Assembly: GCA_029432815.1 (NCBI GenBank) | Contig: JAROBA010000019.1 | Span: 1-64,000 of the forward strand | Source of the DNA: Pontiellaceae bacterium B1224 | GTDB taxonomy: Bacteria; Verrucomicrobiota; Kiritimatiellia; Kiritimatiellales; Pontiellaceae | DNA: 64,000 nt | Reading direction: 5' to 3' | Shown: positions 1-64,000 of the stretch, piece after piece | How the letters are laid out: each line of letters begins with the position of its first letter | Numbering within the stretch: the stretch's first letter is position 1 | Program-made: the position numbers and the translations under genes | Notes under the pieces: generated by a model | What the model saw: only the letters and a program-made list of their open reading frames with translations | Told to the model about the DNA's origin: nothing | Database searches by the model: none

Positions 1-93
1 GAACGGCTTGATGATGCCCTTTTCCGCTTTATGCGCATCAATTCCTACGGTACATTTTTTGTATGGCGTATTCCTTATGGCTTAGGTTGTTAA
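1..93 (+). CDS. C-terminal end of an unrecognised protein (partial)
   Basis: Frame 1 is open from the window edge to a TAA at 91-93 and gives 30 residues ending RINSYGTFFVWRIPYGLGC. The run is free of stops and has ordinary codon use, so it is probably the tail of a gene that begins outside the window. Nothing in 30 residues identifies the family. A GC-rich inverted repeat (CCCGCG/CGCGGG near 119-138) follows and may end the transcript. Confidence 0.4.
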   Translation, partial: ERLDDALFRFMRINSYGTFFVWRIPYGLGC

Positions 94-208
94 TGGATCC
101 GAGTTACAGCGGATCCGCCCGCGATTTGTGCGCGGGTACGCCCTCTTTTTAACAAGACAACGGTCGCGGCGGAATTAACTTCAGCCATAGGGTCTGATAA
201 ATAAAAAA

Positions 209-493
209 ATGGCAACTTCATTACATAAAGAAAAATACGAGATTGCGGCCAAGTATCATCACCATCAGTCGCAGGACTATGTGTATTACGATATTCAAAT
301 AAATATTACAGATGCCAAGAAAATGCCTGTAATTGCAAAGCTAAAAATGATTGATAACCAAGCATCTTTTGTTGAACCACCGCCCAACAATCATATCATA
401 AAAGCACCAAATATAATTGAACTACAGCTGAAATTAAATCGGTGGTTCTCAAAGTATGGTTTCATACTCAAGCACGTATGCAAAGAAGACTAA
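209..493 (+). CDS. small hypothetical protein
   Basis: This 94-residue ORF is not recognised. It has no signal peptide, membrane segment or cysteine pattern. It is fairly charged, with a short histidine run near the N-terminus (KYHHHQSQ) and an amphipathic stretch near residues 70-85. It is AT-richer than its neighbours and no clear ribosome binding site precedes the ATG. It stands alone between the partial gene and a convergent oxidoreductase, with a hairpin downstream. It could be a real orphan gene or chance; the hairpin and tidy length favour a gene slightly. Confidence 0.4.
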   Translation: MATSLHKEKYEIAAKYHHHQSQDYVYYDIQINITDAKKMPVIAKLKMIDNQASFVEPPPNNHIIKAPNIIELQLKLNRWFSKYGFILKHVCKED

Positions 494-545
494 AAACCGA
501 ACCACCATTAACCCCGAAGATGGACAAGCGCAAAAAAGGTTGAAT

Positions 546-566
546 CCGAAGAATTATCTTCTTCGG
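546..566. terminator. hairpin between convergent genes
   Basis: Stem CCGAAGAA / TTCTTCGG with a 5-base loop, followed by a short CTTTAA tail. It lies after the small ORF ending at 493 and before the convergent oxidoreductase ending at 650. The T-tract is poor, so this is a weak terminator call. Confidence 0.4.
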
Positions 567-649
567 CTTTAAGCGTCCTTGAACAACGGATTCCTGCTTT
601 ATTTCAGAACCAAACAACCATGCATTGTTCAAATGTTATGGTGATGACT

Positions 650-2380
650 TTATCTGGCTTCCGTGATTAAAGACACTTTCTGTAGAGAGATGGCATCGAC
701 GGGGCAGGCTTTAAGACAGGCGCCGCAGCGGATGCATTCGTCTTGATTGATCCAGATGAGGTTCATGTCCCGAACATAATCGGTGGATTCCCATGAAACC
801 GCGCGGCCCTCATCGTCGTGCTCGATGGATTTGAGCATTAGAATACACTCGGGGCGCGGTTTGGCTTTCAGGCACCAGTCGCACCGGATGCATTTGTCCT
901 GGTCGATCTCGAATTTGTAGTGGCAGCGGTAGCAGCGTTCTGCTTCCTGTGCTGCCGATTTTTCGTCGTAGCCGGTTTCCACTTCCCCGAGGAGGCTGCG
1001 TTCGGCCACCGGCAGTGCGGGCATGTGCTGGCGGGGGATACGGTCCATCGCTTCGGTGCGGCCGATGTCCTGTGCATTTTCAACCTGCACACTTTTCTGA
1101 ATTCGCTTTTCGCCCGTCAGGAATTGGTCCACCTGTTCTGCAATCTCTTTGGCGTGGCCGATGGCATCGATGAGCGAGCTGGCTCCGGAGGCATAGTCGC
1201 CTGCCGCAAATATTTTTCTGTATTGTTCCAATGATTGGAAGTCTGTGGTTTCGCCTTCCCAGGCGTGGTCGGGGAACTGGCCGGTGGCCAGCAGAACGGT
1301 ATCGGCCGGGACTTCAAATTCTTCGTGCGAGCCGGTTTTCCGGAAGCGCATTCCGGTCAGCTTTCCTTCATTTTCCAGATAGGCGATGGGGGTGGCGTGG
1401 CATTCGAGCGGAACACCTTCAGCATCGAGCTCTTCGAGTTCGCCAGGGGTGACGCGCATGACTTCCTTGGAGCGGCGGTAGAGCACTTTCAGGTCCCACT
1501 GTGCGGTGTTTGCGCCGAGCCGTTGGGCGGTGCGGGCGCAGTCCATGGCTGTGAAGCCTCCGCCGATGACGATGACGTTTTTACCGATTTCGGCCGCACC
1601 GTTTTCGTTGACGTCCAGCAGAAAGTCGAGACCGTGGCGTATGCCCGGCAGTTCGTGGCCGGGTATATTCAGGAGGTTTGGCTTCAGGGTGCCGGCGGCC
1701 ATCACGATGGCGTCGAAATCTTCCAACAGTTGGAGGAAGGGTTGGTCGGTTCCAATGGCTGTATTGCACTGGATCTTAATACCGAGTCCGGTGATCTGGG
1801 CGATTTCGCGGTCGATGATTGAGCGCGGCAACCGAAATTCGGGAATGCCCTGATTCAGCATGCCGCCGGGCGTGGCATGTTTTTCAAAGACCGTGACTGC
1901 GTGGCCCATCAGTTTGAGCTGGCGGGCGGCGGTGAGCCCCGCGACACCGGAACCGATGACGGCGACCTTTTTTCCAGTGTCTGGAAACCAGGCTTCCAGG
2001 AGAACGGGTTCCGAACCCTGGAAATCAGCGGCGGAGCGTTTTGAAAAGCAGATGGCCACGGAATCGCCGAGGCCTTCGTAGCCGTGGCGGCAGGCGGATT
2101 CGCAGGGGCGCGAGCAGACGCGGCCGAGCACGGCCGGGAAAACGTTGTCGATTAGGTTAATCCGATAGGCTTTATCGAAATCGGCCTCGGCGATGGCGGT
2201 CAGGTAGGCGGGGATATCGGTTCCGGCGGGGCAGGCTTTTCGGCAGGGCACATTGGTTTCCAACCATTGGAAATCCTTTGCCTGATTGCATAATCCGGTC
2301 TTAACCGACAGTTCTGCCGTCGGTGGATGCGGCCGCTCGACGGGCTTGAAGAGGTTCTTTATTTGTCCTGAAAAATCCAT
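650..2380 (-). CDS. GltD-like FAD/NAD(P) oxidoreductase with C-terminal ferredoxin part
   Basis: Family: glutamate synthase small-subunit-like flavoproteins, which move electrons between NAD(P)H and ferredoxin-type centres. The N-terminus has the Fe-S binding helical domain (CRKACPAGTDIP, then CSRPCESACRHG). Next come two dinucleotide-binding motifs (VAVIGSGVAGLTAA near residue 138, VIVIGGGFTAMDCA near 270) and the FAD-closing AAGDYASGASSLIDAIGHAK. The last 90 residues add two iron-sulfur motifs. The distal one is canonical (CIRCGACLKACPVDA). The proximal one reads CIRCDWC followed by KAKPRPEC, with an eight-residue gap before the last Cys. No large GltB subunit adjoins, so a role as a stand-alone NADPH:ferredoxin-type oxidoreductase is likelier than glutamate synthase. 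It carries two copies of the dispersed palindrome (1226, 2258), read as FQSLE and FQWLE. Confidence 0.85.
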   Translation of the reverse strand: MDFSGQIKNLFKPVERPHPPTAELSVKTGLCNQAKDFQWLETNVPCRKACPAGTDIPAYLTAIAEADFDKAYRINLIDNVFPAVLGRVCSRPCESACRHGYEGLGDSVAICFSKRSAADFQGSEPVLLEAWFPDTGKKVAVIGSGVAGLTAARQLKLMGHAVTVFEKHATPGGMLNQGIPEFRLPRSIIDREIAQITGLGIKIQCNTAIGTDQPFLQLLEDFDAIVMAAGTLKPNLLNIPGHELPGIRHGLDFLLDVNENGAAEIGKNVIVIGGGFTAMDCARTAQRLGANTAQWDLKVLYRRSKEVMRVTPGELEELDAEGVPLECHATPIAYLENEGKLTGMRFRKTGSHEEFEVPADTVLLATGQFPDHAWEGETTDFQSLEQYRKIFAAGDYASGASSLIDAIGHAKEIAEQVDQFLTGEKRIQKSVQVENAQDIGRTEAMDRIPRQHMPALPVAERSLLGEVETGYDEKSAAQEAERCYRCHYKFEIDQDKCIRCDWCLKAKPRPECILMLKSIEHDDEGRAVSWESTDYVRDMNLIWINQDECIRCGACLKACPVDAISLQKVSLITEAR

Positions 2381-2421
2381 GGCGAAGAATACTATCCGGC
2401 CTCGGGCTGATTGCGAGTAAT

Positions 2422-2436
2422 TTAGACGAAATCTTA
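2422..2436. promoter_or_regulatory. possible metalloregulator box in divergent region
   Basis: The sequence TTAGACGAAATCTTA lies between the divergent oxidoreductase and DtxR-family genes. It matches 11 of 15 positions of the perfect palindrome TTAGATAATATCTAA in front of the iron operon at 29440. A site here would let the regulator control its own gene. This is inferred from two sites only. Confidence 0.35.
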
Positions 2437-2500
2437 GTTGGGCAGAAAAAAAGAGTCTGCGGCATTGAGCTTAAAGCTCCACCTTTGTTAATAAGGGTAG

Positions 2501-2986
2501 ATGAAGAAACCCGATTTAAGTGCGAGCCTTGAGGACTATCTGGAGATGATTTTCTTTCTTTCACGGGAAGATGGAAAAGCACGGCCCAAGGATATTGCCG
2601 AGCGAATGAAAGTGCGTGCCGCTTCAGTGACGGGTGCGCTCAAGGCGTTGGGTGAAAAGAAGCTGATTCACTACGAACCCTATGCTTCCGTGACGCTTAC
2701 GGAAGAGGGCCGCGTGGTTGCATCAAAAATTGCGAGTAAACATGAGGCACTGTTGCATTTTTTTACGCAGGTGCTTGGCATTGAAGCGGCCGAAGCCGAG
2801 GAGTTCGCCTGTTCAATGGAGCATACGATTCCGGATCATATTCTGCAGCGCTTTGTGCGGTTCGCGGAATATACCGAACAGTGTGCTTCTTTTGATGCAA
2901 GCTGGCTGGAAAATGCCGAGGGTTATTTCTGTAAGGCGCACGGTCGGAAATCCGGCCAATGCGAACAGTGCCATCTGAAGAACTAG
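2501..2986 (+). CDS. DtxR/MntR-family metal-dependent transcriptional regulator
   Basis: The 161-residue protein matches the DtxR/MntR family, metal-activated repressors of iron or manganese uptake genes. Residues 1-65 form the winged helix, starting with the typical SLEDYLEMIFFLSRE and a recognition region PKDIAERMKVRAASVTGALKAL. The dimerisation/metal domain follows (KHEALLHFF, EAEEFACSMEHTIPDHILQRF, with the metal-ligand-type E and H residues). There is no SH3-like third domain, and the C-terminus carries extra cysteines (CKAHGRKSGQCEQC). AAGGG seven bases upstream supports the ATG. It is the obvious candidate to bind the boxes in front of the feo operon at 29.4 kb. Confidence 0.85.
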   Translation: MKKPDLSASLEDYLEMIFFLSREDGKARPKDIAERMKVRAASVTGALKALGEKKLIHYEPYASVTLTEEGRVVASKIASKHEALLHFFTQVLGIEAAEAEEFACSMEHTIPDHILQRFVRFAEYTEQCASFDASWLENAEGYFCKAHGRKSGQCEQCHLKN

Positions 2987-3002
2987 TTCATAACTTTTTG
3001 AA

Positions 3003-5525
3003 TCAACTGAGGTGTCGGCGCAGCATTTCGAACAAGGCTTCTTTTTTCACTGGTTTCGGAATGTAATCGTCCATGCCGGCATCCAGGCATTTCTCACGAT
3101 CACCCTGCATGGCATTGGCCGTGAGGGCCACGATCGGGATGCGGGAGCCGGTTCCGGATTCCTTTTCATATTTGCGGATTTGCCGCGATGCTTCGTAGCC
3201 GTCCATCCGGGGCATTTGGCAGTCCATAAATATCAAGTCGAACGGAGTGCCGCTGGTGACCTTGTGTAGGGCCTCTTCGCCGTTTTCCGCCACCTCGACC
3301 TCGAACCCTCCCTTCATAAGCATGCGCTTTGCTACGGTCTGGTTCACCAGATTGTCTTCCGTGACCAGAATTCGGCAGGAGCTGACATTCGTTAGGGTTG
3401 AGAGTTCAACCGTGGGTCGTGCATTACCGGTTCGGGGAGGATGCAGTGCAGCGCTGTCCAGTTGATAACCGAGGACGTCGGCAGTTTTGGAAAGGAGGTT
3501 GCTCAGACGGATCGGCTTGATTAAATTTGTGGCCAGTCCGGCATGATCCAGCGAGCGGTAATCGCGGTTGGTGATAGAGCAGATGATGAAAAGAGAGAGG
3601 TGTTCGAATTCGGGTTTCCTGAAGAACGGATTATCGGAATCGTAGGCGAGGTGCTCTTCGATCATGATAATGCGATAGCCATTCTCCCGGATTTTATACT
3701 CGGCATCAGCGATGGTGCCGGAAACCTCGGCTTGAAGACCCCAGCGGTTGAGCCACTCGGAGAGGGCATGTCCCATAATCTTTTTCTCATCGATCACGAG
3801 GACGTGCTCCCCTTTAAAGAGGGCTTGGTCGATGCTCGAATTCGGTGAACGGCTTGCGATTGGAAGGTTCAGCCTAAACCAGAATTCCGAGCCTTTTCCC
3901 AGTTCGCTATCCATCCCGATTTTTCCGCCCATCAGGTTGACCAGCTGTTTGCAAATTGCCAGCCCGAGTCCGGTGCCGCCAAATTCCCGTGTGGTGGAGG
4001 AATCGCCCTGTGAAAACTTCTGAAACAGTTGCGGAAGTTCCTCGCGTGAGACTCCAATGCCGGTGTCGCTGACGGTGAAATTAATGGAGGTTTCCGTCTC
4101 TGTTCCGGCAACCGCTTCGACATCAATGTAGACATAGCCTTCGCGCGTAAATTTGAGTGCATTACTCGCCAGATTCATGAGGACCTGACGGATGCGACCG
4201 GCATCGCCCACCACAAACGGTGGTGTATTGGGTGAAAAACGAAGGATCAGATCAACGCCTTTTTCCAGAGCGGTTGGCGTGAGCAGTTCAGTTATATGTT
4301 CGCAGGTCTCGCGCAAGTCGAAAGGCTGGGGTTCAAGGTCCAGCTTGCCGGCCTCAATTTTAGAAAAGTCGAGAATGTCGTTGAGCAGCATGAGGAGGGC
4401 ATCCCCGGAGGTCTGGATGATGCGCAGGTATTCGAGCTGTTCTTTAGAAAGCGTGGTATCGTGCAGCAGGCTGGCCGTGCCGATGATTCCGTTCATCGGG
4501 GTGCGGATTTCATGGCTCATGCTGGCGAGGAAGTCGGACTTGGCCTGTGTGGCCTGTTCGGCTTTTTCCCGCGCCACCAAAAGTTGTCGATTGGCTTGCT
4601 CGAGGCTATCGCGGGCATCGTTGGCATCTTCCATCATACCCATAATGATATGCTGATTTTCTTCCAGTTCCCGGCTGCGTTTATCGAGCAGGCGGTTGGC
4701 CTCTTCCATTTCGAGTTCGTATTCTTTACGATCCGTAATCTCCAGCAGGGTGCCTACCATTCGTATCGGATTCTGGTCGGTATTGCGCTCGATGATACGT
4801 CCGCGATCCAGCACCCAAATCCATTTATCGGTGCCCCGACGCAGACGATATTCACAGGTAAAGGTGTCGACTTTACCATCCAGATGCTGTGCGAGCGTCC
4901 GCTTGAGGTTTTCATAATCGTCTGGATGCGTATGCTTCTTACGCCAATCAAGTTCGGCCGGTATATCGCTGATTCGATAGCCGAGAATGGCACCGAACCG
5001 CTCGTTATAGGCATAGCTGTTTTCTGAAATATTCCAGTCCCAATACCCAAGATCGCCTCCATGGAGAATCAGCTCCATATTGTCGCGGGCGCGGGCGGCT
5101 TCGGCCTCGATTCTTTTCCGTTCCAGGATTTCACGTTTGAGCTCTTCGTTGTAGCGCTCTGCATCTTCCATGATGCTGAGCAGGGCTTTGCGGTGTTTCT
5201 TGAGATCCAACGTTTCTGTTTCCAGATACTCATTGGCTTTCATGAGCTCCTGAACGACATTGAGGTTGTTGTGAATTTCGCTGTTTCGGGTGTATTCTTC
5301 CTTTTCGAGATTCAGGCCGATGAATCGTCCCAGCAAATATCCGAGAAGAATAGTAACAACAATACCGATTCCGATAAAGAGCGCGAGGTTTGAGCAGCCG
5401 GCTTTTGAAATGTAATAGGTCGTACTGGCAAAAACCAACGAGGCCATAAAGAATACAAAGGCGAACACCCAGCCGAGACGGCCTTTGATTTTGGGCTCTA
5501 AATTGATGTTTTTTTCCTGCGTCAT
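3003..5525 (-). CDS. membrane hybrid sensor histidine kinase with two receiver domains
   Basis: Order of parts in 840 residues: two membrane helices (about 17-36 and 46-68), a coiled coil, a PAS domain (about 145-268, with WDWN and HPDD motifs), a second coiled coil, a HisKA domain with phospho-acceptor H338 ([12 protein letters not shown]), and an ATPase domain (N box [10 protein letters not shown]1 DTGIGV, G2 GGTGLGLAI). A degenerate receiver follows at about 568-690, in which the phospho-Asp region reads MIEEH. A complete receiver ends the protein ([20 protein letters not shown]). It is the last gene of a three-gene minus-strand set with two PAS/coiled-coil proteins. No DNA-binding output is attached, so the target is unknown. 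Confidence 0.9.
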
Positions 5526-5528
5526 ACG

Positions 5529-6419
5529 TTAATCAATCTTGTCTATATTATAGCGTTTGTCGCGCTTTAACTGCAGCAGCAACTCGTTCACTTCCGCTTT
5601 GAGCTCAATGATGCGCGTTTCCCGCCCGGAGGAAACCGCATTGAAACGTTCCAGATCGCTGATTGCATCCTTGAGTTCCTCTTCGCGGGATTGCTGCAGC
5701 TCAACATCATGCTGAAGTCTGGCGTTCATGCTGGAGAGTTCTTCCGCGGTCTTTTTTTGTGTCCGGCTGAACAGGGATATGAGCGGGATGGCCAAAAACA
5801 GCATGCCAAGCCCCGCAGCAGAAAGGCGTAAGGTCTGGTCGGCCAATGCTCTGGCAATCACCCTGCGCTCCTGAGCCACCAGGAATGCAACGCCGGAGTC
5901 CGGGTGCTCGGCATGAAAACGGATGGCATAGCGAACCTTTTCATCGCCCGGTCGAGTGGTGGTAAGCAGGCTGGAATCATCCAGGCCGGCGGTTGCGAGG
6001 GTGAGCAATTCGTGTTTCACACCGGGCGGGAAAAATATCGGGGCGCTCATTGCATCCGCAGTCATCATCTCTTCGGAGAGAGAGCCCGAGATGAGGGGTA
6101 TGATTTTTCCATCACGTACAGTCACAATGCTCACGGTACTGAATGAGCCGTGGCGGGCCAGCCGGGTTAAACTCCGCTGCTTTTCGGAAATCGTTTCCAG
6201 ACTGGAGGTCAACAGGCCTTCGACAACGTCTGGCCCGATAATTTCCTGCATAGAAAAAGCCGCATTCAGCAGGGTTTCATCCATCTGGCTTAATAAGGTG
6301 TTCTGATGAGCGGAATGGGACCAGAAGGAGAATAACAGCACCCCGGTAACATAGGCCCCTGCGGCAAGAATAATGCCGCTGAACTTCGGCCGCGAATTAT
6401 TTTTTCCAGTCCTGCGCAT
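5529..6419 (-). CDS. membrane sensory protein with periplasmic domain and C-terminal coiled coil
   Basis: The 296-residue protein has an N-terminal membrane helix (about 16-34), an extracytoplasmic domain of about 160 residues, and a second helix near 198-220. A cytoplasmic coiled coil follows, ending in GRETRIIELKAEVNELLLQL. It has no kinase or DNA-binding domain. Its stop overlaps the upstream PAS gene start region, and the hybrid kinase begins three bases after it, so the three are surely co-transcribed. It probably serves as an accessory input subunit to the hybrid kinase. The C-terminal motif is shared with the upstream protein. Confidence 0.6.
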   Translation of the reverse strand: MRRTGKNNSRPKFSGIILAAGAYVTGVLLFSFWSHSAHQNTLLSQMDETLLNAAFSMQEIIGPDVVEGLLTSSLETISEKQRSLTRLARHGSFSTVSIVTVRDGKIIPLISGSLSEEMMTADAMSAPIFFPPGVKHELLTLATAGLDDSSLLTTTRPGDEKVRYAIRFHAEHPDSGVAFLVAQERRVIARALADQTLRLSAAGLGMLFLAIPLISLFSRTQKKTAEELSSMNARLQHDVELQQSREEELKDAISDLERFNAVSSGRETRIIELKAEVNELLLQLKRDKRYNIDKID

Positions 6420-7951
6420 TAAATATTATCCGTGGTTGTCCGATATTTTTGTGTTTGTCCCAGCTGTTTCAGCAACCCGTTAATCTCGGCCTTAAGCTCG
6501 AGTGTCCGGCGTTCTCTTCCGCGCATCAACTGGTTGAAGCGTTCCATATCCTCCAGGGTGCGTTTAAGCCGTTCTTCAGCCCGGTTCTGCTCGGTTACAT
6601 CGCGCCAAACGCCGAGCACGCCGATCGCTTTTCCTTCGTCGTCGCGCAACGGGATTTTGCTGATTTCCCGCCAGCCGATGCTGCCGTCCGGCCGTGCATG
6701 CGATTGGGTGAAATGGAAGAGGGGGTGGTTGTTACGAATCACATCCTGGTCGCGGCTGATCATCCCGACGGCATCCTCCTCGGAAAAAAGATCATACGGC
6801 GAACTTCCGACGACTTCCTCATAGGTTTCAAGACCGCAATCGTGCAGGAATGTTTTGTTGCAGCCCAGATAGATTGAATCCTTGTCTTTCCAGAAAACCG
6901 ACATGGGGATGGTGTCGAGCATCAGCTGGAGCATCTGCTGGGATTCCCGCAGGGCACTTTCGGTCTGCTGTCGGCTCGCGATATCGCGTGCCACCCCGAA
7001 GATGGCTTTCTTATTTTTCCAATAGCCTTGAAAAACATTCATTTCCATCGGAATAAGGCCGCCCGATTTTATTTTCAGGGGCTTTCCGCTATGGGCTGTC
7101 AATTCGGTCTGCATTCGCGAAATGGCCTGATAGATTTCAGGCCGGTCTGTTTCGTCATAAAGCTCAAAAATACTCATACTGTTTAATTCTTCCGCTGAGT
7201 ATTCCAGGCGCTTCTTAACCGAGGGGTTGGTATGCATCAACCGACCGTCCATATCGCAGATCAAGAGGAAGTCATCGATGGTTTCGAACAGGTTCTGGAA
7301 GTTCTTATTTTCCTCCACCAGGATATCTTCCGTCTGTTTATTCAGGGAAATGTCCTGCATAAAACCGTCCCAGATCAGCATGTTGTCATCCATGTTCGGA
7401 ACGGCGCTCACGTTCAGCCACTTCAGTTCGCCGGCGTGGTCCAGCACCCGGATTTCAAACTCGGCCGGCGATAAGTTTTTTCGCGATGCATCAAAGGCCT
7501 TCAGCAGCAACGGCAGATCTTCTTCATAGACCTGGTCATACGCTGCCTGTGCATCAGCAATAACGCGCTCCCGCTCGAAGCCCAGCATGCGTTCATAGGC
7601 TTTACTGAGATAGGAAAAGCGGAATGAATCCTCTTCCGTATAGGTTATTTGAAAGAGGGTTACATCGGGCAGGTTATCACCTATACGCCGTATATGCTGT
7701 TCACTCTTTTCCAGTGCGGCGGATTTGCGCTGCAGGGAAATTCTCAATTGGCACAGGCGGATGAGTATGCCGAACAGCAGCAATACCGTCGAAGCCAGCA
7801 GGGTTATGATGACCCCATCGGACAAATCTTCCGTAAACCCGGATAATGAGCCCGCCTCAACCCGTAATGCGCTTCCAAGGCCGATCAGAGCTAACAAAGC
7901 GTTTCGTGTTAAAGATGTCTTGCGCACATACATATTAAATTCCGGGACCAT
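6419..7951 (-). CDS. membrane-anchored multi-PAS sensory protein
   Basis: The 510-residue protein begins with a signal-like hydrophobic stretch and a second helix near 45-67 (VIITLLASTVLLLFGILI). Three PAS domains follow at about 80-205, 210-330 and 335-455, with PAC-type ends such as GVLGVWRDVTEQNRAEERL. It has no histidine kinase core. The C-terminus ends GRERRTLELKAEINGLLKQL, nearly the same as the end of the next gene product. It is first in the sensory operon, 36 bases after maf. An in-frame ATG six codons further in (7933) is an alternative start. Confidence 0.75.
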   Translation of the reverse strand: MVPEFNMYVRKTSLTRNALLALIGLGSALRVEAGSLSGFTEDLSDGVIITLLASTVLLLFGILIRLCQLRISLQRKSAALEKSEQHIRRIGDNLPDVTLFQITYTEEDSFRFSYLSKAYERMLGFERERVIADAQAAYDQVYEEDLPLLLKAFDASRKNLSPAEFEIRVLDHAGELKWLNVSAVPNMDDNMLIWDGFMQDISLNKQTEDILVEENKNFQNLFETIDDFLLICDMDGRLMHTNPSVKKRLEYSAEELNSMSIFELYDETDRPEIYQAISRMQTELTAHSGKPLKIKSGGLIPMEMNVFQGYWKNKKAIFGVARDIASRQQTESALRESQQMLQLMLDTIPMSVFWKDKDSIYLGCNKTFLHDCGLETYEEVVGSSPYDLFSEEDAVGMISRDQDVIRNNHPLFHFTQSHARPDGSIGWREISKIPLRDDEGKAIGVLGVWRDVTEQNRAEERLKRTLEDMERFNQLMRGRERRTLELKAEINGLLKQLGQTQKYRTTTDNI

Positions 7952-7986
7952 AAACTTTCACACTATAAGCTAGATCAGTGCCGTTA

Positions 7987-8556
7987 TCAAAATGAAATCA
8001 GCAACTCGTGCAGTTCGCACAGGGGTAAACCCACCACATTGGTATAAGAGCCGCGGATTTCCCGCACCATCTGGGCGGCTCCGCCCTGGATGGCATAGGC
8101 ACCGGCCTTATCCATCGGACAGCCCGTTGCAATGTAGCACTCGATCTCCTCTTTTTCCAGTGATCGGAAAAAAACCTGTGTCGTAACTGAGATCACTTCA
8201 GTGCGTTGTTTATTGCTCACACAGACGCCTGTGATCACCTCATGCATCCGTCCGGAGAGCTTGCTGAGCATTTCAAAGGCTTGGGCCTCGTCGGTCGGTT
8301 TGCCGAGAATGCGGCTACTTTGCACCACAATGGTGTCAGCTGCAATGCACGTCGAATCCGCCGGGGCATCCACCGCCGCCGCTTTTTCCCGTGCGAGCCG
8401 TTCGGCAAAGGTCCGGGGTTCTTCGCCGTTCAGCGGTTGTTCATTGATGTCCGGAATGCGGATCTCAAAATCGAGCCCGAGCGATGCCAGCAACTCCCTG
8501 CGCCGCGGAGAAGCGCTGGCCAAAATAAGTTTTCCAATGTTTGGATAAATCTGCAT
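7987..8556 (-). CDS. maf: Maf-family nucleotide pyrophosphatase
   Basis: Maf proteins hydrolyse non-canonical or modified nucleoside triphosphates in the cytoplasm. The signature opening KLILASASPRRRELLASLGL is present, followed by the conserved EKAAAV, AADTIV with its catalytic-type Asp, LGKP, and the late GAYAIQG motif. An upstream ATG at 8604 would add 16 residues unlike the family (MQIGLLIVRVPTYCPV), so the second ATG was chosen, giving 189 residues. It is divergent from the pyruvyl-transferase gene and precedes the sensory operon on the same strand. Confidence 0.88.
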   Translation of the reverse strand: MQIYPNIGKLILASASPRRRELLASLGLDFEIRIPDINEQPLNGEEPRTFAERLAREKAAAVDAPADSTCIAADTIVVQSSRILGKPTDEAQAFEMLSKLSGRMHEVITGVCVSNKQRTEVISVTTQVFFRSLEKEEIECYIATGCPMDKAGAYAIQGGAAQMVREIRGSYTNVVGLPLCELHELLISF

Positions 8557-8618
8557 GACTGGACAATATGTTGGAACGCGGACTATTAAAAGCCCGATCT
8601 GCATGGCATAAGATAGCT

Positions 8619-9836
8619 ATGGAAGCGGTACGTATTCTTCTCGGCGGGGTTCCGTTCGGGCGCAATAATGTCGGTGATGAGGCCATTTTGGAATGCGTCG
8701 TCGGCATTCTGCGTGCTGTTTCGCCGGGGTGCGAAATCACGGTCAGCACCGACGATCAATCCGCAACGGAAGCGCGGCTCCAGGTTCAAACCGTTCCGCT
8801 TTTCGGATTTGACCCACCCTTCAGCCGCAAGCAAATGGAAGAATGCATTGCCCGTGCCGACGTGTTTATCTGGGCGGGAGCCACCGGACTTTCCGACTAT
8901 CCTGAAATTCCGCTCAGCATGCTGGAAGCCGCTCACCGGACCGGCACCAAAACTGTGGTGTGGGGCGTTGGGATGAACGATACATTCAATCCCTATATCT
9001 ACAGCATTCTGCCCGGGAAACGCCGAACGCTTCTGAATCTGCTGTCGCTGCTGACCTTTAATAAAATCCATTTTGCCCAACGTCTGGAAAAGCAGGCCGA
9101 AGACCGCGCGCGGGATAAAATTGCTAAAGAGCTTAACCAGTGCGATCTCGTGGTCCTGCGCGATCCGGAAACATTGACGGCTGTGCATCGTTGCGGCGAT
9201 GTCCCCCGGGCTGTTGTGGGGGCGGATTCCGCCGAAATGCTGGAGCCCGCCGATTGGGAGGAAATCACCCTCACCCGCGAAGCCCGGCAGATTCTGGATT
9301 CCAAAGCCCGGAAGATCGGGCTGTGTATATCGGCACAGCGCAAACTCGTTCACGAAAAGGAACTCATCGATTTTCTCGATCGGTTGGCCGACAAGAACTA
9401 TCGAATCGTTTTTCTGCCCATGAACCATTCAACCGATGCGCCGCTCATGGAAAAGCTGCGCGACAGGATGCAGAATAAATCGCACTCAACCATTATTGGC
9501 GGTAGACGCTCGCCCCGCGAAATTCTGGCCATTGCCGGCCGGCTGGATCTGGTCATCAGCAGTCGGCTTCATCTGCTCATTCTCGCCTCGGTGCTGCACG
9601 TTCCAATCATTGGAATCAGCCGAGGGAGTAAGGTGGATAATTTTCTGACGGCCTTCGGACACACCTCCGCCGGCAGTGTCGATGAATGCGACTTCGACCA
9701 CATGCAGAACGAACTCGATCGGCTGATCGACAGCCGGGATGAGTTTAAAGAGGTCAGTACCGCAGTCCATGAAATGCTGCTCCAGCGGTTGGAAGAAGCA
9801 AAGCTGCGGCTGGCACAGGTTTTACAGCGCGGCTAG
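8619..9836 (+). CDS. polysaccharide pyruvyl transferase family protein (CsaB-like)
   Basis: The family adds ketal pyruvate from phosphoenolpyruvate to envelope sugars. The start LLGGVPFGRNNVGDEAILE is the family's typical N-terminal motif. Later conserved blocks include ISAQRKLVHEKELIDFL, the GGRRSPREILAIAGRLDLVISSRLHLLILA segment near residue 300, and VPIIGISRGSKVDNF. An ATG at 8568 would add 17 residues; the internal ATG puts the family motif at the N-terminus, and neither has a strong ribosome binding site. The 3' end overlaps the convergent oxidoreductase by 15 bases. A dispersed palindrome (9601) codes the VPIIG segment. A pyruvylated surface polymer is inferred. Confidence 0.75.
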   Translation: MEAVRILLGGVPFGRNNVGDEAILECVVGILRAVSPGCEITVSTDDQSATEARLQVQTVPLFGFDPPFSRKQMEECIARADVFIWAGATGLSDYPEIPLSMLEAAHRTGTKTVVWGVGMNDTFNPYIYSILPGKRRTLLNLLSLLTFNKIHFAQRLEKQAEDRARDKIAKELNQCDLVVLRDPETLTAVHRCGDVPRAVVGADSAEMLEPADWEEITLTREARQILDSKARKIGLCISAQRKLVHEKELIDFLDRLADKNYRIVFLPMNHSTDAPLMEKLRDRMQNKSHSTIIGGRRSPREILAIAGRLDLVISSRLHLLILASVLHVPIIGISRGSKVDNFLTAFGHTSAGSVDECDFDHMQNELDRLIDSRDEFKEVSTAVHEMLLQRLEEAKLRLAQVLQRG

Positions 9837-11186
9837 ATAAACAGCCACTTCGGCCGCCGAGGTTTCCAACGTCAGGAAATCCTTCATGTTCTGGCTCGCT
9901 TGTACCGCTTTCCGCACGGGCTTCATCAGTTTTAGTTTTCCAATCAGCAGGCAGCCGACCAGCCTTCCGTCCCGGAACATAAACATGCGGTAGCCGCCCT
10001 CGGCATAATCCTCAATGGCCCGAAAGCTGCCATCCGCCGGTTTCACGGTTCCAATGCTGAGCATCGGCTTGCCGAGCACCTTCAGCAGATGCGACCGCGG
10101 AATGCCACCGAACTCCGTTGGAATGCCCGCCGCATTCATACCCGCAATTTTTCCCATATACATTGCCGGTGCCCAGGCTCCATAACGTACGCCATCATGC
10201 TCCGCCACATCACCAACAGCATAAACATCGGGATGCGTTGTCCGCAGAAAATTATCCACCAGCACTCCTTTTTTCACTGTCAGACCCGCCTGTTCCAGCA
10301 ACTCGGCATTCGCCCGATCGCCCGCCGTAATCACCACCACCTCCGCCGGAATCAACAGTCCGCGTTTCAGGTGCACCCCCGAAACGGCACCATCGCCGAT
10401 AATGCAATCCGCAATCGCATTCGTAACCACATCAATATCCAGTGTCTGCAGATGGGTCGCCAAAACATCGCTGCCCGCCGGATTCAGCTGCATCGGCATC
10501 AGATAATCAAACGCCTCCAGCACCGTCACATCCGCCTGTTGTTTAGCCAGTGCTCCAGCGGTTTCCAACCCCAGAATACCTCCACCGATACAGGCCACAC
10601 GCGTGCCCGGCTTGACGACTCCCAGAATCTGCCGGACATCATCAATGGTCCGCACGCTGAAAACATTCTTCAAATCCGTGCCCGGAACCGGTGGAATCCA
10701 CGGATGCGATCCGGTCGCCACAATCAGTTTATCGAAGGGAATCGTTTCGCCGCCTTCCATTTCTACCTGTTTTTCAGTCAGGTTAACCCGTTGCGCTACC
10801 GCACCGAGCCGGAGGTCGATCTGATGCTCCTCATACCAGGCCTGAGTATGCAGCGGTAAATTCTTTTCCACGAACTCTCCGGCCAGCAGGCGGGTCAGAT
10901 TCAGCCGCATATATGGGATTTCCTCCTCCATCGAAAGCAGCACAATGGATGCATTGGGCGCATATCCGCGCAGGGCCTCCGCCGCCGATACACCTGCAAT
11001 ACCCGCTCCGATAATCACAAAATGATCCTGACCCGGATCGCGCCGTTCAGGCCGTACTGCGGTTTCAATCTCTTTGAAATCCGCGGCAGGCGCATCGCAG
11101 ATCGGACAGATTTCCGGCGCTTCGTTTCCATAATGCAGGAACCCGCAGATCGAGCACCGCCAGGTTGTTTCTGAATGAGAACCCAT
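9822..11186 (-). CDS. rubredoxin-domain NAD(P)/FAD-dependent oxidoreductase
   Basis: The first 35 residues form a compact rubredoxin-type iron site with C11, C14, C27 and C30 (CSICG, CPICD). An FAD-binding Rossmann domain starts at residue 57 (GAGIAG at 60-65), an NADH-binding motif follows (ACIGGGILGLETAGAL), then the FAD-closing TTHPDVYAVGDVAEH and a C-terminal dimer-type domain. This order is known from NADH:rubredoxin oxidoreductase-like and nitrite-reductase-like flavoproteins. The fusion suggests NAD(P)H electrons pass through FAD to the bound iron for oxygen or peroxide defence, or as a donor to another reductase. The substrate cannot be told. The start has ordinary spacing and no neighbour on this strand. 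Confidence 0.85.
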   Translation of the reverse strand: MGSHSETTWRCSICGFLHYGNEAPEICPICDAPAADFKEIETAVRPERRDPGQDHFVIIGAGIAGVSAAEALRGYAPNASIVLLSMEEEIPYMRLNLTRLLAGEFVEKNLPLHTQAWYEEHQIDLRLGAVAQRVNLTEKQVEMEGGETIPFDKLIVATGSHPWIPPVPGTDLKNVFSVRTIDDVRQILGVVKPGTRVACIGGGILGLETAGALAKQQADVTVLEAFDYLMPMQLNPAGSDVLATHLQTLDIDVVTNAIADCIIGDGAVSGVHLKRGLLIPAEVVVITAGDRANAELLEQAGLTVKKGVLVDNFLRTTHPDVYAVGDVAEHDGVRYGAWAPAMYMGKIAGMNAAGIPTEFGGIPRSHLLKVLGKPMLSIGTVKPADGSFRAIEDYAEGGYRMFMFRDGRLVGCLLIGKLKLMKPVRKAVQASQNMKDFLTLETSAAEVAVYLAAL

Positions 11187-11315
11187 AATAATCCCTTATA
11201 TCTGAAGCTGAAATAAAGTGGTACCATTCTGATCAGGAACAAATCAGTAATAAAACGGCGGGAATCATGGATTTTCAGCCTTTGGTTCAAACTGCAGAAT
11301 TAAGCAGTTCGGGGG

Positions 11316-11343
11316 TTGACTCCATACTGAATATTCGCATAAT
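11316..11343 (+). promoter_or_regulatory. sigma-70-type promoter of tRNA-Thr
   Basis: TTGACT (11316-11321), a 16-base spacer and CATAAT (11338-11343) lie 47 bases upstream of the tRNA. Both boxes are near consensus. Confidence 0.65.
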
Positions 11344-11390
11344 GCGCCCTTCGTTTTTCAGCAGAGAAGTTTCAATGCAGGAAAACATCT

Positions 11391-11465
11391 GCCGGCGTAG
11401 CTCAGTGGCAGAGCAACGGATTTGTAATCCGTTGGTCGTCAGTTCGACTCTGACCGCCGGCTCCA
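11391..11465 (+). tRNA. tRNA-Thr (anticodon TGT)
   Basis: A full cloverleaf can be drawn: acceptor GCCGGCG paired with CGCCGGC, anticodon stem ACGGA/TCCGT around the loop TTTGTAA (anticodon TGT at 11423-11425), and the T-arm GTTCGAC. The CCA tail is encoded (11463-11465). A promoter lies upstream and a strong terminator follows at once, so it is a single-gene transcript. Confidence 0.97.
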
Positions 11466-11473
11466 TCTTTTTG

Positions 11474-11499
11474 GCCCCTGTTTTCAGGGGCTTTTTTTT
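11474..11499 (+). terminator. intrinsic terminator of tRNA-Thr
   Basis: Perfect stem GCCCCTG / CAGGGGC with a TTTT loop, followed by eight T residues (11492-11499), starting 9 bases after the tRNA. Confidence 0.93.
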
Positions 11500-11882
11500 G
11501 TTTTTACTCAGTAAAAACACGATTTATCTCTTTAGGTAATGTTTGAAACTGAGTGTTTCGGATTCCTTTTGTGGTATCAGTCTAAAGCCGCGAAGTACCA
11601 CAAGTTATTTTGGTATTTAGCCAAGTTCTGAAGATGAGTGTAATGAAGAGATCTAAGCTTCGTAGTAAAAGACTGTAGAATTACTGCTCATAATTCCCTA
11701 CTGCGTACTCATAATGGATATAGAAGCACAGAGCGGAGCAGAGGATTAACGATCTGCTACAGGCGGAAGGGACTCTTATACTTTCCGACCTTACACAACA
11801 TAGTAGTGGCCTGCCTATCGACGGGGTCAGCATGCTGGCCGCTTAACCATCCTTTTAAGAGGACTTAGATGAGTATCAAGCG
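11500..11882. other. 383-base region without a gene
   Basis: No credible reading frame on either strand. The only structures are an 8-bp inverted repeat, TTGTGGTA at 11569-11576 with TACCACAA at 11596-11603, and a short palindrome around CAGCATGCTG near 11829-11838. It lies between the tRNA terminator and the 3' end of the response regulator, and could hide a small RNA, but nothing shows one. Confidence 0.4.
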
Positions 11883-12551
11883 TTAGTCCTGATGTGAAAA
11901 AAGGCCGAGGTTGTGAGCTTTGTTGATGGCTGCGGGGGCATTGGGCACTTCGAGTTTCTGGTAGATGTGCCTGATATGCGTGGCTACGGTATTTCGGGAT
12001 ATGTGCAGGTGTGCGCCAATTTCCTGTTGTTCCATTCCTTCGGCGATCAAGGAGAGGATTTCCTGTTCCTTGCTTGTTAATTTGCAGGCGTCCGTATCTT
12101 TTTTCTTCGGCGCATGTTTCATGGTTTGGAGAATAAAGCCGGCAACCCGGGAGTCGAGGGATGCCCCGCCGTTCATGACCGTGTGGATGCCTTCAATAAT
12201 TTCTTTGTTTGTGGCGGATTTTAACAGATAGCCGTTTGTGCCTTTCTGGATGGCGTCGAGCACATCGGCTTCTTTATCCGACTGCGTCAGGATAATAATT
12301 TTTGTATCGGGAATCGCCTGCTGGAAATAAGGGATCGCTTCCAGTCCGTTCATGCTGGGCAGGTTAAGGTCAAGCAGGAGTACATCCGGTTCTTTGCGGG
12401 TGGACATCTGCTGCAGGCTGCGCAGCGCAAATTCAGCGGTGCCGAACTGGCTGATCAGTTCAATTTGATCATCTCCCTGAATCGCTCGGCTGACGGCCTT
12501 TCGATAAATTTCGCTGTCTTCCACCAGCATGACTTGAATTTTATTAGGCAT
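11883..12551 (-). CDS. NarL/LuxR-type response regulator
   Basis: The receiver domain occupies about residues 1-125, with the acidic pair E11/D12, phospho-acceptor D61 (LLLDLNLPSMNG) and K111-type switch region (LLKSATNKE). The C-terminal 65 residues are a LuxR-type helix-turn-helix (LTSKEQEILSLIAEGMEQQEIGAHL, then SRNTVATHIRHIYQKL). Its start overlaps the end of the discoidin sensor kinase by 8 bases, marking the two as a pair. The divergent sulfatase/glycosidase operon starts 330 bases beyond the kinase start, so that operon is the likely target. Confidence 0.9.
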   Translation of the reverse strand: MPNKIQVMLVEDSEIYRKAVSRAIQGDDQIELISQFGTAEFALRSLQQMSTRKEPDVLLLDLNLPSMNGLEAIPYFQQAIPDTKIIILTQSDKEADVLDAIQKGTNGYLLKSATNKEIIEGIHTVMNGGASLDSRVAGFILQTMKHAPKKKDTDACKLTSKEQEILSLIAEGMEQQEIGAHLHISRNTVATHIRHIYQKLEVPNAPAAINKAHNLGLFSHQD

Positions 12552-14565
12552 GGCTGTTCCTTGTTTTTTTTCGTCTGATTTTTCGAAGTGAACAGGTCAA
12601 TTTAACTGTTGTTCCTCCTTCGGGTACCGACTGGATGTCAAGATGTGCCCTCAGCATGCGGGCCCGCCGTTTGAGCGCTTTGGGCATGGGGGGCTCTTTT
12701 GATGAGTTCAGGCCGCAGCCGTTATCTGAAACGGTCAGTTGAAGCTCCTTGTCGGAAACCGTGAAATGGGAGGAAACGTGGGTCGCACTGGCATGGCGAA
12801 CTACATTGGTCAGGCATTCTTTGTAGAATAGGTATAAATCGATACAGGCGCGTTTTTTCAGCGTGCCCAGCCGGGCTGTATTTTCGAATGATGATTCGTG
12901 CTGAATATCAATCAATAAACGTTTGGCAATTCGCTGCATTTCGACGGGCAGGTTTTCATAGAGGCCGGGGCATTCCAGCATGTTCGTGCAGTAGCGCGTG
13001 GCGGCACCGGCCTGCTCGGTAAAGCTGCGGATATCATTGAGGGTGTCAACCAGTTCGGCAAGCTCTTCGCGTGGTTGGGCTGCTTCCACCTGGTCTTTGG
13101 CATGGTCGCCGAGCAGCCCGATGGCGTGAAGGTTGGCTCCGAGTTCATCATGCAGGTTGGCGGCGATGCGTTCGCGCGTTTTATAGACCGCCCGCTGCCG
13201 CAGAAACTGATCGATAATGATGATGATAAAGGTGCCAACAACAAGTATTCCGGTCAGCCAGAGTAGATACCGAAGGTTTGTTTTTTGCCGCACATAACGG
13301 TGGTTGAGCTCTGCGAGCACATGAGGGCGTTCTATTTCCAGATCGCGTCGGCGGGCAAGTTGATCTATCCAGGTTCGGATCGGGAGGATGTTTCCGTATA
13401 GATTCTTCCCGTCCGTCAAGGATTTCAGCTCGCGGCTTTCTCGTATGCTGTCGGAAAAGTTCCCTGTAAATACCCGGTTGACGGCTACATTGCGGTCATG
13501 GGAAAAGATTTCGATTTCAGCAAAGCCAACCCGTTTTCGTAATGAGGCGTAGTCTGGATTCTGGTACGGATCGTAGATGATGAGCCTAACATATCGGCAG
13601 GGAGTTTCTTCAATATTCCACATCATGATCGGACCGGTTTCATAGATCTCGCGGACGTTAAGTTCGAGCAGTTCAACCGCGTCGGAAAAATCCGGTTGGT
13701 TCGCGCCCTCGATAACCATTCTGCGCGGGATGGCAAGATCGCCGCTGGAGGATTGCGGAACGGTATCGCTTTGATCAACCGCATGTAGAGCTACCGTGTC
13801 AATAGGATAGGTCTTTCCCATATCCAGAGTAAGCATCGGAACATCAACGTCTTTCGGGTCGCAGATAAAGGCCAGACTTTGGTTGCCGTGGGCCGCATTC
13901 ATCAGATACGGGGTAAAGCCGTCGGTCAAGCCGCCGGGGAGCCAGCTTCTTGAATTGGGAACTCTTGGAGATGAGGTTGTGACCGGCCGATGCAGCGCAA
14001 TATTTTTGCTGCCGCTGAAAACCATGATTTCCGAGAGTTGGAAGATATAGCGGTTGTCATGATGCCGCGTTGCGAGCTTTGTAGCTTTGATACGGACCCA
14101 GGATGCTGTTTGGTTGGTACATGAAATAATATAGGGGGCGATGCCGGGATAGGTATCGTTTTTCTTTTCATAGGAGGCAATTACGGTGCCGTTGGTGTCG
14201 TTTCCCGTACCGACAATAACTTGAAGTTCCTGGGGGAATCCATCCCCGAGAAGGCCGGATTCCGCATGCCGCCAGACGGTAGGAATCAGCACAATCTGAT
14301 CAATAACCTGTTCACCGTCCAATTCAATCTGAAACCATTCCTCATGGTCGGGAGTTTCATAGGAGACGGACCGGAAGCCAATGGCGCCGACCCCGCTGCG
14401 AAGGCTCAGGTGAGCCAGTGTTTCGAGTTCCGAATCAATCTCCTTTATGCTTTTTTCCAATTCCGTGGTGGAGAGCGTTTGGAGCGTTATTTCAGCCGGG
14501 AGTGCCGGCACCGGAAGCAGGTTGGTCAATGCGGCGGCGACATAGATTTTAATGAACTTTTTCAT
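12544..14565 (-). CDS. sensor histidine kinase with two discoidin-like sensor domains
   Basis: Order of parts in 673 residues: a signal peptide (1-24), two F5/8 type C (discoidin)-like beta domains (about 45-185 and 186-357, each ending in motifs such as IFQLSEIMVFSG and VGFAEIEIFSHD), a membrane helix (432-453), a HisKA_3 domain with H472 (ERIAANLHDELGAN), and an ATPase domain (KECLTNVVRHA, then DNGCGL). Discoidin-type domains often bind sugars, so the outer part probably senses a polysaccharide or fragment. It pairs with the NarL-type regulator that overlaps its end and sits divergent to the polysaccharide operon. Both facts suggest it is that operon's switch. The domain call rests on pattern, not a search. 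Confidence 0.8.
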   Translation of the reverse strand: MKKFIKIYVAAALTNLLPVPALPAEITLQTLSTTELEKSIKEIDSELETLAHLSLRSGVGAIGFRSVSYETPDHEEWFQIELDGEQVIDQIVLIPTVWRHAESGLLGDGFPQELQVIVGTGNDTNGTVIASYEKKNDTYPGIAPYIISCTNQTASWVRIKATKLATRHHDNRYIFQLSEIMVFSGSKNIALHRPVTTSSPRVPNSRSWLPGGLTDGFTPYLMNAAHGNQSLAFICDPKDVDVPMLTLDMGKTYPIDTVALHAVDQSDTVPQSSSGDLAIPRRMVIEGANQPDFSDAVELLELNVREIYETGPIMMWNIEETPCRYVRLIIYDPYQNPDYASLRKRVGFAEIEIFSHDRNVAVNRVFTGNFSDSIRESRELKSLTDGKNLYGNILPIRTWIDQLARRRDLEIERPHVLAELNHRYVRQKTNLRYLLWLTGILVVGTFIIIIIDQFLRQRAVYKTRERIAANLHDELGANLHAIGLLGDHAKDQVEAAQPREELAELVDTLNDIRSFTEQAGAATRYCTNMLECPGLYENLPVEMQRIAKRLLIDIQHESSFENTARLGTLKKRACIDLYLFYKECLTNVVRHASATHVSSHFTVSDKELQLTVSDNGCGLNSSKEPPMPKALKRRARMLRAHLDIQSVPEGGTTVKLTCSLRKIRRKKTRNSHA

Positions 14566-14897
14566 GTTTCAGATTTTCACATCTACGTTAGTGCCCTGAG
14601 TTTCGAATGTAAATTCATCCTGCCGGGAAGCAGGGAGAACAGCTGTTTATAGGTAAAGTAATAAAGTCATACCTGATTTTGTGAGGCAAGGTTTAAAGGC
14701 GGCAGGCCTGTTTTTACGTGCCAACTCCGATTTGATAGACCGTAGCAGATGAATAATTGATAAAAATCATCATCCTGTGTGATGGGAAGGTTTTCCGGCA
14801 TCGTTACATTAATAGTGCATTGAGTCGTGTTGATGTTTTTCAAACTCTAGAGCTTTAACGGTTGGAAAAAGGATCGAACTAATCGAAGGAAATACGA
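14566..14897. other. 332-base divergent promoter region
   Basis: No gene. It must hold the promoters of the minus-strand two-component pair and the plus-strand polysaccharide operon. GAAGGAAA just before 14898 is a good ribosome binding site for the esterase-GH28 gene. I see no confident -35/-10 pair and no clear operator repeat. Confidence 0.5.
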
Positions 14898-17171
14898 ATG
14901 AAGAGATTTTTAAAACAATCAGCAATGTGCGTGGTGGCCTTCATCTGCACCCACACCCTGCCTTTACTTGCCGCGCCCTCCACAGAAATACCTGCGAAAA
15001 AGGTTGGCGGCGCTTCGGGGGAAATGGTGGATCCCATTGCGGGAGACCGTCCCGTGATCCGACTTTGGCCGATCGAGCAGGTCGGCGGTGTACAGAACCG
15101 GCTGAAGCATGAAGTAACCAACCGGGGTAAGATTCGATATGAACATGTGAAGGATCCCCATTTGGTTGTTTATCCGGTTGAGCGCAATGAGCCGACACCG
15201 GCGGTGATATATTGTCCGGGTGGTGGGTATCAGCATTTAACACCAAAGCCTGAGGTTATTGAATGGCTGAATGACAGCGGCATTACAGTGTTCATGCTCA
15301 AGTATACGGTGCCGAAAGATCGAGAAGCGGCGTTTGCAGATATGCAGCGCGCCATGCGCGTGGTGCGGCAGCATGCGAAGGAATGGAATGTCGAACCTGA
15401 TCAGATTGGTGTTTTAGGAAGTTCCGCCGGCGGACATTTGGTGGCCCGGCTGAGTCAGAATTATACGGCGCCAGCCTATCCGGCCATCGATGAAGCGGAT
15501 AAGCATAGTTGCGAGCCCGCGTTCGTGATCCTGAATTCCGTAGCTTATTTATTAACCAAAGAAGGTAAAACCTATGTGCCTCCCATCGCGGAAGAGTTCC
15601 ACATGGAAAATAAAGTGGCTCCAACCTTCATGGTTGCTGCGAAAGACGACAAAACGTTTTTTGCTGGAAACGTTGCATATGAAAAAGCGCTTAAAGCCGC
15701 CGGGGGAAGCGCGACGATCATTGTTTCTGAAACCGGCGGTCACGGACTGAAGGAAGTCGATTGGTATCCCGCATGCCGGGAATGGCTGTCGGGGCTTGGG
15801 ATCGATGTTTCCGGCGCAGAAAACACAGGGATGGTTTATAACGTGCAGAACTTCGATGCCGTGGGCGACGGAATTGCCATGGATACGACAGCGCTGCAGG
15901 CGGCCGTGGATGCCTGCACACAGGCCGGCGGGGGAACCGTTTGGGTGCCGGCGGGCGATTACGTGATCGGCACGCTGTGGTTGAAAAGCAATGTAACGCT
16001 GTCGCTGGATTACGGCGCAACGATTATGGGTAGCCAGGTGCATGCGGATTATCCCATCGATAATCTAAGACCCTCCCGCGAGGGAAACTCCGAATGTCTT
16101 CTTTATGCGGAGGACGCAACCAACATTCGGTTGGAAGGGCTAGGCACGATTGACGGGCGTGGGAAGCCGGAGTTCTTTCCGAAGAAGGCGGGGCCCGACG
16201 GCAAGGACAACCGACCAAGGCTGATCCGTTTCGAGAACTGCACGAATGTGGCGTTCTCGGGCCTGACCTACAAAAACCCGGCATTCTGGGGAATCCATTT
16301 AGTGGATAGTAAAGACATTCACATCAGCGGTGTGACGCTACGGATGAAGAATAATCATTCGAACAACGACGGCTTCGACATTGATGGCTGCGAAAACGTA
16401 TTGATTGAAAACTGCGATATTGAAGCGGGCGATGATGGCATTTGCCTCAAGAGTTCAAAATATCCGTGCCGGAATATTGTGGTTCGTAACTGCAAGGTCA
16501 CCAGTCATACAGCCGGGTTTAAGTGTGGAACGTCATCGAGCGGTGGCTTTATTGATGTGGATGTTTCGAATTGCTACTTTTTCGATTGCGCCATGGGGGG
16601 CATCAAACTCCAGATCGTGGATGGCGGACGTATGGAAAACATCAATATCTCGCGCATTGCAATGGATAATGTCGGTGCTCCGATTTTTATTCGTCTGGGC
16701 AATCGCGGGCGGGTTTATGGCGAAAACACCTACACCGGCACAAAGCTGCTGGATGCGAACAAATCCGAAGGCGCTTCGGTTGGCTCGATAAAAGGGATAA
16801 CGATCAGCGACGTGATGGCCAATGTGACGATTCAGCCGCGCGGGGATAAAGTGACGGATAAGGATATTGCCGAGGCCGGCCCCATCTTGATCTCCGGAAT
16901 TCCCGGCCATTATATTGAAGACGTCCTACTGGAAAATATCACCGTTTCCTATCCCGGCGGCGGAACCGAAGCGTATTCAGAAAATGAAGTGGCCGAGGAT
17001 GAAACGCGTTATCCGGAGCAGCGCTTCTTCGGAATTCTGCCCGCCTGGGGTGCCTACGTTCGCCATGCCGAAAATATTGAGTTCAAAAATGTGAAAATGA
17101 CCACGCGCGATCCGGATGCACGGGAACGCATTGTGCTGGATGATGCGATCTCTTTCAGGGAGGTTGAATAA
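14898..17171 (+). CDS. secreted esterase-GH28 fusion (carbohydrate esterase plus polygalacturonase-like)
   Basis: A signal peptide (1-26) is followed by an alpha/beta-hydrolase domain (about 60-305) with the oxyanion motif GGGY, nucleophile S176 in GSSAGGH, an Asp in AAKDD and a His in TGGHG. A family 28 right-handed beta-helix follows (about 315-757), opening VYNVQNFDAVGDG. Its catalytic acids are D491 (NNDGFD) and D512/D513 (GDDG). The usual GH28 GHG and RIK motifs are altered to HTAGFKCG and GGIKLQ, so the linkage cut may differ from polygalacturonan. Fusing deacylation to uronide cleavage suits a decorated, uronate-containing polysaccharide. It is first in the sulfatase operon, with ribosome binding site GAAGGAA. 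Confidence 0.85.
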   Translation: MKRFLKQSAMCVVAFICTHTLPLLAAPSTEIPAKKVGGASGEMVDPIAGDRPVIRLWPIEQVGGVQNRLKHEVTNRGKIRYEHVKDPHLVVYPVERNEPTPAVIYCPGGGYQHLTPKPEVIEWLNDSGITVFMLKYTVPKDREAAFADMQRAMRVVRQHAKEWNVEPDQIGVLGSSAGGHLVARLSQNYTAPAYPAIDEADKHSCEPAFVILNSVAYLLTKEGKTYVPPIAEEFHMENKVAPTFMVAAKDDKTFFAGNVAYEKALKAAGGSATIIVSETGGHGLKEVDWYPACREWLSGLGIDVSGAENTGMVYNVQNFDAVGDGIAMDTTALQAAVDACTQAGGGTVWVPAGDYVIGTLWLKSNVTLSLDYGATIMGSQVHADYPIDNLRPSREGNSECLLYAEDATNIRLEGLGTIDGRGKPEFFPKKAGPDGKDNRPRLIRFENCTNVAFSGLTYKNPAFWGIHLVDSKDIHISGVTLRMKNNHSNNDGFDIDGCENVLIENCDIEAGDDGICLKSSKYPCRNIVVRNCKVTSHTAGFKCGTSSSGGFIDVDVSNCYFFDCAMGGIKLQIVDGGRMENINISRIAMDNVGAPIFIRLGNRGRVYGENTYTGTKLLDANKSEGASVGSIKGITISDVMANVTIQPRGDKVTDKDIAEAGPILISGIPGHYIEDVLLENITVSYPGGGTEAYSENEVAEDETRYPEQRFFGILPAWGAYVRHAENIEFKNVKMTTRDPDARERIVLDDAISFREVE

Positions 17172-17175
17172 AACG

Positions 17176-18672
17176 ATGTTGAGGAAAATTCATCGACTGC
17201 AACTCCTGGCTGTATTGCTCGTTACTGTTTTTCCAAACATTGGAAATGCGGAAGATAAAACGGCAGAGAAGCGTACAAACTTCCTTCAGATTCTGACCGA
17301 TGATCAGGGGTGGGGCGATCTGCAGTCTTTCGGCCATGTCTTCATCCAGACACCGCACATCGATCAACTGGCGGCGGAAGGGATCAAGTTTACCCAGTGT
17401 TATGCCGCTGATGCGGTCTGTTCTCCTTCGCGCGCATCGATTCTGACCGGAAGAACGCCATACCGGAACGGGGTCTTCCGCTGGATACCGGCGGATCATT
17501 ACTGTTACCTGGAGGCGGATGAAGTCACGCTGCCTCAGCTCCTCAGGAAGCAGGGCTATCAAACCGCCCATTTTGGAAAATGGCATCTGAGCAATTATAT
17601 GGAGGAGCGAATCAAGGTGGACGGCGAGTGGCCGCAGCGGTTTAAGAATTTTGGCTTCAGCACCGATCCGGATCAGCCGACAATGAACGACTATGGCTAC
17701 GATTACTGGTTTGCGACAGGCAATGTGGCGCGGCCGTGTCATGAAAACCCGGAAAACTTTTTCCTGAATGGAAAGGCGATGGGGTTGATGGAAGGGTTTT
17801 CGGCCCAGATTGTGGCTAAGGAGCTGGTTGAATGGCTGCGTGAACACCGGGACGAAAATAAGCCCTTTTTCATTACGCTCTGGTTCCATGAACCGCACGG
17901 CCCCATCCAAAGCGATCCCCGGTTCATTGAGCGGTATGCAGGGGATGTGGATGATCCGGACCTCAAACAATATTTCGCCAACGTCACGCAAATCGATGAG
18001 GCGGTCGGGGAAATCGTACAGGCCCTGAAAAATGAAGGTGTCTATGATGACACCTTGATTTGGTACACCAGCGACAACGGACCGGAAGGGGATACCGAAT
18101 ATGGATCTCCCGGCAAGTCGACTAACCTGTGGCGTAACCGCTATCGCGGCAGCACCGGCGGATTGCGTGGAAGAAAGCGCCACACGCATGAAGGAGGAAT
18201 CCGGGTTCCGGGCATCATTTCCTGGCCCGCCGGTTTTGAACGAAACGGTTTGATGCCGGGAGTAATTTCGGATGAACCTATCATCGGTTCCGATGTATTC
18301 CCGACCTTTCTTGAGATTGCAGGTATTGACCTGCCGGAAGACGTTACGCTGGATGCCACGTCCATTGTGCCGATTTTGGAAAACCGGGAATTCCAGCGTG
18401 CAAAACCGCTCTATTGGCGGAACACCAGCAAGGAGTTCCGGATTGCCCTGCGCGATGGTGATTGGAAAATCCTCGGAACCTCCGATTACAGCCGATTTGA
18501 ATTATACAATCTGGCGAAGGATCCCCGGGAAACCACAAATCTTGCTCTGCACGAACCGGAACGGTTTGAACGGTTGAAAGCGGCGCTCATTGCATACGAC
18601 TCGGATGTACTCCGGGAAGGGCCGGATTGGTGGAAGCAGGATAAAACCGCAGAAGAAATGCCGAGCCTATAG
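17176..18672 (+). CDS. secreted S1-family sulfatase (1)
   Basis: Sulfatases of this family hydrolyse sulfate esters with a formylglycine made from Cys or Ser. The signature CSPSRA has C82 as the residue to be converted, counting from the ATG at 17176. The N-terminal metal site FLQILTDDQGWGD, the HFGKWHLS block, the HEPHGP block and the late YTSDNGPEG metal motif are all present. An N-terminal signal peptide ends in NIGNAED. The ORF is open further upstream inside the previous gene, but the ATG five bases after that gene's stop gives a proper signal peptide. A dispersed palindrome (17231) codes FPNIG just before the cleavage region. Confidence 0.92.
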   Translation: MLRKIHRLQLLAVLLVTVFPNIGNAEDKTAEKRTNFLQILTDDQGWGDLQSFGHVFIQTPHIDQLAAEGIKFTQCYAADAVCSPSRASILTGRTPYRNGVFRWIPADHYCYLEADEVTLPQLLRKQGYQTAHFGKWHLSNYMEERIKVDGEWPQRFKNFGFSTDPDQPTMNDYGYDYWFATGNVARPCHENPENFFLNGKAMGLMEGFSAQIVAKELVEWLREHRDENKPFFITLWFHEPHGPIQSDPRFIERYAGDVDDPDLKQYFANVTQIDEAVGEIVQALKNEGVYDDTLIWYTSDNGPEGDTEYGSPGKSTNLWRNRYRGSTGGLRGRKRHTHEGGIRVPGIISWPAGFERNGLMPGVISDEPIIGSDVFPTFLEIAGIDLPEDVTLDATSIVPILENREFQRAKPLYWRNTSKEFRIALRDGDWKILGTSDYSRFELYNLAKDPRETTNLALHEPERFERLKAALIAYDSDVLREGPDWWKQDKTAEEMPSL

Positions 18673-18718
18673 GTTCGGGCAATCGCATGGGAGATGCGAA
18701 AGAAAGGAAGCTGACTTT

Positions 18719-21163
18719 ATGTTTAAGAAAATTGTCATGTGGGGTGTGCTGGGTGCTGTTCTGGTTTCACAAGGTGCTAGGCCTTCCTATCGCCGTGGTA
18801 TGACGATGATAAAGCCTTCTGAGCAGTGGCGTGAAGCGCTTCCTTCGGGCAACGGTCTCATTGGTGCGCTGGTTTATGGTTCGGTGAATGAGGAACGCGT
18901 TTTGTTTAATCATAACGAGCTGTGGTATGGCGGGCGGATCGCAGCGTTGCCGGATATGTCGGGCGAGCTTGAAGTGGTGCGGGAGCTGATGCTGGAAGGT
19001 AAATACGTCGAGGCCAATAAGTACTATTCTCAGAAAATAAAGGGGATGGGGTTCAAAGGTACCAACGCGCGATACCATCCGGCCTTTGATATGCTCGTGA
19101 CCACCGATACAGAACAGATGTTTGAAGACTTTGCCCGAACATTGGATTTTGAAACCGGTGAAGTAGAGGTCAAATGGCGTGATGGCGACACGCGCATTTC
19201 CAGGAAACTATTTGTCTCAATTCCGGACGATGTTTCTGTGATGTCGATCTCTGCCGATAAAGCGGGGGCCATCAGCGGCAGTGTGACTCTGGATATTCAC
19301 GACCTGAAAGATGCCATTGATAAGAGCGGTAAATATATTGATTCGCCCTTTACCTATAAGACCCTTGTGGATGGTGATTTTGTGGAGTTTCACGCGGATG
19401 GGACCGATGGCGGGGAATTCGGAGGTGTGCTGCGGGTCATCTGTTCCAACGGAAAGGTGGAAGCCGGACGCCGTGATATTCGTTTTTCGGGCACGGATGA
19501 TGTGCTGCTTATCCTTGGTTTTTTTGCGAACGAAGAGGCGTCTACAGCTGTTCCGCGTCTGAAAAAAGAATTAGCGGAGCTGGAGGGGGATTATGCAACG
19601 CTGTTTAATCGACATGCCCCGCTGCACCGGAAAAAATTCGATACGGTACGGATTAATATTAATCCGAAGGGCCCGCAGGATACGCCCAATGAAGTTCTGT
19701 TGCTGGATGCCTATCAGCATCCGGCGTCACCGGAGTTGGTTCAGCGTTTGGCCGACTACGGGCGCTATCTGCTCATTTCCAGTACGCGGCCCGGAGGCTA
19801 TCCGGCCAATCTGCAGGGGATTTGGAACGGGGATTATATTCCGCCGTGGGCCGGCTTCCTCGGCAATAATGAAAACCTTCAGATGAACTATTGGCAGGCG
19901 CTGCCCGGTGATCTGGAAGGCTCGATGATGAACTTTTTTGATTACTTCGACAGCAATCTGGATGACTTTCGATATAACGCGAAACAGCTGTTCGGCTGTC
20001 GTGGAATCTTCATTCCGCCGTTTATGTCGCCGGAATCCGGTGTGCTACGGCATACCGCTCCGCACGTGATTCATTGGACGGATGCCGCTGGCTGGCTGGC
20101 TTCCTTTTACTACGACTATTATCTGTTTACCGGGGATGAAGAATTTCTCAAAAAACGCGCCATACCTTTCATGAATGAAGTGGCCCTGTTTTATGAGGAT
20201 TACATCGTGAAAGGCCCCGATGGGAAAAATATGTTTTTCCCGGGGTCGTCTCCGGAAAACTATCCGAGCAGCTTAGAGGATCGAGTCAAGGTCCACATGA
20301 ATGCGACCATATCCTACGCGGTCGCCAAAGAGAACTTCAGCAATCTGGTTGACGCGTGCGAACGGTTGGGCCTTGAGCAGGAAGGCGTGGCACGTTGGAA
20401 CCAGCAGCTGGCCGATATGCCGAACTACCAGGTGAACGAAGACGGTGCCATCCGCGAATGGATGCATCCTGATTTTACCGATTGTTATGAGCACCGCCAT
20501 CAGTCGCATATTTATCCGCTCTTCCCGGGAACGGAAATCACTGAGGAATCCAATCCGGAAATTTATGAAGCCTGCCGGGTGGCGATCGAGAAGCGGTTGG
20601 TCATCGGGCTGCAGTCGCAGACGGGGTGGTCGCTGGCGCACATGGCCAATGTCTATGCCCGTCTCGGAGATGGCGCTCGGGCCAAGGATGCTCTGGATAT
20701 TCTGGCGCGCAGCTGCCTGGGGCAGAACCTGTTTACCTATCACAACGATTGGCGAAAAATGGGCGTCACGACCACGCATGTGTATGGACGGACATCGCCG
20801 TTTCAGATGGATGCTAATTTCGGCATTCCCGCCGCCGTAATGGAAATGCTGTGCGGGTCCACATCCGACATGTTGCGCATTCTGCCGGCACTGCCGACGG
20901 CATGGCCGACCGGCGAGTTTAGCGATATGCTGACCCGTACCGGCGCGCGCACATCGGCGAGCTGGGATATGGAGACCAAGACGATTGAACTGCAGCTGAC
21001 TGCGCTGCGCGACAATGTTTTTGATATCAGGTTTCCGGGGGAAGTGGCCGAGCTGTCTGCCAGTACCCCTGACGCGGTGTCCGGTTCGTCGTACGGTCAG
21101 CGTTACCGTTCCGTGAGGATGATGAAGGGCGATGAATTGCAACTGAGCATTCGGCTTAAATGA
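18719..21163 (+). CDS. secreted GH95-family glycosidase (alpha-L-fucosidase type)
   Basis: Family 95 enzymes are inverting alpha-L-fucosidases, with some alpha-L-galactosidases. The 814-residue protein has a short signal peptide, then the family's N-terminal beta domain opening (WREALPSGNGLIGALVYG, HNELWYGG). The (alpha/alpha)6 catalytic region contains NLQGIWNGDYIPPWAG, NLQMNYWQALPGDL, WTDAAGWLA and SSPENYP. The HRHQSHIYPLFPG and QMDANFGIPAAVMEML blocks follow. These are typical of family 95 and include its catalytic acid/base and Asn/Asp region. The start at 18719 follows AAAGGAAG. It shows that fucose is a component of the target polysaccharide; whether it accepts sulfated fucose is unknown. 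Confidence 0.9.
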   Translation: MFKKIVMWGVLGAVLVSQGARPSYRRGMTMIKPSEQWREALPSGNGLIGALVYGSVNEERVLFNHNELWYGGRIAALPDMSGELEVVRELMLEGKYVEANKYYSQKIKGMGFKGTNARYHPAFDMLVTTDTEQMFEDFARTLDFETGEVEVKWRDGDTRISRKLFVSIPDDVSVMSISADKAGAISGSVTLDIHDLKDAIDKSGKYIDSPFTYKTLVDGDFVEFHADGTDGGEFGGVLRVICSNGKVEAGRRDIRFSGTDDVLLILGFFANEEASTAVPRLKKELAELEGDYATLFNRHAPLHRKKFDTVRININPKGPQDTPNEVLLLDAYQHPASPELVQRLADYGRYLLISSTRPGGYPANLQGIWNGDYIPPWAGFLGNNENLQMNYWQALPGDLEGSMMNFFDYFDSNLDDFRYNAKQLFGCRGIFIPPFMSPESGVLRHTAPHVIHWTDAAGWLASFYYDYYLFTGDEEFLKKRAIPFMNEVALFYEDYIVKGPDGKNMFFPGSSPENYPSSLEDRVKVHMNATISYAVAKENFSNLVDACERLGLEQEGVARWNQQLADMPNYQVNEDGAIREWMHPDFTDCYEHRHQSHIYPLFPGTEITEESNPEIYEACRVAIEKRLVIGLQSQTGWSLAHMANVYARLGDGARAKDALDILARSCLGQNLFTYHNDWRKMGVTTTHVYGRTSPFQMDANFGIPAAVMEMLCGSTSDMLRILPALPTAWPTGEFSDMLTRTGARTSASWDMETKTIELQLTALRDNVFDIRFPGEVAELSASTPDAVSGSSYGQRYRSVRMMKGDELQLSIRLK

Positions 21164-21183
21164 GTAAAGTTGGAGAAGAAATA

Positions 21184-22569
21184 ATGATTAAAAAAATGAT
21201 ATGCGCATTAACTGTTTTGTGTGCCGTGGCGGTACAGGCCGCAGAGACTCGGCCGAACATTCTGTTCATCTTTGCGGATGACTGGGGATGGGGGGATCTG
21301 AGCTGTCATGGACATCCGTATGTAAAGACGCCGAACATCGACCGTCTTGCGGAGGGGGGCACCGACTTCCACCGCTTCACGGTGGCCAGCCCGGTCTGTT
21401 CGCCAAGCCGCGCTGCGGTGATGACCGGTCACTTTCCCGGTCGCCATAATATCGACGGGCACTTTGCCACCGTTTCGAGTAATGAGCGGCGGAACATGCC
21501 GGACTGGCTTCCGCTCGACGCGCCATATCTGCCTCGTATGCTGAATGAGGGGGGCTATGCCACCGCGCATTATGGAAAGTGGCACCTTTCCAATGAAATG
21601 ATTACCGACTCTCCTGCGCCGGGCGAATACGGCTACGATCACTATGGCGCGTTTAACTGTTCCGGTTCGCAGATGCCGTGGTTTGAAGATGCCATGAATA
21701 CCATCGCCTTCATGGAGAAAAGTCAGGCAGCAGGGAAGCCGTTTTTCATCAACGTCTGGATGCACGAACCGCACACCCCGCATCATACGCTTCCGGAATA
21801 TCGCTGGCGTTTCCAGGGATTGGAAGAGGGGGATAATATTTATGCCGGCATCCTGTCGCACGCCGATGATCGCGTGGGGGAAATTCTCGACGCACTGGAT
21901 CGTTTGGGTTTAGCAGATAACACGCTGGTAATTTTCAGTTCAGATAACGGACCGGCCGGTGCCAGTGATGAGCTTACGTTATCATACGACCCCGCAACCG
22001 GCGCAGGCTATGGCCGGGGTGCATCTAAAGGTACAACGGGGGGCAGAAAAGGCTATAAGGCATCGCTGTTCGAAGGCGGCGTCGGCGTGCCGTTTCTGGT
22101 TCGCTGGCCGGGCAAAGTCGCCGCCGGGAAGGTGGACGACGTATCGCTCATTTCCGCCGTCGACCTGCTGCCCACCTTTTGCGAAGTTGCTGGCGTGGAA
22201 CTGCCGGAAGGGTACGAGCCGGATGGCATGAGCATGGTGCCGGTGCTGGAGGGCAACAAAGCGCCCGTTCGCGTAAAACCGCTCTTTTGGAAATATCCAT
22301 CGCGCTGGCCGGCACGGGACACCAAGCCTGACCACTGGGTTTCCTTTGCGGTGGTGGATCAAACCTGGAAGCTGGTAGCCAATGAGGATCTCAGTTATGT
22401 CGAGCTCTACGACATCGCCAACGACCCCTACGAAGAAAATGATCTGAAGGAACAGCAGCCGGAAACCGTGGAACAGCTGATCGGAAAACTTAAAACTTGG
22501 CAGGGCACACTTCCGTCCAAACCTGAAGGCAATGTGTTTTCGGTGCTGCGCGAACAGGACGATAAATAA
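21184..22569 (+). CDS. secreted S1-family sulfatase (2)
   Basis: The signature is CSPSRAAVMTG with C72 as the formylglycine residue. Metal and substrate blocks are NILFIFADDWGWGD, YGKWHLS, WMHEPHTPHH and FSSDNGPAG, followed by the TTGGRKGYKASLFEGGVGVPFLVRWPG region that is well conserved among S1 arylsulfatase-like enzymes. A signal peptide ends AVQAAE. The ATG at 21184 was chosen because GGAGAAG precedes it; an upstream ATG overlapping the fucosidase stop has no such site. A dispersed palindrome at 21811 codes FQGLE. It ends in a TAATG overlap with the next sulfatase, so translation is probably coupled. Confidence 0.92.
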   Translation: MIKKMICALTVLCAVAVQAAETRPNILFIFADDWGWGDLSCHGHPYVKTPNIDRLAEGGTDFHRFTVASPVCSPSRAAVMTGHFPGRHNIDGHFATVSSNERRNMPDWLPLDAPYLPRMLNEGGYATAHYGKWHLSNEMITDSPAPGEYGYDHYGAFNCSGSQMPWFEDAMNTIAFMEKSQAAGKPFFINVWMHEPHTPHHTLPEYRWRFQGLEEGDNIYAGILSHADDRVGEILDALDRLGLADNTLVIFSSDNGPAGASDELTLSYDPATGAGYGRGASKGTTGGRKGYKASLFEGGVGVPFLVRWPGKVAAGKVDDVSLISAVDLLPTFCEVAGVELPEGYEPDGMSMVPVLEGNKAPVRVKPLFWKYPSRWPARDTKPDHWVSFAVVDQTWKLVANEDLSYVELYDIANDPYEENDLKEQQPETVEQLIGKLKTWQGTLPSKPEGNVFSVLREQDDK

Positions 22570-23870
22570 TGAAAACGGTATTTGTTATCTCACTCGCGTT
22601 TGCTCAGCTGGCATTCGCCGCGCCTAAACAGAATATCATCCTGATCATGGCGGATGACATTGCCTATGATAACAATTTCGGGGCCTATGGCGCACGCGAG
22701 TCCTGGACGCCTAGACTGGATCAGCTGGCGAAAGAGGGCGTCATGTTTGAGCAGGCCTATTCCTGCCCCAAGTGCACGCCCAGTCGTGTGAAATTGATGA
22801 CCGGGCGCAGCGGCATCCGGAACTACGAAGGGTTCGGCACGCTTCCGTCTGCGGAGATTACCTTTGCCCACATGCTCAAGCAGGTGGGATATAAAACGCA
22901 TGTGGCGGGCAAATGGCAACTCGATGGCAAGGGGGGCACCGAAACGAGCGAGGCCGGTTTTGATTCGTGGTTCCTTTGGAATACCAATTTAGGGCGCGGC
23001 AGTCGCTACTGGGAACCGGACTTTGATGTGAACGGAAAGCACATCGTCTTTGGCAAGGATGAGTACGGCCCCGACCTCTGCGTAAAATCGATCATGGAAT
23101 TTATCGAGAAGAATAAGGAGGGGCCATTCCTGGTCTACTATCCGATGCTGCTGGTCCACGGCCCGTTTGAGCCGACGCCCGACAGCGGCGTGCGTGAGCG
23201 TAAGGACTCGCAGAAAAATTTCGAGGACATGATCAAATATATGGATAAGTGCGTCGGCAGAATCCTCGATGGGCTCAAGGAATTAGGCATCGATGAAAAC
23301 ACGGTGGTAATTTTCTGCAGCGACAATGGAACGAACCGGGCACTCACCTATGAATCGTTCGGCGAAATCGTGGACGGAAAAAAAGGGGTGCCGCACGACC
23401 GAGGTACGCACTCCCCGATGATTGTTCGTGACCCAGTCAATATTCCCGCAGGGACGCGATGCGCCGACATTATCGATTTTTCCGATGTGCTGCCCACCCT
23501 GGCTGAAATCGGCGGCGCAAAGCTGCCGGAGGTCGATCTCGACGGCCGTAGTTTCTGGCCGCAGTGCAAAGGTGAAGCCGGCAACCCGCGGGAATGGATC
23601 TTCCAATACTACTGGCCGAAAAGCTGGGGCTGGATTCCCGACGAGCTGGGCGATGAAGAACTCATCTGGGTGCATAATCAGCAATACAAACTTCATGGCA
23701 ACGGACTGTTTTACGATATCGTAAACGATCGCGAGGAACTCAGTCCCATCCCGCTGGAAAAACTCACGTCTGAGCAAACCGAAGCCTATGAAATGTTTAA
23801 AGCGGCTATCGCATCCAAGCCGAAAACAAATCCTGCGTATCAGGAAAAAATGAAAAAGAAGGCGAAATAA
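22569..23870 (+). CDS. secreted S1-family sulfatase (3)
   Basis: The signature is CTPSRVKLMTG with C69 as the formylglycine residue. Other blocks are NIILIMADDIAYDN, VAGKWQLDGK, YPMLLVHGPFEPTP and FCSDNGTNR. At 433 residues it is the shortest sulfatase here and lacks part of the C-terminal subdomain of its neighbours. A signal peptide ends AFAAPK. It begins on the TAATG overlap with the previous gene and ends the same way with the next. The sequence differs greatly from the other four sulfatases, which suggests a different sulfate position. Confidence 0.92.
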   Translation: MKTVFVISLAFAQLAFAAPKQNIILIMADDIAYDNNFGAYGARESWTPRLDQLAKEGVMFEQAYSCPKCTPSRVKLMTGRSGIRNYEGFGTLPSAEITFAHMLKQVGYKTHVAGKWQLDGKGGTETSEAGFDSWFLWNTNLGRGSRYWEPDFDVNGKHIVFGKDEYGPDLCVKSIMEFIEKNKEGPFLVYYPMLLVHGPFEPTPDSGVRERKDSQKNFEDMIKYMDKCVGRILDGLKELGIDENTVVIFCSDNGTNRALTYESFGEIVDGKKGVPHDRGTHSPMIVRDPVNIPAGTRCADIIDFSDVLPTLAEIGGAKLPEVDLDGRSFWPQCKGEAGNPREWIFQYYWPKSWGWIPDELGDEELIWVHNQQYKLHGNGLFYDIVNDREELSPIPLEKLTSEQTEAYEMFKAAIASKPKTNPAYQEKMKKKAK

Positions 23871-25711
23871 TGAATCGATGGATAGGTACAGCAGTTATGG
23901 CGGTCGCGGTGCTTCACACCGTGCCGGTTCTTGGCGAAGCCGAACGGCCGAAACCCAATGTGGTGCTGATTCTGGCGGACGATCTGGGGTGGCAGGATGT
24001 GAAATGCTACGACGTTGATGAGCCATCGGCCTATGACACGCCGTATCTGGATGCGTTTGCGAAGAAGGGCGTCATGTTCTGGCAGGCCTATTCCCCCGCA
24101 CCAAGCTGTTCGCCATCGCGCTGCGCCATCATGAGTGGAGACCACCCGGCGCGCTCGCAGAAAACTCACGTGCTGGGCGGCTGCCCTCCCCATGCGAAGA
24201 AGAAATCGGACGCCATGATCGACCCGTGGTTCAGCGGTCGCATGCCGGAGGATACCTTCACGCTGGCGCGCGCGATGAAGGCCAACGGATACACCACCGG
24301 GCACGCCGGCAAGTGGCATATCGCGATCAATCACAAAGCCTTCCCGCAACCCGAGGATGTGGGGTTCGATTATACGCGTTCTACCCGCGGTGCCCACAGC
24401 GGCAGCGGCATGAAGAACCGCCTCACCGGTTTTGCCACAACGGCCGAGGATGATCCGTATCGCCTGGATGAGAAGGGCTTCCCTTTTGATCAGAATAACG
24501 AGGACGCATTGACGTTTATTCGCGAAAATAAAGATAAGCCTTTCTTCCTGTACTACTGTACCTGGCTGGTTCACAGCCCGATGGTCACGCGGAACGAAGC
24601 ATTGCTGAAAAAGTATGCCGAGCGCATGGGCGTCGAGCCAGGGCTCAAGGATGACAAGGGAATGAACGGGCAGAAAAATCCGTTTTACGGTGCCATGGTT
24701 GAATCGCTCGATTATTACGTGGGTCAGTTCCTTCAATATCTGGAAACGACGGAAGACTCGCGCTGGCCGGGGCACATGCTCAGCGAAAACACCTATATTA
24801 TTTTTGCCTCGGATAATGGCGGCAGCAAGAGCTACACCGACAATACGCCTCTGGATCTGGGTAAAACGTCGGCCAAAGAGGGAGGCACCCGTGTGCCCAT
24901 GTTTATCGTTGGGCCGGGTATTGCGGCGGGTGTGCAAACGGATGTGCTGGTGAACGGTCTCGATTTTTATCCGACGATTCTTTCGCTGACGGGATCGGAG
25001 CGGCCGAAGGATAAAAATTTGGACGGATGCGATATCGCGCCGTTACTGCTGGATGATCCGACCGATCCATCGTTGGTGAAACAGGCCAATGGTTCAGTGC
25101 GTGACTCGATGATGTGGCACTTTCCTCATGGCCGTTCCAAGGAAAGCACACTGATTGTCGGCGACTATAAACTGATTCATAACTACGATCATTTGAATAA
25201 CGACGGCACGCCGGAGCTTGAACTCTTCCAGCTGTATAAAACCGAAAATGGGAAAAAGGTGCGGGTGGATATTGAAGAGGCCCATAACCTGGCCGCGCAG
25301 ATGCCCGAAAAGACGGCCGCTCTGAATCGCCAGCTCACGGAAATGCTGACCGGAATGCAGGCGAGCTATCCCTACTACAATCCGGAAAACAAAGACCTGC
25401 CCGGGCAGGATTCGGTCTGCTCCGTTCAATCCCATAAAGAAACAGGGAATACCGCAGTGTTCACTTTCAAGGAAAACGGCGCGGAAATCGTGCGGGCCGA
25501 TCTGATCTATACGCTCAACGGCGGTGAAGAATATGAGGAGTGGTTCCGGGCTCCGGTAACACTGAGCGGCACAACGGCATCCGTCGAGCTGCCCGCCGGG
25601 ACGACGCACTATTACCTCAACCTGGTCGATGAAAATAATTTTCTGGTGAGCTATCCCGAGGTCATAGGGAGCCGGGGGGATTATTCGAAGCAGGCGTTAG
25701 CCGCTAAATAG
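23870..25711 (+). CDS. secreted S1-family sulfatase with C-terminal extension (4)
   Basis: The signature is CSPSRCAIMSG with C80 as the formylglycine residue. Other blocks are NVVLILADDLGWQD, HAGKWHIA, YCTWLVHSP and FASDNGGSK. With 613 residues it is the longest sulfatase of the group. The last 100 residues (from about DSVCSVQSHKETG) look like a beta-sandwich appendage, with alternating charged and hydrophobic strands and no known motif. A signal peptide ends VLGEAE. It overlaps the previous gene by the TAATG junction and is two bases from the esterase gene. Confidence 0.92.
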   Translation: MNRWIGTAVMAVAVLHTVPVLGEAERPKPNVVLILADDLGWQDVKCYDVDEPSAYDTPYLDAFAKKGVMFWQAYSPAPSCSPSRCAIMSGDHPARSQKTHVLGGCPPHAKKKSDAMIDPWFSGRMPEDTFTLARAMKANGYTTGHAGKWHIAINHKAFPQPEDVGFDYTRSTRGAHSGSGMKNRLTGFATTAEDDPYRLDEKGFPFDQNNEDALTFIRENKDKPFFLYYCTWLVHSPMVTRNEALLKKYAERMGVEPGLKDDKGMNGQKNPFYGAMVESLDYYVGQFLQYLETTEDSRWPGHMLSENTYIIFASDNGGSKSYTDNTPLDLGKTSAKEGGTRVPMFIVGPGIAAGVQTDVLVNGLDFYPTILSLTGSERPKDKNLDGCDIAPLLLDDPTDPSLVKQANGSVRDSMMWHFPHGRSKESTLIVGDYKLIHNYDHLNNDGTPELELFQLYKTENGKKVRVDIEEAHNLAAQMPEKTAALNRQLTEMLTGMQASYPYYNPENKDLPGQDSVCSVQSHKETGNTAVFTFKENGAEIVRADLIYTLNGGEEYEEWFRAPVTLSGTTASVELPAGTTHYYLNLVDENNFLVSYPEVIGSRGDYSKQALAAK

Positions 25712-25712
25712 G

Positions 25713-26681
25713 ATGATGAAAAATATGAAACAGATCATTGGGTCCATGTTGGGCATTTTCGTGATGGTAAACGCCTATGCGCTGGAGCCGCTGAAAGGTG
25801 ACGGCGATATTGAGGTCAAGAAGTCCGTGGATAGCCCGGGCAAAAAGATGCTCAATGTTTTGTTCAAGCAGACACCGCAGGGTGGGGTGTACTTTGACTT
25901 CTATTTCCCCGATGAGGATACGCGTTCGGAAAAGCCGGTGGTGATTTTTATCCACGGCGGCGGATGGGCGGCCGGTAATAAAAACAAGGCGGGATCCGGC
26001 TCCTTCAATGTCGTGCACCGGGCGCTTTTAAAGGAGGGCTTCTGTGTGATGTCGGTGGGCTATCGGCTGGTTGACAAAAAGAACGGAACCACGACGATGC
26101 GGGACTGCGTGATCGATTCGATGGACGCGCTCCGTTTTCTTTCCGCCTACCGGAAAGAGCTCGGGATTGATCCGAACCAAATCTATACTTTCGGCGATTC
26201 GGCGGGCGGGCATCTCGCCCAGATGGTCTTGCTCGCACCGCCGGACAGCTTGCAAGGCGATCCGGAGCTTGCGAAGTATTCCTATAAAACCGTTGCGGGT
26301 GTTTCCTGGTACGGTCCCTGCGATTTCCAGGATCCGGAACTGTTTAACGGAAGTACCCGCTTTGCCGGTCGGATTATGGGGAAAGATGCGCAGCCGGAAG
26401 ATAAAGACGCGCGCCACCGCGAAATGAGCCCAGTCACGTATCTGACGAAGGAGAGTCCGGCGCTGCTCATGGTTCAGGGGGATAAAGACACCACCATTCC
26501 GGTGAAACAGGCGTACCGTATGCAGGTGGCCCTCGAGACCATCGATGCCCCGGTCGAGATTCTGATCGTCAAGAATGCGGGGCATAATTTCCGGTCGGTG
26601 GATGCGCCGATCGAACCGACGCGCGAAGAAATCGAGGAACAGACCATTGAGTTCTTTTTGACCGCTGGAACAGGGAGATAG
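25713..26681 (+). CDS. secreted alpha/beta-hydrolase esterase
   Basis: The 322-residue protein has a signal peptide (MVNAYALEP end) and the lipase/esterase fold blocks: oxyanion HGGGWAAGNK, nucleophile S163 in GDSAGGH, Asp in VQGDKDTTIPV, and His in NAGHNF. It resembles the BD-FAE/acetyl-xylan-esterase-like enzymes that remove acyl groups from plant or algal polysaccharides. Its place among four or more sulfatases points to acyl groups on the same substrate. A possible later start (25728) would still keep the signal peptide. Confidence 0.85.
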   Translation: MMKNMKQIIGSMLGIFVMVNAYALEPLKGDGDIEVKKSVDSPGKKMLNVLFKQTPQGGVYFDFYFPDEDTRSEKPVVIFIHGGGWAAGNKNKAGSGSFNVVHRALLKEGFCVMSVGYRLVDKKNGTTTMRDCVIDSMDALRFLSAYRKELGIDPNQIYTFGDSAGGHLAQMVLLAPPDSLQGDPELAKYSYKTVAGVSWYGPCDFQDPELFNGSTRFAGRIMGKDAQPEDKDARHREMSPVTYLTKESPALLMVQGDKDTTIPVKQAYRMQVALETIDAPVEILIVKNAGHNFRSVDAPIEPTREEIEEQTIEFFLTAGTGR

Positions 26682-26683
26682 GC

Positions 26684-28231
26684 ATGAAGAGATTATGGTG
26701 TGTTTGCGTTGTTACATCCGCTTTAGCGGTGGCCATGGTTTCGGCAGAACCGAAGAAGCCACCTGTGGTGAGCTCGTCGAAACCAAACATCCTGCTTATT
26801 ATGGTGGATGATATGGGCTATTCGGATATCGGGTGCTACGGCGGGGAAATCCAAACGCCCAACATCGACTCGCTGGCGGAAAACGGGGTGCGGTTCCGGC
26901 ACTTTTATAATAACGCAAAATGCGGCGCGAGCCGGGTCAGCCTGCTGATGGGGCGTTCTAATATTGAAGCCTCCCAGCGAAGCTATGCCAATCCAACCCT
27001 TGGAAATGTGCTGCAAAGCGCGGGGTATCACACGTATTGCTCGGGGAAAAACCACTCCTCGGTGAATCTTTTTGAACGAGGCTTTGATCATTATTACGGG
27101 CTGCGGGACGGGATGTGCAACCACTTTAATCCCGGCCTGCAGCGGGAAGGTGAACCCGATCCGAAAAGCAAGAAGGACTCGCGTACCTGGTGCGATGATG
27201 CGCTGACCTTTGAGACCTCAGATCCGGCGTATCAGCATTATTTCCCCAAAGGGTTTTACACGACCGACGCCTTTACCAGCAAAGGGCTTGAATACCTGAA
27301 CGAATGGGAAAAGGAAAAGACCGGAAACCCTTTCTTCCTCTATCTGGCCTACACCGCTCCGCACGATCCGCTGCAGGCCTGGCCGCGGGACATTACCAAA
27401 TATAAAGGTGTGTATGATGCGGGGTACGGCGCGATCCGGCAGGCACGCTATGAGAAGCAGCAGGCGATAGGACTGCTGGATCCGGCAACCTCTCCGCTCT
27501 CGCCGGCAACGCATGAAGACTGGTCTTTGCTGAAGGCCGATGAACAAGCCGAGCGGGCGCGAATCATGGAGACCCATGCCGCAATGATCGACTGCATCGA
27601 CCAGCGAATCGGAGACGTGATTCAGAAGCTCAAAGCCATGGGGGTGTATGAAAACACCCTGATCCTTTTCTGTGCGGATAACGGGGCAGAAAAGATAGGG
27701 CCGGGGAAGGCTGCTGAAGATATAGGTACCCTCGATACGTTTTACGCGATCGGCAGGGACTGGAGTAATGTGGCCAACACGCCGCACCGGATGCATAAGC
27801 TCAGCGCCTACAATGGCGGCTCACGAACCCCCATGATTCTCCACTGGCCGAACGGCATCAAGAATCCGGGGCGATTTACGGATAAGTTCGGACACCTCTA
27901 CAACGTCATGCCGACCCTGCTGGAGCTTTCCGGCGCGGAATACCCGGAAACGTTCAATGGCGTTTCCGGTCGTAAAATTCTCGGGGACAGCTTTGTGGAT
28001 GTCCTCTACGACCAGCCGATCACGCATCAGGACACCACCTACATGAATCGGGGCGGACAGGCGTTCATCATTGATGGCGGCTGGAAGCTGGTAACGGAAA
28101 ACGGCAAGGACTGGAGTCTGTATAATCTGAACGAAGAGGAAACAGAAATCACCGACCTCTCTAAAAAAGAGCCGGAGCGATTCCGCACACTGCTTGCAAA
28201 ATACCACGCCTGGAGAGCCTCGCTTAAATAG
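26684..28231 (+). CDS. secreted S1-family sulfatase with CGASR signature (5)
   Basis: This is a sulfatase of the same fold as the others, with NILLIMVDDMGYSD, CSGKNHSS, YLAYTAPHDPLQ and FCADNGAEK blocks. The signature at C80 is CGASR, with Ala where the other four have Pro (CSPSR or CTPSR). Ala is tolerated at this position in some family members, so the enzyme is probably still active, but formylglycine formation may be less efficient. The GKWH block reads GKNHSS, so a usual substrate-binding Trp is missing. A signal peptide ends VSAEPK. It follows the esterase by two bases. Confidence 0.9.
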   Translation: MKRLWCVCVVTSALAVAMVSAEPKKPPVVSSSKPNILLIMVDDMGYSDIGCYGGEIQTPNIDSLAENGVRFRHFYNNAKCGASRVSLLMGRSNIEASQRSYANPTLGNVLQSAGYHTYCSGKNHSSVNLFERGFDHYYGLRDGMCNHFNPGLQREGEPDPKSKKDSRTWCDDALTFETSDPAYQHYFPKGFYTTDAFTSKGLEYLNEWEKEKTGNPFFLYLAYTAPHDPLQAWPRDITKYKGVYDAGYGAIRQARYEKQQAIGLLDPATSPLSPATHEDWSLLKADEQAERARIMETHAAMIDCIDQRIGDVIQKLKAMGVYENTLILFCADNGAEKIGPGKAAEDIGTLDTFYAIGRDWSNVANTPHRMHKLSAYNGGSRTPMILHWPNGIKNPGRFTDKFGHLYNVMPTLLELSGAEYPETFNGVSGRKILGDSFVDVLYDQPITHQDTTYMNRGGQAFIIDGGWKLVTENGKDWSLYNLNEEETEITDLSKKEPERFRTLLAKYHAWRASLK

Positions 28232-28259
28232 CCTTAAACAAACTGCCGGGGAAAAGTTG

Positions 28260-29105
28260 ATGCATATATTTTTTAGATCGCTGTATTTCATCCTGATGGG
28301 GCTGGCTTTGCCGGGGATGGTTTTGTCCGCATCGGAACTTACGTTCGACGGTTCCGGCCGTCCGGAAAAGCTGGTGCTGGGCGATAAAGATTTTCATGAA
28401 TCCGATTCTTCCGAGGGCTTTGTGTTGCGCCATTCAAAGGACGGTGAGGAAACGGAGATACCTCTGAGCAAGATCATCGTTTCACGTAACCGGTTCCGGG
28501 TTGCCGCCCCGGAAGGAAAACCGAATTTTACATTTCAAATCGATGCCTATCCCCATCATCTGGCACTCCATTTACTGGATGTGCAGGGGATCGGAACGGG
28601 GTTGGATTACAGCTTGAGTCTTCAGCTAGAATCGGAAGAAATCGCGGCTTATAGGCTAAATGATCTGATGACGGCCCGGGGAGCCGTTAGACGAAATAAA
28701 AATACCGAGCTGACCTGGCCAACGCTTTGGGCAAGGCCACGTGGTGATGGATCTCGCGGCAGCGTGGTGCTCTATGATAATCGGCTTACCGGCAGCGAGC
28801 TTGATGCGGTGTTGGCCGAGATTTGGTCGGCTCAGGCCGCGGCGGGGCACATGGTGAAGCCGACGGTTCAATCGTGGACCGAAACCGACGTGCTGGTGTG
28901 GGTTGATCGCTGGGTGGACAAATTCAGAACGATTGCCGTGGTGAGCGTGGATCCGGATAAGTCGGAAGCGGACCTCTATGAATTGACGGATAAATACGTG
29001 ATTCCCAACCGGGTCAGGGCCCTTTCAGGCACTACACAAAAAATCCCGCACTGCAAATCAACGACTTACAGCAAAAAGCGTATCAAGTCGTGGAAAAAAA
29101 GTTGA
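28260..29105 (+). CDS. secreted protein of unknown function, possibly truncated
   Basis: The 281-residue protein starts with a signal peptide (IFFRSLYFILMGLALPGMVLS). The body is predicted mostly beta, with the motifs ELTFDGSGRPEKL and VVLYDNRLTGSELD, and no family I recognise. The ATG at 28260 has GGGGAAAAG upstream and lies 28 bases after the last sulfatase. From about residue 258 (ALSGTTQKIP) the composition turns to lysine- and serine-rich and the domain seems to stop short. The gene may be the N-terminal remnant of a longer enzyme cut at the end of the cluster. Function cannot be given. Confidence 0.6.
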   Translation: MHIFFRSLYFILMGLALPGMVLSASELTFDGSGRPEKLVLGDKDFHESDSSEGFVLRHSKDGEETEIPLSKIIVSRNRFRVAAPEGKPNFTFQIDAYPHHLALHLLDVQGIGTGLDYSLSLQLESEEIAAYRLNDLMTARGAVRRNKNTELTWPTLWARPRGDGSRGSVVLYDNRLTGSELDAVLAEIWSAQAAAGHMVKPTVQSWTETDVLVWVDRWVDKFRTIAVVSVDPDKSEADLYELTDKYVIPNRVRALSGTTQKIPHCKSTTYSKKRIKSWKKS

Positions 29106-29397
29106 ATTTGAGCGTTTTCCAACGACCTAATAAGAAACTTGGGTTAGGGTATCCAGTAGATCGTATTCCTTTTAATCCGACGACCTCTTTTTAAAAACAT
29201 GTATCTGCGAGAGAGGGTAATTTCCAAAACGTTCGCCTGATTAGCATCAATGAGCGGTTTCGTTCCAGGGTGCGGGTTATATAAATGCTTTTTTCCTCCC
29301 TCTTTCCAGTCATTAGAAAACCTGCCCTGTCAGGGCTGCATCTGCTGCATGTTTCGGAATAATCAAAAAATGGTATATGGTGATCATAGTTATCGGG

Positions 29398-29413
29398 TTT
29401 AGGCGCGCCTAAA
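29398..29413. promoter_or_regulatory. 16-bp palindrome, distal metalloregulator-like box
   Basis: TTTAGGCGCGCCTAAA is a perfect palindrome. Its TTAGG/CCTAA half-sites resemble the ends of DtxR/IdeR-type boxes. Its centre is 41.5 bp, about four helical turns, from the centre of the second palindrome at 29440-29454. It lies just upstream of the -35 box. Confidence 0.5.
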
Positions 29414-29429
29414 AAAATAATGAATAGCG

Positions 29430-29457
29430 TTGACCTTAATTAGATAATATCTAAATT
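29430..29457 (+). promoter_or_regulatory. promoter of the iron operon with embedded operator
   Basis: TTGACC (29430-29435), a 16-base spacer and TAAATT (29452-29457). The perfect palindrome TTAGATAATATCTAA (29440-29454) sits between the two boxes and overlaps the -10, where a bound repressor would block polymerase. The likely repressor is the DtxR-family protein encoded at 2501. Confidence 0.55.
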
Positions 29458-29485
29458 CGCATGCAATTTAAGCCGGGAACGAAAA

Positions 29486-29677
29486 ATGGCGGATTGTCAC
29501 GAAGATGTAAAAAAACGGATGAATGCTTTGTACAACATGTTGATTGAACATGATGGATACGGCGAGATGTCGATTGATTTCAAGATCCTCAAAAAGGGGC
29601 AGAAGGAAGTCATTATTCGTTGTGGGAAGCAATATCGCTATGTGGTGGAAAGTTCCAAGAATTGTTTGAAGGGCTAA
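29486..29677 (+). CDS. small protein at the head of the iron operon
   Basis: The 63-residue cytoplasmic protein has charged helices and then beta segments (MSIDFKILKKGQKEVIIRCGKQYRYVV). It has two or three cysteines, no signal peptide and no family I recognise. It starts 29 bases downstream of the predicted -10 and precedes the porin and feo genes, so it is probably made under iron control with them. A GC-rich short hairpin (CGGGG TGG CCCCG) follows it. Confidence 0.55.
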   Translation: MADCHEDVKKRMNALYNMLIEHDGYGEMSIDFKILKKGQKEVIIRCGKQYRYVVESSKNCLKG

Positions 29678-29766
29678 TTGCTGTCGGGGTGGCCCCGAGG
29701 CGGAATGATAGTAATTTAGAAAGCACTGCGGTCCTGTGAGTGGACGCTGTTTTTTTAAAGGGAAAA

Positions 29767-30789
29767 ATGAAAAATATTAAGGGAATGGTGTTGATTGGCG
29801 CATTGATTGCGATGTGTGGAAATGGATATGCGCAAAGCGCGGAAGCGTTTGAAAAGGTGGGCGCAATGACCCAGAAGGGAGTTGAATCTTTCGAATGGGG
29901 GCTGCTTTTTGAAGCAGAAGGGTATTATGCAAAAACGGGCGATGCTTCTGAAAGCGATATAACCCTTGCTACGGTTGAATTTGTTGCCGAGACAATGGTT
30001 ACTGAATGGCTGGGCACTCACGTTGGTCTGCTCTGGGAAGAGGACGACACCGATCCATTTGCGCTGGATGAAGGCTTTATCTCTATTGGAATCGATTATT
30101 ATACGCAGCTTGGAAAGTACTATTTGCCGTTCGGTAATTTTGAAACGGCCTTCATCTCCGATCCGCTGACGCTGGAACTGGGGGAAATCAACAAAAGCTC
30201 TGCTCTGATTGGGTATCGTAATAATAAATATTTCGATGTCAGTGCCGGCGTTTTCCAGGGCTATGATGAAGACGTTATTCAATGTGGCTATGGGGCCGTT
30301 AATGCCTTTATCGGTGAAACAGCCGTTGTCGGTGCCTATATTTTGTCTGATATTCTCGAAACAGACGGGTTTGCAGATCTGAAAGCGGACAGCGAATCCG
30401 GTGCGCCCGGGGCAGGGGTGTTTGCAAATATTTATCTCGGCGCTGTGATGTTAAATGCGGAATTCATCACGGCAGTTTCTGATGTCACGTACTTTGGTAT
30501 GGACTATCAGCCCATGGCCTACAATATCGAAGGTTCCGTCAGTTTTGCTGAAAAATGGCTGGCCGGTCTGAAGCTCGAGGGCTCTAGCGATTTCATGAAT
30601 GAGGGCGTAGATTCGACGGGTAATGACATTGTTGACAGCCTGGGTTTCTTTCACGAAACCGGTGTTGGCGGCGTTGTTTCCTATGGCTTTCATGAGAATG
30701 CGAAGATCGGTCTGGAATACATGAGGCTGATCGATAAAGACGCGGACGACTCGGATCTGATTACCGTTCAGATCGCATTGGAAATTTAA
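29767..30789 (+). CDS. LbtU-like outer-membrane porin
   Basis: A signal peptide ends GNGYAQSAE. The rest has the alternating hydrophobic pattern and aromatic girdles of a 14-18-strand beta-barrel, and ends in an amphipathic strand (TVQIALEI). The pattern, with ITLATVEF, SIGIDYYTQLGKYYLPFGNFE and a C-terminal IGLEYMRLI strand, resembles the LbtU family of siderophore-linked porins. The ATG at 29767 is preferred over one at 29740 because AAAGGG precedes it and the signal peptide then begins MKNIKG. Placed between the regulated promoter and feoA, it may admit iron to the periplasm. Substrate is inferred. Confidence 0.75.
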   Translation: MKNIKGMVLIGALIAMCGNGYAQSAEAFEKVGAMTQKGVESFEWGLLFEAEGYYAKTGDASESDITLATVEFVAETMVTEWLGTHVGLLWEEDDTDPFALDEGFISIGIDYYTQLGKYYLPFGNFETAFISDPLTLELGEINKSSALIGYRNNKYFDVSAGVFQGYDEDVIQCGYGAVNAFIGETAVVGAYILSDILETDGFADLKADSESGAPGAGVFANIYLGAVMLNAEFITAVSDVTYFGMDYQPMAYNIEGSVSFAEKWLAGLKLEGSSDFMNEGVDSTGNDIVDSLGFFHETGVGGVVSYGFHENAKIGLEYMRLIDKDADDSDLITVQIALEI

Positions 30790-30809
30790 TTTAGGATAGT
30801 GAGGACGAA

Positions 30810-31037
30810 ATGAAGCTCAGAGCAATGAAAGTTGGTTCAATTGGTGCAGTCTCGAAATTTACAACGTCGGACCCGCAATACCGCCAGAAACTGCTGCGTA
30901 TGGGATTGACCCGTAGCGCTGAATTTAAGGTGGTACGGAAAGCTCCGTTTGGAGGCCCGATTGAAATCGAGGTCAAAGGCTCTCGCTTGGTGCTTCGTTC
31001 TGATGAAGCCGATGCATTTGAGGTTGAAACAAAATGA
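30810..31037 (+). CDS. feoA: ferrous iron transport protein A
   Basis: The 75-residue SH3-like protein has the family's typical flow: LRAMKVGSIGAVSKF, QKLLRMGLTRSAEFKVVRKAPFGGPIEIEVKGSRLVLR. FeoA is a small cytoplasmic partner that supports FeoB. The stop overlaps the feoB start (ATGA-type). It follows the porin by 20 bases, with GTGAGGA as ribosome binding site. Confidence 0.93.
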   Translation: MKLRAMKVGSIGAVSKFTTSDPQYRQKLLRMGLTRSAEFKVVRKAPFGGPIEIEVKGSRLVLRSDEADAFEVETK

Positions 31038-33334
31038 GTAATTTAAAAATTGCCCTGGTGGGTAATCCAAACAGTGGAAAAACCACCGTTTTTAATGCGC
31101 TGACGGGCTCGAAGCAGCAGGTCGGAAACTGGCCGGGTGTTACCGTCGAGCGGGTTGTCGGACAGTTTTGCCACTGCGATTCCACGGTAGAGGCCACTGA
31201 TTTACCGGGGATCTATTCCTTCTCGGCACTTTCTCCCGATGAAGAGGTCGCTCGGGCGCATATTCTGTTTGATACGCCCGATGTGGTGGTGAACGTGATC
31301 GATGCCTCGAATCTCGAGCGCAATCTTTATCTGACGACGCAGTTGCTGGAAATGGACGTGCCGGTTGTTGTTGCGCTGAATATGATGGATATGGCCAAGC
31401 AACGCGGTATTCGGATTGAGCTTGATCATCTGGCAACGCATTTGGGTTGTCCGGTCATCCCTCTGGTTGCCTCGAAGAAGAAGGGGATTGAAGAGCTTCA
31501 GTCCGCGATATGCCAAATCAGCAAAACGGGGCATACGCCCGGTGTACGCGTCGCCTATGAAAAGGATATCGAGAAAGTCCTCCAATCCTTGGAAATCAGT
31601 TTGGGCGATGTTGCTCTCACGAAAAAAGTATCGCCGCGCTGGCTTGCCATTAAACTGCTCGAAAAAGATGACCTGGCAAGAGACATCATTGGGGCTGACG
31701 AAGCGTTGTTGCCAGACCTCAATCAGCAGCTGAAAAAGGTGGAGCGAATCGTTGGCGAAGATACGGATATGATCATCGCCGATGGGCGCTACGGTTTCAT
31801 TCACGGCTTGGCACGCGATGTGACCGCAGGGAGCGATAAAGTCCGGAAAACCTTTTCCGATATCGTTGATAAAGTCGTTCTCAACAAGGTGCTCGGTTTC
31901 CCGATTTTCTTTTTTGTGATGTATCTGGTGTTTGCCATCACGATTAACGTCGGCGGCCCGTTCATCGACTTTTTCGATGGCCTTTGTGGAACCATTTTCG
32001 TGGATGGTTTTGCTCACCTGCTCAATGCCATCCACACCCCGGAGTGGTTGGTGGCCATTCTGGCAGAAGGTATTGGCGGAGGTATTCAAACGGTATCAAC
32101 CTTTATCCCGCCAATCTTTTTCATTTTTCTGTGTCTATCCTTTTTGGAAGACTCGGGCTATATGTCGCGAGCGGCCTTTGTGATGGACCATTTTCTGCGG
32201 AAAATCGGTTTGCCGGGAAAGGCCTTTATTCCAATGATGGTAGGCTTCGGCTGTAATGTGCCGGGTATTATGGCAACGCGGACACTGGAAAGTCATCGTG
32301 ACCGGATTCTCGCGATTCTGATGAATCCGTTTATGTCGTGCGGCGCCCGTCTTCCGGTATACACCCTGTTTGCTGCGGCCTTCTTTCCACAAAAGGGCGG
32401 GATTGTGATATTCGGGATTTATATGATCGGCATTGCGCTGGCCATTGTGACCGGCCTGCTGTTCAAGCGGACCCTTCTAAAAGGCGAAGCCTCCAGTTTT
32501 GTGATGGAACTCCCGCCGTATCATATGCCGACCTTCAGCGGGGTGATGTATCATACCTGGCACCGATTGAGTTCCTTCCTGATTAAAGCCGGGAAGGTAA
32601 TCCTGCTGATCGTTGCCGTTCTCGGATTTCTGAACTCGATGGGAACCGACGGTTCGTTTGGTAATAACGATTCAAAGAGCTCGGTGCTCAGCGCCATGAG
32701 TCGGGCTGTTACACCGGTTTTCCGACCGATGGGAATCGAAGATGAAAACTGGCCGGCCACCGTTGGCCTCTTTACCGGAATTTTTGCCAAAGAGGCCGTA
32801 GTCGGAACACTTGACTCCATCTATGCCCAGCTGGAATTCCAGGAAAATGAGGAAATCACCTCCGAAGAAGCTGCGCCGACGTTTGATTTCTGGGGCGGTA
32901 TCATTGCGGCCTTTGCAGCCATTCCGGAAGGATTCGAAGGATTCTTTGATGGGCTGAAGGATCCGCTTGGTTTGTCGGGGGCCATGGACGAACTGCATGA
33001 TACGGATACGAATCAGTATTCCACTATGGTTGCGCGTTTTGGCGAGCACGGGCCACAGGCCGCTTTTGCCTATCTGCTGTTCATTCTGATTTATGCTCCA
33101 TGCGTTGCCGCACTCGCGGCCATTGCCCGCGAGATTGGAATGAAGTGGATGATATTCGCTGTCACCTATCTCACGGTACTGGCGTGGGTCATTTCCACGG
33201 CCTATTACCAGTTTGCAACCTTCAGTGCACACCCGGCTTCTGCAGCTGGCTGGCTGGGGCTATGCGCGGGAATTCTGATTACGTTCTATATCGGTCTGCG
33301 ATTGGCGGGCGACAAAGCCGTAAAAAATGCTTAG
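31034..33334 (+). CDS. feoB: ferrous iron transport protein B
   Basis: FeoB is the inner-membrane Fe(II) importer with a cytoplasmic G domain. The G domain has G1 GNPNSGKT (10-17), the NWPGVTVE switch, G3 DLPG (56-59) and G4 NMMD (116-119). A helical linker follows, then about eight or more membrane helices carrying the two Gate-type cores with GFGCNVPGIMATR and CGARLPVYTLFAA. The 766-residue length is usual for a single-chain FeoB. It overlaps feoA upstream and the FeoC-like gene downstream by 8 bases. It carries one near copy of the dispersed palindrome (31580). Confidence 0.96.
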   Translation: MSNLKIALVGNPNSGKTTVFNALTGSKQQVGNWPGVTVERVVGQFCHCDSTVEATDLPGIYSFSALSPDEEVARAHILFDTPDVVVNVIDASNLERNLYLTTQLLEMDVPVVVALNMMDMAKQRGIRIELDHLATHLGCPVIPLVASKKKGIEELQSAICQISKTGHTPGVRVAYEKDIEKVLQSLEISLGDVALTKKVSPRWLAIKLLEKDDLARDIIGADEALLPDLNQQLKKVERIVGEDTDMIIADGRYGFIHGLARDVTAGSDKVRKTFSDIVDKVVLNKVLGFPIFFFVMYLVFAITINVGGPFIDFFDGLCGTIFVDGFAHLLNAIHTPEWLVAILAEGIGGGIQTVSTFIPPIFFIFLCLSFLEDSGYMSRAAFVMDHFLRKIGLPGKAFIPMMVGFGCNVPGIMATRTLESHRDRILAILMNPFMSCGARLPVYTLFAAAFFPQKGGIVIFGIYMIGIALAIVTGLLFKRTLLKGEASSFVMELPPYHMPTFSGVMYHTWHRLSSFLIKAGKVILLIVAVLGFLNSMGTDGSFGNNDSKSSVLSAMSRAVTPVFRPMGIEDENWPATVGLFTGIFAKEAVVGTLDSIYAQLEFQENEEITSEEAAPTFDFWGGIIAAFAAIPEGFEGFFDGLKDPLGLSGAMDELHDTDTNQYSTMVARFGEHGPQAAFAYLLFILIYAPCVAALAAIAREIGMKWMIFAVTYLTVLAWVISTAYYQFATFSAHPASAAGWLGLCAGILITFYIGLRLAGDKAVKNA

Positions 33335-33554
33335 TGGAATTCTAAAACTGCTTAACGAGCGCGAGGGGGCTCTTTCCGTACAGGAAATCAGCCTCGCGCT
33401 CGATATTGAGTCGAGCGCGTTGCATCCAATGCTTGGAATGCTCGAGCAGAAAGGACGCATTGTGAAAGTGGAGCTGCCCTGCGGCACCGGCTGTGCCGGC
33501 GGCTGCACCAAAGCCGACTCGATGACGTTCTATAAGCTGAAACGTGAGGCGTGA
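33327..33554 (+). CDS. FeoC-like winged-helix protein with three cysteines
   Basis: This 75-residue protein has a winged-helix fold pattern (LNEREGALSVQEISLALDIE, then ALHPMLGMLEQKGRIVKV). A wing loop follows with C52, C56 and C60 spaced as CxxxCxxxC. FeoC proteins of enteric bacteria are similar in size and position and can bind an Fe-S cluster with wing cysteines. The overlap with feoB by 8 bases supports translation coupling. The likely role is oxygen- or iron-dependent regulation of FeoB, by analogy. Identity is by position and pattern. Confidence 0.75.
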   Translation: MLSGILKLLNEREGALSVQEISLALDIESSALHPMLGMLEQKGRIVKVELPCGTGCAGGCTKADSMTFYKLKREA

Positions 33555-33600
33555 TTTCTATTGATGGATTTCCAGGCATTGGAAAAAAATCACGCCTCAC
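33544..33600. terminator. nested inverted repeat between convergent genes
   Basis: An outer perfect 14-bp repeat, GTGAGGCGTGATTT (33544-33557) with AAATCACGCCTCAC (33587-33600), encloses a 29-base loop. The loop contains the dispersed palindrome TTTCCAGGCATTGGAAA (33569-33585). The left arm starts inside the last codons of the FeoC-like gene. Its place between convergent genes suggests a two-way transcript end. Confidence 0.55.
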
Positions 33601-33617
33601 ACCTCACGCCTCACGCC
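33590..33617. repeat. short CACGCCT tandem tract
   Basis: The motif CACGCCT occurs three times (from 33591, near 33603-33615) separated by AC or A, with an extra CACCT between. The tract ends at the stop of the convergent DUF2721 gene. Confidence 0.55.
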
Positions 33618-34006
33618 TATTGCATATCGCTGAGGTGAAGTTCGAGTGCCCGCACAGAGATCAGAATTTCATGGATTGAGGCTCCGAGAGAGGCGATCAG
33701 TAACAGCAAAGCCGCGCCGAAAACAATCTCCGCTGTTCCGATCCAGTTTACATAGATCAGGAACATGCAGAGCACACAAAGCAACAGGCTGCTGACGCCC
33801 AGCACCTGCATCGCCCGGATTAGATAGAGCCGCGTACGCAGGTTTTCAATCTGCTGCCGTAAAACGTCCTCCGGATTATTCCGAAACGTTTCATGCAGCT
33901 GCCGCACCAGTGCCGCGTACGAAAGAAACCGGTTGGTATAGGCCAGCAGGATTAACGAGATGGCGGAAAAGAGCAGGGCGGGCGTGGTCAGTGTTAAATG
34001 GTTCAT
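33617..34006 (-). CDS. DUF2721-family membrane protein
   Basis: The 129-residue protein opens with the family's typical TPALLFSAISLILLAYTNRFLSYA. After a cytoplasmic helix (VRQLHETFRNNPEDVLRQQIENLRTRLYLIRAMQ) it has two further membrane helices. Members are small inner-membrane proteins of unknown function. Its first codon overlaps the stop of the upstream lipoprotein hydrolase gene, so the two form an operon. Confidence 0.85.
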   Translation of the reverse strand: MNHLTLTTPALLFSAISLILLAYTNRFLSYAALVRQLHETFRNNPEDVLRQQIENLRTRLYLIRAMQVLGVSSLLLCVLCMFLIYVNWIGTAEIVFGAALLLLIASLGASIHEILISVRALELHLSDMQ

Positions 34007-35052
34007 CGTATTTCCTGTTTTAGGGAACGTGTTCTCGGGGTTGGTGTATTTAGATAGTTAAAGATCAGTTCAAGAACTTGTTTTCGAATCGATTCCTTTT
34101 CGTTGAGCAGCTGATGTCTTGCTTCGGGCAGCATATGGATTTCCGGTTGAGCAATCTTTGTTTGCAGAAACTCCAGATTATAGTTCCAGTCGACAATATC
34201 GTCATCCGTTCCCTGGATAACACAGAGGGAGCCGGGCCATTCCGGATAGGCATGCGTCTTTTTTTCCCAGTGGTAGAGGGCACCTAGATATTCATAGGAC
34301 AGAATGCTGCTGTGCAGGGGGTCCTGCTTCACAAAGGCCAGATAGTCCTCGTCGGAAGAGTTTTTTTTGTCCCGCCGGCGAACAGATTTTGTGAAGGGTT
34401 TGGAAATGGTGTATCCGAATTTGGCCCAACCCCAGTGCGTGTGTCGGATTAGCGGTGCGAGAAAAACAATCTTTTCAAAGGTGGTGTCATCCGTGTCGTA
34501 CAGGTCCGCCAGCGTAATCGAGCAACCGGTACTGTGGGCGATCAGGTGGAACGGCCGGGGAAGCACCGGTTCTGCGCGGGTGACAATATCGTTCAGCTGT
34601 TTTGCGCAGAGTTCAAATTCGCCGGTATCCGTGGGAATGCCCGAAGAGAGACCGTGCCCCGGCAGATCCCAGACAACAATGGCGTAGTTCTGTTTTACGC
34701 CTTCGTGAATCAGCTTCGCAAGAGTGCCCGTGTGGTCAAAATATCCGTGCAGCAGAAAGAGACTTCCGCGCGGGTTTTCCGGCAGATAGACGTGAACTAC
34801 CAAGGTTTCGTTTTCAGATTCAACCGTTCCGAAATAGTGTTTCGTGCCGGGCAGGTTTAAATCGTAATACTTAAAATAGGTCTGAATGGATTCTGTCGGG
34901 CGGTACGGGATGCCGAATTCCAGAGGTTGGATATCTTCTTTAAGTTGTTTCCGGTCGAACGCGTTCCAGTTGGGTTGTTCGGTGCTGGAACGGAAATAGG
35001 TACATCCCTGGAGCAGGGCGAAAAACGGGATGAGTTTGATTAGGGGGCTCAT
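34003..35052 (-). CDS. alpha/beta-hydrolase lipoprotein (lysophospholipase-like)
   Basis: The ATG at 35052 gives a lipoprotein signal with the lipobox LLQG-C17. An upstream ATG at 35238 would add 62 residues of no sense. The hydrolase domain has LFLLHGYFDHTG, VWDLPGHGLSSG, the nucleophile motif AHSTGCS, an Asp in QGTDDDIVDW and a His in EARHQLLNE. This matches the monoglyceride lipase/lysophospholipase type. The enzyme is probably anchored to a membrane facing the periplasm and acts on lipids or acyl esters. It is followed by the DUF2721 gene with overlap and is divergent from the antiporter. Confidence 0.75.
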   Translation of the reverse strand: MSPLIKLIPFFALLQGCTYFRSSTEQPNWNAFDRKQLKEDIQPLEFGIPYRPTESIQTYFKYYDLNLPGTKHYFGTVESENETLVVHVYLPENPRGSLFLLHGYFDHTGTLAKLIHEGVKQNYAIVVWDLPGHGLSSGIPTDTGEFELCAKQLNDIVTRAEPVLPRPFHLIAHSTGCSITLADLYDTDDTTFEKIVFLAPLIRHTHWGWAKFGYTISKPFTKSVRRRDKKNSSDEDYLAFVKQDPLHSSILSYEYLGALYHWEKKTHAYPEWPGSLCVIQGTDDDIVDWNYNLEFLQTKIAQPEIHMLPEARHQLLNEKESIRKQVLELIFNYLNTPTPRTRSLKQEIR

Positions 35053-35203
35053 TTTTTGTATACGGACAGGATGTGTGTTTTGTCTGTATAATAGGGATAA
35101 CAAGCCGTTCTGCACGTTCATTCTGGTCCATAAATGCCAAATGGTTCCAACGAACCCGCTGAAAATACTTTGTTTGTTTTCCAAGGTGTGGAACATTGCC
35201 GCC

Positions 35204-36388
35204 ATGTATCTGAGTATGGCTATTTTAGGGGGCTTCATTTTTGTCTACAGCGTCGTGTGCGGCAAATTGGAACGCACGCCGGTAAATGGGGCACTGGTAT
35301 TTCTGTTGTTCGGTTTGCTGGTCGGACCCGTCGGACTGAGCGTGCTTACGCTGGAGGTGAATGCCGACGCATTGAGCCTATTGGCGGAAATGACCCTCGC
35401 GCTGCTGCTGTTCACCGATGCCGCCAACGCGGATTTAAAGGTGCTGGGAGAAAACTATAAAATCCCGCAGCGCCTGTTGCTGATCGGTCTCCCTTTGACC
35501 ATCGTGCTGGGGTTTGCCTTCGGCAGTCTGCTTTTCGGTGCACTTTCTCTGTTTGAAGTGGCCGTGCTGGCCATCATACTGGCGCCCACCGATGCCGCGT
35601 TGGGAAAACCCGTGGTCACGAATTTGGCGGTGCCCGGAAAGATGCGCGAGGGCCTGAACGTGGAAAGCGGCTTGAACGACGGAATTTGTGTGCCGCTGCT
35701 CTTTATTGCCCTCGCGTTGGATATCGGAGTGGAAGACGATATGAGCACGCCGTATATGGCGTTAAAAGAAGTGATGTCCGGGATCGGGATCGGAATGGCC
35801 GTGGGGTTGGGATTAACCTTCGCGGCGTATTGGATACTGAAGGCATGTGTTGCCCGGGGGTGGGTTTCCGAAGTCTGGAGCCAATTGCCGGTGGTGGCCC
35901 TCGCCCTGTTATGCTTTTCAATGGCCCAGCTGCTGGGAGGCAGCGGTTTTATTGCCTGTTTTTGCGGAGGGCTCCTGTTCGACCGCATTGAGCGGCGGCA
36001 TAAAAAACCACTGCTAGTTGCAGCCGAGGGGATGGGGGATACACTCGCGCTCATCACCTGGGTCCTGTTCGGCGCGCTGGCGGTGGAGCAATCGCTTCAT
36101 GCCTTCACCTGGCAGATCATATTCTACTCGGTTCTCAGCCTCACCGTCATTCGAATGCTGCCCGTCTTTTTGTGCCTGAGCGGATTGGGATTGAGCGCGG
36201 GCCAGAAACTGTTCATGGGATGGTTCGGACCGCGCGGTCTGGCCAGTGTTGTATTCGCCGTCATTGTGCTGGATGCCAAAGTGGAACACGGTCACACGAT
36301 TGCCCTGACAGCTCTCTGCACGATCCTGTTGAGTATTCTGTTACACGGACTCAGTGCAAATCCGGTGGTGAGGCGGCTCTTTGGTTAA
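35204..36388 (+). CDS. CPA1-type cation/proton antiporter
   Basis: About 12 membrane helices span 394 residues. The conserved LTLEVNADALSLLAEMTLALLLFTDA, ILAPTDAALGKPVV and GLNVESGLNDGI blocks hold the ND/DD-type ion-binding acids of the sodium/hydrogen exchanger family. Unlike many relatives it has no C-terminal regulatory domain. The ATG at 35204 (MYLSMAILGG) was chosen because the 58 residues before it are not membrane-like and lack homology-like pattern. It exchanges a monovalent cation for protons, and the specific ion cannot be told. It meets thiH convergently with only seven bases between. Confidence 0.85.
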   Translation: MYLSMAILGGFIFVYSVVCGKLERTPVNGALVFLLFGLLVGPVGLSVLTLEVNADALSLLAEMTLALLLFTDAANADLKVLGENYKIPQRLLLIGLPLTIVLGFAFGSLLFGALSLFEVAVLAIILAPTDAALGKPVVTNLAVPGKMREGLNVESGLNDGICVPLLFIALALDIGVEDDMSTPYMALKEVMSGIGIGMAVGLGLTFAAYWILKACVARGWVSEVWSQLPVVALALLCFSMAQLLGGSGFIACFCGGLLFDRIERRHKKPLLVAAEGMGDTLALITWVLFGALAVEQSLHAFTWQIIFYSVLSLTVIRMLPVFLCLSGLGLSAGQKLFMGWFGPRGLASVVFAVIVLDAKVEHGHTIALTALCTILLSILLHGLSANPVVRRLFG

Positions 36389-36395
36389 AGCGGGC

Positions 36396-37532
36396 TTAAG
36401 CTTTTACGTAGGCCGCCGGTTCGCGGTAGGTCGAGTCCCAGTTTTTAAAGACCGATTCGAGCCCTTTCGAACGGAGCATTGCACAGAACTCTGGAATGCC
36501 GCGCTCGTCGCTGATCGAAAACTGCTCGGTCGATTCCTCTGAATCATCGCTATAGCCCCCGACCGTGGTTTTGCTGGCAATGCTCATCTTTGAAATGCCC
36601 ACGCCGGCCATGCCGTCGCGAATGCGAGCGGGCTCGCGGGTTGAAAGCACGAGTGGAATTTCGGGGAGGCAGATCCGCATGGCGAAAATATATTGCGCCA
36701 GCATTTTTTCATCGACGGGAAAGTCCGCCTGAAAGCCGCCCATTTGCGGGCGAATGCGGGGGAAAGAAACGGAGACGCCTGCCTGCCAGTAGGTTTTCAG
36801 TAAATATTTTGCATGGCGATAGACACAAAGCATATCGAAAGCTGGATCCGCCAAGCCGAGCAGGGCTCCAATGCCAACGGCCCTGAACCCGTTTTTCAGC
36901 GCGCGGTCCGGCGCATCCAGTCGGGAATGGAAATCGCGTTTATCGCCCCAGCGGTGCATTTCTTCATAAACCACCTGATCGTAGGTTTCCTGATAAAGCG
37001 TTACGCCCGTGCAGCCTGCTTCGGCCAGCTCGTGGTATTCACTTCCAGACATTGGAAAAACTTCAATGTTCACGTTGTGAATATATTCCGCCGCAATGGA
37101 TATGCAGTCCTTCAAATAGGGAACATCCGCCTCCGGCATCCGCTCTCCGGTCAGTAGCACCAATTCTTCCAGATGCAGGGCCTGGATGGCTTCCATTTCG
37201 TGGCGTAGCTGCGGTTCATTGAGCACCGCGCGTTTGGCCCGCCGGTCAGCGGCCAGTCCGCAGTATTGGCAGCCGCCATTGCAGAAGTTGGAAAGATAGA
37301 GCGGGGTATAGAGCGAAATCGTCCGGCCGAAATGCCGCTTTGTAATCGACTGCGCACGCTGCGCCATCAGCTCCAGAAATTCCCCCGCAGCGGGAGAGAG
37401 CATCAGCGCCATTTCCCGTTCGGTCGGGTTCTCGGAAAGAATGGCGGCACGGATGGCCGCTTTGTCCTCGCTTCCAGCCATTGGAAGCCAGCGTTCGGGA
37501 TTAAGCCAGTCGGGAAGTGCTTTAGTCGTCAT
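36396..37532 (-). CDS. thiH: 2-iminoacetate synthase ThiH (radical SAM)
   Basis: ThiH cleaves tyrosine to make dehydroglycine for the thiazole ring of thiamine. The radical SAM cysteines are C84, C88 and C91 ([11 protein letters not shown]). Further motifs include [21 protein letters not shown], the [17 protein letters not shown] block and the C-terminal [14 protein letters not shown]. The length of 378 is usual. It overlaps thiG by 11 bases. Two dispersed palindromes (37043 and 37472) are read as FPMSG and LPMAG. Confidence 0.95.
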
Positions 37533-38307
37533 TGGTCAAAAAACTCGTTAAGGGTGAACTGGCAACAGCCACTTCAGAGGTCGGCATCAGGCCGGCGAGC
37601 CGGGCCGCGCGACCGGCTTCGACGCCGGTTTTGAAGGCAGCACCCATAGCCGAAGGATCTTCTGCGGCGGCGATAGCGGAATTGACGAGCACGGCATCGC
37701 ACCCCATTTCCATGGCGCAGGCAGCCTCAGAAGGGGCCCGCAGACCGGCATCGACCACCACCGGAATATTTGCATCTCGGACGATGATTTTAATCATGTC
37801 GGCAGTGGAAAGTCCTTTTCCGGTGCCGATGGCCGCGCCCAGCGGCATCACGGCGGCGCAGCCGATATCTTCGAGGCGTTTGGCCAAAACCGGGTCGGCC
37901 GGTATATAGGGGAGAACCAGAAAATCCTGCTTCACCAATTCAATGGCGGCTTCGTAGGTTTCGATCGGGTCGGGCAGCAGGTGGTGCGGATTCGGATGAA
38001 TCTCCAGTTTCACAAAGGGGCTTTTACTCAGCTCACGGCCGAGCATCGCGGCGCGGATCGCCTCTTTCGCATTCATGGCACCCGAGGTGTTGGGCATCAG
38101 CCGTACGGTTTTCAGTTCCGCCAGCGGTCCATATAGATCGTCTTCGGCCTGCGCGCGATTAAAACGACGCAGCGCCACGGTCACCAGCTCTGTGCCGGAT
38201 GCCTTCACGGCCTCGATCATGGCCTGTGTGCTGGAAAATTTTCCGGTTCCCAGAAAAAGGCGGGAGCCCAGTTCCTGATCACCAACTTTTAAAATATCAT
38301 TTGTCAT
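37522..38307 (-). CDS. thiG: thiazole synthase ThiG
   Basis: ThiG joins deoxyxylulose phosphate, dehydroglycine and ThiS thiocarboxylate to form the thiazole phosphate. The 261-residue protein has [13 protein letters not shown], the active-site lysine in [18 protein letters not shown] and the phosphate loops [12 protein letters not shown] and [12 protein letters not shown]. The ATG at 38307 is chosen with AAGGAC upstream; a 5' extension of 29 residues is not family-like. Its end overlaps thiH. Confidence 0.95.
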
Positions 38308-38356
38308 AGTTAGTCCTTCGAGATTTGTTATTCGACATTCCTTGTTCTGCGGTTCC

Positions 38357-38557
38357 CTACCCACCGCCAACGAAGACGAGCATCTCGACTTCATCGTTTT
38401 CTTTTACGGTTGCGTTTTTCCAATCCTCGGAAGGAACGACTTCGCCATTCACCATCAGTGCCGTGTGGGCTTTATTGGCCCCAAGCTCTTCGAGCAGGGC
38501 ATCAATGGTTCCATTGCCCGTATGCGTATGTTCTTCACCGTTTACAGTGAGTTTCAT
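38357..38557 (-). CDS. thiS: sulfur carrier protein ThiS
   Basis: The 66-residue ubiquitin-like protein begins [10 protein letters not shown] and ends FVGGG, the Gly-Gly tail that is adenylated and thiocarboxylated. [14 protein letters not shown] and [14 protein letters not shown] are typical. The start at 38557 falls 13 bases after the terminator of the TPP riboswitch, and reading through the element from an upstream ATG makes no sense. No ThiF, ThiC or ThiE is present in the window, so these must be elsewhere. Confidence 0.93.
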
Positions 38558-38570
38558 TCTGTTTCTCCAC

Positions 38571-38600
38571 AAAAAAAGCGTTCCCGGAACCCGGAAACGC
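38571..38600 (-). terminator. terminator of the TPP riboswitch
   Basis: On the minus strand a stem GCGTTTCCGG / CCGGGAACGC (one G-T pair) with a GTT loop is followed by seven T residues, just before thiS. It is the expression platform: ligand binding should favour it and stop transcription of thiSGH. Confidence 0.85.
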
Positions 38601-38612
38601 TGGAAAAATGCT

Positions 38613-38704
38613 CCACGCTTCCTTTCGCCGGCATGATCCGGATCAGGTTCAACGGGTATTATCTCAGCACATTCCAAACCTTGGAAAGGCACCCCGGGTG
38701 ACTG
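38613..38704 (-). promoter_or_regulatory. TPP riboswitch controlling thiSGH
   Basis: The minus strand has the conserved THI-box parts in order: CGGGGTGCC, CTGAGATAATACCCG, TTGAACCTGATCCGGAT, ATGCCGGCG and AAGGAAGCG. The variable third stem between the GGGGTGC and CTGAGA blocks is built from the dispersed palindrome (38672-38686). A terminator follows, then thiS, so control is by transcription termination. Confidence 0.96.
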
Positions 38705-38767
38705 GTTGAAGAAGTTGCCAGTGAAGGGGTTCGAAGTAAAGCGGGAAGGCGAAGAAATCGCAAGAGA

Positions 38768-38803
38768 TCACGGAAAAACTCACGATCGTGAGTTTTTCCG
38801 TGA
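38768..38803. repeat. 36-bp perfect palindrome with no loop
   Basis: It is symmetric about 38785/38786, with the arms TCACGGAAAAACTCAC and GTGAGTTTTTCCGTGA around a GATC-containing centre. It lies 64 bases beyond the 5' side of the riboswitch and 88 bases before the first tRNA-Glu. No T-tract adjoins, so it is not a plain terminator. It could be a binding site or hairpin-forming element near the divergent promoters. Confidence 0.85.
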
Positions 38804-38842
38804 CGCCATTTGACGGGTTTTTTAAAAATTGAATTTTTCTTG

Positions 38843-38870
38843 TTGCCGAGTCTTCCGGTTTTGCTATGGT
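38843..38870 (+). promoter_or_regulatory. promoter of the tRNA-Glu pair
   Basis: TTGCCG (38843-38848), a 16-base spacer and TATGGT (38865-38870) lie 20 bases upstream of the first tRNA. Moderate matches to consensus. Confidence 0.5.
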
Positions 38871-38890
38871 ACGCCCTCGTTTTTACCGAA

Positions 38891-38966
38891 GACCCCTTCG
38901 TCTAGTGGCCTAGGACTCCAGGTTTTCATCCTGGCAACACGGGTTCGAGTCCCGTAGGGGTCGCCA
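38891..38966 (+). tRNA. tRNA-Glu (anticodon TTC), copy 1
   Basis: Acceptor GACCCCT pairs with AGGGGTC, the anticodon stem CCAGG/CCTGG surrounds the loop TTTTCAT (anticodon TTC), the T-arm is GGGTTCGAGTCCC, and CCA is encoded at 38964-38966. Confidence 0.97.
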
Positions 38967-38997
38967 TTTTTTAATGGTGCTTCGGAAAAAAACAGAA

Positions 38998-39073
38998 GAC
39001 CCCTTCGTCTAGTGGCCTAGGACTCCAGGTTTTCATCCTGGCAACACGGGTTCGAGTCCCGTAGGGGTCGCCA
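38998..39073 (+). tRNA. tRNA-Glu (anticodon TTC), copy 2
   Basis: This is base-for-base the same as copy 1 over all 76 positions, including the encoded CCA. Four bases of the 5' flank (GAAG-type) are shared. The two copies are 31 bases apart and must form one transcript. Confidence 0.97.
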
Positions 39074-39080
39074 CTTTTTC

Positions 39081-39110
39081 ATCCATCCTTTAACGGGATG
39101 GATTTTTTTA
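39081..39110 (+). terminator. terminator after the tRNA-Glu pair
   Basis: Stem ATCCATCC (39081-39088) with GGATGGAT (39096-39103), a 7-base loop, then seven T residues. Confidence 0.9.
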
Positions 39111-39156
39111 TGTCTATTGAAATCCCGTCCTTTTTGACCTCTGCGCCGCGTTCTTT

Positions 39157-39185
39157 TTGAAAAGCGTGCGTGCGTGGTGTAAAAC
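39157..39185 (+). promoter_or_regulatory. possible promoter of the isoprenoid operon
   Basis: TTGAAA (39157-39162), a 17-base spacer and TAAAAC (39180-39185), 24 bases before the first ATG. It is plausible but not strong. Confidence 0.4.
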
Positions 39186-39208
39186 TACCGCTTTAATTGG
39201 AGATGGTG

Positions 39209-40384
39209 ATGAGAAAATGGATCTTATGCTTGGTGTTGTTCCCGATACTTTCCGTGGTAGCTGATGACTGGTACACATGGCGAGGCCCGAACGGCAATGG
39301 AATATCCCAGGAAACGGGGCTGAATCCTGCAGGCGCGTCCAAAGTCTGGGAAACTGAGCTGGGGGTTGGTTATTCCTCGGTCAGTGTGAAAGACGGCCGG
39401 CTCTACACCATGGGGAACAAAGACGGTCAGGATATTGTCTACTGCCTGGATGCCAATACCGGAAAGGAAATCTGGACCAAATCCTATGCCTGTAAACCTG
39501 GCCAATACAAAGGCCCTCGCGCCACGCCGGTGGTGGACGGCGAAAATGTCTACACCGTCAGCCGCGATGGGGTTCTGATCTGTTTCAATGCCGAGTCCGG
39601 CGAAAAGAAATGGGAAACCGATCTGCTGGATGCAACCGGGAATAAAAATATACGCTGGGGCATTTCAACGTCGGCGGTGATTTATGACGGCCTCATTCTT
39701 TTGAACATCGGGGACTCCGGTACGGCCGTTGATAAAGTGACTGGAAAAGTTAAGTGGAAGAGTTCCGGTGCTCAGAGCTATGCTTCACCCGTGCTTTTCG
39801 AGCACAATGGTAAAACGCTGGCCGCTATTTTCAGTACGCCGGGGCTGCAGATCGTAGACGCGGGAACCGGTAAGCAGATCGCCGATTATACCTGGGAAAC
39901 CAAATATGACATCAATGGGGCCGATCCGTTGGTGATAGGCGATAAGATATTTATTTCCTCCGGCTATGACCGCGAATGCGCGATGCTTGATTTTTCGTCC
40001 GGCAAGCTGAAGAAACTGTGGAACAGCGACATCATGAAAAACCAGTTCAGCAGCAGCATCTATGTGGATGGCTATATCTACGGAGTAGATGGCCAGACCA
40101 AGAAAAAAGGTTTTCTGCGCTGCATCGATGCTAAAGACGGATCGGAGCAATGGAACATGCGGATCGGTTTCGGCTCGCTGATCGCGGCCGATGGCAAACT
40201 GATGGCGCTTGGCGAAAAGGGTACGCTTCACTTTGTTGAAATAAACCCGAAGGAATGCAACGAGATTTCAAGTTTTGAAACCGGCCTCTCGCAGCTCTGC
40301 TGGACGCCGCCGGCCCTCGCCAACGGTATCGTTTATTGCCGCAACGACAAAGGAACGCTAGTGGCGATCGATGTTTCAAAATAA
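39209..40384 (+). CDS. secreted PQQ-like beta-propeller protein (1)
   Basis: A signal peptide (MRKWILCLVLFPILSVVAD) is followed by repeats of about 40 residues with the propeller pattern (VYCLDANTGKEIW, LICFNAESGEKKWETD, AVDKVTGKVKWKS, RCIDAKDGSEQWNM). The opening WYTWRGPNGNGIS is typical of PVC-bacterial propellers that resemble quinoprotein and BamB folds. No catalytic PQQ residues can be named. GGAG six bases upstream supports the ATG at 39209, rather than a TTG at 39197. It opens a ten-gene operon and overlaps the next gene. A scaffold or ligand-binding role outside the cytoplasm is inferred. Confidence 0.82.
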   Translation: MRKWILCLVLFPILSVVADDWYTWRGPNGNGISQETGLNPAGASKVWETELGVGYSSVSVKDGRLYTMGNKDGQDIVYCLDANTGKEIWTKSYACKPGQYKGPRATPVVDGENVYTVSRDGVLICFNAESGEKKWETDLLDATGNKNIRWGISTSAVIYDGLILLNIGDSGTAVDKVTGKVKWKSSGAQSYASPVLFEHNGKTLAAIFSTPGLQIVDAGTGKQIADYTWETKYDINGADPLVIGDKIFISSGYDRECAMLDFSSGKLKKLWNSDIMKNQFSSSIYVDGYIYGVDGQTKKKGFLRCIDAKDGSEQWNMRIGFGSLIAADGKLMALGEKGTLHFVEINPKECNEISSFETGLSQLCWTPPALANGIVYCRNDKGTLVAIDVSK

Positions 40385-41075
40385 AACCATCCTGATATGC
40401 CAGTGTGCCGAACGCGGGTTGGTTAATGTAGACTCGGCCTCCAGCTGCGTTGCGCCCGAGGAGGCGGTCATTATTCCGGACCTGTGCCGAGTCGCCGCTG
40501 AAAAAAATCCAATCCTAGGAAAAGAATTTTCAGAGATTCATGCCTGCCATCCGCGCGCGGTCCGGGCCCTGTTCGACTTTGCCGGACACCCACTGCCGGA
40601 TTCGGTAAAAGTTCACAACCATAGGAATCCAAAAATTCAGCCATCCAAAAATCCATCTCTTCAGTCTGACCCCGCCTGGTATCCGGTCATCGACTACGAT
40701 CGCTGCACCAGCTGCGGTCAGTGCCATGAGTTCTGTCTGTTCGGAGTATATTCGACGACAGAGGATGGAAAGGTGGTGGTCGCGAATCCTGCCAGCTGTA
40801 AAAATAACTGCCCGGCCTGCGCGCGCATCTGCCCGGAGACGGCGATCATTTTTCCAAAGGTTGGAGAATCGCCGATCAACGGGGCGGAAATTACCGACGA
40901 AACCGAGCGTCAGGCTAACCTGAAAATCAACGTTGACGAAATTCTGGGGAACGATGTCTATGCCGCGCTCAACGCTCGGAAAGTAAAGCGGCAATCCCTC
41001 ATGAATCAGAAAAAACTCGATCAGGCACTGGCAGAACGCCGGAAATGCTCTTCTTCTGAAAAAAGGATCTTTTAA
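40371..41075 (+). CDS. ferredoxin-type protein with two 4Fe-4S motifs
   Basis: The 234-residue cytoplasmic protein has two iron-sulfur motifs: C112, C115, C118, C122 (CTSCGQCHEFC) and C143, C147, C150, C154 (CKNNCPACARICP). The N-terminal 75 residues form a separate small domain with five more cysteines (C10, C12, C26, C39, C59) of a kind not recognised. It overlaps the propeller by 14 bases, and the radical SAM gene starts at the very next base after its stop. The tight link makes it the probable electron donor for the radical SAM enzyme. It lacks a signal peptide. Confidence 0.82.
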   Translation: MFQNKTILICQCAERGLVNVDSASSCVAPEEAVIIPDLCRVAAEKNPILGKEFSEIHACHPRAVRALFDFAGHPLPDSVKVHNHRNPKIQPSKNPSLQSDPAWYPVIDYDRCTSCGQCHEFCLFGVYSTTEDGKVVVANPASCKNNCPACARICPETAIIFPKVGESPINGAEITDETERQANLKINVDEILGNDVYAALNARKVKRQSLMNQKKLDQALAERRKCSSSEKRIF

Positions 41076-42260
41076 ATGGGTTTAGCTAAACGAATGTTAA
41101 CCGAGCCGGATAAGCGGCTGCTCTGGAAGTTTGCCTATAACTTCGGTTATAAAGGCATGCGTTCGATCGAGAAGTTTCAGAAGCGTTTGAAACGTGATGA
41201 ATATTTTCCGGCCTTCCTTTTTGTCTCGGTGACGAATGCCTGCAACCTGGCCTGCCAGGGGTGCTGGGTATCGCAGACGAATCCACCCAAAGAGATTTCG
41301 CCGGCCACGCTTGATAATCTGATTAATGAGTCCAAGGCCATGGGGTCCTATTTCTTCGGCATCCTGGGCGGGGAACCGCTGTTGTATGAAGGTCTTGATG
41401 TTTTCGAAAAACACCCCGACTGCTATTTCCTGCTCTTCACCAACGGCACCATGATTACCGATGGCGTGGCCAAAGAAATGCGACGCATTGGGAATATCAG
41501 CCCGCTCATCAGCATTGAAGGGCTGGAAGAAGTCAGCGATGTGCGCCGCGGCGGCGAAAGTGTGTACGAACAATCGATGATGGGCCTGGCGAACTGCAGG
41601 AAGAACCGGTTGGTGACCGGAGTCTGCACGAGCGTCTGTAAATCGAATATTGATGATCTCGCCAATAAAAAATTTGTGAACGATGTGGCTAAGCTGGGCG
41701 CGCACTACCTCTGGTATTATATCTACCGCCCGGTCGGTCCCAACCCCACACCAGAGTTGGCGCTGGATGATCAGCAGATCACCGACCTGCGCCGCTTTAT
41801 TGTCGATATTCGCCAGAACGCCCCGATCATGATCATCGATGCCTACTGGGACGACAAGGGCGCGGCACTGTGCCCGGCCGCCGTAGGCATCGCCAATCAT
41901 ATATCACCCGACGGCTACATCGAGCCCTGCCCGCCGCTCCAGTTTGCCAAAGACAATATCGGCGACGGCACGGGGCTCTATGACATTTTTAACAACTCCG
42001 ATTTTCTGGCGAAGTTTCGTTCCTCTTGCTCGGCCACCACGCAAGGGTGTATCATCATGGAAGAGCCGGAGATGCTGGCGAAATTTATAGAGCAGGAAGG
42101 AGCGGTCGACAGTTCCGGTCGCGGCACGCTCGTGCGCGAGCTGGGCTGCATGGGTTCGTGCGGCAGTCATCATCAGCCCGGGCAGGAAATTCCCGAGCGC
42201 AGCTGGGCCTACCGCTTCGCCAAGAAAAACTGGTTCTTCGGATTCGGGGCCTATGGATAA
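41076..42260 (+). CDS. radical SAM protein
   Basis: The 394-residue protein has the SAM-binding cysteines C56, C60, C63 (CNLACQGCWVS), then GILGGEPLLYEGL, the SPLISIEGLEEVSDVRRGGESVY block and a cysteine-bearing C-terminal region (ALCPAAVGIANHISPDGYIEPCPP, GCIIMEEPEML, ELGCMGSCGSHH) that may bind a further cluster. This matches radical SAM enzymes with SPASM-like tails, but not the sequence type I know for hopanoid HpnH or sulfatase-maturing enzymes. The start has AAGGATC upstream and abuts the ferredoxin gene. Its place before a DUF116-prenyl synthase fusion suggests modification of an isoprenoid or its carrier. Confidence 0.85.
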   Translation: MGLAKRMLTEPDKRLLWKFAYNFGYKGMRSIEKFQKRLKRDEYFPAFLFVSVTNACNLACQGCWVSQTNPPKEISPATLDNLINESKAMGSYFFGILGGEPLLYEGLDVFEKHPDCYFLLFTNGTMITDGVAKEMRRIGNISPLISIEGLEEVSDVRRGGESVYEQSMMGLANCRKNRLVTGVCTSVCKSNIDDLANKKFVNDVAKLGAHYLWYYIYRPVGPNPTPELALDDQQITDLRRFIVDIRQNAPIMIIDAYWDDKGAALCPAAVGIANHISPDGYIEPCPPLQFAKDNIGDGTGLYDIFNNSDFLAKFRSSCSATTQGCIIMEEPEMLAKFIEQEGAVDSSGRGTLVRELGCMGSCGSHHQPGQEIPERSWAYRFAKKNWFFGFGAYG

Positions 42261-43780
42261 TGAAAAAGGTTAAAAACAGTTTCGGCATTCCGGCGGCGCG
42301 GCTGGAACGGGATGCGCTGGCGCTTTCGGTGCGGGAATACGCCGCGACGCATAAGCTGGTTCCTCCGCTTTCCATGGAAGAGCTGCGGGACCATGCTGCC
42401 GGGATTGTTCCAAACACGGGAATGCTCGACTATGCCATGGTGCTGTTGAACAACGAAATCTGGTACGAGACCGTGGCTTCGGTACCCTATGAGCGACGTC
42501 TGCTGCTCTTGCCGCAATGTCTGCGCGATTTTAAAAACTGCCCGGCTCAGCTGGACGAATTCGGCCTGCTCTGCGAAGAGTGCGGCCGGTGCGATATTGG
42601 CGGGCTGCAATCCCTGGCCGAAGAGCTGGGCTATGTCGTGCTGGTGGCTGAAGGCTCCACCGTGGTTTCCAAACTGCTGGAAGGCGGGAAAGTGGATGCC
42701 GTCATCGGGGTCAGCTGCCTGAGTGCGTTGGAAAAATCCTTTCCGCATATGGCCGAGGGCGCCATCCCGGGATTGGCCATTCCGCTGACGGTGGATGGTT
42801 GCATCGGCACCGAAATGGATACTGATCATGTGCGGGCGGCCATTCAGCTGAAGTCTTCCAATGATTGGAAAAATCAGATGGACCCGAATGCGGTTCGCGA
42901 GCAGGTCGAAACATGGTTTTCCAATGATTGGAACTGTAAAACCAGAACTGAAGAAATGGCGTACGATTGGCTGGTCCGCGGCGGTAAACGCTGGCGCCCC
43001 TTCCTGCTGGCCAGCACCTACAGTGCGCTGAAAAACGGGACGACTGATTTTCCGGATGATGTCCGCAAACTGGCCATTGCGGTGGAGTGCTTTCATAAAG
43101 CCTCGCTGGTGCATGATGACATTGAAGATGACGACGACGTTCGTTATGGCGGACCGACCATGCATGTTCAGCATGGGCTCGCGGTGGCGATCAACGTTGG
43201 GGATCTGCTCGTCGGCGAGGGCTACCGCTGGATTGCCTCGGCCGAGTTGCTCGTACCGGAGCTGATGCGCGTCGCCGCCGGGAATCACCGGACGCTTTGC
43301 GTGGGACAAGGTGAAGAGTTGTATGGGTTGGCTGCGGATCAGGTGTTCAGCACCAATCAGATCATTGAAATTTTTCGCCGAAAAACTGCCCCGGCCTTCG
43401 GGGTGTCGCTATTGCTCGGTGCTGTGGCAGCAGGAGCGGCCGACGAGGTGCTCGATGTGCTGCAGCGCTTCAGCGAATCGCTGGGCGTCGCTTATCAGAT
43501 TAAAGATGATCTCGAAGAATATATTTCCGGCGAAGCCGAAGACCTGCGGGCGTCGATCCTGCTCGCCATTGCAAACGATCAAAAGCCACTCGAACGATTG
43601 AGAAGTACCACGCCGAATCTCCGACATCTTTTCGATGAACTCATGGTGGTGGAAAAAGCTTCGCAGTTGCTCGAGCACTACAAAAACGATGCAGTCCGTT
43701 CCCTGAATGCATTGAACGATGCATCGCTCAAAAGCTGGCTGAACCGAATCACCTTTAAAATGCTCGGCGGGACCCCGTAA
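42260..43780 (+). CDS. DUF116-polyprenyl diphosphate synthase fusion
   Basis: Residues 1 to about 195 resemble DUF116, with the cysteine set C87, C94, C105, C108, C111, C153 and C181 (CGRCDIGGL, GVSCLSALEKSF, PLTVDGC). Residues 235-506 form a trans-prenyl diphosphate synthase: GGKRWRP, the first Asp motif DDIED (D286, D287, D290) plus following acids, and the second DDLEEY (D416, D417). Synthases of this type condense isopentenyl and allylic diphosphates. The 40-residue linker between the two holds two copies of the dispersed palindrome (42856 and 42919), both read as SNDW. The ATG at 42260 overlaps the radical SAM stop; an earlier ATG would run inside that gene. The chain length cannot be read safely from the sequence. 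Confidence 0.85.
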   Translation: MKKVKNSFGIPAARLERDALALSVREYAATHKLVPPLSMEELRDHAAGIVPNTGMLDYAMVLLNNEIWYETVASVPYERRLLLLPQCLRDFKNCPAQLDEFGLLCEECGRCDIGGLQSLAEELGYVVLVAEGSTVVSKLLEGGKVDAVIGVSCLSALEKSFPHMAEGAIPGLAIPLTVDGCIGTEMDTDHVRAAIQLKSSNDWKNQMDPNAVREQVETWFSNDWNCKTRTEEMAYDWLVRGGKRWRPFLLASTYSALKNGTTDFPDDVRKLAIAVECFHKASLVHDDIEDDDDVRYGGPTMHVQHGLAVAINVGDLLVGEGYRWIASAELLVPELMRVAAGNHRTLCVGQGEELYGLAADQVFSTNQIIEIFRRKTAPAFGVSLLLGAVAAGAADEVLDVLQRFSESLGVAYQIKDDLEEYISGEAEDLRASILLAIANDQKPLERLRSTTPNLRHLFDELMVVEKASQLLEHYKNDAVRSLNALNDASLKSWLNRITFKMLGGTP

Positions 43781-43783
43781 ACT

Positions 43784-44587
43784 ATGACTCCACTTGCAGA
43801 CCGACTGATTCAATCCTCCGCCTGTTCCCGGCATTTTCTTGAAGAGCAATCCCTCGATAAGATGGCGGCCTTTGTCAAAGCCCGGCAAAATCCGGATGGC
43901 GGTTTCCGCGGGCGCGATGGGGAGAGCGATCTTTATTACACGGTCTTTGCCGTGGCCTGTCTGAAAACGCTGGGCTATCAGATTCCCGTCATAAAAATCT
44001 GGAAATTTGCGCGCTCGTTCGGAATCGGTCAAAAGCTCGACCTGGTGCATCTGGTATGCCTGATTCGGATTCGTACGGCGTTTCCCATGTTTGGATTCAC
44101 GCGCCGCCGCCTTTTCCAGACCTTGGAACAACATCAGGCCGACTCTGCCTATGGCCTTTTCCTGAAACTTTTTGCGGAAGATTTTCGGGATCACATTTCG
44201 CAAACCGAAGTGGCCTTGGAAACAAAACCATCCGACCCAACTCCCAACCTGGCCGCCGCGCTGATTGTCGGGACGGATAATGCGGAGCAACTGGAAAAGG
44301 CCCTGCTGAAACGGGCCGTCGAAAGTGGCGGATTCGCGCCCTCGGATCAGATTGATATGCCGGATCTATTGTCCACCGCGACGGCCGTTTTTGCGCTCGT
44401 GAGCCGGGGCGTCAATATGGACGACTTCCAGAAGCCCTGCATCAAATACGCCGAATCCCTCTGGCGGGAAAGCGGCGGCTTTGCCGGTCATGCGGCGGAT
44501 GAATTTGAAGATGTTGAATACACCTTCTATGCCCTGCTGACGATCGGCAGCCTCATTAAATCGATGGCGAAGGATTATGGAAATTGA
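43784..44587 (+). CDS. alpha-toroid terpene cyclase/prenyltransferase-like protein, short form
   Basis: The 267-residue protein has the repeats of the squalene cyclase/protein prenyltransferase-beta fold (KARQNPDGGFRGRDGESDLYYTVFAVACLKTLGY; ESGGFAPSDQ; SGGFAGHAADEFEDVEYTFYALL). It has no DXDD and no complete zinc site that I can identify. It is half the length of a cyclase and corresponds to one toroid of the two-toroid fold, so it may pair with the next gene product. A copy of the dispersed palindrome at 44114 codes FQTLE. It follows the synthase gene by three bases and overlaps the next by 11. Confidence 0.78.
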   Translation: MTPLADRLIQSSACSRHFLEEQSLDKMAAFVKARQNPDGGFRGRDGESDLYYTVFAVACLKTLGYQIPVIKIWKFARSFGIGQKLDLVHLVCLIRIRTAFPMFGFTRRRLFQTLEQHQADSAYGLFLKLFAEDFRDHISQTEVALETKPSDPTPNLAAALIVGTDNAEQLEKALLKRAVESGGFAPSDQIDMPDLLSTATAVFALVSRGVNMDDFQKPCIKYAESLWRESGGFAGHAADEFEDVEYTFYALLTIGSLIKSMAKDYGN

Positions 44588-46211
44588 TCAAGCCATTCAA
44601 AACGCGCGCAGATGTTTGTTGGCCGAGCTGCTGCCGGAAGGGCGGTGGGAGGGCGAGCTGTCGTCCTCGGCGCTGGCTACGGCCGTGGCGTCTTTTGCGC
44701 TGAAGCTTGCAGGCAAAACCGAGCTGGCCGAACGCGGTTTCCAATGGTTGGAAAAAGATCGTAACGATGATGGCGGTTGGGGCGACAGCCCGGAGAGCCC
44801 GAGTAATTTCACGGCGACTCTATTGTGCCGATGTGCGCTGGATCTGGAAACCGGCGATCCCGAAAAGCTAAGGGCCGAAATCCTTCACTGTTATGGCGAG
44901 GACCAAACGTTCTCTGTGCCGATCCTGACGATGTGCATGCTGGCCGGAAAGCTCGGCGCGGACTGGGATGCGGTTCCACAACTGCCGTTTGAGCTGGCGG
45001 TTTTTCCCCATAAGTTTTACCGGTTCCTGAATCTGCCGGTGGTCAGCTATGCCTTGCCGGCTTTGATTGCCATTGGTTTGGTACGGCATAAAAACAAGCC
45101 GATAAAGTCGGCGTTCTATCGAAACGGGCTGAAGAACAACGTGCTGACTATTCTGGAAAATATACAGCCGGAGAGCGGCGGTTTTCTGGAGGCGGCTCCG
45201 TTGAGCGGTTTTGTGGCGATGAGTCTGATCGGCGCGGGATATAAGGATCATTCGGTCACACAGCACTGCCTGCGGTTTCTGGAGGAATCGGTGCGGGCAG
45301 ACGGCAGCTGGCCGATTGATGTGAACCTTTCTTCCTGGGTCACATCGCTTTCTATCCGGGCGTTGGAAGGGGAGCTTTCCAATGATTGGAAAGAGCAACT
45401 TCGGGCGCATCTGTTGAAGACGCAGTGGAAAGAGGAGCACCCGTTTACGCATGCGGAGCCCGGCGGCTGGGGTTGGACGAATCATGCGGGCGGTGTGCCG
45501 GACGCGGACGATACGGCGGCCGCACTGATTGCTTTGCATCAGCTTGGGCAGACAGGAAAGTCTGCCGCACATGTGGAGCAGACTTTCCAGTCTGCTCAGA
45601 AGGGAGTTTGGTGGCTGATGGAGCTGCAGAATCGGGATGGGGGAATACCTACTTTTTGCAAGGGGTGGGGAAAGCTTCCGTTTGATCGCAGCTGTCCGGA
45701 TCTGACCGCACATGCCATTCGCGCCTGGATTCGGTGGCGGGATCAATTGGATGAGAATTTTCAGGCCGCGATTTTCGATGCAATTCAGATTGGTGTGGCA
45801 TACCTGGAGAAGCAGCAGCGGCAAGACGGTTCGTGGCTGCCGCTGTGGTTCGGGAGTCAGGCGAATCCGAAAGGCGAGAATCCGGTCTATGGAACCGTGC
45901 GGGTGCTGGAAGCCCTGACCGAACTCGATGAAAAGGAATTTCCAAAGGTTGGAAACATGAAGGCCGGCGGTTTCCAATGGTTGGAAAAACAGTCGCTCGA
46001 TTCGCTCTGTATTGAAGAGCTGGCCTTGGTTGCGGGAATGACTGGGCGGGGTTTGGAGCTGCTGCTGGAAAAGACGCAGAATGGAACGGGCTTTCCGGCA
46101 TCGCCAATCGGGCTTTATTTTGCGAGCCTGTGGTATTCTGAAAAACTGTATCCCATCATTTTTACCGTTGAGGCGCTGAAGCGCTGTAAGGAGCGTCATG
46201 AATTACATTAA
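44577..46211 (+). CDS. squalene-hopene-cyclase-like class II terpene cyclase
   Basis: The 544-residue protein is shorter than squalene-hopene cyclases (about 630-720). The key class II acid motif DADD is at 309-312 (VPDADDTAAALIAL). Several QW-type repeats are present (DDGGWGDSPES, ADGSWPIDVN, RDGGIPTF, QDGSWLPLWFG), along with the ENPVYGTVRVLEAL end block. Such enzymes protonate a polyene and close rings. Three-quarters of the usual length, and neighbours including a prenyl diphosphate synthase, suggest that the substrate is not necessarily squalene. Four dispersed palindromes lie inside (44739, 45377, 45940, 45972), read as FQWLE, SNDWK, FPKVG and FQWLE. It overlaps genes on both sides. Confidence 0.85.
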   Translation: MEIDQAIQNARRCLLAELLPEGRWEGELSSSALATAVASFALKLAGKTELAERGFQWLEKDRNDDGGWGDSPESPSNFTATLLCRCALDLETGDPEKLRAEILHCYGEDQTFSVPILTMCMLAGKLGADWDAVPQLPFELAVFPHKFYRFLNLPVVSYALPALIAIGLVRHKNKPIKSAFYRNGLKNNVLTILENIQPESGGFLEAAPLSGFVAMSLIGAGYKDHSVTQHCLRFLEESVRADGSWPIDVNLSSWVTSLSIRALEGELSNDWKEQLRAHLLKTQWKEEHPFTHAEPGGWGWTNHAGGVPDADDTAAALIALHQLGQTGKSAAHVEQTFQSAQKGVWWLMELQNRDGGIPTFCKGWGKLPFDRSCPDLTAHAIRAWIRWRDQLDENFQAAIFDAIQIGVAYLEKQQRQDGSWLPLWFGSQANPKGENPVYGTVRVLEALTELDEKEFPKVGNMKAGGFQWLEKQSLDSLCIEELALVAGMTGRGLELLLEKTQNGTGFPASPIGLYFASLWYSEKLYPIIFTVEALKRCKERHELH

Positions 46212-46608
46212 GGGAATCTGTCACTTTGGCCTTTCGGTGTCCGATCTGGATGAGTCGATTCGTTTTTATATGGAGGTGCTCGGACTGGAAATGAGCGAAC
46301 GGCGGGAGACCGATGCCTTCTTTCCGATCGGGACGGATGATGTGCTGGCGCTCATTCAGTTTCCGTGGGATGCGGAGCGGTTCGATGCGGAAGTGCGACC
46401 GAAAAATTTCGGTAAGGCCTTTACGCATTTCGGGCTGACGGCGGATTCAGCTGAAGCGGTATTTGCCTTTCAGGAACATCTGAAGAAACAGGGTGTGAAA
46501 ATTGTGAAGGAAGCGTATGAACGGTGGGACGGGGCGAGTCTGTATTTTCTCGATCCGAATGGGTATACGCTGGAGTACATCTATTTTAATGCAGGGGGCA
46601 AAAAATGA
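46198..46608 (+). CDS. VOC-superfamily (glyoxalase/dioxygenase-fold) protein
   Basis: The 136-residue protein has the two paired beta-alpha-beta-beta-beta modules of the vicinal oxygen chelate fold: GICHFGLSVSDLDESIRFYMEVLGLEM, then HFGLTADSAEAVFAFQEHLKKQG and YFLDPNGYTLEYIYF. Metal-ligand-type His/Glu residues are in place (H5-type and E of LEYI). Members isomerise or oxidise small molecules or bind drugs. AAGGAG precedes the ATG, which overlaps the cyclase end by 14 bases. Its position suggests it acts on the product of this pathway, but the reaction is unknown. Confidence 0.85.
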   Translation: MNYIKGICHFGLSVSDLDESIRFYMEVLGLEMSERRETDAFFPIGTDDVLALIQFPWDAERFDAEVRPKNFGKAFTHFGLTADSAEAVFAFQEHLKKQGVKIVKEAYERWDGASLYFLDPNGYTLEYIYFNAGGKK

Positions 46609-47918
46609 AAGGATTGACGGTGTTAGTGGCGGGGCTGGTTTCGGCGGCTTGTGCGGAAGACTGGCCGCAGTATGCGGGGAGGAATCGCGATAATATTTCG
46701 AAGGAGATCGGATTGGCCGATTCATGGCCTACGAGCGGCCCAAAGGTGCTGTGGGAAACCGCCGTGCATGATGGTTATTCAGGGCCGTCTATTGTAGATG
46801 GTAAAGCCTATCTGCAGGACCGGGAAAACGACACCAGTCTGCTTCGTTGTCTGGACATGAAAAGCGGTAAAGACCTCTGGACCGTGAGGGTTGAAGACCC
46901 CGGCAAGATGAGTAGAAAATATGACGGCACCCGCGGCACGCCGACGATTGCTGACGATGCGGCCTATTTTGTGACCGGCTACGGCACCTTTGTCTGTGTG
47001 GACCTCAAATCACAAAAGGTGAAGTGGCAACACAGTCTGCTGGCGGATTATAATAACGAGCTGCATACGTTCGGGATTGCCCAGTCGCCTTTTCTCTATG
47101 GTAATATGGTGCTGGTTGCGCCGAACACACCGGTGGTCGGTGTGGCGGCTTATGACGCAAAAAGCGGCGAACGAATCTGGACTTCTAAAGGACTCGGTTT
47201 TCATGCCTATGCGTCCCCGCGGGTGGAAAAGGTCTGCGGTGAGGATATGGTGATTGCGCTTGGTTCGTGTGAAAAGCCGCCCCGTTCCAGGCGCCGCAGA
47301 AATGAGGACGAAGAAGCTGCCCCGAAAAAGGAGCTGGAGCCTAGCCATGTGGCGGGACTCTCCCCCCTGGATGGTTCGATTCTCTGGGACTACACGGGCT
47401 GGAGTTGTGAGGGCGCCATTCCCCATCCGGTTGCGCTATCGGATAACCGCTTCTTTATTACGGGCGGATATGATGCCGGCTCGGCGATGATTCAAATTAT
47501 GAAAACTGCCGACGGGTTTGAAGTGAAGGAACTTTATAAAACGGACGAGGTCGGTTCGCAGCTGCATCAGCCGATTGCGGTCGGCGATCATCTGTTTATC
47601 GGCAGTAATTCCAACAGTCGGAAAGACGGACTTGCTTCTTTTTCGATGGATGGGAAATTGGTCTGGCGCACGAAGGATATTGATGATGCGCCGAATTTCG
47701 AGCGCGGTTCTTTCATTTTAGCCGATGGCAAGCTGATCTATCTGGATGGAAAAACCGGGAAGCTGCATCTGCTCAAAGCCGATCCGATGAAATATACCGA
47801 ACTGGCCTCGGCCGATATGGTGGAACCGAACGATATGGCCTGGGCGCCGCTGGCGCTTTCTGAGGGTCTTCTGCTGGTGCGCGACTGGAATACGATGAAG
47901 TGCGTTGAGTTAAAATGA
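46605..47918 (+). CDS. secreted PQQ-like beta-propeller protein (2)
   Basis: The 437-residue protein has a signal peptide (MKGLTVLVAGLVSAACAED) and propeller blades (LLRCLDMKSGKDLWTVRV, VCVDLKSQKVKWQH, AAYDAKSGERIWTS). The opening DWPQYAGRNRDNISKEIG is of the same type as propeller 1. A charged low-complexity insert (RSRRRRNEDEEAAPKKE) lies near residue 228. It overlaps the VOC gene by four bases. A Cys at the end of the signal (SAAC) raises the possibility of a lipoprotein, though the box is weak. It is probably a partner of the other two propellers in the operon. Confidence 0.8.
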   Translation: MKGLTVLVAGLVSAACAEDWPQYAGRNRDNISKEIGLADSWPTSGPKVLWETAVHDGYSGPSIVDGKAYLQDRENDTSLLRCLDMKSGKDLWTVRVEDPGKMSRKYDGTRGTPTIADDAAYFVTGYGTFVCVDLKSQKVKWQHSLLADYNNELHTFGIAQSPFLYGNMVLVAPNTPVVGVAAYDAKSGERIWTSKGLGFHAYASPRVEKVCGEDMVIALGSCEKPPRSRRRRNEDEEAAPKKELEPSHVAGLSPLDGSILWDYTGWSCEGAIPHPVALSDNRFFITGGYDAGSAMIQIMKTADGFEVKELYKTDEVGSQLHQPIAVGDHLFIGSNSNSRKDGLASFSMDGKLVWRTKDIDDAPNFERGSFILADGKLIYLDGKTGKLHLLKADPMKYTELASADMVEPNDMAWAPLALSEGLLLVRDWNTMKCVELK

Positions 47919-47922
47919 TGCC

Positions 47923-49200
47923 ATGAAGATCGTGCACATAGTTCCGGGCTCCGGAGGCACGTTCTATTGTCAGAACTGCATGCGCGACAGTGCGCTGGTT
48001 CAGGCACTCCGGAAGCAGGACATCGATGTGGTGATGGTGCCGATGTATCTGCCGATGTTCACGGACGGCGATCCGGTCGGTGACGACACGCCGGTGTTCT
48101 TCGGCGGCATTAATGTGTGGCTTCAGCAACAGGTTCCCTTGTTTCGCAGAACTCCGCGCTGGCTGGACCGAATGCTCGATTCCAAGTGGATGCTCAAGCG
48201 TGCGGCCCGGATGGAGGGCACAACCTCCGCTGCCGATCTCGGGCCGATGACGTTGTCGATGATCAACGGGACGGAAGGCAATCAGCGGAAAGAAGTGGAG
48301 CGGCTTATTGAATGGCTTGCTGAGCATGAAAAACCGGATGCGGTTCATATCTCCAATGCACTGCTGATTGGGCTGGCGGCGGAGATTAAGGCGAAGCTGG
48401 ATGTGCCGGTGATTTGTTCGCTGCAGGACGAGGATTGGTGGCTGGATGAAATCAAGGCGCCTTATGATCAACGCTGCTGGGATGCGATTCAGTTACGGAT
48501 TAAGGATGTGGATCGGTTTGTGGCGGTCAGCGCCTGGTTTGCCGAAAAAATGAGCGAGCGGCTGGGCATTGCGCGCGATCGGATTGACGTGGTGCATGTC
48601 GGGATTGATCTGGCGGGCTATGAGCAGGCGCCGCTCGCTTTTGATCCACCGGTGCTCGGTTATCTTTCGCGAATGAATGAAGCGCTCGGGCTCGATAAAC
48701 TGGTGGATGCGTTTATTGAACTGAAAAAGTTCCAGGGTTTGGAAAATCTGCAGCTGCGCGCAACCGGCGGAGCGGTGGGAGCGGATCTGAAATGCGTTTC
48801 CAACCTTCGGAAAAAGCTGGCGAATGCCGGCTATGCCGATGATGCGGAGTTCATAGAAGATTTCTCGCGCGAGCAGCGTCTGGCTTTTTTACAGTCGTTG
48901 TCGGTGATGTGTGTTCCGGTGGAGCAGGGGGAAGCATTTGGGACCTACATTATCGAATCGATGGCGGCCGGGGTGCCGGTGGTACAACCGAATGTCGGTG
49001 CATTTCCCGAACTGATAGCGGCCACGGGCGGCGGTGTGGTTTATGACGACTTAGTGCAGACCTTGAAACAGTTGCTGACGAATCCAGAGCGGTCGCGTGA
49101 GCTGGGTCAGCAGGGTCGGGCATCCGTATTGGAATATTTCAGTATTGAGGCCATGGCGCAGAAAATGATTTTGATCTACTCGGAGACTTTAGCAAAATGA
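47923..49200 (+). CDS. GT4-family glycosyltransferase
   Basis: The 425-residue protein has the GT-B fold: an N-terminal donor-sugar acceptor half opening MKIVHIVPGSGGTFYCQNCMRD and a C-terminal half with RFVAVSAWFAEKM, the EQGEAFGTYIIESMAAGVPVVQPNVGAFPE block (two conserved Glu residues seven apart) and a final SIEAMAQKMILIY. It moves a nucleotide-activated sugar to an unknown acceptor on the cytoplasmic side. The position after cyclase and VOC genes suggests the cyclised isoprenoid. It ends in overlap with the third propeller. A dispersed palindrome (48730) codes FQGLE. Confidence 0.85.
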   Translation: MKIVHIVPGSGGTFYCQNCMRDSALVQALRKQDIDVVMVPMYLPMFTDGDPVGDDTPVFFGGINVWLQQQVPLFRRTPRWLDRMLDSKWMLKRAARMEGTTSAADLGPMTLSMINGTEGNQRKEVERLIEWLAEHEKPDAVHISNALLIGLAAEIKAKLDVPVICSLQDEDWWLDEIKAPYDQRCWDAIQLRIKDVDRFVAVSAWFAEKMSERLGIARDRIDVVHVGIDLAGYEQAPLAFDPPVLGYLSRMNEALGLDKLVDAFIELKKFQGLENLQLRATGGAVGADLKCVSNLRKKLANAGYADDAEFIEDFSREQRLAFLQSLSVMCVPVEQGEAFGTYIIESMAAGVPVVQPNVGAFPELIAATGGGVVYDDLVQTLKQLLTNPERSRELGQQGRASVLEYFSIEAMAQKMILIYSETLAK

Positions 49201-50336
49201 TTTTGAGTAAAGTGATGCCATTACTGGTGTGTTCGATCGCGGTTTGTTCGGCGGACTGGCCGACCTATCACGGCGATGCGTCGCTTTCGGGCGTTTCAGA
49301 TGCAACGCTTCCGGAGCAGCCACAGATGCGCTGGCGGTTGAATGCGGGCGGGGCTGTTTATGGTACACCGGTGTCGGATGGGGAACGGATCTTCTTTGCT
49401 GCGAAGAAGGGACGCGTGATAGCGGCCGACCTGAAAGGTTCCAATTGCTGGAACCGGGTATTCACCTATCAAAGCGATAGCGGACAGGAACGAACGGAGC
49501 GGTTCGATGCACCGTTGGTCTGTTCGCAGGGCGTGGTCGTGGCGGGCAGCGTGCGGGGCATGGTCTATGCCGTGGATGCCGCAACGGGGAACTATTTGTG
49601 GAGCTACGATTCGGAGGGGACTTTGATCGGCTCGCCGAATGTGATTGAGAAACAGTTGATCCTGCTCGATCAATCAGAGGGTTCGTTGCATGCGCTGGAT
49701 CTGCTGACGGGCAAACTGCTGTGGAAGACGGATCCGATTGAACGGTGCGATGGAGTTCCAGGCATTGGAAACGATCATATTGTATTTGGCAGCTGCCTTG
49801 CGGCCTTTCATGTTTTTTCCAGAGAGGGGAAGCATCTGCGCAATATTGAGATTGGGGGCGATGCTCAGATTGCCGGCGGGGTTGCGGTGCTTGGTTCGCA
49901 CGCATTCGGCGGAGCACGCGATGGCGGGTTGCTCTGTGTGGATTTAAATGCCGGTGAAATTATCTGGAGCAGCGATGAGTCGGATGAGGCGACTTTTTCA
50001 ACACCAGCCGTTACGGAAGATCGGGTGGTATATGCATCGGACAACGGATTCATCTATTGTGCGAACCGAACGGATGGAGGGCTGATCTGGAAATATGATG
50101 TCGGGGGCGCACCGTATTCGCCCGTTGTTGCAGGCGATAAAGTGACCGTTGTTGCGGACGGGACTCTTTTCCTGCTGAAGCTGGCAACCGGCACAAAACT
50201 CTGGTCGAAAGAGGTGAGTGACGATATTACCGCGCCCGCAGTTATTTGTGATTTGCTTGTGGTTGGTGCTGATGATGGAACTGTTTCGGGCTGGGGGAGA
50301 TCTTCAAGCGCTCGTGATAGCAATGTTTATGAATAG
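49197..50336 (+). CDS. secreted PQQ-like beta-propeller protein (3)
   Basis: The 379-residue protein has a signal peptide (MILSKVMPLLVCSIAVCSADW) and blades such as VYAVDAATGNYLWSYD, LHALDLLTGKLLWKTD, LCVDLNAGEIIWSSDE and YCANRTDGGLIWKYD. It overlaps the glycosyltransferase gene and is the last in the operon. Its 3' end is overlapped by an opposite-strand small gene. A palindrome at 49756 codes VPGIG. Like the other two propellers it lacks recognisable PQQ ligands, so binding of quinones or other ligands is unproven. Confidence 0.8.
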   Translation: MILSKVMPLLVCSIAVCSADWPTYHGDASLSGVSDATLPEQPQMRWRLNAGGAVYGTPVSDGERIFFAAKKGRVIAADLKGSNCWNRVFTYQSDSGQERTERFDAPLVCSQGVVVAGSVRGMVYAVDAATGNYLWSYDSEGTLIGSPNVIEKQLILLDQSEGSLHALDLLTGKLLWKTDPIERCDGVPGIGNDHIVFGSCLAAFHVFSREGKHLRNIEIGGDAQIAGGVAVLGSHAFGGARDGGLLCVDLNAGEIIWSSDESDEATFSTPAVTEDRVVYASDNGFIYCANRTDGGLIWKYDVGGAPYSPVVAGDKVTVVADGTLFLLKLATGTKLWSKEVSDDITAPAVICDLLVVGADDGTVSGWGRSSSARDSNVYE

Positions 50337-50508
50337 ACATAATCGCATTCACTTTGTCGATACTCAGATTATTGATCGTACGGTTCATCTGAGCAACCGG
50401 AAGGTGCCTGAGGCCGTTGAGCGGACAATCGTCCAGTGCCTGGCCAAGCGGACATTCCAGTGTGAGACCTTTAATCCAGATCCGTTTGTCTATGGGTGTA
50501 AACTGCAT
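50242..50508 (-). CDS. small cysteine-containing conserved-type protein, overlapping on the antisense strand
   Basis: The 88-residue ORF has the pattern ECPLGQALDDCPLNGLRHLP, then NNLSIDKVNAIMSIHKHCYHER. This CPxG, DCPL, LRxLP, HxxC arrangement is, from memory, widespread in small hypothetical proteins of PVC bacteria. An excellent AAAGGAAC lies nine bases upstream of the ATG. The last 30 codons overlap the 3' end of propeller 3 on the other strand. No function is known. The motif suggests a small metal- or Fe-S-binding protein. Confidence 0.58.
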   Translation of the reverse strand: MQFTPIDKRIWIKGLTLECPLGQALDDCPLNGLRHLPVAQMNRTINNLSIDKVNAIMSIHKHCYHERLKISPSPKQFHHQHQPQANHK

Positions 50509-50636
50509 CTTGCTGTTCCTTTCTTGTGATACAAGGAATGGTAATTAAAATCAGGATGAAATCAAGAAAGTAATAATTCTAATCCAGTTTACAAAAATAA
50601 TTCAGATAAGATATATTAAGATAAGGATGATGTAAC

Positions 50637-51281
50637 ATGCTTATAATTAATCAGATAGAGAAGCGTTACCAAGGGAATACGGCTGTGCTGACAGGCCTTA
50701 ATTTTAAGGTGGAACAGGGGGAATGTGTCGCCGTCGTTGGTGAGTCCGGATGCGGTAAAAGTACGTTGCTCAATATTATCGGAACACTGGATCAGCCAGA
50801 TGCCGGCCGAGTGTTGATCGACGGAGTTGATCTTGCAGCCTTGAATGAAAAAGAGCTGGCCGCATTTCGTAATGAACGGATTGGTTTTGTTTTCCAGCTG
50901 CATCATTTGCTTCCACAATGCTCTGTTTTGGAAAATGTGCTGGTGCCTTCTCTTCTCCGTCCTGATTCAGCGGAGACACGAGCGATGCAATTGTTGAATC
51001 GTGTGGGCTTGTCGCATCGACTGGATCATCGACCGGGTCAGCTTTCCGGGGGCGAACGTCAACGGGTTGCGGTGGTGCGGGCTTTGATTAATGAACCCTC
51101 GCTCCTGCTGGCCGACGAACCCACCGGAGCCTTGAACGAGCGTGGCGCCGATGAGCTGATGGAGCTTCTGCTGGATCTGAACCGCGAAGAAAACCTCGCT
51201 CTGATTATGGTGACTCATTCGATGCGCCTCGCGGGCCGGCTGGACCGGGTTGTGGAAATGATAGACGGTAAATTAAAATGA
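50637..51281 (+). CDS. LolD-like ABC transporter ATPase
   Basis: The 214-residue ATP-binding subunit has Walker A GESGCGKST (35-43), the Q-loop VFQLHHLL, signature LSGGERQRVAVVRAL, Walker B LLLADEPTGALNERG, and the switch His in VTHSMRLAG. It belongs to the LolD/MacB class, which pairs with FtsX-type permeases to move lipoproteins, peptides or drugs mechanically. The start has AAGGA nine bases upstream. It overlaps the large permease by four bases. A separate promoter is probable because the 300-base gap before it contains a minus-strand gene. Confidence 0.93.
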   Translation: MLIINQIEKRYQGNTAVLTGLNFKVEQGECVAVVGESGCGKSTLLNIIGTLDQPDAGRVLIDGVDLAALNEKELAAFRNERIGFVFQLHHLLPQCSVLENVLVPSLLRPDSAETRAMQLLNRVGLSHRLDHRPGQLSGGERQRVAVVRALINEPSLLLADEPTGALNERGADELMELLLDLNREENLALIMVTHSMRLAGRLDRVVEMIDGKLK

Positions 51282-54200
51282 TGCGTTTAGTCCTTTCAGG
51301 ATTACGGTTTTATTGGCGAAGCCATGTGGGTGTACTGTTGGGAACGGTGCTCGCTGCAGCCGTGCTGACGGGCTCGCTCCTTGTGGGCGATTCGGTGGAT
51401 GGCTCGCTTCGGAAATTTGCGCTGCAGCGTCTGGGCCATATTCAATATGCCATGCATCTTCCCGATCGGCTGGTAGATCGCTCGTTGGCAAAAAGAATGG
51501 ACGCAGACTGTGCTGCGGCCCTGCTGCTGCGCGGGATGGCATTGACGGATGAAAAGCAGATTAACCGGGTTCAGGTAATTGATGCGGAGGATTCGTTTTT
51601 CAAGGTAGCCGGCGTGGATCTTCAACTGCATCCCTATGAAATTGCGTTGAACAATAAGCTCGCCCAGGCCTTGGGCATTGGGATCGGCGAGGAGGTTTCG
51701 TTGCGGATGGAACGCCCGGGACTTTTGCCGGGAGAAGCTCCGCTGTCCGCTCAGAACACGGACCGGACCGTGCGCGGTCGTTTTAAAGTCGTGCGTGTGC
51801 TGGGCAATGATGAGCTGGGCCGGTTCGGTCTGGCGGCCAATCAGGTGGTACCGTACAACGCTTTCGTAAACTTCCAATGGTCGGAAGATGGGATGCCCGT
51901 TGAGGATAAAGCCAATCTGATTATCAGTTCAGGAGAAGATCCGACCGCCGTGTTTTCCAAGGTCTGGAACCCTGCCGACTTCGGTTTAACCTTCCGCGAG
52001 GAAAGCGGGGTGCTTCAGCTGGAATCGAGCGCCGTCTATCTGGAACCTGAAGTTGCGCGAGCTGCGCTCAGCATCCCGGGCGCAAAAGGTTCGCTGACGT
52101 ATCTGGTGAATTCCATTTCATTCGGGGAACGGTCGACGCCCTATTCTTTTGTACTTGCAGAACAGAGCAATGCGTTGAAAGACGATGAAATTGTCATTAA
52201 CCGCTGGTTGGCCACAGAACTCGATGCCGTCGTTGGTGATGTGGTTCAGATGAAATATTCCGAACTGGTGACCGGCTCGTTATTCGTTGAGCGCGAGCGC
52301 GACTTCCGGGTTGCGGCCATTATTGAGATGAAAACGCTGGAGCTGGACCGTAAGCTGGCTCCGCAGTTTCCAGGGTTGACCGATGTGGATCGTTGTACGG
52401 ATTGGGATGTCGGCATTCCGATGGAGGAAGATCAGCTGGAGGATGAAGCGAATGAAGCGTATTGGAACACCTATCGCCAAACGCCGAAAGCAATCGTCTC
52501 GCTGAAAGCCGGGCAGCAAATGTGGGCGAATCGATTTGGCAGCCTGACTGGTATCCGATGGAAGAATACCGACTCAGTTGAAAATCAGTTTTTGGATTTG
52601 TTCGATCCGGCGGTGGCAGGATATCGATTTGTGCCGGTCCGCGAACAGGCGCTGGAGTCGGTTGAACATGCCATGGATTTTGGTCAGTTGTTTGTGGGCA
52701 TGAGTTTTTTTCTGATTGTTGCGGCGCTGATGCTGACTGGGCTACTCTTTGTGTTCGGGGTCCAGAAACGTGCGGAAGAGATGGGGATTCTGCTGGCGTC
52801 GGGCTGGCGACCTTCCAGGGTTCGGAACCTGTTTATGCTGGAAGGGGGAATCGTGGCGTTTGCAGGTTCGCTCATCGGTTCGTTTGCAGGCATTTTTTAT
52901 ACGCATCTTTTGATCCTTGGGCTTTCCAACTATTGGAAAGGAGCGATTGCAAATTCATCGATCTCATTATTTGTGAATCCGGGGACCGTGTTGGTCGGAG
53001 CGGTTTCAGGATTTGTCTGCGCTTCACTTGCAATGTGGATTTCGATTCGCCGGCAGTCGAAACATCCGGCTCGGGAGCTGCTGATGGCGGACTTCCTGCA
53101 ACCGCCTGATCCAAGGTTGCGGCGCGCCGGGCGGTTTGTGGCGCCGGTTCTTTTTGTGGTGACCTGCGGGGTGGTCTGTTGGGCGCTGACGGCTGAAATG
53201 CAAAGTGTGACCATGCCGTTTTTCAGTGCGGGCGGTCTGATGCTGATTGCAGGGATTATGCTTTGCCGCGATTTGTTAAGCCTGCGAGGCAGGCATCGCG
53301 TGATGAAATCGCCGGCAGGTTTGGCGCTGCGCACCCTTGCGCGTCGGAAAGGGCGGAGCTTAACTGTGATCGGTTTGCTGGCCTGCGGCTCGTTTCTGGT
53401 TTTTGCGGTTTCTTCGATGAAGGAGGATATTGTTTCGCATGCCGATGAGAAGTGGTCTGGAACGGGTGGCTTTGTGTGGTTCGGTGAATCAACTCTTCCG
53501 CTGAGAGACGGCTTGGACGGAGTGAACCTGCGAGTTCTGGACGGGGACGATGCGAGCTGTCTGAATTTGAACCGGGCCCGCCAACCGCAGTTGCTGGGAG
53601 TGGATCCGAGTGTCATGTCGGCCCGTCAGGCATTTATTCTGGACGACGATGTTTGGGAACTGCTGAAACTGGACCTGCCGGAAGGCATCGTACCGGCTCT
53701 GGTTGGTGATGTGGATACCGGGATGTGGGGGCTGGAAGCGAAGGTTGGGCCGGAAAAGGGCGATGTGCTGGACTATGTTGATGAGTCCGGGCGCGCGTTC
53801 AAGGTTAAGCTGGTGGGCTCATTGCCTATGCGGCTTTCTGTTTTTCAGGGCTCGTTGCTGATTTCGGAAAAACAGTTTATAGAGCGGTTCCCTTCGGAAG
53901 CGGGCTACCGCATATTTCTTCTGGATGAAAAGATTGAGGGGCGGCGCTATGAGAGGGCCGGGCTGGATTTGGTGCGCAGCGTGGATCGTTTGCTGGAATT
54001 CTATGCCGTTGAATCGACTTATCTGGCCATGTTTCTGGTGCTCGGTATCTTCGGGCTGATGGTGGGCAGCGCGGGCGTGGGTATTGTGGTGTTGCGGAAT
54101 GTGCTGGATCGCCGGGGGGAGCTGGCGTTGCTGAAAGCGGTTGGTTATCGGAATGCCGACCTCCGCAAGCTCTTGTTTGTGGAGCACGGAATCCTGGTTG

Positions 54201-54397
54201 CCGCAGGACTGGCGGTCGGAATTATTGCGGCCGCAGTGGCGATGGTTCCGGCATTGTTCATATCTAAATCAGCTATTTCGATCGGGTTCCTGATCGGCCT
54301 CTTGCTGACCGTTGTACTTAGCTGCCTGCTCAGTCTATCGATCGCCGTGGGGCTCGCGCTGAAAGAAGATGTGCTTTCCGGTCTTCGGAATGAATAG
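51278..54397 (+). CDS. large FtsX/MacB-type ABC permease
   Basis: The single chain of 1039 residues has an N-terminal membrane helix (about 17-39) and a long extracytoplasmic domain. Three helices lie in the middle (about 470-600) and near 615-660, with a second extracytoplasmic region. A final triplet (about 910-1025) matches the FtsX fold, ending in a typical VVLSCLLSLSIAVGLALKEDVLSGL. The length is double that of ordinary LolC/E or MacB permeases, so it is likely two permease halves in one chain. It forms an operon with the ATPase. The substrate is unknown; lipids or lipoproteins are the family's usual cargo. Its stop is immediately followed by a dispersed palindrome. Confidence 0.88.
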   Translation: MMRLVLSGLRFYWRSHVGVLLGTVLAAAVLTGSLLVGDSVDGSLRKFALQRLGHIQYAMHLPDRLVDRSLAKRMDADCAAALLLRGMALTDEKQINRVQVIDAEDSFFKVAGVDLQLHPYEIALNNKLAQALGIGIGEEVSLRMERPGLLPGEAPLSAQNTDRTVRGRFKVVRVLGNDELGRFGLAANQVVPYNAFVNFQWSEDGMPVEDKANLIISSGEDPTAVFSKVWNPADFGLTFREESGVLQLESSAVYLEPEVARAALSIPGAKGSLTYLVNSISFGERSTPYSFVLAEQSNALKDDEIVINRWLATELDAVVGDVVQMKYSELVTGSLFVERERDFRVAAIIEMKTLELDRKLAPQFPGLTDVDRCTDWDVGIPMEEDQLEDEANEAYWNTYRQTPKAIVSLKAGQQMWANRFGSLTGIRWKNTDSVENQFLDLFDPAVAGYRFVPVREQALESVEHAMDFGQLFVGMSFFLIVAALMLTGLLFVFGVQKRAEEMGILLASGWRPSRVRNLFMLEGGIVAFAGSLIGSFAGIFYTHLLILGLSNYWKGAIANSSISLFVNPGTVLVGAVSGFVCASLAMWISIRRQSKHPARELLMADFLQPPDPRLRRAGRFVAPVLFVVTCGVVCWALTAEMQSVTMPFFSAGGLMLIAGIMLCRDLLSLRGRHRVMKSPAGLALRTLARRKGRSLTVIGLLACGSFLVFAVSSMKEDIVSHADEKWSGTGGFVWFGESTLPLRDGLDGVNLRVLDGDDASCLNLNRARQPQLLGVDPSVMSARQAFILDDDVWELLKLDLPEGIVPALVGDVDTGMWGLEAKVGPEKGDVLDYVDESGRAFKVKLVGSLPMRLSVFQGSLLISEKQFIERFPSEAGYRIFLLDEKIEGRRYERAGLDLVRSVDRLLEFYAVESTYLAMFLVLGIFGLMVGSAGVGIVVLRNVLDRRGELALLKAVGYRNADLRKLLFVEHGILVAAGLAVGIIAAAVAMVPALFISKSAISIGFLIGLLLTVVLSCLLSLSIAVGLALKEDVLSGLRNE

Positions 54398-54412
54398 TTC
54401 CAGGGCTTGGAA
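54398..54412. repeat. dispersed palindrome between two convergent stop codons
   Basis: TTCCAGGGCTTGGAA exactly fills the 15 bases between the permease stop (54395-54397) and the ferredoxin stop codon on the other strand (54413). It could be a compact bidirectional transcription end. Confidence 0.8.
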
Positions 54413-54709
54413 CTATCCGTTGAGTATTTCTTCCAGAGTCTGGATGATTTCCGGCACATCTGCTGTTGAAACATCGGACAGCCAGATTTTCTGCGGATAG
54501 ATCATGATATTCGGGCCGGCATCGCAGACGCCCAGACAGCTGGACTCGGAAACCCGTACCAATGGTTTCCAGCCTTTTTCCTGAACGGCGTCTTTCAGGA
54601 TGGATTTCAATTCCGGGTCCGCATGGTTGCCGCAGGATTTCCGACCATCATCGCGGGTTTTATTGCAGATGAAGAGGTGGGCTTTATAGCGCGATACTTT
54701 TTTATTCAT
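54413..54709 (-). CDS. thioredoxin-like [2Fe-2S] ferredoxin
   Basis: The 98-residue protein has C15, C26, C58 and C62 (FICNKTRDDGRKSCG, SSCLGVCDAGPNIMIYP), the usual ligand spacing of the thioredoxin-like 2Fe-2S ferredoxin family, including the NuoE-type fold. It is single-domain and cytoplasmic. No partner gene adjoins. It is convergent with the permease, and its start is near 200 bases from the divergent two-component pair. Confidence 0.9.
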   Translation of the reverse strand: MNKKVSRYKAHLFICNKTRDDGRKSCGNHADPELKSILKDAVQEKGWKPLVRVSESSCLGVCDAGPNIMIYPQKIWLSDVSTADVPEIIQTLEEILNG

Positions 54710-54908
54710 TCTCTGAAACTCCTGTACTGATTTGATATGCAGTAATAATGATCACCTATCCTTCAAAGGAAAGATTTTAGGTTGTTTTTTTAAAGAACAG
54801 ATTGTGCTTGTTCGATTGACGGCATAAGGCCGAAGAGAGTAGTTTGCCGCAGTACATGCACAATTATTTGTATGTCCAGATCGGGGTATTTGTTTAAAAA
54901 GGGACTGC

Positions 54909-56240
54909 ATGTTTGGTAAGCCGAGAGTTGTTAAAGAGAAAGAAGCGCCTCCACCGCCAGATGGAGTGGCAGAGATTGCCCTGTGTGTTTTCGATAAGAA
55001 ACACAGGGTGAAGTATGCCTTCAGATCCCGCGACCATTCTGTTGTTAGCGGGGATGCTTTTAATGTACTCCGTGATCCGCAAAAGGCATTCGATAACAGC
55101 GTACTGGCGGAAGCCGTTGCTTCGAATACATCAGCATTGCTGACTTTTACGTTCGGGGATGGCGTTGCCAAATATCTTTCTGTGCTGCCGTATGAGCACA
55201 AGCCCGGAAAAATATACTATGCCTGTCTTCAGATTTCTGTTCAGAAAGCGGACGATGAGACCGGCATGCCGGCGTATATCCGTGCTTTGCGTGAGGGACG
55301 GGCCTGTCTATTGATTGCAGATGCCGGAAAAACCATCGTTTCCGTGAGCGCGAATATACCGGAAGCATTTGGATATTCGCGCACTGCTCTCGAGGGACTG
55401 CAGCTTTCGGATCTGTTCGGCCCTGCCGATCTGAATATGATTTCCTCCTGTTCTCCAAATACCAATGAGTCGATTCTCAGCTGTTCGTTCTCGTGTCAGG
55501 ATCAGTCGCGGCGCGATGTGGAAGTTAAAAAATATTCAACCACGGATGGTTATGTGCTGTATACCATTTGCGATGTTACACGGGCGCAGTTGAATGAAGA
55601 GATTGCCGCTGTGACAACGCGAGAGCGGCGACGGATCGGCCAGGATCTGCACGATTCCATTGGTCAGCTGCTAACGGGCATCAGCCTGCTGAGCCGTTCA
55701 CTGGCGAACAGTCTCCTGCGAGAGAAGGCTCTGGAAAGTGATGATGCTGTTCAGATATCGGAGCTTGCGGACGATGCCAACAATCAGATACGGCAGATTT
55801 CAAGGGGCCTGATGCCTTCGGATATTGTTTATCGAGGGCTTTATCCATCGTTGCGGGATCTGGCGAAAATGACATCGGATAGCTGCGGCTTCCAATGTGC
55901 AGCAATTATTGATGAATCCATTGAATTTTCTGATGGCGCGGTAGAGACCCATCTGTTCCGAATTGCACAGGAGGCCGTGCATAATGCGGTCCGCCATTCG
56001 GGCGGGAGCGAGATTGAAATCATTATTTCAGAACGAAATGGACTGCCTCAGCTTGAAATTAAAGACAATGGCAGTTGGCGTAATATTATGGAAAATTCCG
56101 GAGGCATCGGAATGAAAACCATGCAGTATCGGGCTTCGGCTATTAACGGACGGCTTAATATCGGGCAGATAGCTGGCGGGGGAACCCATGTCGTGTGTAG
56201 ACTTGAGGCAGAAGAAGTTCAGGGAACGGAAGTGGTTTAG
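54909..56240 (+). CDS. cytoplasmic PAS-containing sensor histidine kinase (HisKA_3)
   Basis: The 443-residue protein has no signal peptide or membrane helix. An N-terminal domain of unknown type (1-115) is followed by a PAS domain (about 125-225), the HisKA_3 domain with H248 (RRRIGQDLHDSIGQLL), and an ATPase domain (AQEAVHNAVRHSG, DNGSWRN, GGIGMKTM). This is the NarX/DegS class, which pairs with NarL-type regulators. The response regulator starts three bases after its stop. The pair lies just upstream of the secretin operon, so it could control pilus/secretion genes, but no DNA site shows this. Confidence 0.9.
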   Translation: MFGKPRVVKEKEAPPPPDGVAEIALCVFDKKHRVKYAFRSRDHSVVSGDAFNVLRDPQKAFDNSVLAEAVASNTSALLTFTFGDGVAKYLSVLPYEHKPGKIYYACLQISVQKADDETGMPAYIRALREGRACLLIADAGKTIVSVSANIPEAFGYSRTALEGLQLSDLFGPADLNMISSCSPNTNESILSCSFSCQDQSRRDVEVKKYSTTDGYVLYTICDVTRAQLNEEIAAVTTRERRRIGQDLHDSIGQLLTGISLLSRSLANSLLREKALESDDAVQISELADDANNQIRQISRGLMPSDIVYRGLYPSLRDLAKMTSDSCGFQCAAIIDESIEFSDGAVETHLFRIAQEAVHNAVRHSGGSEIEIIISERNGLPQLEIKDNGSWRNIMENSGGIGMKTMQYRASAINGRLNIGQIAGGGTHVVCRLEAEEVQGTEVV

Positions 56241-56242
56241 CT

Positions 56243-56935
56243 ATGGCAGCGCATAAGAAAAAGTCGGCAGGGAAAGCGAAGCGTCAGGTGTATCTGGTGG
56301 ATGATCACCCGATTGTCCGTCAGGGTCTGATTAAACTGATTGAGCAGGAGGATGCGCTGGAAGTCTGCGGCGAGGCCGGCAGCGTCGGGGAGGCGCTGGG
56401 CGAAATCCGGAAGCTGGGTCCGGATATTGTGCTAGTCGATATCTCTCTGGAGAATTCCAACGGTCTGGAGCTCATTAAGACGATCGATGATCTGGGGTTG
56501 AAAATCCCGACACTGGTGCTTTCAATGCATGATGAATCGCTCTATGCAGAACATGCCCTAAAATCCGGAGCCAGCGGCTATGTGATGAAACAGGCGGCAT
56601 CCAATACCCTGATTCAGGCCATCGAGAAGGTACTGGATGGAGAAATATATGTTAGCAAGACAATGTCTTCTCAAATGTTAAAAATGGCTTTTCGAGGGAC
56701 TGGAGAGAAGCAGCGCAGTGGAACAGAGGCTTTGAGTCTCCGTGAACTAGAGGTTTTTGAGTTAATCGGGCGGGGGAATTCCACCCGGGAAATCGCAGAA
56801 CAATTGAGTTTGAGTGTAAAAACAATTGAGACCTACCGTGCGAACATTAAAGACAAGTTGCAGTTACGCAGCGGGACCGAATTAATGCAGAAAGCGATTC
56901 ATTGGGTAGAAAACGAATCGCATAATATTACCTGA
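56243..56935 (+). CDS. NarL/LuxR-type response regulator
   Basis: A receiver domain (about 15-135) with D20/D21, phospho-acceptor D66 (VLVDISLENSNG) and the K-type switch (VMKQAASNTL) is followed by a LuxR helix-turn-helix (LSLRELEVFELIGRGNSTREIAEQLSLSVKTIETYRANI). The first 14 residues are basic (AAHKKKSAGKAKR). It forms an operon with the kinase and is closed by a strong terminator. Confidence 0.92.
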   Translation: MAAHKKKSAGKAKRQVYLVDDHPIVRQGLIKLIEQEDALEVCGEAGSVGEALGEIRKLGPDIVLVDISLENSNGLELIKTIDDLGLKIPTLVLSMHDESLYAEHALKSGASGYVMKQAASNTLIQAIEKVLDGEIYVSKTMSSQMLKMAFRGTGEKQRSGTEALSLRELEVFELIGRGNSTREIAEQLSLSVKTIETYRANIKDKLQLRSGTELMQKAIHWVENESHNIT

Positions 56936-56963
56936 AAAATCGCATAATCCCTTTGTTTGCAGA

Positions 56964-56998
56964 GCCAGACTTCCAATCATAGGAAGTCTGGCCTTTTT
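56964..56998 (+). terminator. terminator after the NarL-type regulator
   Basis: Perfect 11-bp stem GCCAGACTTCC / GGAAGTCTGGC with a 7-base loop and CTTTTT tail. The apex contains TTCCAATCATAGGAA, a one-mismatch copy of the dispersed palindrome. Confidence 0.92.
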
Positions 56999-57238
56999 AT
57001 TTGGAGGCTCTGGCTGACGGAGAACATATCGGGGAATCCCCGATGACCTCTTTCGGTTTCCCCCGCATCATTCATCAGGGATTATTCTATGTAGGTTTCA
57101 GCGATCGCCCGTCTAGTGAAAATACATGAACCGAGTAATATCTTATTTGCGGTCGATGTTACGAAAGGCTGACGAGAGGGCCTGAACGACATTGTATATA
57201 AAAGACAATAAAGATGTAAAAAGTGCTCGGGAGTTGTG

Positions 57239-57255
57239 TTGGCACGACGGATGCT
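57239..57255 (+). promoter_or_regulatory. sigma-54-type promoter of the secretin/pilus operon
   Basis: TTGGCACGACGGATGCT fits the sigma-54 pattern TTGGCAC-N5-TTGCT with one change, and the GG and GC dinucleotides are exactly ten bases apart. The predicted start is about 27 bases before the ribosome binding site of the secretin gene. The 240 bases between the upstream terminator and this promoter hold nothing else I can name but leave room for an enhancer-binding protein. Confidence 0.7.
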
Positions 57256-57292
57256 CTTTCATCTACAGTGTGGTCACTAAAAGGAGAAAACC

Positions 57293-59047
57293 ATGATGAA
57301 GTACATGAAGAAGGCCGGCATTGGTGCCCTGATTGGGTTGTTGGTATTTATCGTAATCGCGCCACTTTCCTCAATTGCGCAGGAAACAAACACAGCAACA
57401 AGCAGCCGGATTATTGAACCTGATGTTGATGTAGAGGATGCTGAGTTCGTCACGATTAACGTCAAGAATGCAAATATTTCCGAGGTGCTGAAAGCATACT
57501 CGCTTCAGACGGGACAAAGCATTGTGGTGGGGCCGGATGTTATTTCCGATAATGTGAATGTCCGCCTTAATAATATTCCGTGGGAAGAGGCGTTGGATGT
57601 TATCCTCAAGCCGTATGGTTTTGGATATCGTGTGGTAGGCGATACCATTGTGATCAGCAAGCTGGAAAATATTGTTACGGTTGAAGGTATTGAGCCGCTG
57701 GTCTCGAAAGTTTTCAACCTCGGTTTCCGGGATGCCTACGACATCAGGGCCATAGTTGAAGCGCAGCTTTCCGCTCGCGGAAAATATACCATTCTGGAAA
57801 CCAAGAGTCTTCCTGGCTGGGAATTTGGCGGGGATGGAAAAAGCGGGGCCGCCACAGAGTCCGGTGTACGTGTCCGAAAACAAAAAGTAGAAATTCAGAA
57901 GAGTAAAACTTTTGTGGTCACGGATGTTCCGTCCGCCCTTTCCCGAATTGAAAAAATCATTGAAAAAATAGATCTGATGCCGCAACAGGTATTGATTGAA
58001 GCTAAATTTCTTGAAATCAGCACAGGAGGCCTTTCTGACATTGGTCTCGACTATGTCCAGGGATTGGAAAATGTTGAGGACTACACTACATCAGGCGGGA
58101 GCTCGCTCACGGTGAGTCCCGTGGATGACGTGCTCAAACTGTTGAATGGGTCAACAGGGTACCCAAACCCGTTGAATACGGCTGCTGCTGGTGGGTTTTC
58201 GATCGATGAAGGAATTACGCTTTCACATAGTGTACTCGATGACTGGGGCGCTGAAATGGCATTTGCCTTCATTGCATCAGATGAAGATGCCAATGTTCTT
58301 TCCGCTCCGAAAATCCTGACACTGAACAACCAGGAAGCAGCGATTCTGGTGGGCCAGAAATATCCGATCATCGATTCCCAGAATAACAGCAGTGGCGGAA
58401 GTGCCCTCACCTCCACCAGCCTCGACTACTATGAAAATATCGGCATTCAGCTGAATGTGATTCCACAGGTTTGTGCTGATAATTATGTGAATATGGTGGT
58501 GCATCCTGCGGTCAGTGAAATCGACAGTTTCGAATCGGGTGTTGTTACTGCCGGCAGCGATGTTCAGTCAGGTACCCGCTATCCGATTCTTAAGATTCGC
58601 GAAGCGGAAACGCAGATTATGCTGAAGAGTCACAGCACGGCGGTAATTGGTGGGCTTCAGGAAGAACGTGATAAAGAAACCGTTAAGAAAGTTCCATTCC
58701 TTGGAGACATTCCTTACATCGGACGCCTGTTCCGGCGCGAAACCATCACCAAACAAAAAATCGATCTGCTGATTTTCATCAAGGCTTCCATCGTTGAGCC
58801 GACATCCTATGAGGCAGCCTCGGCACGGCAGGAAGAAATGCGCCAGGCCAGGATGGAGTTGGAAATCCTGAAAGACAACGAAGATGCCGACTTTTCCACA
58901 GAGTCGCACATAGAGGATACTGTCGCGGCAGACAATGCTGTTGCCGCACTGGATGCCGGTGTGGAAGATGATGGCTCCGAAATTCTAGCACTGGTTCAAA
59001 GTATGAACAGCATCTCATCCACCAACAGCGCGGCTACGGCAAAATAA
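57293..59047 (+). CDS. type II secretion/type IV pilus secretin (GspD/PilQ family)
   Basis: The 584-residue protein has a signal peptide (1-29). An N-terminal STN/N0-like domain follows (about 44-120, TINVKNANISEVLKAYSLQTGQSIVVGPDV), then N-type subdomains and the C-terminal secretin barrel with VLSAPKILTLNNQEAAILVGQKYPI, VNMVVHPAVSEID and HSTAVIGGLQEERDKETVKKVPFLGDIPYIGRLFR. Secretins form the outer-membrane ring for pilus or pseudopilus export. AGGAGA upstream supports the start. It is the first gene of the pilus operon behind the sigma-54 promoter. Confidence 0.92.
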   Translation: MMKYMKKAGIGALIGLLVFIVIAPLSSIAQETNTATSSRIIEPDVDVEDAEFVTINVKNANISEVLKAYSLQTGQSIVVGPDVISDNVNVRLNNIPWEEALDVILKPYGFGYRVVGDTIVISKLENIVTVEGIEPLVSKVFNLGFRDAYDIRAIVEAQLSARGKYTILETKSLPGWEFGGDGKSGAATESGVRVRKQKVEIQKSKTFVVTDVPSALSRIEKIIEKIDLMPQQVLIEAKFLEISTGGLSDIGLDYVQGLENVEDYTTSGGSSLTVSPVDDVLKLLNGSTGYPNPLNTAAAGGFSIDEGITLSHSVLDDWGAEMAFAFIASDEDANVLSAPKILTLNNQEAAILVGQKYPIIDSQNNSSGGSALTSTSLDYYENIGIQLNVIPQVCADNYVNMVVHPAVSEIDSFESGVVTAGSDVQSGTRYPILKIREAETQIMLKSHSTAVIGGLQEERDKETVKKVPFLGDIPYIGRLFRRETITKQKIDLLIFIKASIVEPTSYEAASARQEEMRQARMELEILKDNEDADFSTESHIEDTVAADNAVAALDAGVEDDGSEILALVQSMNSISSTNSAATAK

Positions 59048-59101
59048 TTTTGCAACCCGCCACGAAAAACGGAGTGCAATGGATTTAAGGGATAGTACGG
59101 A

Positions 59102-60811
59102 ATGATTACCGACCAATTAAGTGAAATGATGATCAGGAGCGGTCGCGTCGGCTCTTCTGAACTGGAAAAGGCTATGGCCATCCAGGAAGAGAGTGGTCGG
59201 GTCTTAACCGAGATTCTGATTGAGGAGGGGCTGGCTTCTCCGAATGATATTGCACGGACTTTTTCCGAGCTCCTGAATATTCCCTATCTTGATTTGGGGG
59301 ATGATTTTCATCTCAAGCGCGATGAATATGACATGATTCCCGAATCGGTTGCCCGGCGCTTCTGCCTGATTCCTCTCGTGAAAGAAGCTGGTGAAGCCAT
59401 TACGGTGGTGATGAAGAACCCGCTGGACATGGATGCCGTTGATACGGTCCGCTCGTTGACCTCCTTTGAAATTCATAAAGCGGTCAGTACGGAAGAAAAG
59501 ATTAATGCCATTATCGACAAGTGCTACAGAGAAGAGGCGTATGTTGAGTCCAGCCTGCAGGACATTGTCGATATTGAAGCGGCCTCAAATGCAGAACTGT
59601 TTGAAACAAACATGGGAGACGTGGATCAGCTGCTGGTTCATGCCAACGATGCGCCGGTAGTACGATATGTCAACCTGCTGCTGATGGAAGCGGTGCGTGA
59701 CGGCGCTTCGGACATTCATTTCGAACCCGGTGAAAACAGTTGTACGGTTCGCCTGCGTGTGGATGGATCGCTACAGCCGGTAACTCCGCCGCCGAAGTCG
59801 TTGTTTCAGGCCATTGTCACGCGCATAAAAATTCTGGCTGAAATGGACATTGCAGAACGCCGGCTGCCATTGGACGGGCGTTTTAAATTTAAGTTTTCCG
59901 GCCGCGTGGTGGATGTTCGTGTTTCGTCCATGCCGCTGGTTTTCGGCGAAAAAGTGGTGATGCGTATTCTTGATAAGCAGAGCCTACTGCTGGATCTTGA
60001 AGACATCGGTTTTGAAGGCCGGAGCCTGAAACGCTTTAAAGAAGTTCTGGGCATGCCGAACGGGATCGTGTTGCTGACGGGACCAACCGGAAGCGGCAAA
60101 ACAACCACTTTGTACAGCGCGCTCCAGATTCTTAAAAGCACAACGCGTAATGTCCAGACCGTGGAAGATCCCGTCGAATATCTGATCGATGGTATTAATC
60201 AGATGCCGACCCGTCCGAAAATCGGCCTGACCTTTGCCGAATGTCTTCGCCATATTCTGCGCCAGGACCCTGATGCAGTGATGATCGGAGAAATCCGCGA
60301 TGCAGAAACCGCCGAGATTGCCATGCGGGCCTCGCTGACCGGACATATCGTTTTGAGCACGCTGCACACCAACGATTCCACCTCCTCTTTCAGCCGTCTG
60401 CGGGATATCGGGATTCCCTCTTACCTGACGGCGGCGACGATGCGTCTGATCATTGCGCAGCGTCTGGTTAAAACCATTTGCCCGAACTGTAAAACGGTAT
60501 ATCAACCGGATGATGCTGAGCTGGAGTGGGCGAAAACGATTGATCCGGATGTAGCGAATCGGACGTTCTACCACGGTATCGGATGCAATCAATGTCGGAA
60601 CCGAGGAATGAAAGGGCGCCGTGCTATCTTTGAATTTCTTGAAGTAACACCGCCAATCAGAGAGCTGGTGCATGAAGAAGTAGATGATATGACTCTGCGT
60701 CGGAAAGCCATCGAGGGCGGCATGCAGACTCTGCCGCAAAACGCTTTCCAGCGTGTGCGCGAAGGGCACACCACCATCAGCGAAGCCATCAGCGTTTGTA
60801 TGGTGGACTAA
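59102..60811 (+). CDS. GspE/PilB-family assembly ATPase
   Basis: The 569-residue protein has an MshEN-type N-terminal domain (1-150) and the hexameric ATPase core. The core has Walker A GPTGSGKT (K333), the Asp box RQDPDAVMIGEIRD, the His box and a zinc motif of four cysteines (CPNCKTV and CNQCRNRG). It powers pilin assembly on the cytoplasmic side. It lies between the secretin and the inner-membrane platform gene. Confidence 0.95.
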   Translation: MITDQLSEMMIRSGRVGSSELEKAMAIQEESGRVLTEILIEEGLASPNDIARTFSELLNIPYLDLGDDFHLKRDEYDMIPESVARRFCLIPLVKEAGEAITVVMKNPLDMDAVDTVRSLTSFEIHKAVSTEEKINAIIDKCYREEAYVESSLQDIVDIEAASNAELFETNMGDVDQLLVHANDAPVVRYVNLLLMEAVRDGASDIHFEPGENSCTVRLRVDGSLQPVTPPPKSLFQAIVTRIKILAEMDIAERRLPLDGRFKFKFSGRVVDVRVSSMPLVFGEKVVMRILDKQSLLLDLEDIGFEGRSLKRFKEVLGMPNGIVLLTGPTGSGKTTTLYSALQILKSTTRNVQTVEDPVEYLIDGINQMPTRPKIGLTFAECLRHILRQDPDAVMIGEIRDAETAEIAMRASLTGHIVLSTLHTNDSTSSFSRLRDIGIPSYLTAATMRLIIAQRLVKTICPNCKTVYQPDDAELEWAKTIDPDVANRTFYHGIGCNQCRNRGMKGRRAIFEFLEVTPPIRELVHEEVDDMTLRRKAIEGGMQTLPQNAFQRVREGHTTISEAISVCMVD

Positions 60812-60824
60812 ACAGGAATCAGAC

Positions 60825-62087
60825 ATGGCCATGTTCAGCTACATTGCGAAAACGAATGAAGGGCAGGAGGTCCGTTCCTCCCTCGAAGCCGGCTCTCGGC
60901 TGGAGGCTTTGGAAACTCTGCGTAAAAAAGGACTCACGGTGGTGGACCTTTTCAGCGTGGAAGAAAAAAATGTAGAACTGAAGGTTAATAGGGCCGCGGA
61001 TGCGCAGGAAAAAAAAGAAAAGGCCCAACGTAAATCCTTCTCGTTTTCGTCTCGGGTAAAAATGACCGACCTGGCCATTTTCTGCCGGCAGTTAGCCATT
61101 TCAGTGAATGCTGGGTTGCCGTTACGCGATGCTATTGAAGGCATTGGAATGGAGTTGGAACATCCGGTGCTCAAACGGGTGAGCCGGGATATGGTTGAAC
61201 AGCTGCACGATGGCAAAAGTTTCTCTGAAGTGGTGGCGCGCCATCCAAAGGTATTTAATACCATGTTTACCGGTCTGATTAAAGTGGCAGAGGAATCCGG
61301 AAAGCTGCCCGAAACGCTGAAACAGCTGGCCGATTATCTGGAACGAACAGATCGCCTGCAGCGGCGTATTAAAGCTATGTCGACCTATCCGGCCTTCATC
61401 GGTATTTTCTTTGTTGTGGTCTGTCTAATTATGACGCTCTTTATTTTGCCTCAATTTACGGATATTTTCGGTGGATTGGGCGCAGATCTTCCTCCATTTA
61501 CTAAATTGGTATTCGGTGTTAACAATTTTTTTGTGGATAATTTTCTATTCATCGTTATCGGTGTTGCGCTGTTAATTACGGGCATCGTTATATACCTAAG
61601 AACGGACTCCGGGGCCTATCGAAAAGATCAGCTGAAGCTTAAGCTGCCCTATGCAGGGGGCTGTCTGAAAAAATATATTCTGGCCCGCTTTTGCCGAAGC
61701 CTGTCGATAATGGTCAACAGCGGAGTCCCGATCTCCAATGCATTGGAGATCTGTGCGGAAGCAACCGGTAATCAGCTGGTACAGCGCAGTGTTCTCGGGG
61801 TTCGCGAAATGATCATGACCGGGAGCCGTATTGCTGTCAGTATGGAGCGCGCTGGAATTTTTCCGGGATTGATTGTCCGGATGGTGGCGGTGGGGGAAGA
61901 TTCCGGTCAGCTGCCGGAAGTGCTCGACAATGTTTCCGACCTTTATGAAGACCAGGTTGAAGTGTCAATTATGACCTCGATGGCTCTGTTCGAACCGGTG
62001 ATTATCTGTGTGTTCGGGGTCTTCATCCTCATGATCGTAATGGCGATCTACCTGCCGATGTTCACGATATCCAGTGGAGTTCATTAG
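60825..62087 (+). CDS. GspF/PilC-family inner-membrane platform protein
   Basis: The 420-residue protein has two cytoplasmic GspF domains (LAIFCRQLAISVNAGLPL and LARFCRSLSIMVNSGVPI) and membrane helices near 200-222, 255-275 and 390-415. Its N-terminus begins MAMFSYIAKTNEGQEVRSSLEAGSRLEALETLRKKG, usual for the family. The start at 60825, 13 bases after the ATPase stop, was chosen over an ATG inside that gene. It links the ATPase and the pilin. Confidence 0.95.
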   Translation: MAMFSYIAKTNEGQEVRSSLEAGSRLEALETLRKKGLTVVDLFSVEEKNVELKVNRAADAQEKKEKAQRKSFSFSSRVKMTDLAIFCRQLAISVNAGLPLRDAIEGIGMELEHPVLKRVSRDMVEQLHDGKSFSEVVARHPKVFNTMFTGLIKVAEESGKLPETLKQLADYLERTDRLQRRIKAMSTYPAFIGIFFVVVCLIMTLFILPQFTDIFGGLGADLPPFTKLVFGVNNFFVDNFLFIVIGVALLITGIVIYLRTDSGAYRKDQLKLKLPYAGGCLKKYILARFCRSLSIMVNSGVPISNALEICAEATGNQLVQRSVLGVREMIMTGSRIAVSMERAGIFPGLIVRMVAVGEDSGQLPEVLDNVSDLYEDQVEVSIMTSMALFEPVIICVFGVFILMIVMAIYLPMFTISSGVH

Positions 62088-62216
62088 CGGATGAGAGGAG
62101 GCCCATAATTCCAGAGATTGAAGAGAAATACATTAAGTCGGTCCGAAGTCGGATGGAAGAAGTGTGGGTGGGGTACCTACGATGAGTGAAAAAAAAGTCA
62201 TAACAAGGAGAATACA

Positions 62217-62636
62217 ATGAATACAAAGAAACAGAAAAAAGCAGGTTTCACACTGGTGGAACTGATGGTTGTAGCAATTATCGTAGCAATTCTTGCCGCA
62301 GTAGCCATCCCCTTAATGTCGGGTAATACAGATCGTGCCATGGCAACTGAAGCGCAGGCAGGTTGCAGTACGGTTGCCACCGGGATTAAGCTGTGGGTTG
62401 TTGAAGGGTCGGAAACAGGTGAAACTAATGGTATTCCCACCATAGTTGAATTACCGGGCATCACAGCAGCTGACCTTCAGGGTAACTACTTCAAAGAATA
62501 CTCAGTTGATTCTGTTGGCAGCGCTAACACCTACACGATCACTGCAAGCCCTGGTGCTGACGGTAAAGCCTCTGCTGATGTCACTATGACCGTAGTGAAC
62601 GGTACGGTTACCTGGACTGGCCTCGGTCAAGACTAA
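62217..62636 (+). CDS. type IV pilin/pseudopilin
   Basis: The 139-residue prepilin has the leader KKQKKAG cleaved before FTLVELMVVAIIVAILAAVAIPLM, with E5 in place. The mature head is small (about 115 residues), acidic and rich in Gly, Ala and Thr, and contains one Cys. AAGGAG five bases upstream of the ATG marks strong translation. A hairpin follows the gene. It is the only pilin in view, so it is the candidate major subunit. Confidence 0.93.
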   Translation: MNTKKQKKAGFTLVELMVVAIIVAILAAVAIPLMSGNTDRAMATEAQAGCSTVATGIKLWVVEGSETGETNGIPTIVELPGITAADLQGNYFKEYSVDSVGSANTYTITASPGADGKASADVTMTVVNGTVTWTGLGQD

Positions 62637-62658
62637 GCAACAAAATAGTTATACAACA

Positions 62659-62685
62659 ACTTCCGGGCATTCGGTGCCCGGAAGT
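62659..62685 (+). terminator. hairpin after the pilin gene
   Basis: Perfect 11-bp stem ACTTCCGGGCA / TGCCCGGAAGT with a TTCGG loop. No T-tract follows, so it is better read as a partial stop or mRNA-stabilising end that lets pilin be made in excess of PilM/PilN. Confidence 0.65.
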
Positions 62686-62720
62686 ACATTTCCTAAAATT
62701 ATGTGAATGGAAAAAATTGA

Positions 62721-63659
62721 ATGAGTGCAGAGAACATAGCCGGAATTAATATTGCAGATGGCGTCGTAAGTACGGCCCGCGTGGTGCGGCGTGGACGGCA
62801 TAAACTGGCGCTCACGCATGCGGGGTGGATGGAATATGCGCCAGATGCAAGCGATGAAGAAATTATTCGGGTGATTCGTTCGTTATGGAAAAAAACGAAG
62901 ATGCCGACCCGTACGGTATGTTCCGGGTTGCACACCCGATCGCTCTGTCTTAAATATTTTAAATACCCGGATCTCGCCCCGCGCGAATTAACCTCTGCAC
63001 TAAGCCTGGAAGCGGAAGAATCGCTACAGCTTCCACCGGGAGAAATTGCGTTGGACTGGCATTTAAACCGGCCTAAAAATGATCCGTATACCCAGCTGGG
63101 TGAACAGCTTCACGGTATTTTGGTTGCCGTGGGTAAAAAAGAGGTGAACGGGCAGCTCAATCTGCTGAAAAAAGCCGGACTCTTTCCGGTCATTACCGAC
63201 GTCGGGTGTACCTCCTTATGTAATTTGTTTTTAGCCCTGCGCGGGGAAAAGGTGAATACAGATAACGCAGTCTGTGTGGTGAACCTTTCGCGCTTCAATG
63301 CTGATATTTCCATTCTTTATAATGATCACTACATCTACCCGCGTACGATCATTTCCCGCTCATCAGAATGGTCGAGTAAGGTACAGTATCTCATAGAAAA
63401 CATTTCCGACGCATTGCTCTATTATCATGTGAAGGTGGATAAAACTCCGGTAAATCAATTGGTGCTTACCGGCTACGTACCGAAGGATCCGGAATTTGTG
63501 GCCCAGATTCACGATACCATTGGCTTGCCTACTGAGGTTTGGAGTCCGTTGAAAGATAAGAATTTTACGGTTGCCCGTACCATTAAATCGACTAAAGAGC
63601 ACGATGTGATTTCCCCGCTAATGACCACCAGTCTGGGGCTTGGATTAAGGAATATCTAA
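62721..63659 (+). CDS. PilM-like actin-fold pilus assembly protein
   Basis: The 312-residue protein has the PilM/FtsA-like nucleotide fold: IAGINIADGVVSTARVV, TRTVCSGLHTRSLCLKYFKYPDL, ALSLEAEESLQLPPGEIALDW, then LFPVITDVGCTSLCNLFL. PilM is the cytoplasmic member of the PilMNOP alignment complex. It lies 85 bases after the pilin and two bases before a PilN-like gene. Confidence 0.8.
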   Translation: MSAENIAGINIADGVVSTARVVRRGRHKLALTHAGWMEYAPDASDEEIIRVIRSLWKKTKMPTRTVCSGLHTRSLCLKYFKYPDLAPRELTSALSLEAEESLQLPPGEIALDWHLNRPKNDPYTQLGEQLHGILVAVGKKEVNGQLNLLKKAGLFPVITDVGCTSLCNLFLALRGEKVNTDNAVCVVNLSRFNADISILYNDHYIYPRTIISRSSEWSSKVQYLIENISDALLYYHVKVDKTPVNQLVLTGYVPKDPEFVAQIHDTIGLPTEVWSPLKDKNFTVARTIKSTKEHDVISPLMTTSLGLGLRNI

Positions 63660-63661
63660 AT

Positions 63662-64000
63662 ATGCCTGTTGATTTTAAAATTAATTTAGCCAAGGACCTG
63701 ACCAGCTCCACTGAAGAGCGAACCCGGTTCTACAACGGAATGCTGATATATCTACTGGCCTGCGCTGTGCTTTTGGTTTTTGTTGCATATACCGCAAGTT
63801 CAAACCTGCGCAGTTACATGAAAAACAAGGCTGAGCAGCAACAATTGCGAACCACAGCATTTGCTGTCGCTGAGCTTGATCCGGCTGCCTTCAAAAACCC
63901 CGGGCAGACCTATAATGCGTTGGATACCTATTCCCGGAAGATTGCATCGTTGAAGCAACTGCTTGGTCAACGGGTTCAGTTGCTTCCGGTGGTGCATAAC
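63662..64000 (+). CDS. PilN-like protein (5' part, runs off the window)
   Basis: The reading frame opens at ATG 63662 (MPVDFKINLAKDLTSSTEER) and is open to the window end (113 codons seen). The early FKINLAKDL box is typical of PilN-like proteins and is the part that binds PilM. A membrane helix is at about residues 30-48 (LIYLLACAVLLVFVAYT), followed by a coiled-coil-like periplasmic part. It follows the PilM-like gene by two bases. Confidence 0.75.
   Translation, partial: MPVDFKINLAKDLTSSTEERTRFYNGMLIYLLACAVLLVFVAYTASSNLRSYMKNKAEQQQLRTTAFAVAELDPAAFKNPGQTYNALDTYSRKIASLKQLLGQRVQLLPVVHN

What the first reader, a model, noticed from the sequence alone, without database searches (positions are those of the whole stretch)
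57239..57255. Sigma-54-type promoter in front of the secretin/pilus operon
TTGGCACGACGGATGCT has the exact ten-base GG to GC spacing and lies at a fitting distance from the start codon. Control of a pilus or pseudopilus operon by sigma-54 would link it to an enhancer-binding activator. Neither nearby response regulator has the needed AAA+ domain.
Basis: partly seen in the sequence, partly recalled or inferred. Interest (0 to 1): 0.5.

Follow-up and report, generated by a model that had tools for sequence, protein, structure and literature searches.

The report
Conserved sigma-54 promoter before secretin operon
A bacterium of the Pontiella group carries a genuine sigma-54-type start switch in front of its pilus/secretion operon, kept at the same place in most relatives, and next to it a second, even better conserved control region that probably belongs to a neighbouring sensor-regulator pair.

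Summary
The site TTGGCACGACGGATGCT (57239-57255) is as described: 13/14 of YTGGCACGRNNNTTGCW, GG-N10-GC, 54 nt before the secretin ATG. Alone it proves little: four such strings in 5.4 Mb against three for the reversed pattern. Conservation settles it: 14 of 19 Pontiellaceae genomes have a 10/14-or-better site 52-61 nt before the orthologous ATG; shuffles average 0.24 of 19. The genome has two rpoN genes and 12 NtrC-type activators, and the motif precedes nifH and amtB. No 5' end is mapped.

New: a ~95-nt gapless block (57025-57123), unique to this operon, lies 96-146 nt upstream, just after the genes of a HisKA_3/NarL-type pair. Block and site are lost independently: G002, G012 and G010 keep block and regulator without a good site; G020 keeps the site without either. 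I infer two inputs. Candidate activators shrink to three, PilR the likeliest by context only. New member of a known kind.

The parts
57239..57255 (+). sigma-54 -24/-12 element TTGGCACGACGGATGCT (P2); predicted start of transcription about 57266 (inferred from spacing)
   Evidence: 13/14 match; conserved in 14 of 19 orthologous upstream regions, 15 of 19 with G018
57025..57123 (+). genus-specific conserved block of fixed spacing in 16 genomes; probable operator array
   Evidence: the exact 3' part occurs once per genome and only here
57028..57044 (.). perfect palindrome ATCGGGGAATCCCCGAT inside the block
   Evidence: read; conserved as GGG...CCC in most of 16 genomes
57096..57116 (+). TTTCAGC-N5-CCCGTCTAG, the most conserved part of the block
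57114..57141 (+). possible sigma-70-type promoter P1: TAGTGA-N16-TAATAT (relatives about TTGNGG-N16-YRANNT); inferred only
   Evidence: conserved G, R-A and Y-T columns 18-25 nt after the block end
54909..56240 (+). sensor histidine kinase gene (HisKA_3, HATPase_c)
56243..56935 (+). NarL-type response regulator gene (Response_reg + GerE, no AAA+ domain)
   Evidence: orthologues of 81-88% identity in the family
56964..56992 (+). intrinsic terminator after the response regulator gene
57293..59047 (+). secretin gene (Secretin, STN domains), first gene of the operon
59102..60811 (+). assembly ATPase gene (T2SSE, MshEN)
60825..62087 (+). inner-membrane platform gene (T2SSF, two copies of the domain)
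62217..62636 (+). major (pseudo)pilin-like gene (N_methyl)
62721..63659 (+). PilM-like gene
63662..64000 (+). start of a PilN-like gene by position (no Pfam match); the operon runs on past the window through small PilO-like and minor-pilin-like genes
   Evidence: names of the small genes are by eye

Best explanation
57239-57255 is a working sigma-54 promoter. RNA polymerase with sigma-54 (most likely the family-wide RpoN1, gene at C146) binds the -24/-12 element and starts transcription about 27 nt before the secretin ATG, once an NtrC-type AAA+ activator encoded elsewhere drives open-complex formation. The most likely activator is the PilR-like regulator of the genome's other pilus locus (C139). 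The operon has a second, separate input: the NarL-type response regulator encoded just upstream probably binds the conserved palindromic block at 57025-57123 and drives or tunes transcription from a sigma-70-type start next to it. Shown: the site, its positional conservation, rpoN and activator genes, the block, and that block and site are not lost together. Inferred: the start point, which sigma-54 and which activator, regulator binding to the block, and the P1 promoter.
For: Site 13/14; conserved 52-61 nt before the ATG in 14 of 19 genomes against 0.24 expected, 15 of 19 with G018. Two rpoN genes here; most relatives that keep the site have a single rpoN. Twelve activators here; G008, G026 and G023, which keep the site, have three each, and these are the same three: a GAF/NifA-like one, a ZraR/NtrC-like one and the PilR-like one. 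Positive controls in the same genome: the motif precedes nifH, a nifE-like gene, two amtB, urtA-like, nirB-like and fliS genes; 35 matches against 14 control. Separate inputs: G002, G012 and G010 lack a good site but keep block and full regulator; G020 lacks regulator and block but keeps a 13/14 site. The tree needs two losses of the site within the genus.
Against: No transcript 5' end or binding data. Four of 19 genomes lack a good site (G002 9/14, G012, G010, G001). G004 has a 10/14 site although no rpoN was found in its 490-contig assembly. The motif alone occurs at chance frequency. No conserved activator-binding repeat lies between block and promoter. The regulator-block link is not clean: G019 lost the regulator to an IS66-like insertion and G003 keeps only its HTH part, with three changes at otherwise invariant residues, yet both keep most of the block; such losses may be recent. 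Joint loss of block and regulator inside the genus rests on one genome, G020.
Confidence: 0.82

Rival explanations
1. One promoter only: the conserved block is the upstream enhancer (UAS) of the sigma-54 promoter, bound by an NtrC-type activator such as PilR, and the NarL-type regulator merely sits nearby or modulates.
For: The block lies 96-146 nt upstream of the site, where enhancers lie; palindromic and repeated half-sites; it contains GTCT, which a paper describes near PilR sites (PMC6058289, passage).
Against: G002, G012 and G010 keep the block without a good sigma-54 site although they have the PilR-like gene; G020 keeps a 13/14 site without the block; no conserved (C/G)TGTC repeats.
Confidence: 0.25
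2. The -24/-12 element is a decoy or relic: transcription really starts from the upstream block region, and the sigma-54-like string is a chance match.
For: Exact pattern frequency in the genome is close to the control; at least two lineages have lost the site while keeping the operon.
Against: Positional conservation in 14 of 19 genomes against a shuffle maximum of 3, with nearly the same spacing to the ATG although much of the leader does not align.
Confidence: 0.06
3. The conserved block is transcribed and works as RNA (leader, riboswitch or small RNA).
For: About 95 nt of fixed spacing; one palindrome could form a hairpin.
Against: No Rfam match at E 1 or less; outside the palindrome no paired arms are seen by eye; a consensus fold was not computed.
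Confidence: 0.08

Closest known systems
pilA promoter of Pseudomonas aeruginosa (PilSR/sigma-54; PMC6058289, passages read)
   Same: Sigma-54 promoter for a type IV pilus gene, with a PilS/PilR-like pair encoded in a pilus locus of the same genome.
   Different: Here the promoter precedes a whole secretin-ATPase-platform-pilin operon, not a lone pilin gene; the PilR-like gene is not adjacent; no (C/G)TGTC repeats are conserved; a NarL-type pair and a conserved block lie upstream.
Ralstonia solanacearum rpoN1/rpoN2 (PMC4371752, passages read)
   Same: Two rpoN genes in one genome, with pilus functions assigned to one of them.
   Different: Here RpoN2 lies in a flagellin/flgL cluster and a second rpoN occurs in 5 of 29 genomes; the division of labour is only inferred.
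Sigma-54 enrichment at type II secretion genes in Myxococcia and, for COG2165, Planctomycetia (PMC12316311, passages read)
   Same: Computed sigma-54 control of type II/IV machinery genes.
   Different: Its main text does not name Kiritimatiellota (0 occurrences of 'kiritimatiell'); the passages read describe no second NarL-type element.

Membership tests
sigma-54-dependent promoter | GG at -24 and GC at -12 with ten bases between, near TGGCACG-N4-TTGC | tested here: met
   13/14, GG-N10-GC
sigma-54-dependent promoter | rpoN gene in the genome | tested here: met
   two Sigma54_DBD genes, E 1.7e-58 and 1.1e-50
sigma-54-dependent promoter | AAA+ enhancer-binding activators in the genome | tested here: met
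   12 genes at E 1e-40 or better; GAFTGA seen by eye in the three core activators
sigma-54-dependent promoter | positional conservation in orthologues | tested here: met
   14 of 19, shuffle mean 0.24, maximum 3
sigma-54-dependent promoter | activator-binding site upstream | tested here: inconclusive
   a conserved block exists, but its presence does not follow the sigma-54 site; no other widely shared motif
sigma-54-dependent promoter | transcription start about 12 nt after the -12 element, dependent on rpoN and ATP | not testable with these tools
   needs RNA data and mutants
PilR-controlled pilus promoter | PilS/PilR-like pair in a pilus locus of the genome | tested here: met
   C139 locus, L053 5592-8244; no NCBIfam cut-off reached, the name rests on position
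PilR-controlled pilus promoter | repeated (C/G)TGTC binding sites (consensus recalled) | tested here: not met
   none in the window's own 420 nt upstream, no conserved cluster in 19 genomes
type II secretion (GspD/E/F) or type IVa pilus (PilQ/B/C) proper | NCBIfam cut-offs for secretin, ATPase and platform proteins | tested here: not met
   secretin GspD 217 of 351 and PilQ 211 of 284 bits; ATPase PilB 586 of 676 and GspE 574 of 630; platform GspF 316 of 424; a related machine of neither named type

The most novel reading that the evidence does not exclude
A pilus/secretion operon of this genus runs on two separable promoters that evolution has tested one at a time: a sigma-54 promoter driven in trans by an AAA+ regulator, and an upstream promoter driven through a ~95-bp genus-specific operator by an adjacent NarL-type pair. 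Lineages have dropped either one and kept the machine, so natural single-promoter variants exist for both.
Probability: 0.45. Interest if true: 0.5.

Novelty: new member of a known kind. Interest (0 to 1): 0.38.

Why it matters
Sigma-54 control of pilus and secretion machinery is well known in other phyla. This gives a well-supported case, with a phylogenetic footprint and natural losses, in Kiritimatiellota (relatives of Verrucomicrobiota; marine polysaccharide degraders, recalled), and narrows the activator to three proteins. The second element offers a test of how an operon can shift between sigma-54-driven and response-regulator-driven expression.

Tried and rejected
Motif counts alone: rejected as evidence, 4 exact matches against 3 control in the genome and 29 against 34 expected in the window at two mismatches. 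A sigma-70 scan of 56800-57400 gave one reverse-strand hit, at the chance level. Rfam gave nothing. The block as a repeat or mobile element: rejected, one copy per genome and only at this operon. Across 288 genomes of the phylum the exact pattern hits 11, five of them in this genus and six elsewhere, against six genomes with a control hit, so outside the genus it is at chance level (the six outside hits were not studied). The block as coding: rejected by eye, since its variable columns do not follow a codon pattern. PilR-type TGTC repeats: none conserved. I first read the absence of a site in G018 as a loss; the regulator-side contig then showed the block and a 12/14 site 130 nt after its CTTTCAGC part, the secretin contig being cut 165 nt before the ATG. 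I first read the block in G019 as decayed; its 3' part has one mismatch, at an otherwise invariant base, and only the palindrome is weak, so I claim no decay. An RNA model, structure prediction and fold search were not run.

Sister family (5 genomes with a match at E 1e-60 or better, 6 loci read): the secretin gene directly follows a PilT-like gene (by eye), with no block and no site at the conserved position; one locus (G035) has a 12/14 match 167 nt before its ATG, inside the upstream reading frame. G001, the other genus of the own family, looks alike.

Full report
Observation. The string is at the stated coordinates, with GG at 57241-57242 and GC at 57253-57254. It matches 13 of the 14 defined positions of YTGGCACGRNNNTTGCW (consensus recalled), the exception being A instead of T before TGC. 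The site starts 54 nt before the secretin ATG; with C at -12 the predicted start is about 57266, leaving a 27-nt leader with AAGGAG. The regulator gene upstream ends at 56935 and is followed by an intrinsic terminator at 56964-56992. As a mere string the site is not remarkable: 4 exact matches of TGGCACGNNNNNTGCW in 5,377,058 bases against 3 for the reversed pattern.

Is it real? The secretin has orthologues at E 1e-60 or better in 21 of 29 genomes of the family; 19 have the start of the gene with upstream DNA, and two more (G014, G027) are cut inside the gene. Related named records are Pontiellaceae bacterium B12219 and B12227 and other Kiritimatiellales. In 14 of the 19 a GG-N10-GC site scoring 10/14 or better starts 52-61 nt before the ATG; 11, 9 and 6 of 19 reach 11, 12 and 13. 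Five hundred dinucleotide shuffles give means of 0.24, 0.05, 0.02 and 0, with maxima of 3, 1, 1 and 0; eight shifted windows and the reverse strand give none. In G018 the secretin contig begins 165 nt before the ATG and shows no site there, but the contig with the regulator ends with the block and a 12/14 site. Lacking are G002 (9/14, GG-N10-GC kept), G012, G010 and G001.

Machinery. The genome has two Sigma54_DBD genes. Of 29 family genomes 28 have at least one; the exception is G004, a fragmented assembly whose site scores 10/14. The second RpoN here (C142) lies beside flagellin and flgL-like genes. Five of 29 genomes have two full-length matches; G011's two matches are fragments of one place. 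Since many genomes with the site have only one rpoN, RpoN1 is the likelier partner. The looser pattern TGGCAYRNNNNNTGCW gives 35 matches against 14 control. I read the downstream gene of 31 of the 35; by eye they include nifH, a nifE-like gene, two amtB, urtA-like, nirB-like, narK-like, moaA-like and fliS genes. These are classical sigma-54 targets and serve as positive controls; the nitrogen sites mostly end in TGCA, the operon's in TGCT.

Activator. The genome has 12 Sigma54_activat genes at E 1e-40 or better, none on the window's contig. G008, G026 and G023 keep the site and have three each. I fetched 40 activator loci from eleven genomes, not all of those listed, whose table was itself cut. 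Matched to the window genome's 12, the three in each of these three genomes are one GAF/NifA-like, one ZraR/NtrC-like and one PilR-like protein at 66-89% identity. Incomplete assemblies (81-92% complete) could hide a fourth. The PilR-like gene sits with a PilS-like kinase in a second pilus locus on C139. It reaches no NCBIfam cut-off among the families shown, so the name is by context. PilR is my first choice because PilR with sigma-54 drives pilA in Pseudomonas aeruginosa (PMC6058289, passages). The (C/G)TGTC repeats recalled for that protein are not conserved here. G002, G012 and G010 have the PilR-like gene although they lack the site, so its presence does not predict the site.

The second element. 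Aligning the upstream regions showed a block stronger than the promoter: 57025-57123, reading roughly ATMGGGGAWTCCCCKAT, TTCCG, TTTCCCCAAT, CAGGGTTT, TTCCAT and CTTTCAGC-N5-CCCGTCTTG at fixed distances in 16 of 19 genomes (MAFFT puts in a few one-base gaps), plus G018. It is absent in G020 and G001. The exact pattern TTTCAGCNNNNNCCYGTCTNG occurs once in each of 13 of 29 genomes, always at this operon, with one control match in all. Outside the genus it is at chance level. It lies 96-146 nt upstream of the sigma-54 site with variable spacing. Eighteen to 25 nt after it, G, R-A and Y-T columns are conserved, which with TTGNGG would make a weak sigma-70-like promoter, TAGTGA-N16-TAATAT here. This P1 is inference.

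Who uses it? The HisKA_3 kinase and NarL-type regulator genes lie directly upstream. The regulator is conserved at 81-88% identity, more than the secretin. Fifteen of the 17 genomes with the block have a regulator orthologue (in G023 and G025 on another contig); G019 has none, and G003 only its HTH part. In G020 pair and block are both gone, while the promoter scores 13/14. In G019 an IS66-like insertion (by eye) has replaced the end of the kinase gene and the regulator, but most of the block remains. In G003 the HTH fragment has three changes at otherwise invariant residues, and the block remains. So the link rests on position, uniqueness, palindromes and one joint loss inside the genus; I hold it at about 0.6.

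Two inputs. The tree puts G002 with G012 and G010 elsewhere, so the site was lost at least twice; G020 and G019, the two genomes without a regulator, are apart, so the regulator was lost at least twice, the block once. In that tree run I had labelled G019 'sigma54 only' on the loss of its regulator, and G018 as unknown; G001 and the sister family are long branches. That either element can be missing while the other and the operon remain fits two promoters better than one promoter with its enhancer. A single sigma-54 promoter with the block as enhancer stays the main rival.

Machine. Secretin, ATPase, platform protein, pilin-like protein and PilM-like protein are clear by Pfam, but no NCBIfam cut-off for GspD, PilQ, GspE, PilB or GspF is reached. 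I call it a type II/IV filament machine without choosing. In the sister family and in G001 the operon follows a PilT-like gene (by eye) without this promoter region, so the two-element region is probably an innovation of the genus.

Literature. Searches for Pontiella with sigma-54 gave 0 papers, and with 'secretion system' 1 paper, seen in the listing only. Broader searches gave sigma-54 control of pili and secretion in other phyla. A 2025 survey (PMC12316311, passages) reports sigma-54 enrichment at type II secretion families in Myxococcia and, for COG2165, Planctomycetia, with no occurrence of 'Kiritimatiell' in its main text. PMC3162934 was seen as title and start of abstract in a listing; five terms searched in it gave no passage. 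I therefore rate this a new member of a known kind.

Noticed in passing
G000:C142 (L002, L180) and G000:C146 (L001): Two rpoN paralogues; the second lies in a flagellin/flgL cluster, and two full-length rpoN genes occur in only 5 of 29 family genomes, suggesting a flagellar sigma-54.
   Followed up: partly
L109, L110, L112, L114, L116, L119, L125: Nitrogen-gene sites share TGGCACACC-N3-TGCA, while the pilus operon's sites end in TGCT; two subclasses of -24/-12 elements may exist.
   Followed up: partly
L074 about 700-1660 (G019): IS66-like insertion in the histidine kinase gene next to the operon, with loss of the response regulator.
   Followed up: partly
L073 about 9190-9490 (G003): Free-standing HTH remnant of the NarL-type regulator, with receiver domain and kinase gone.
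   Followed up: partly
L053 (G000:C139): Second pilus locus with PilS/PilR-like, PilB/C-like, PilMNOP-like and secretin genes; an exact -24/-12 string lies inside the gene before its secretin (C139:46587).
   Followed up: no
L124 (G000:C131:13535): Sigma-54-like site 54 nt before a fliS-like gene, close to an NtrC-type gene at C131:12537.
   Followed up: no
L021 / L054 (G000:C155:2018): TGGCACGTCCGATGCT 103 nt before an mreB-like gene; conservation not tested.
   Followed up: no
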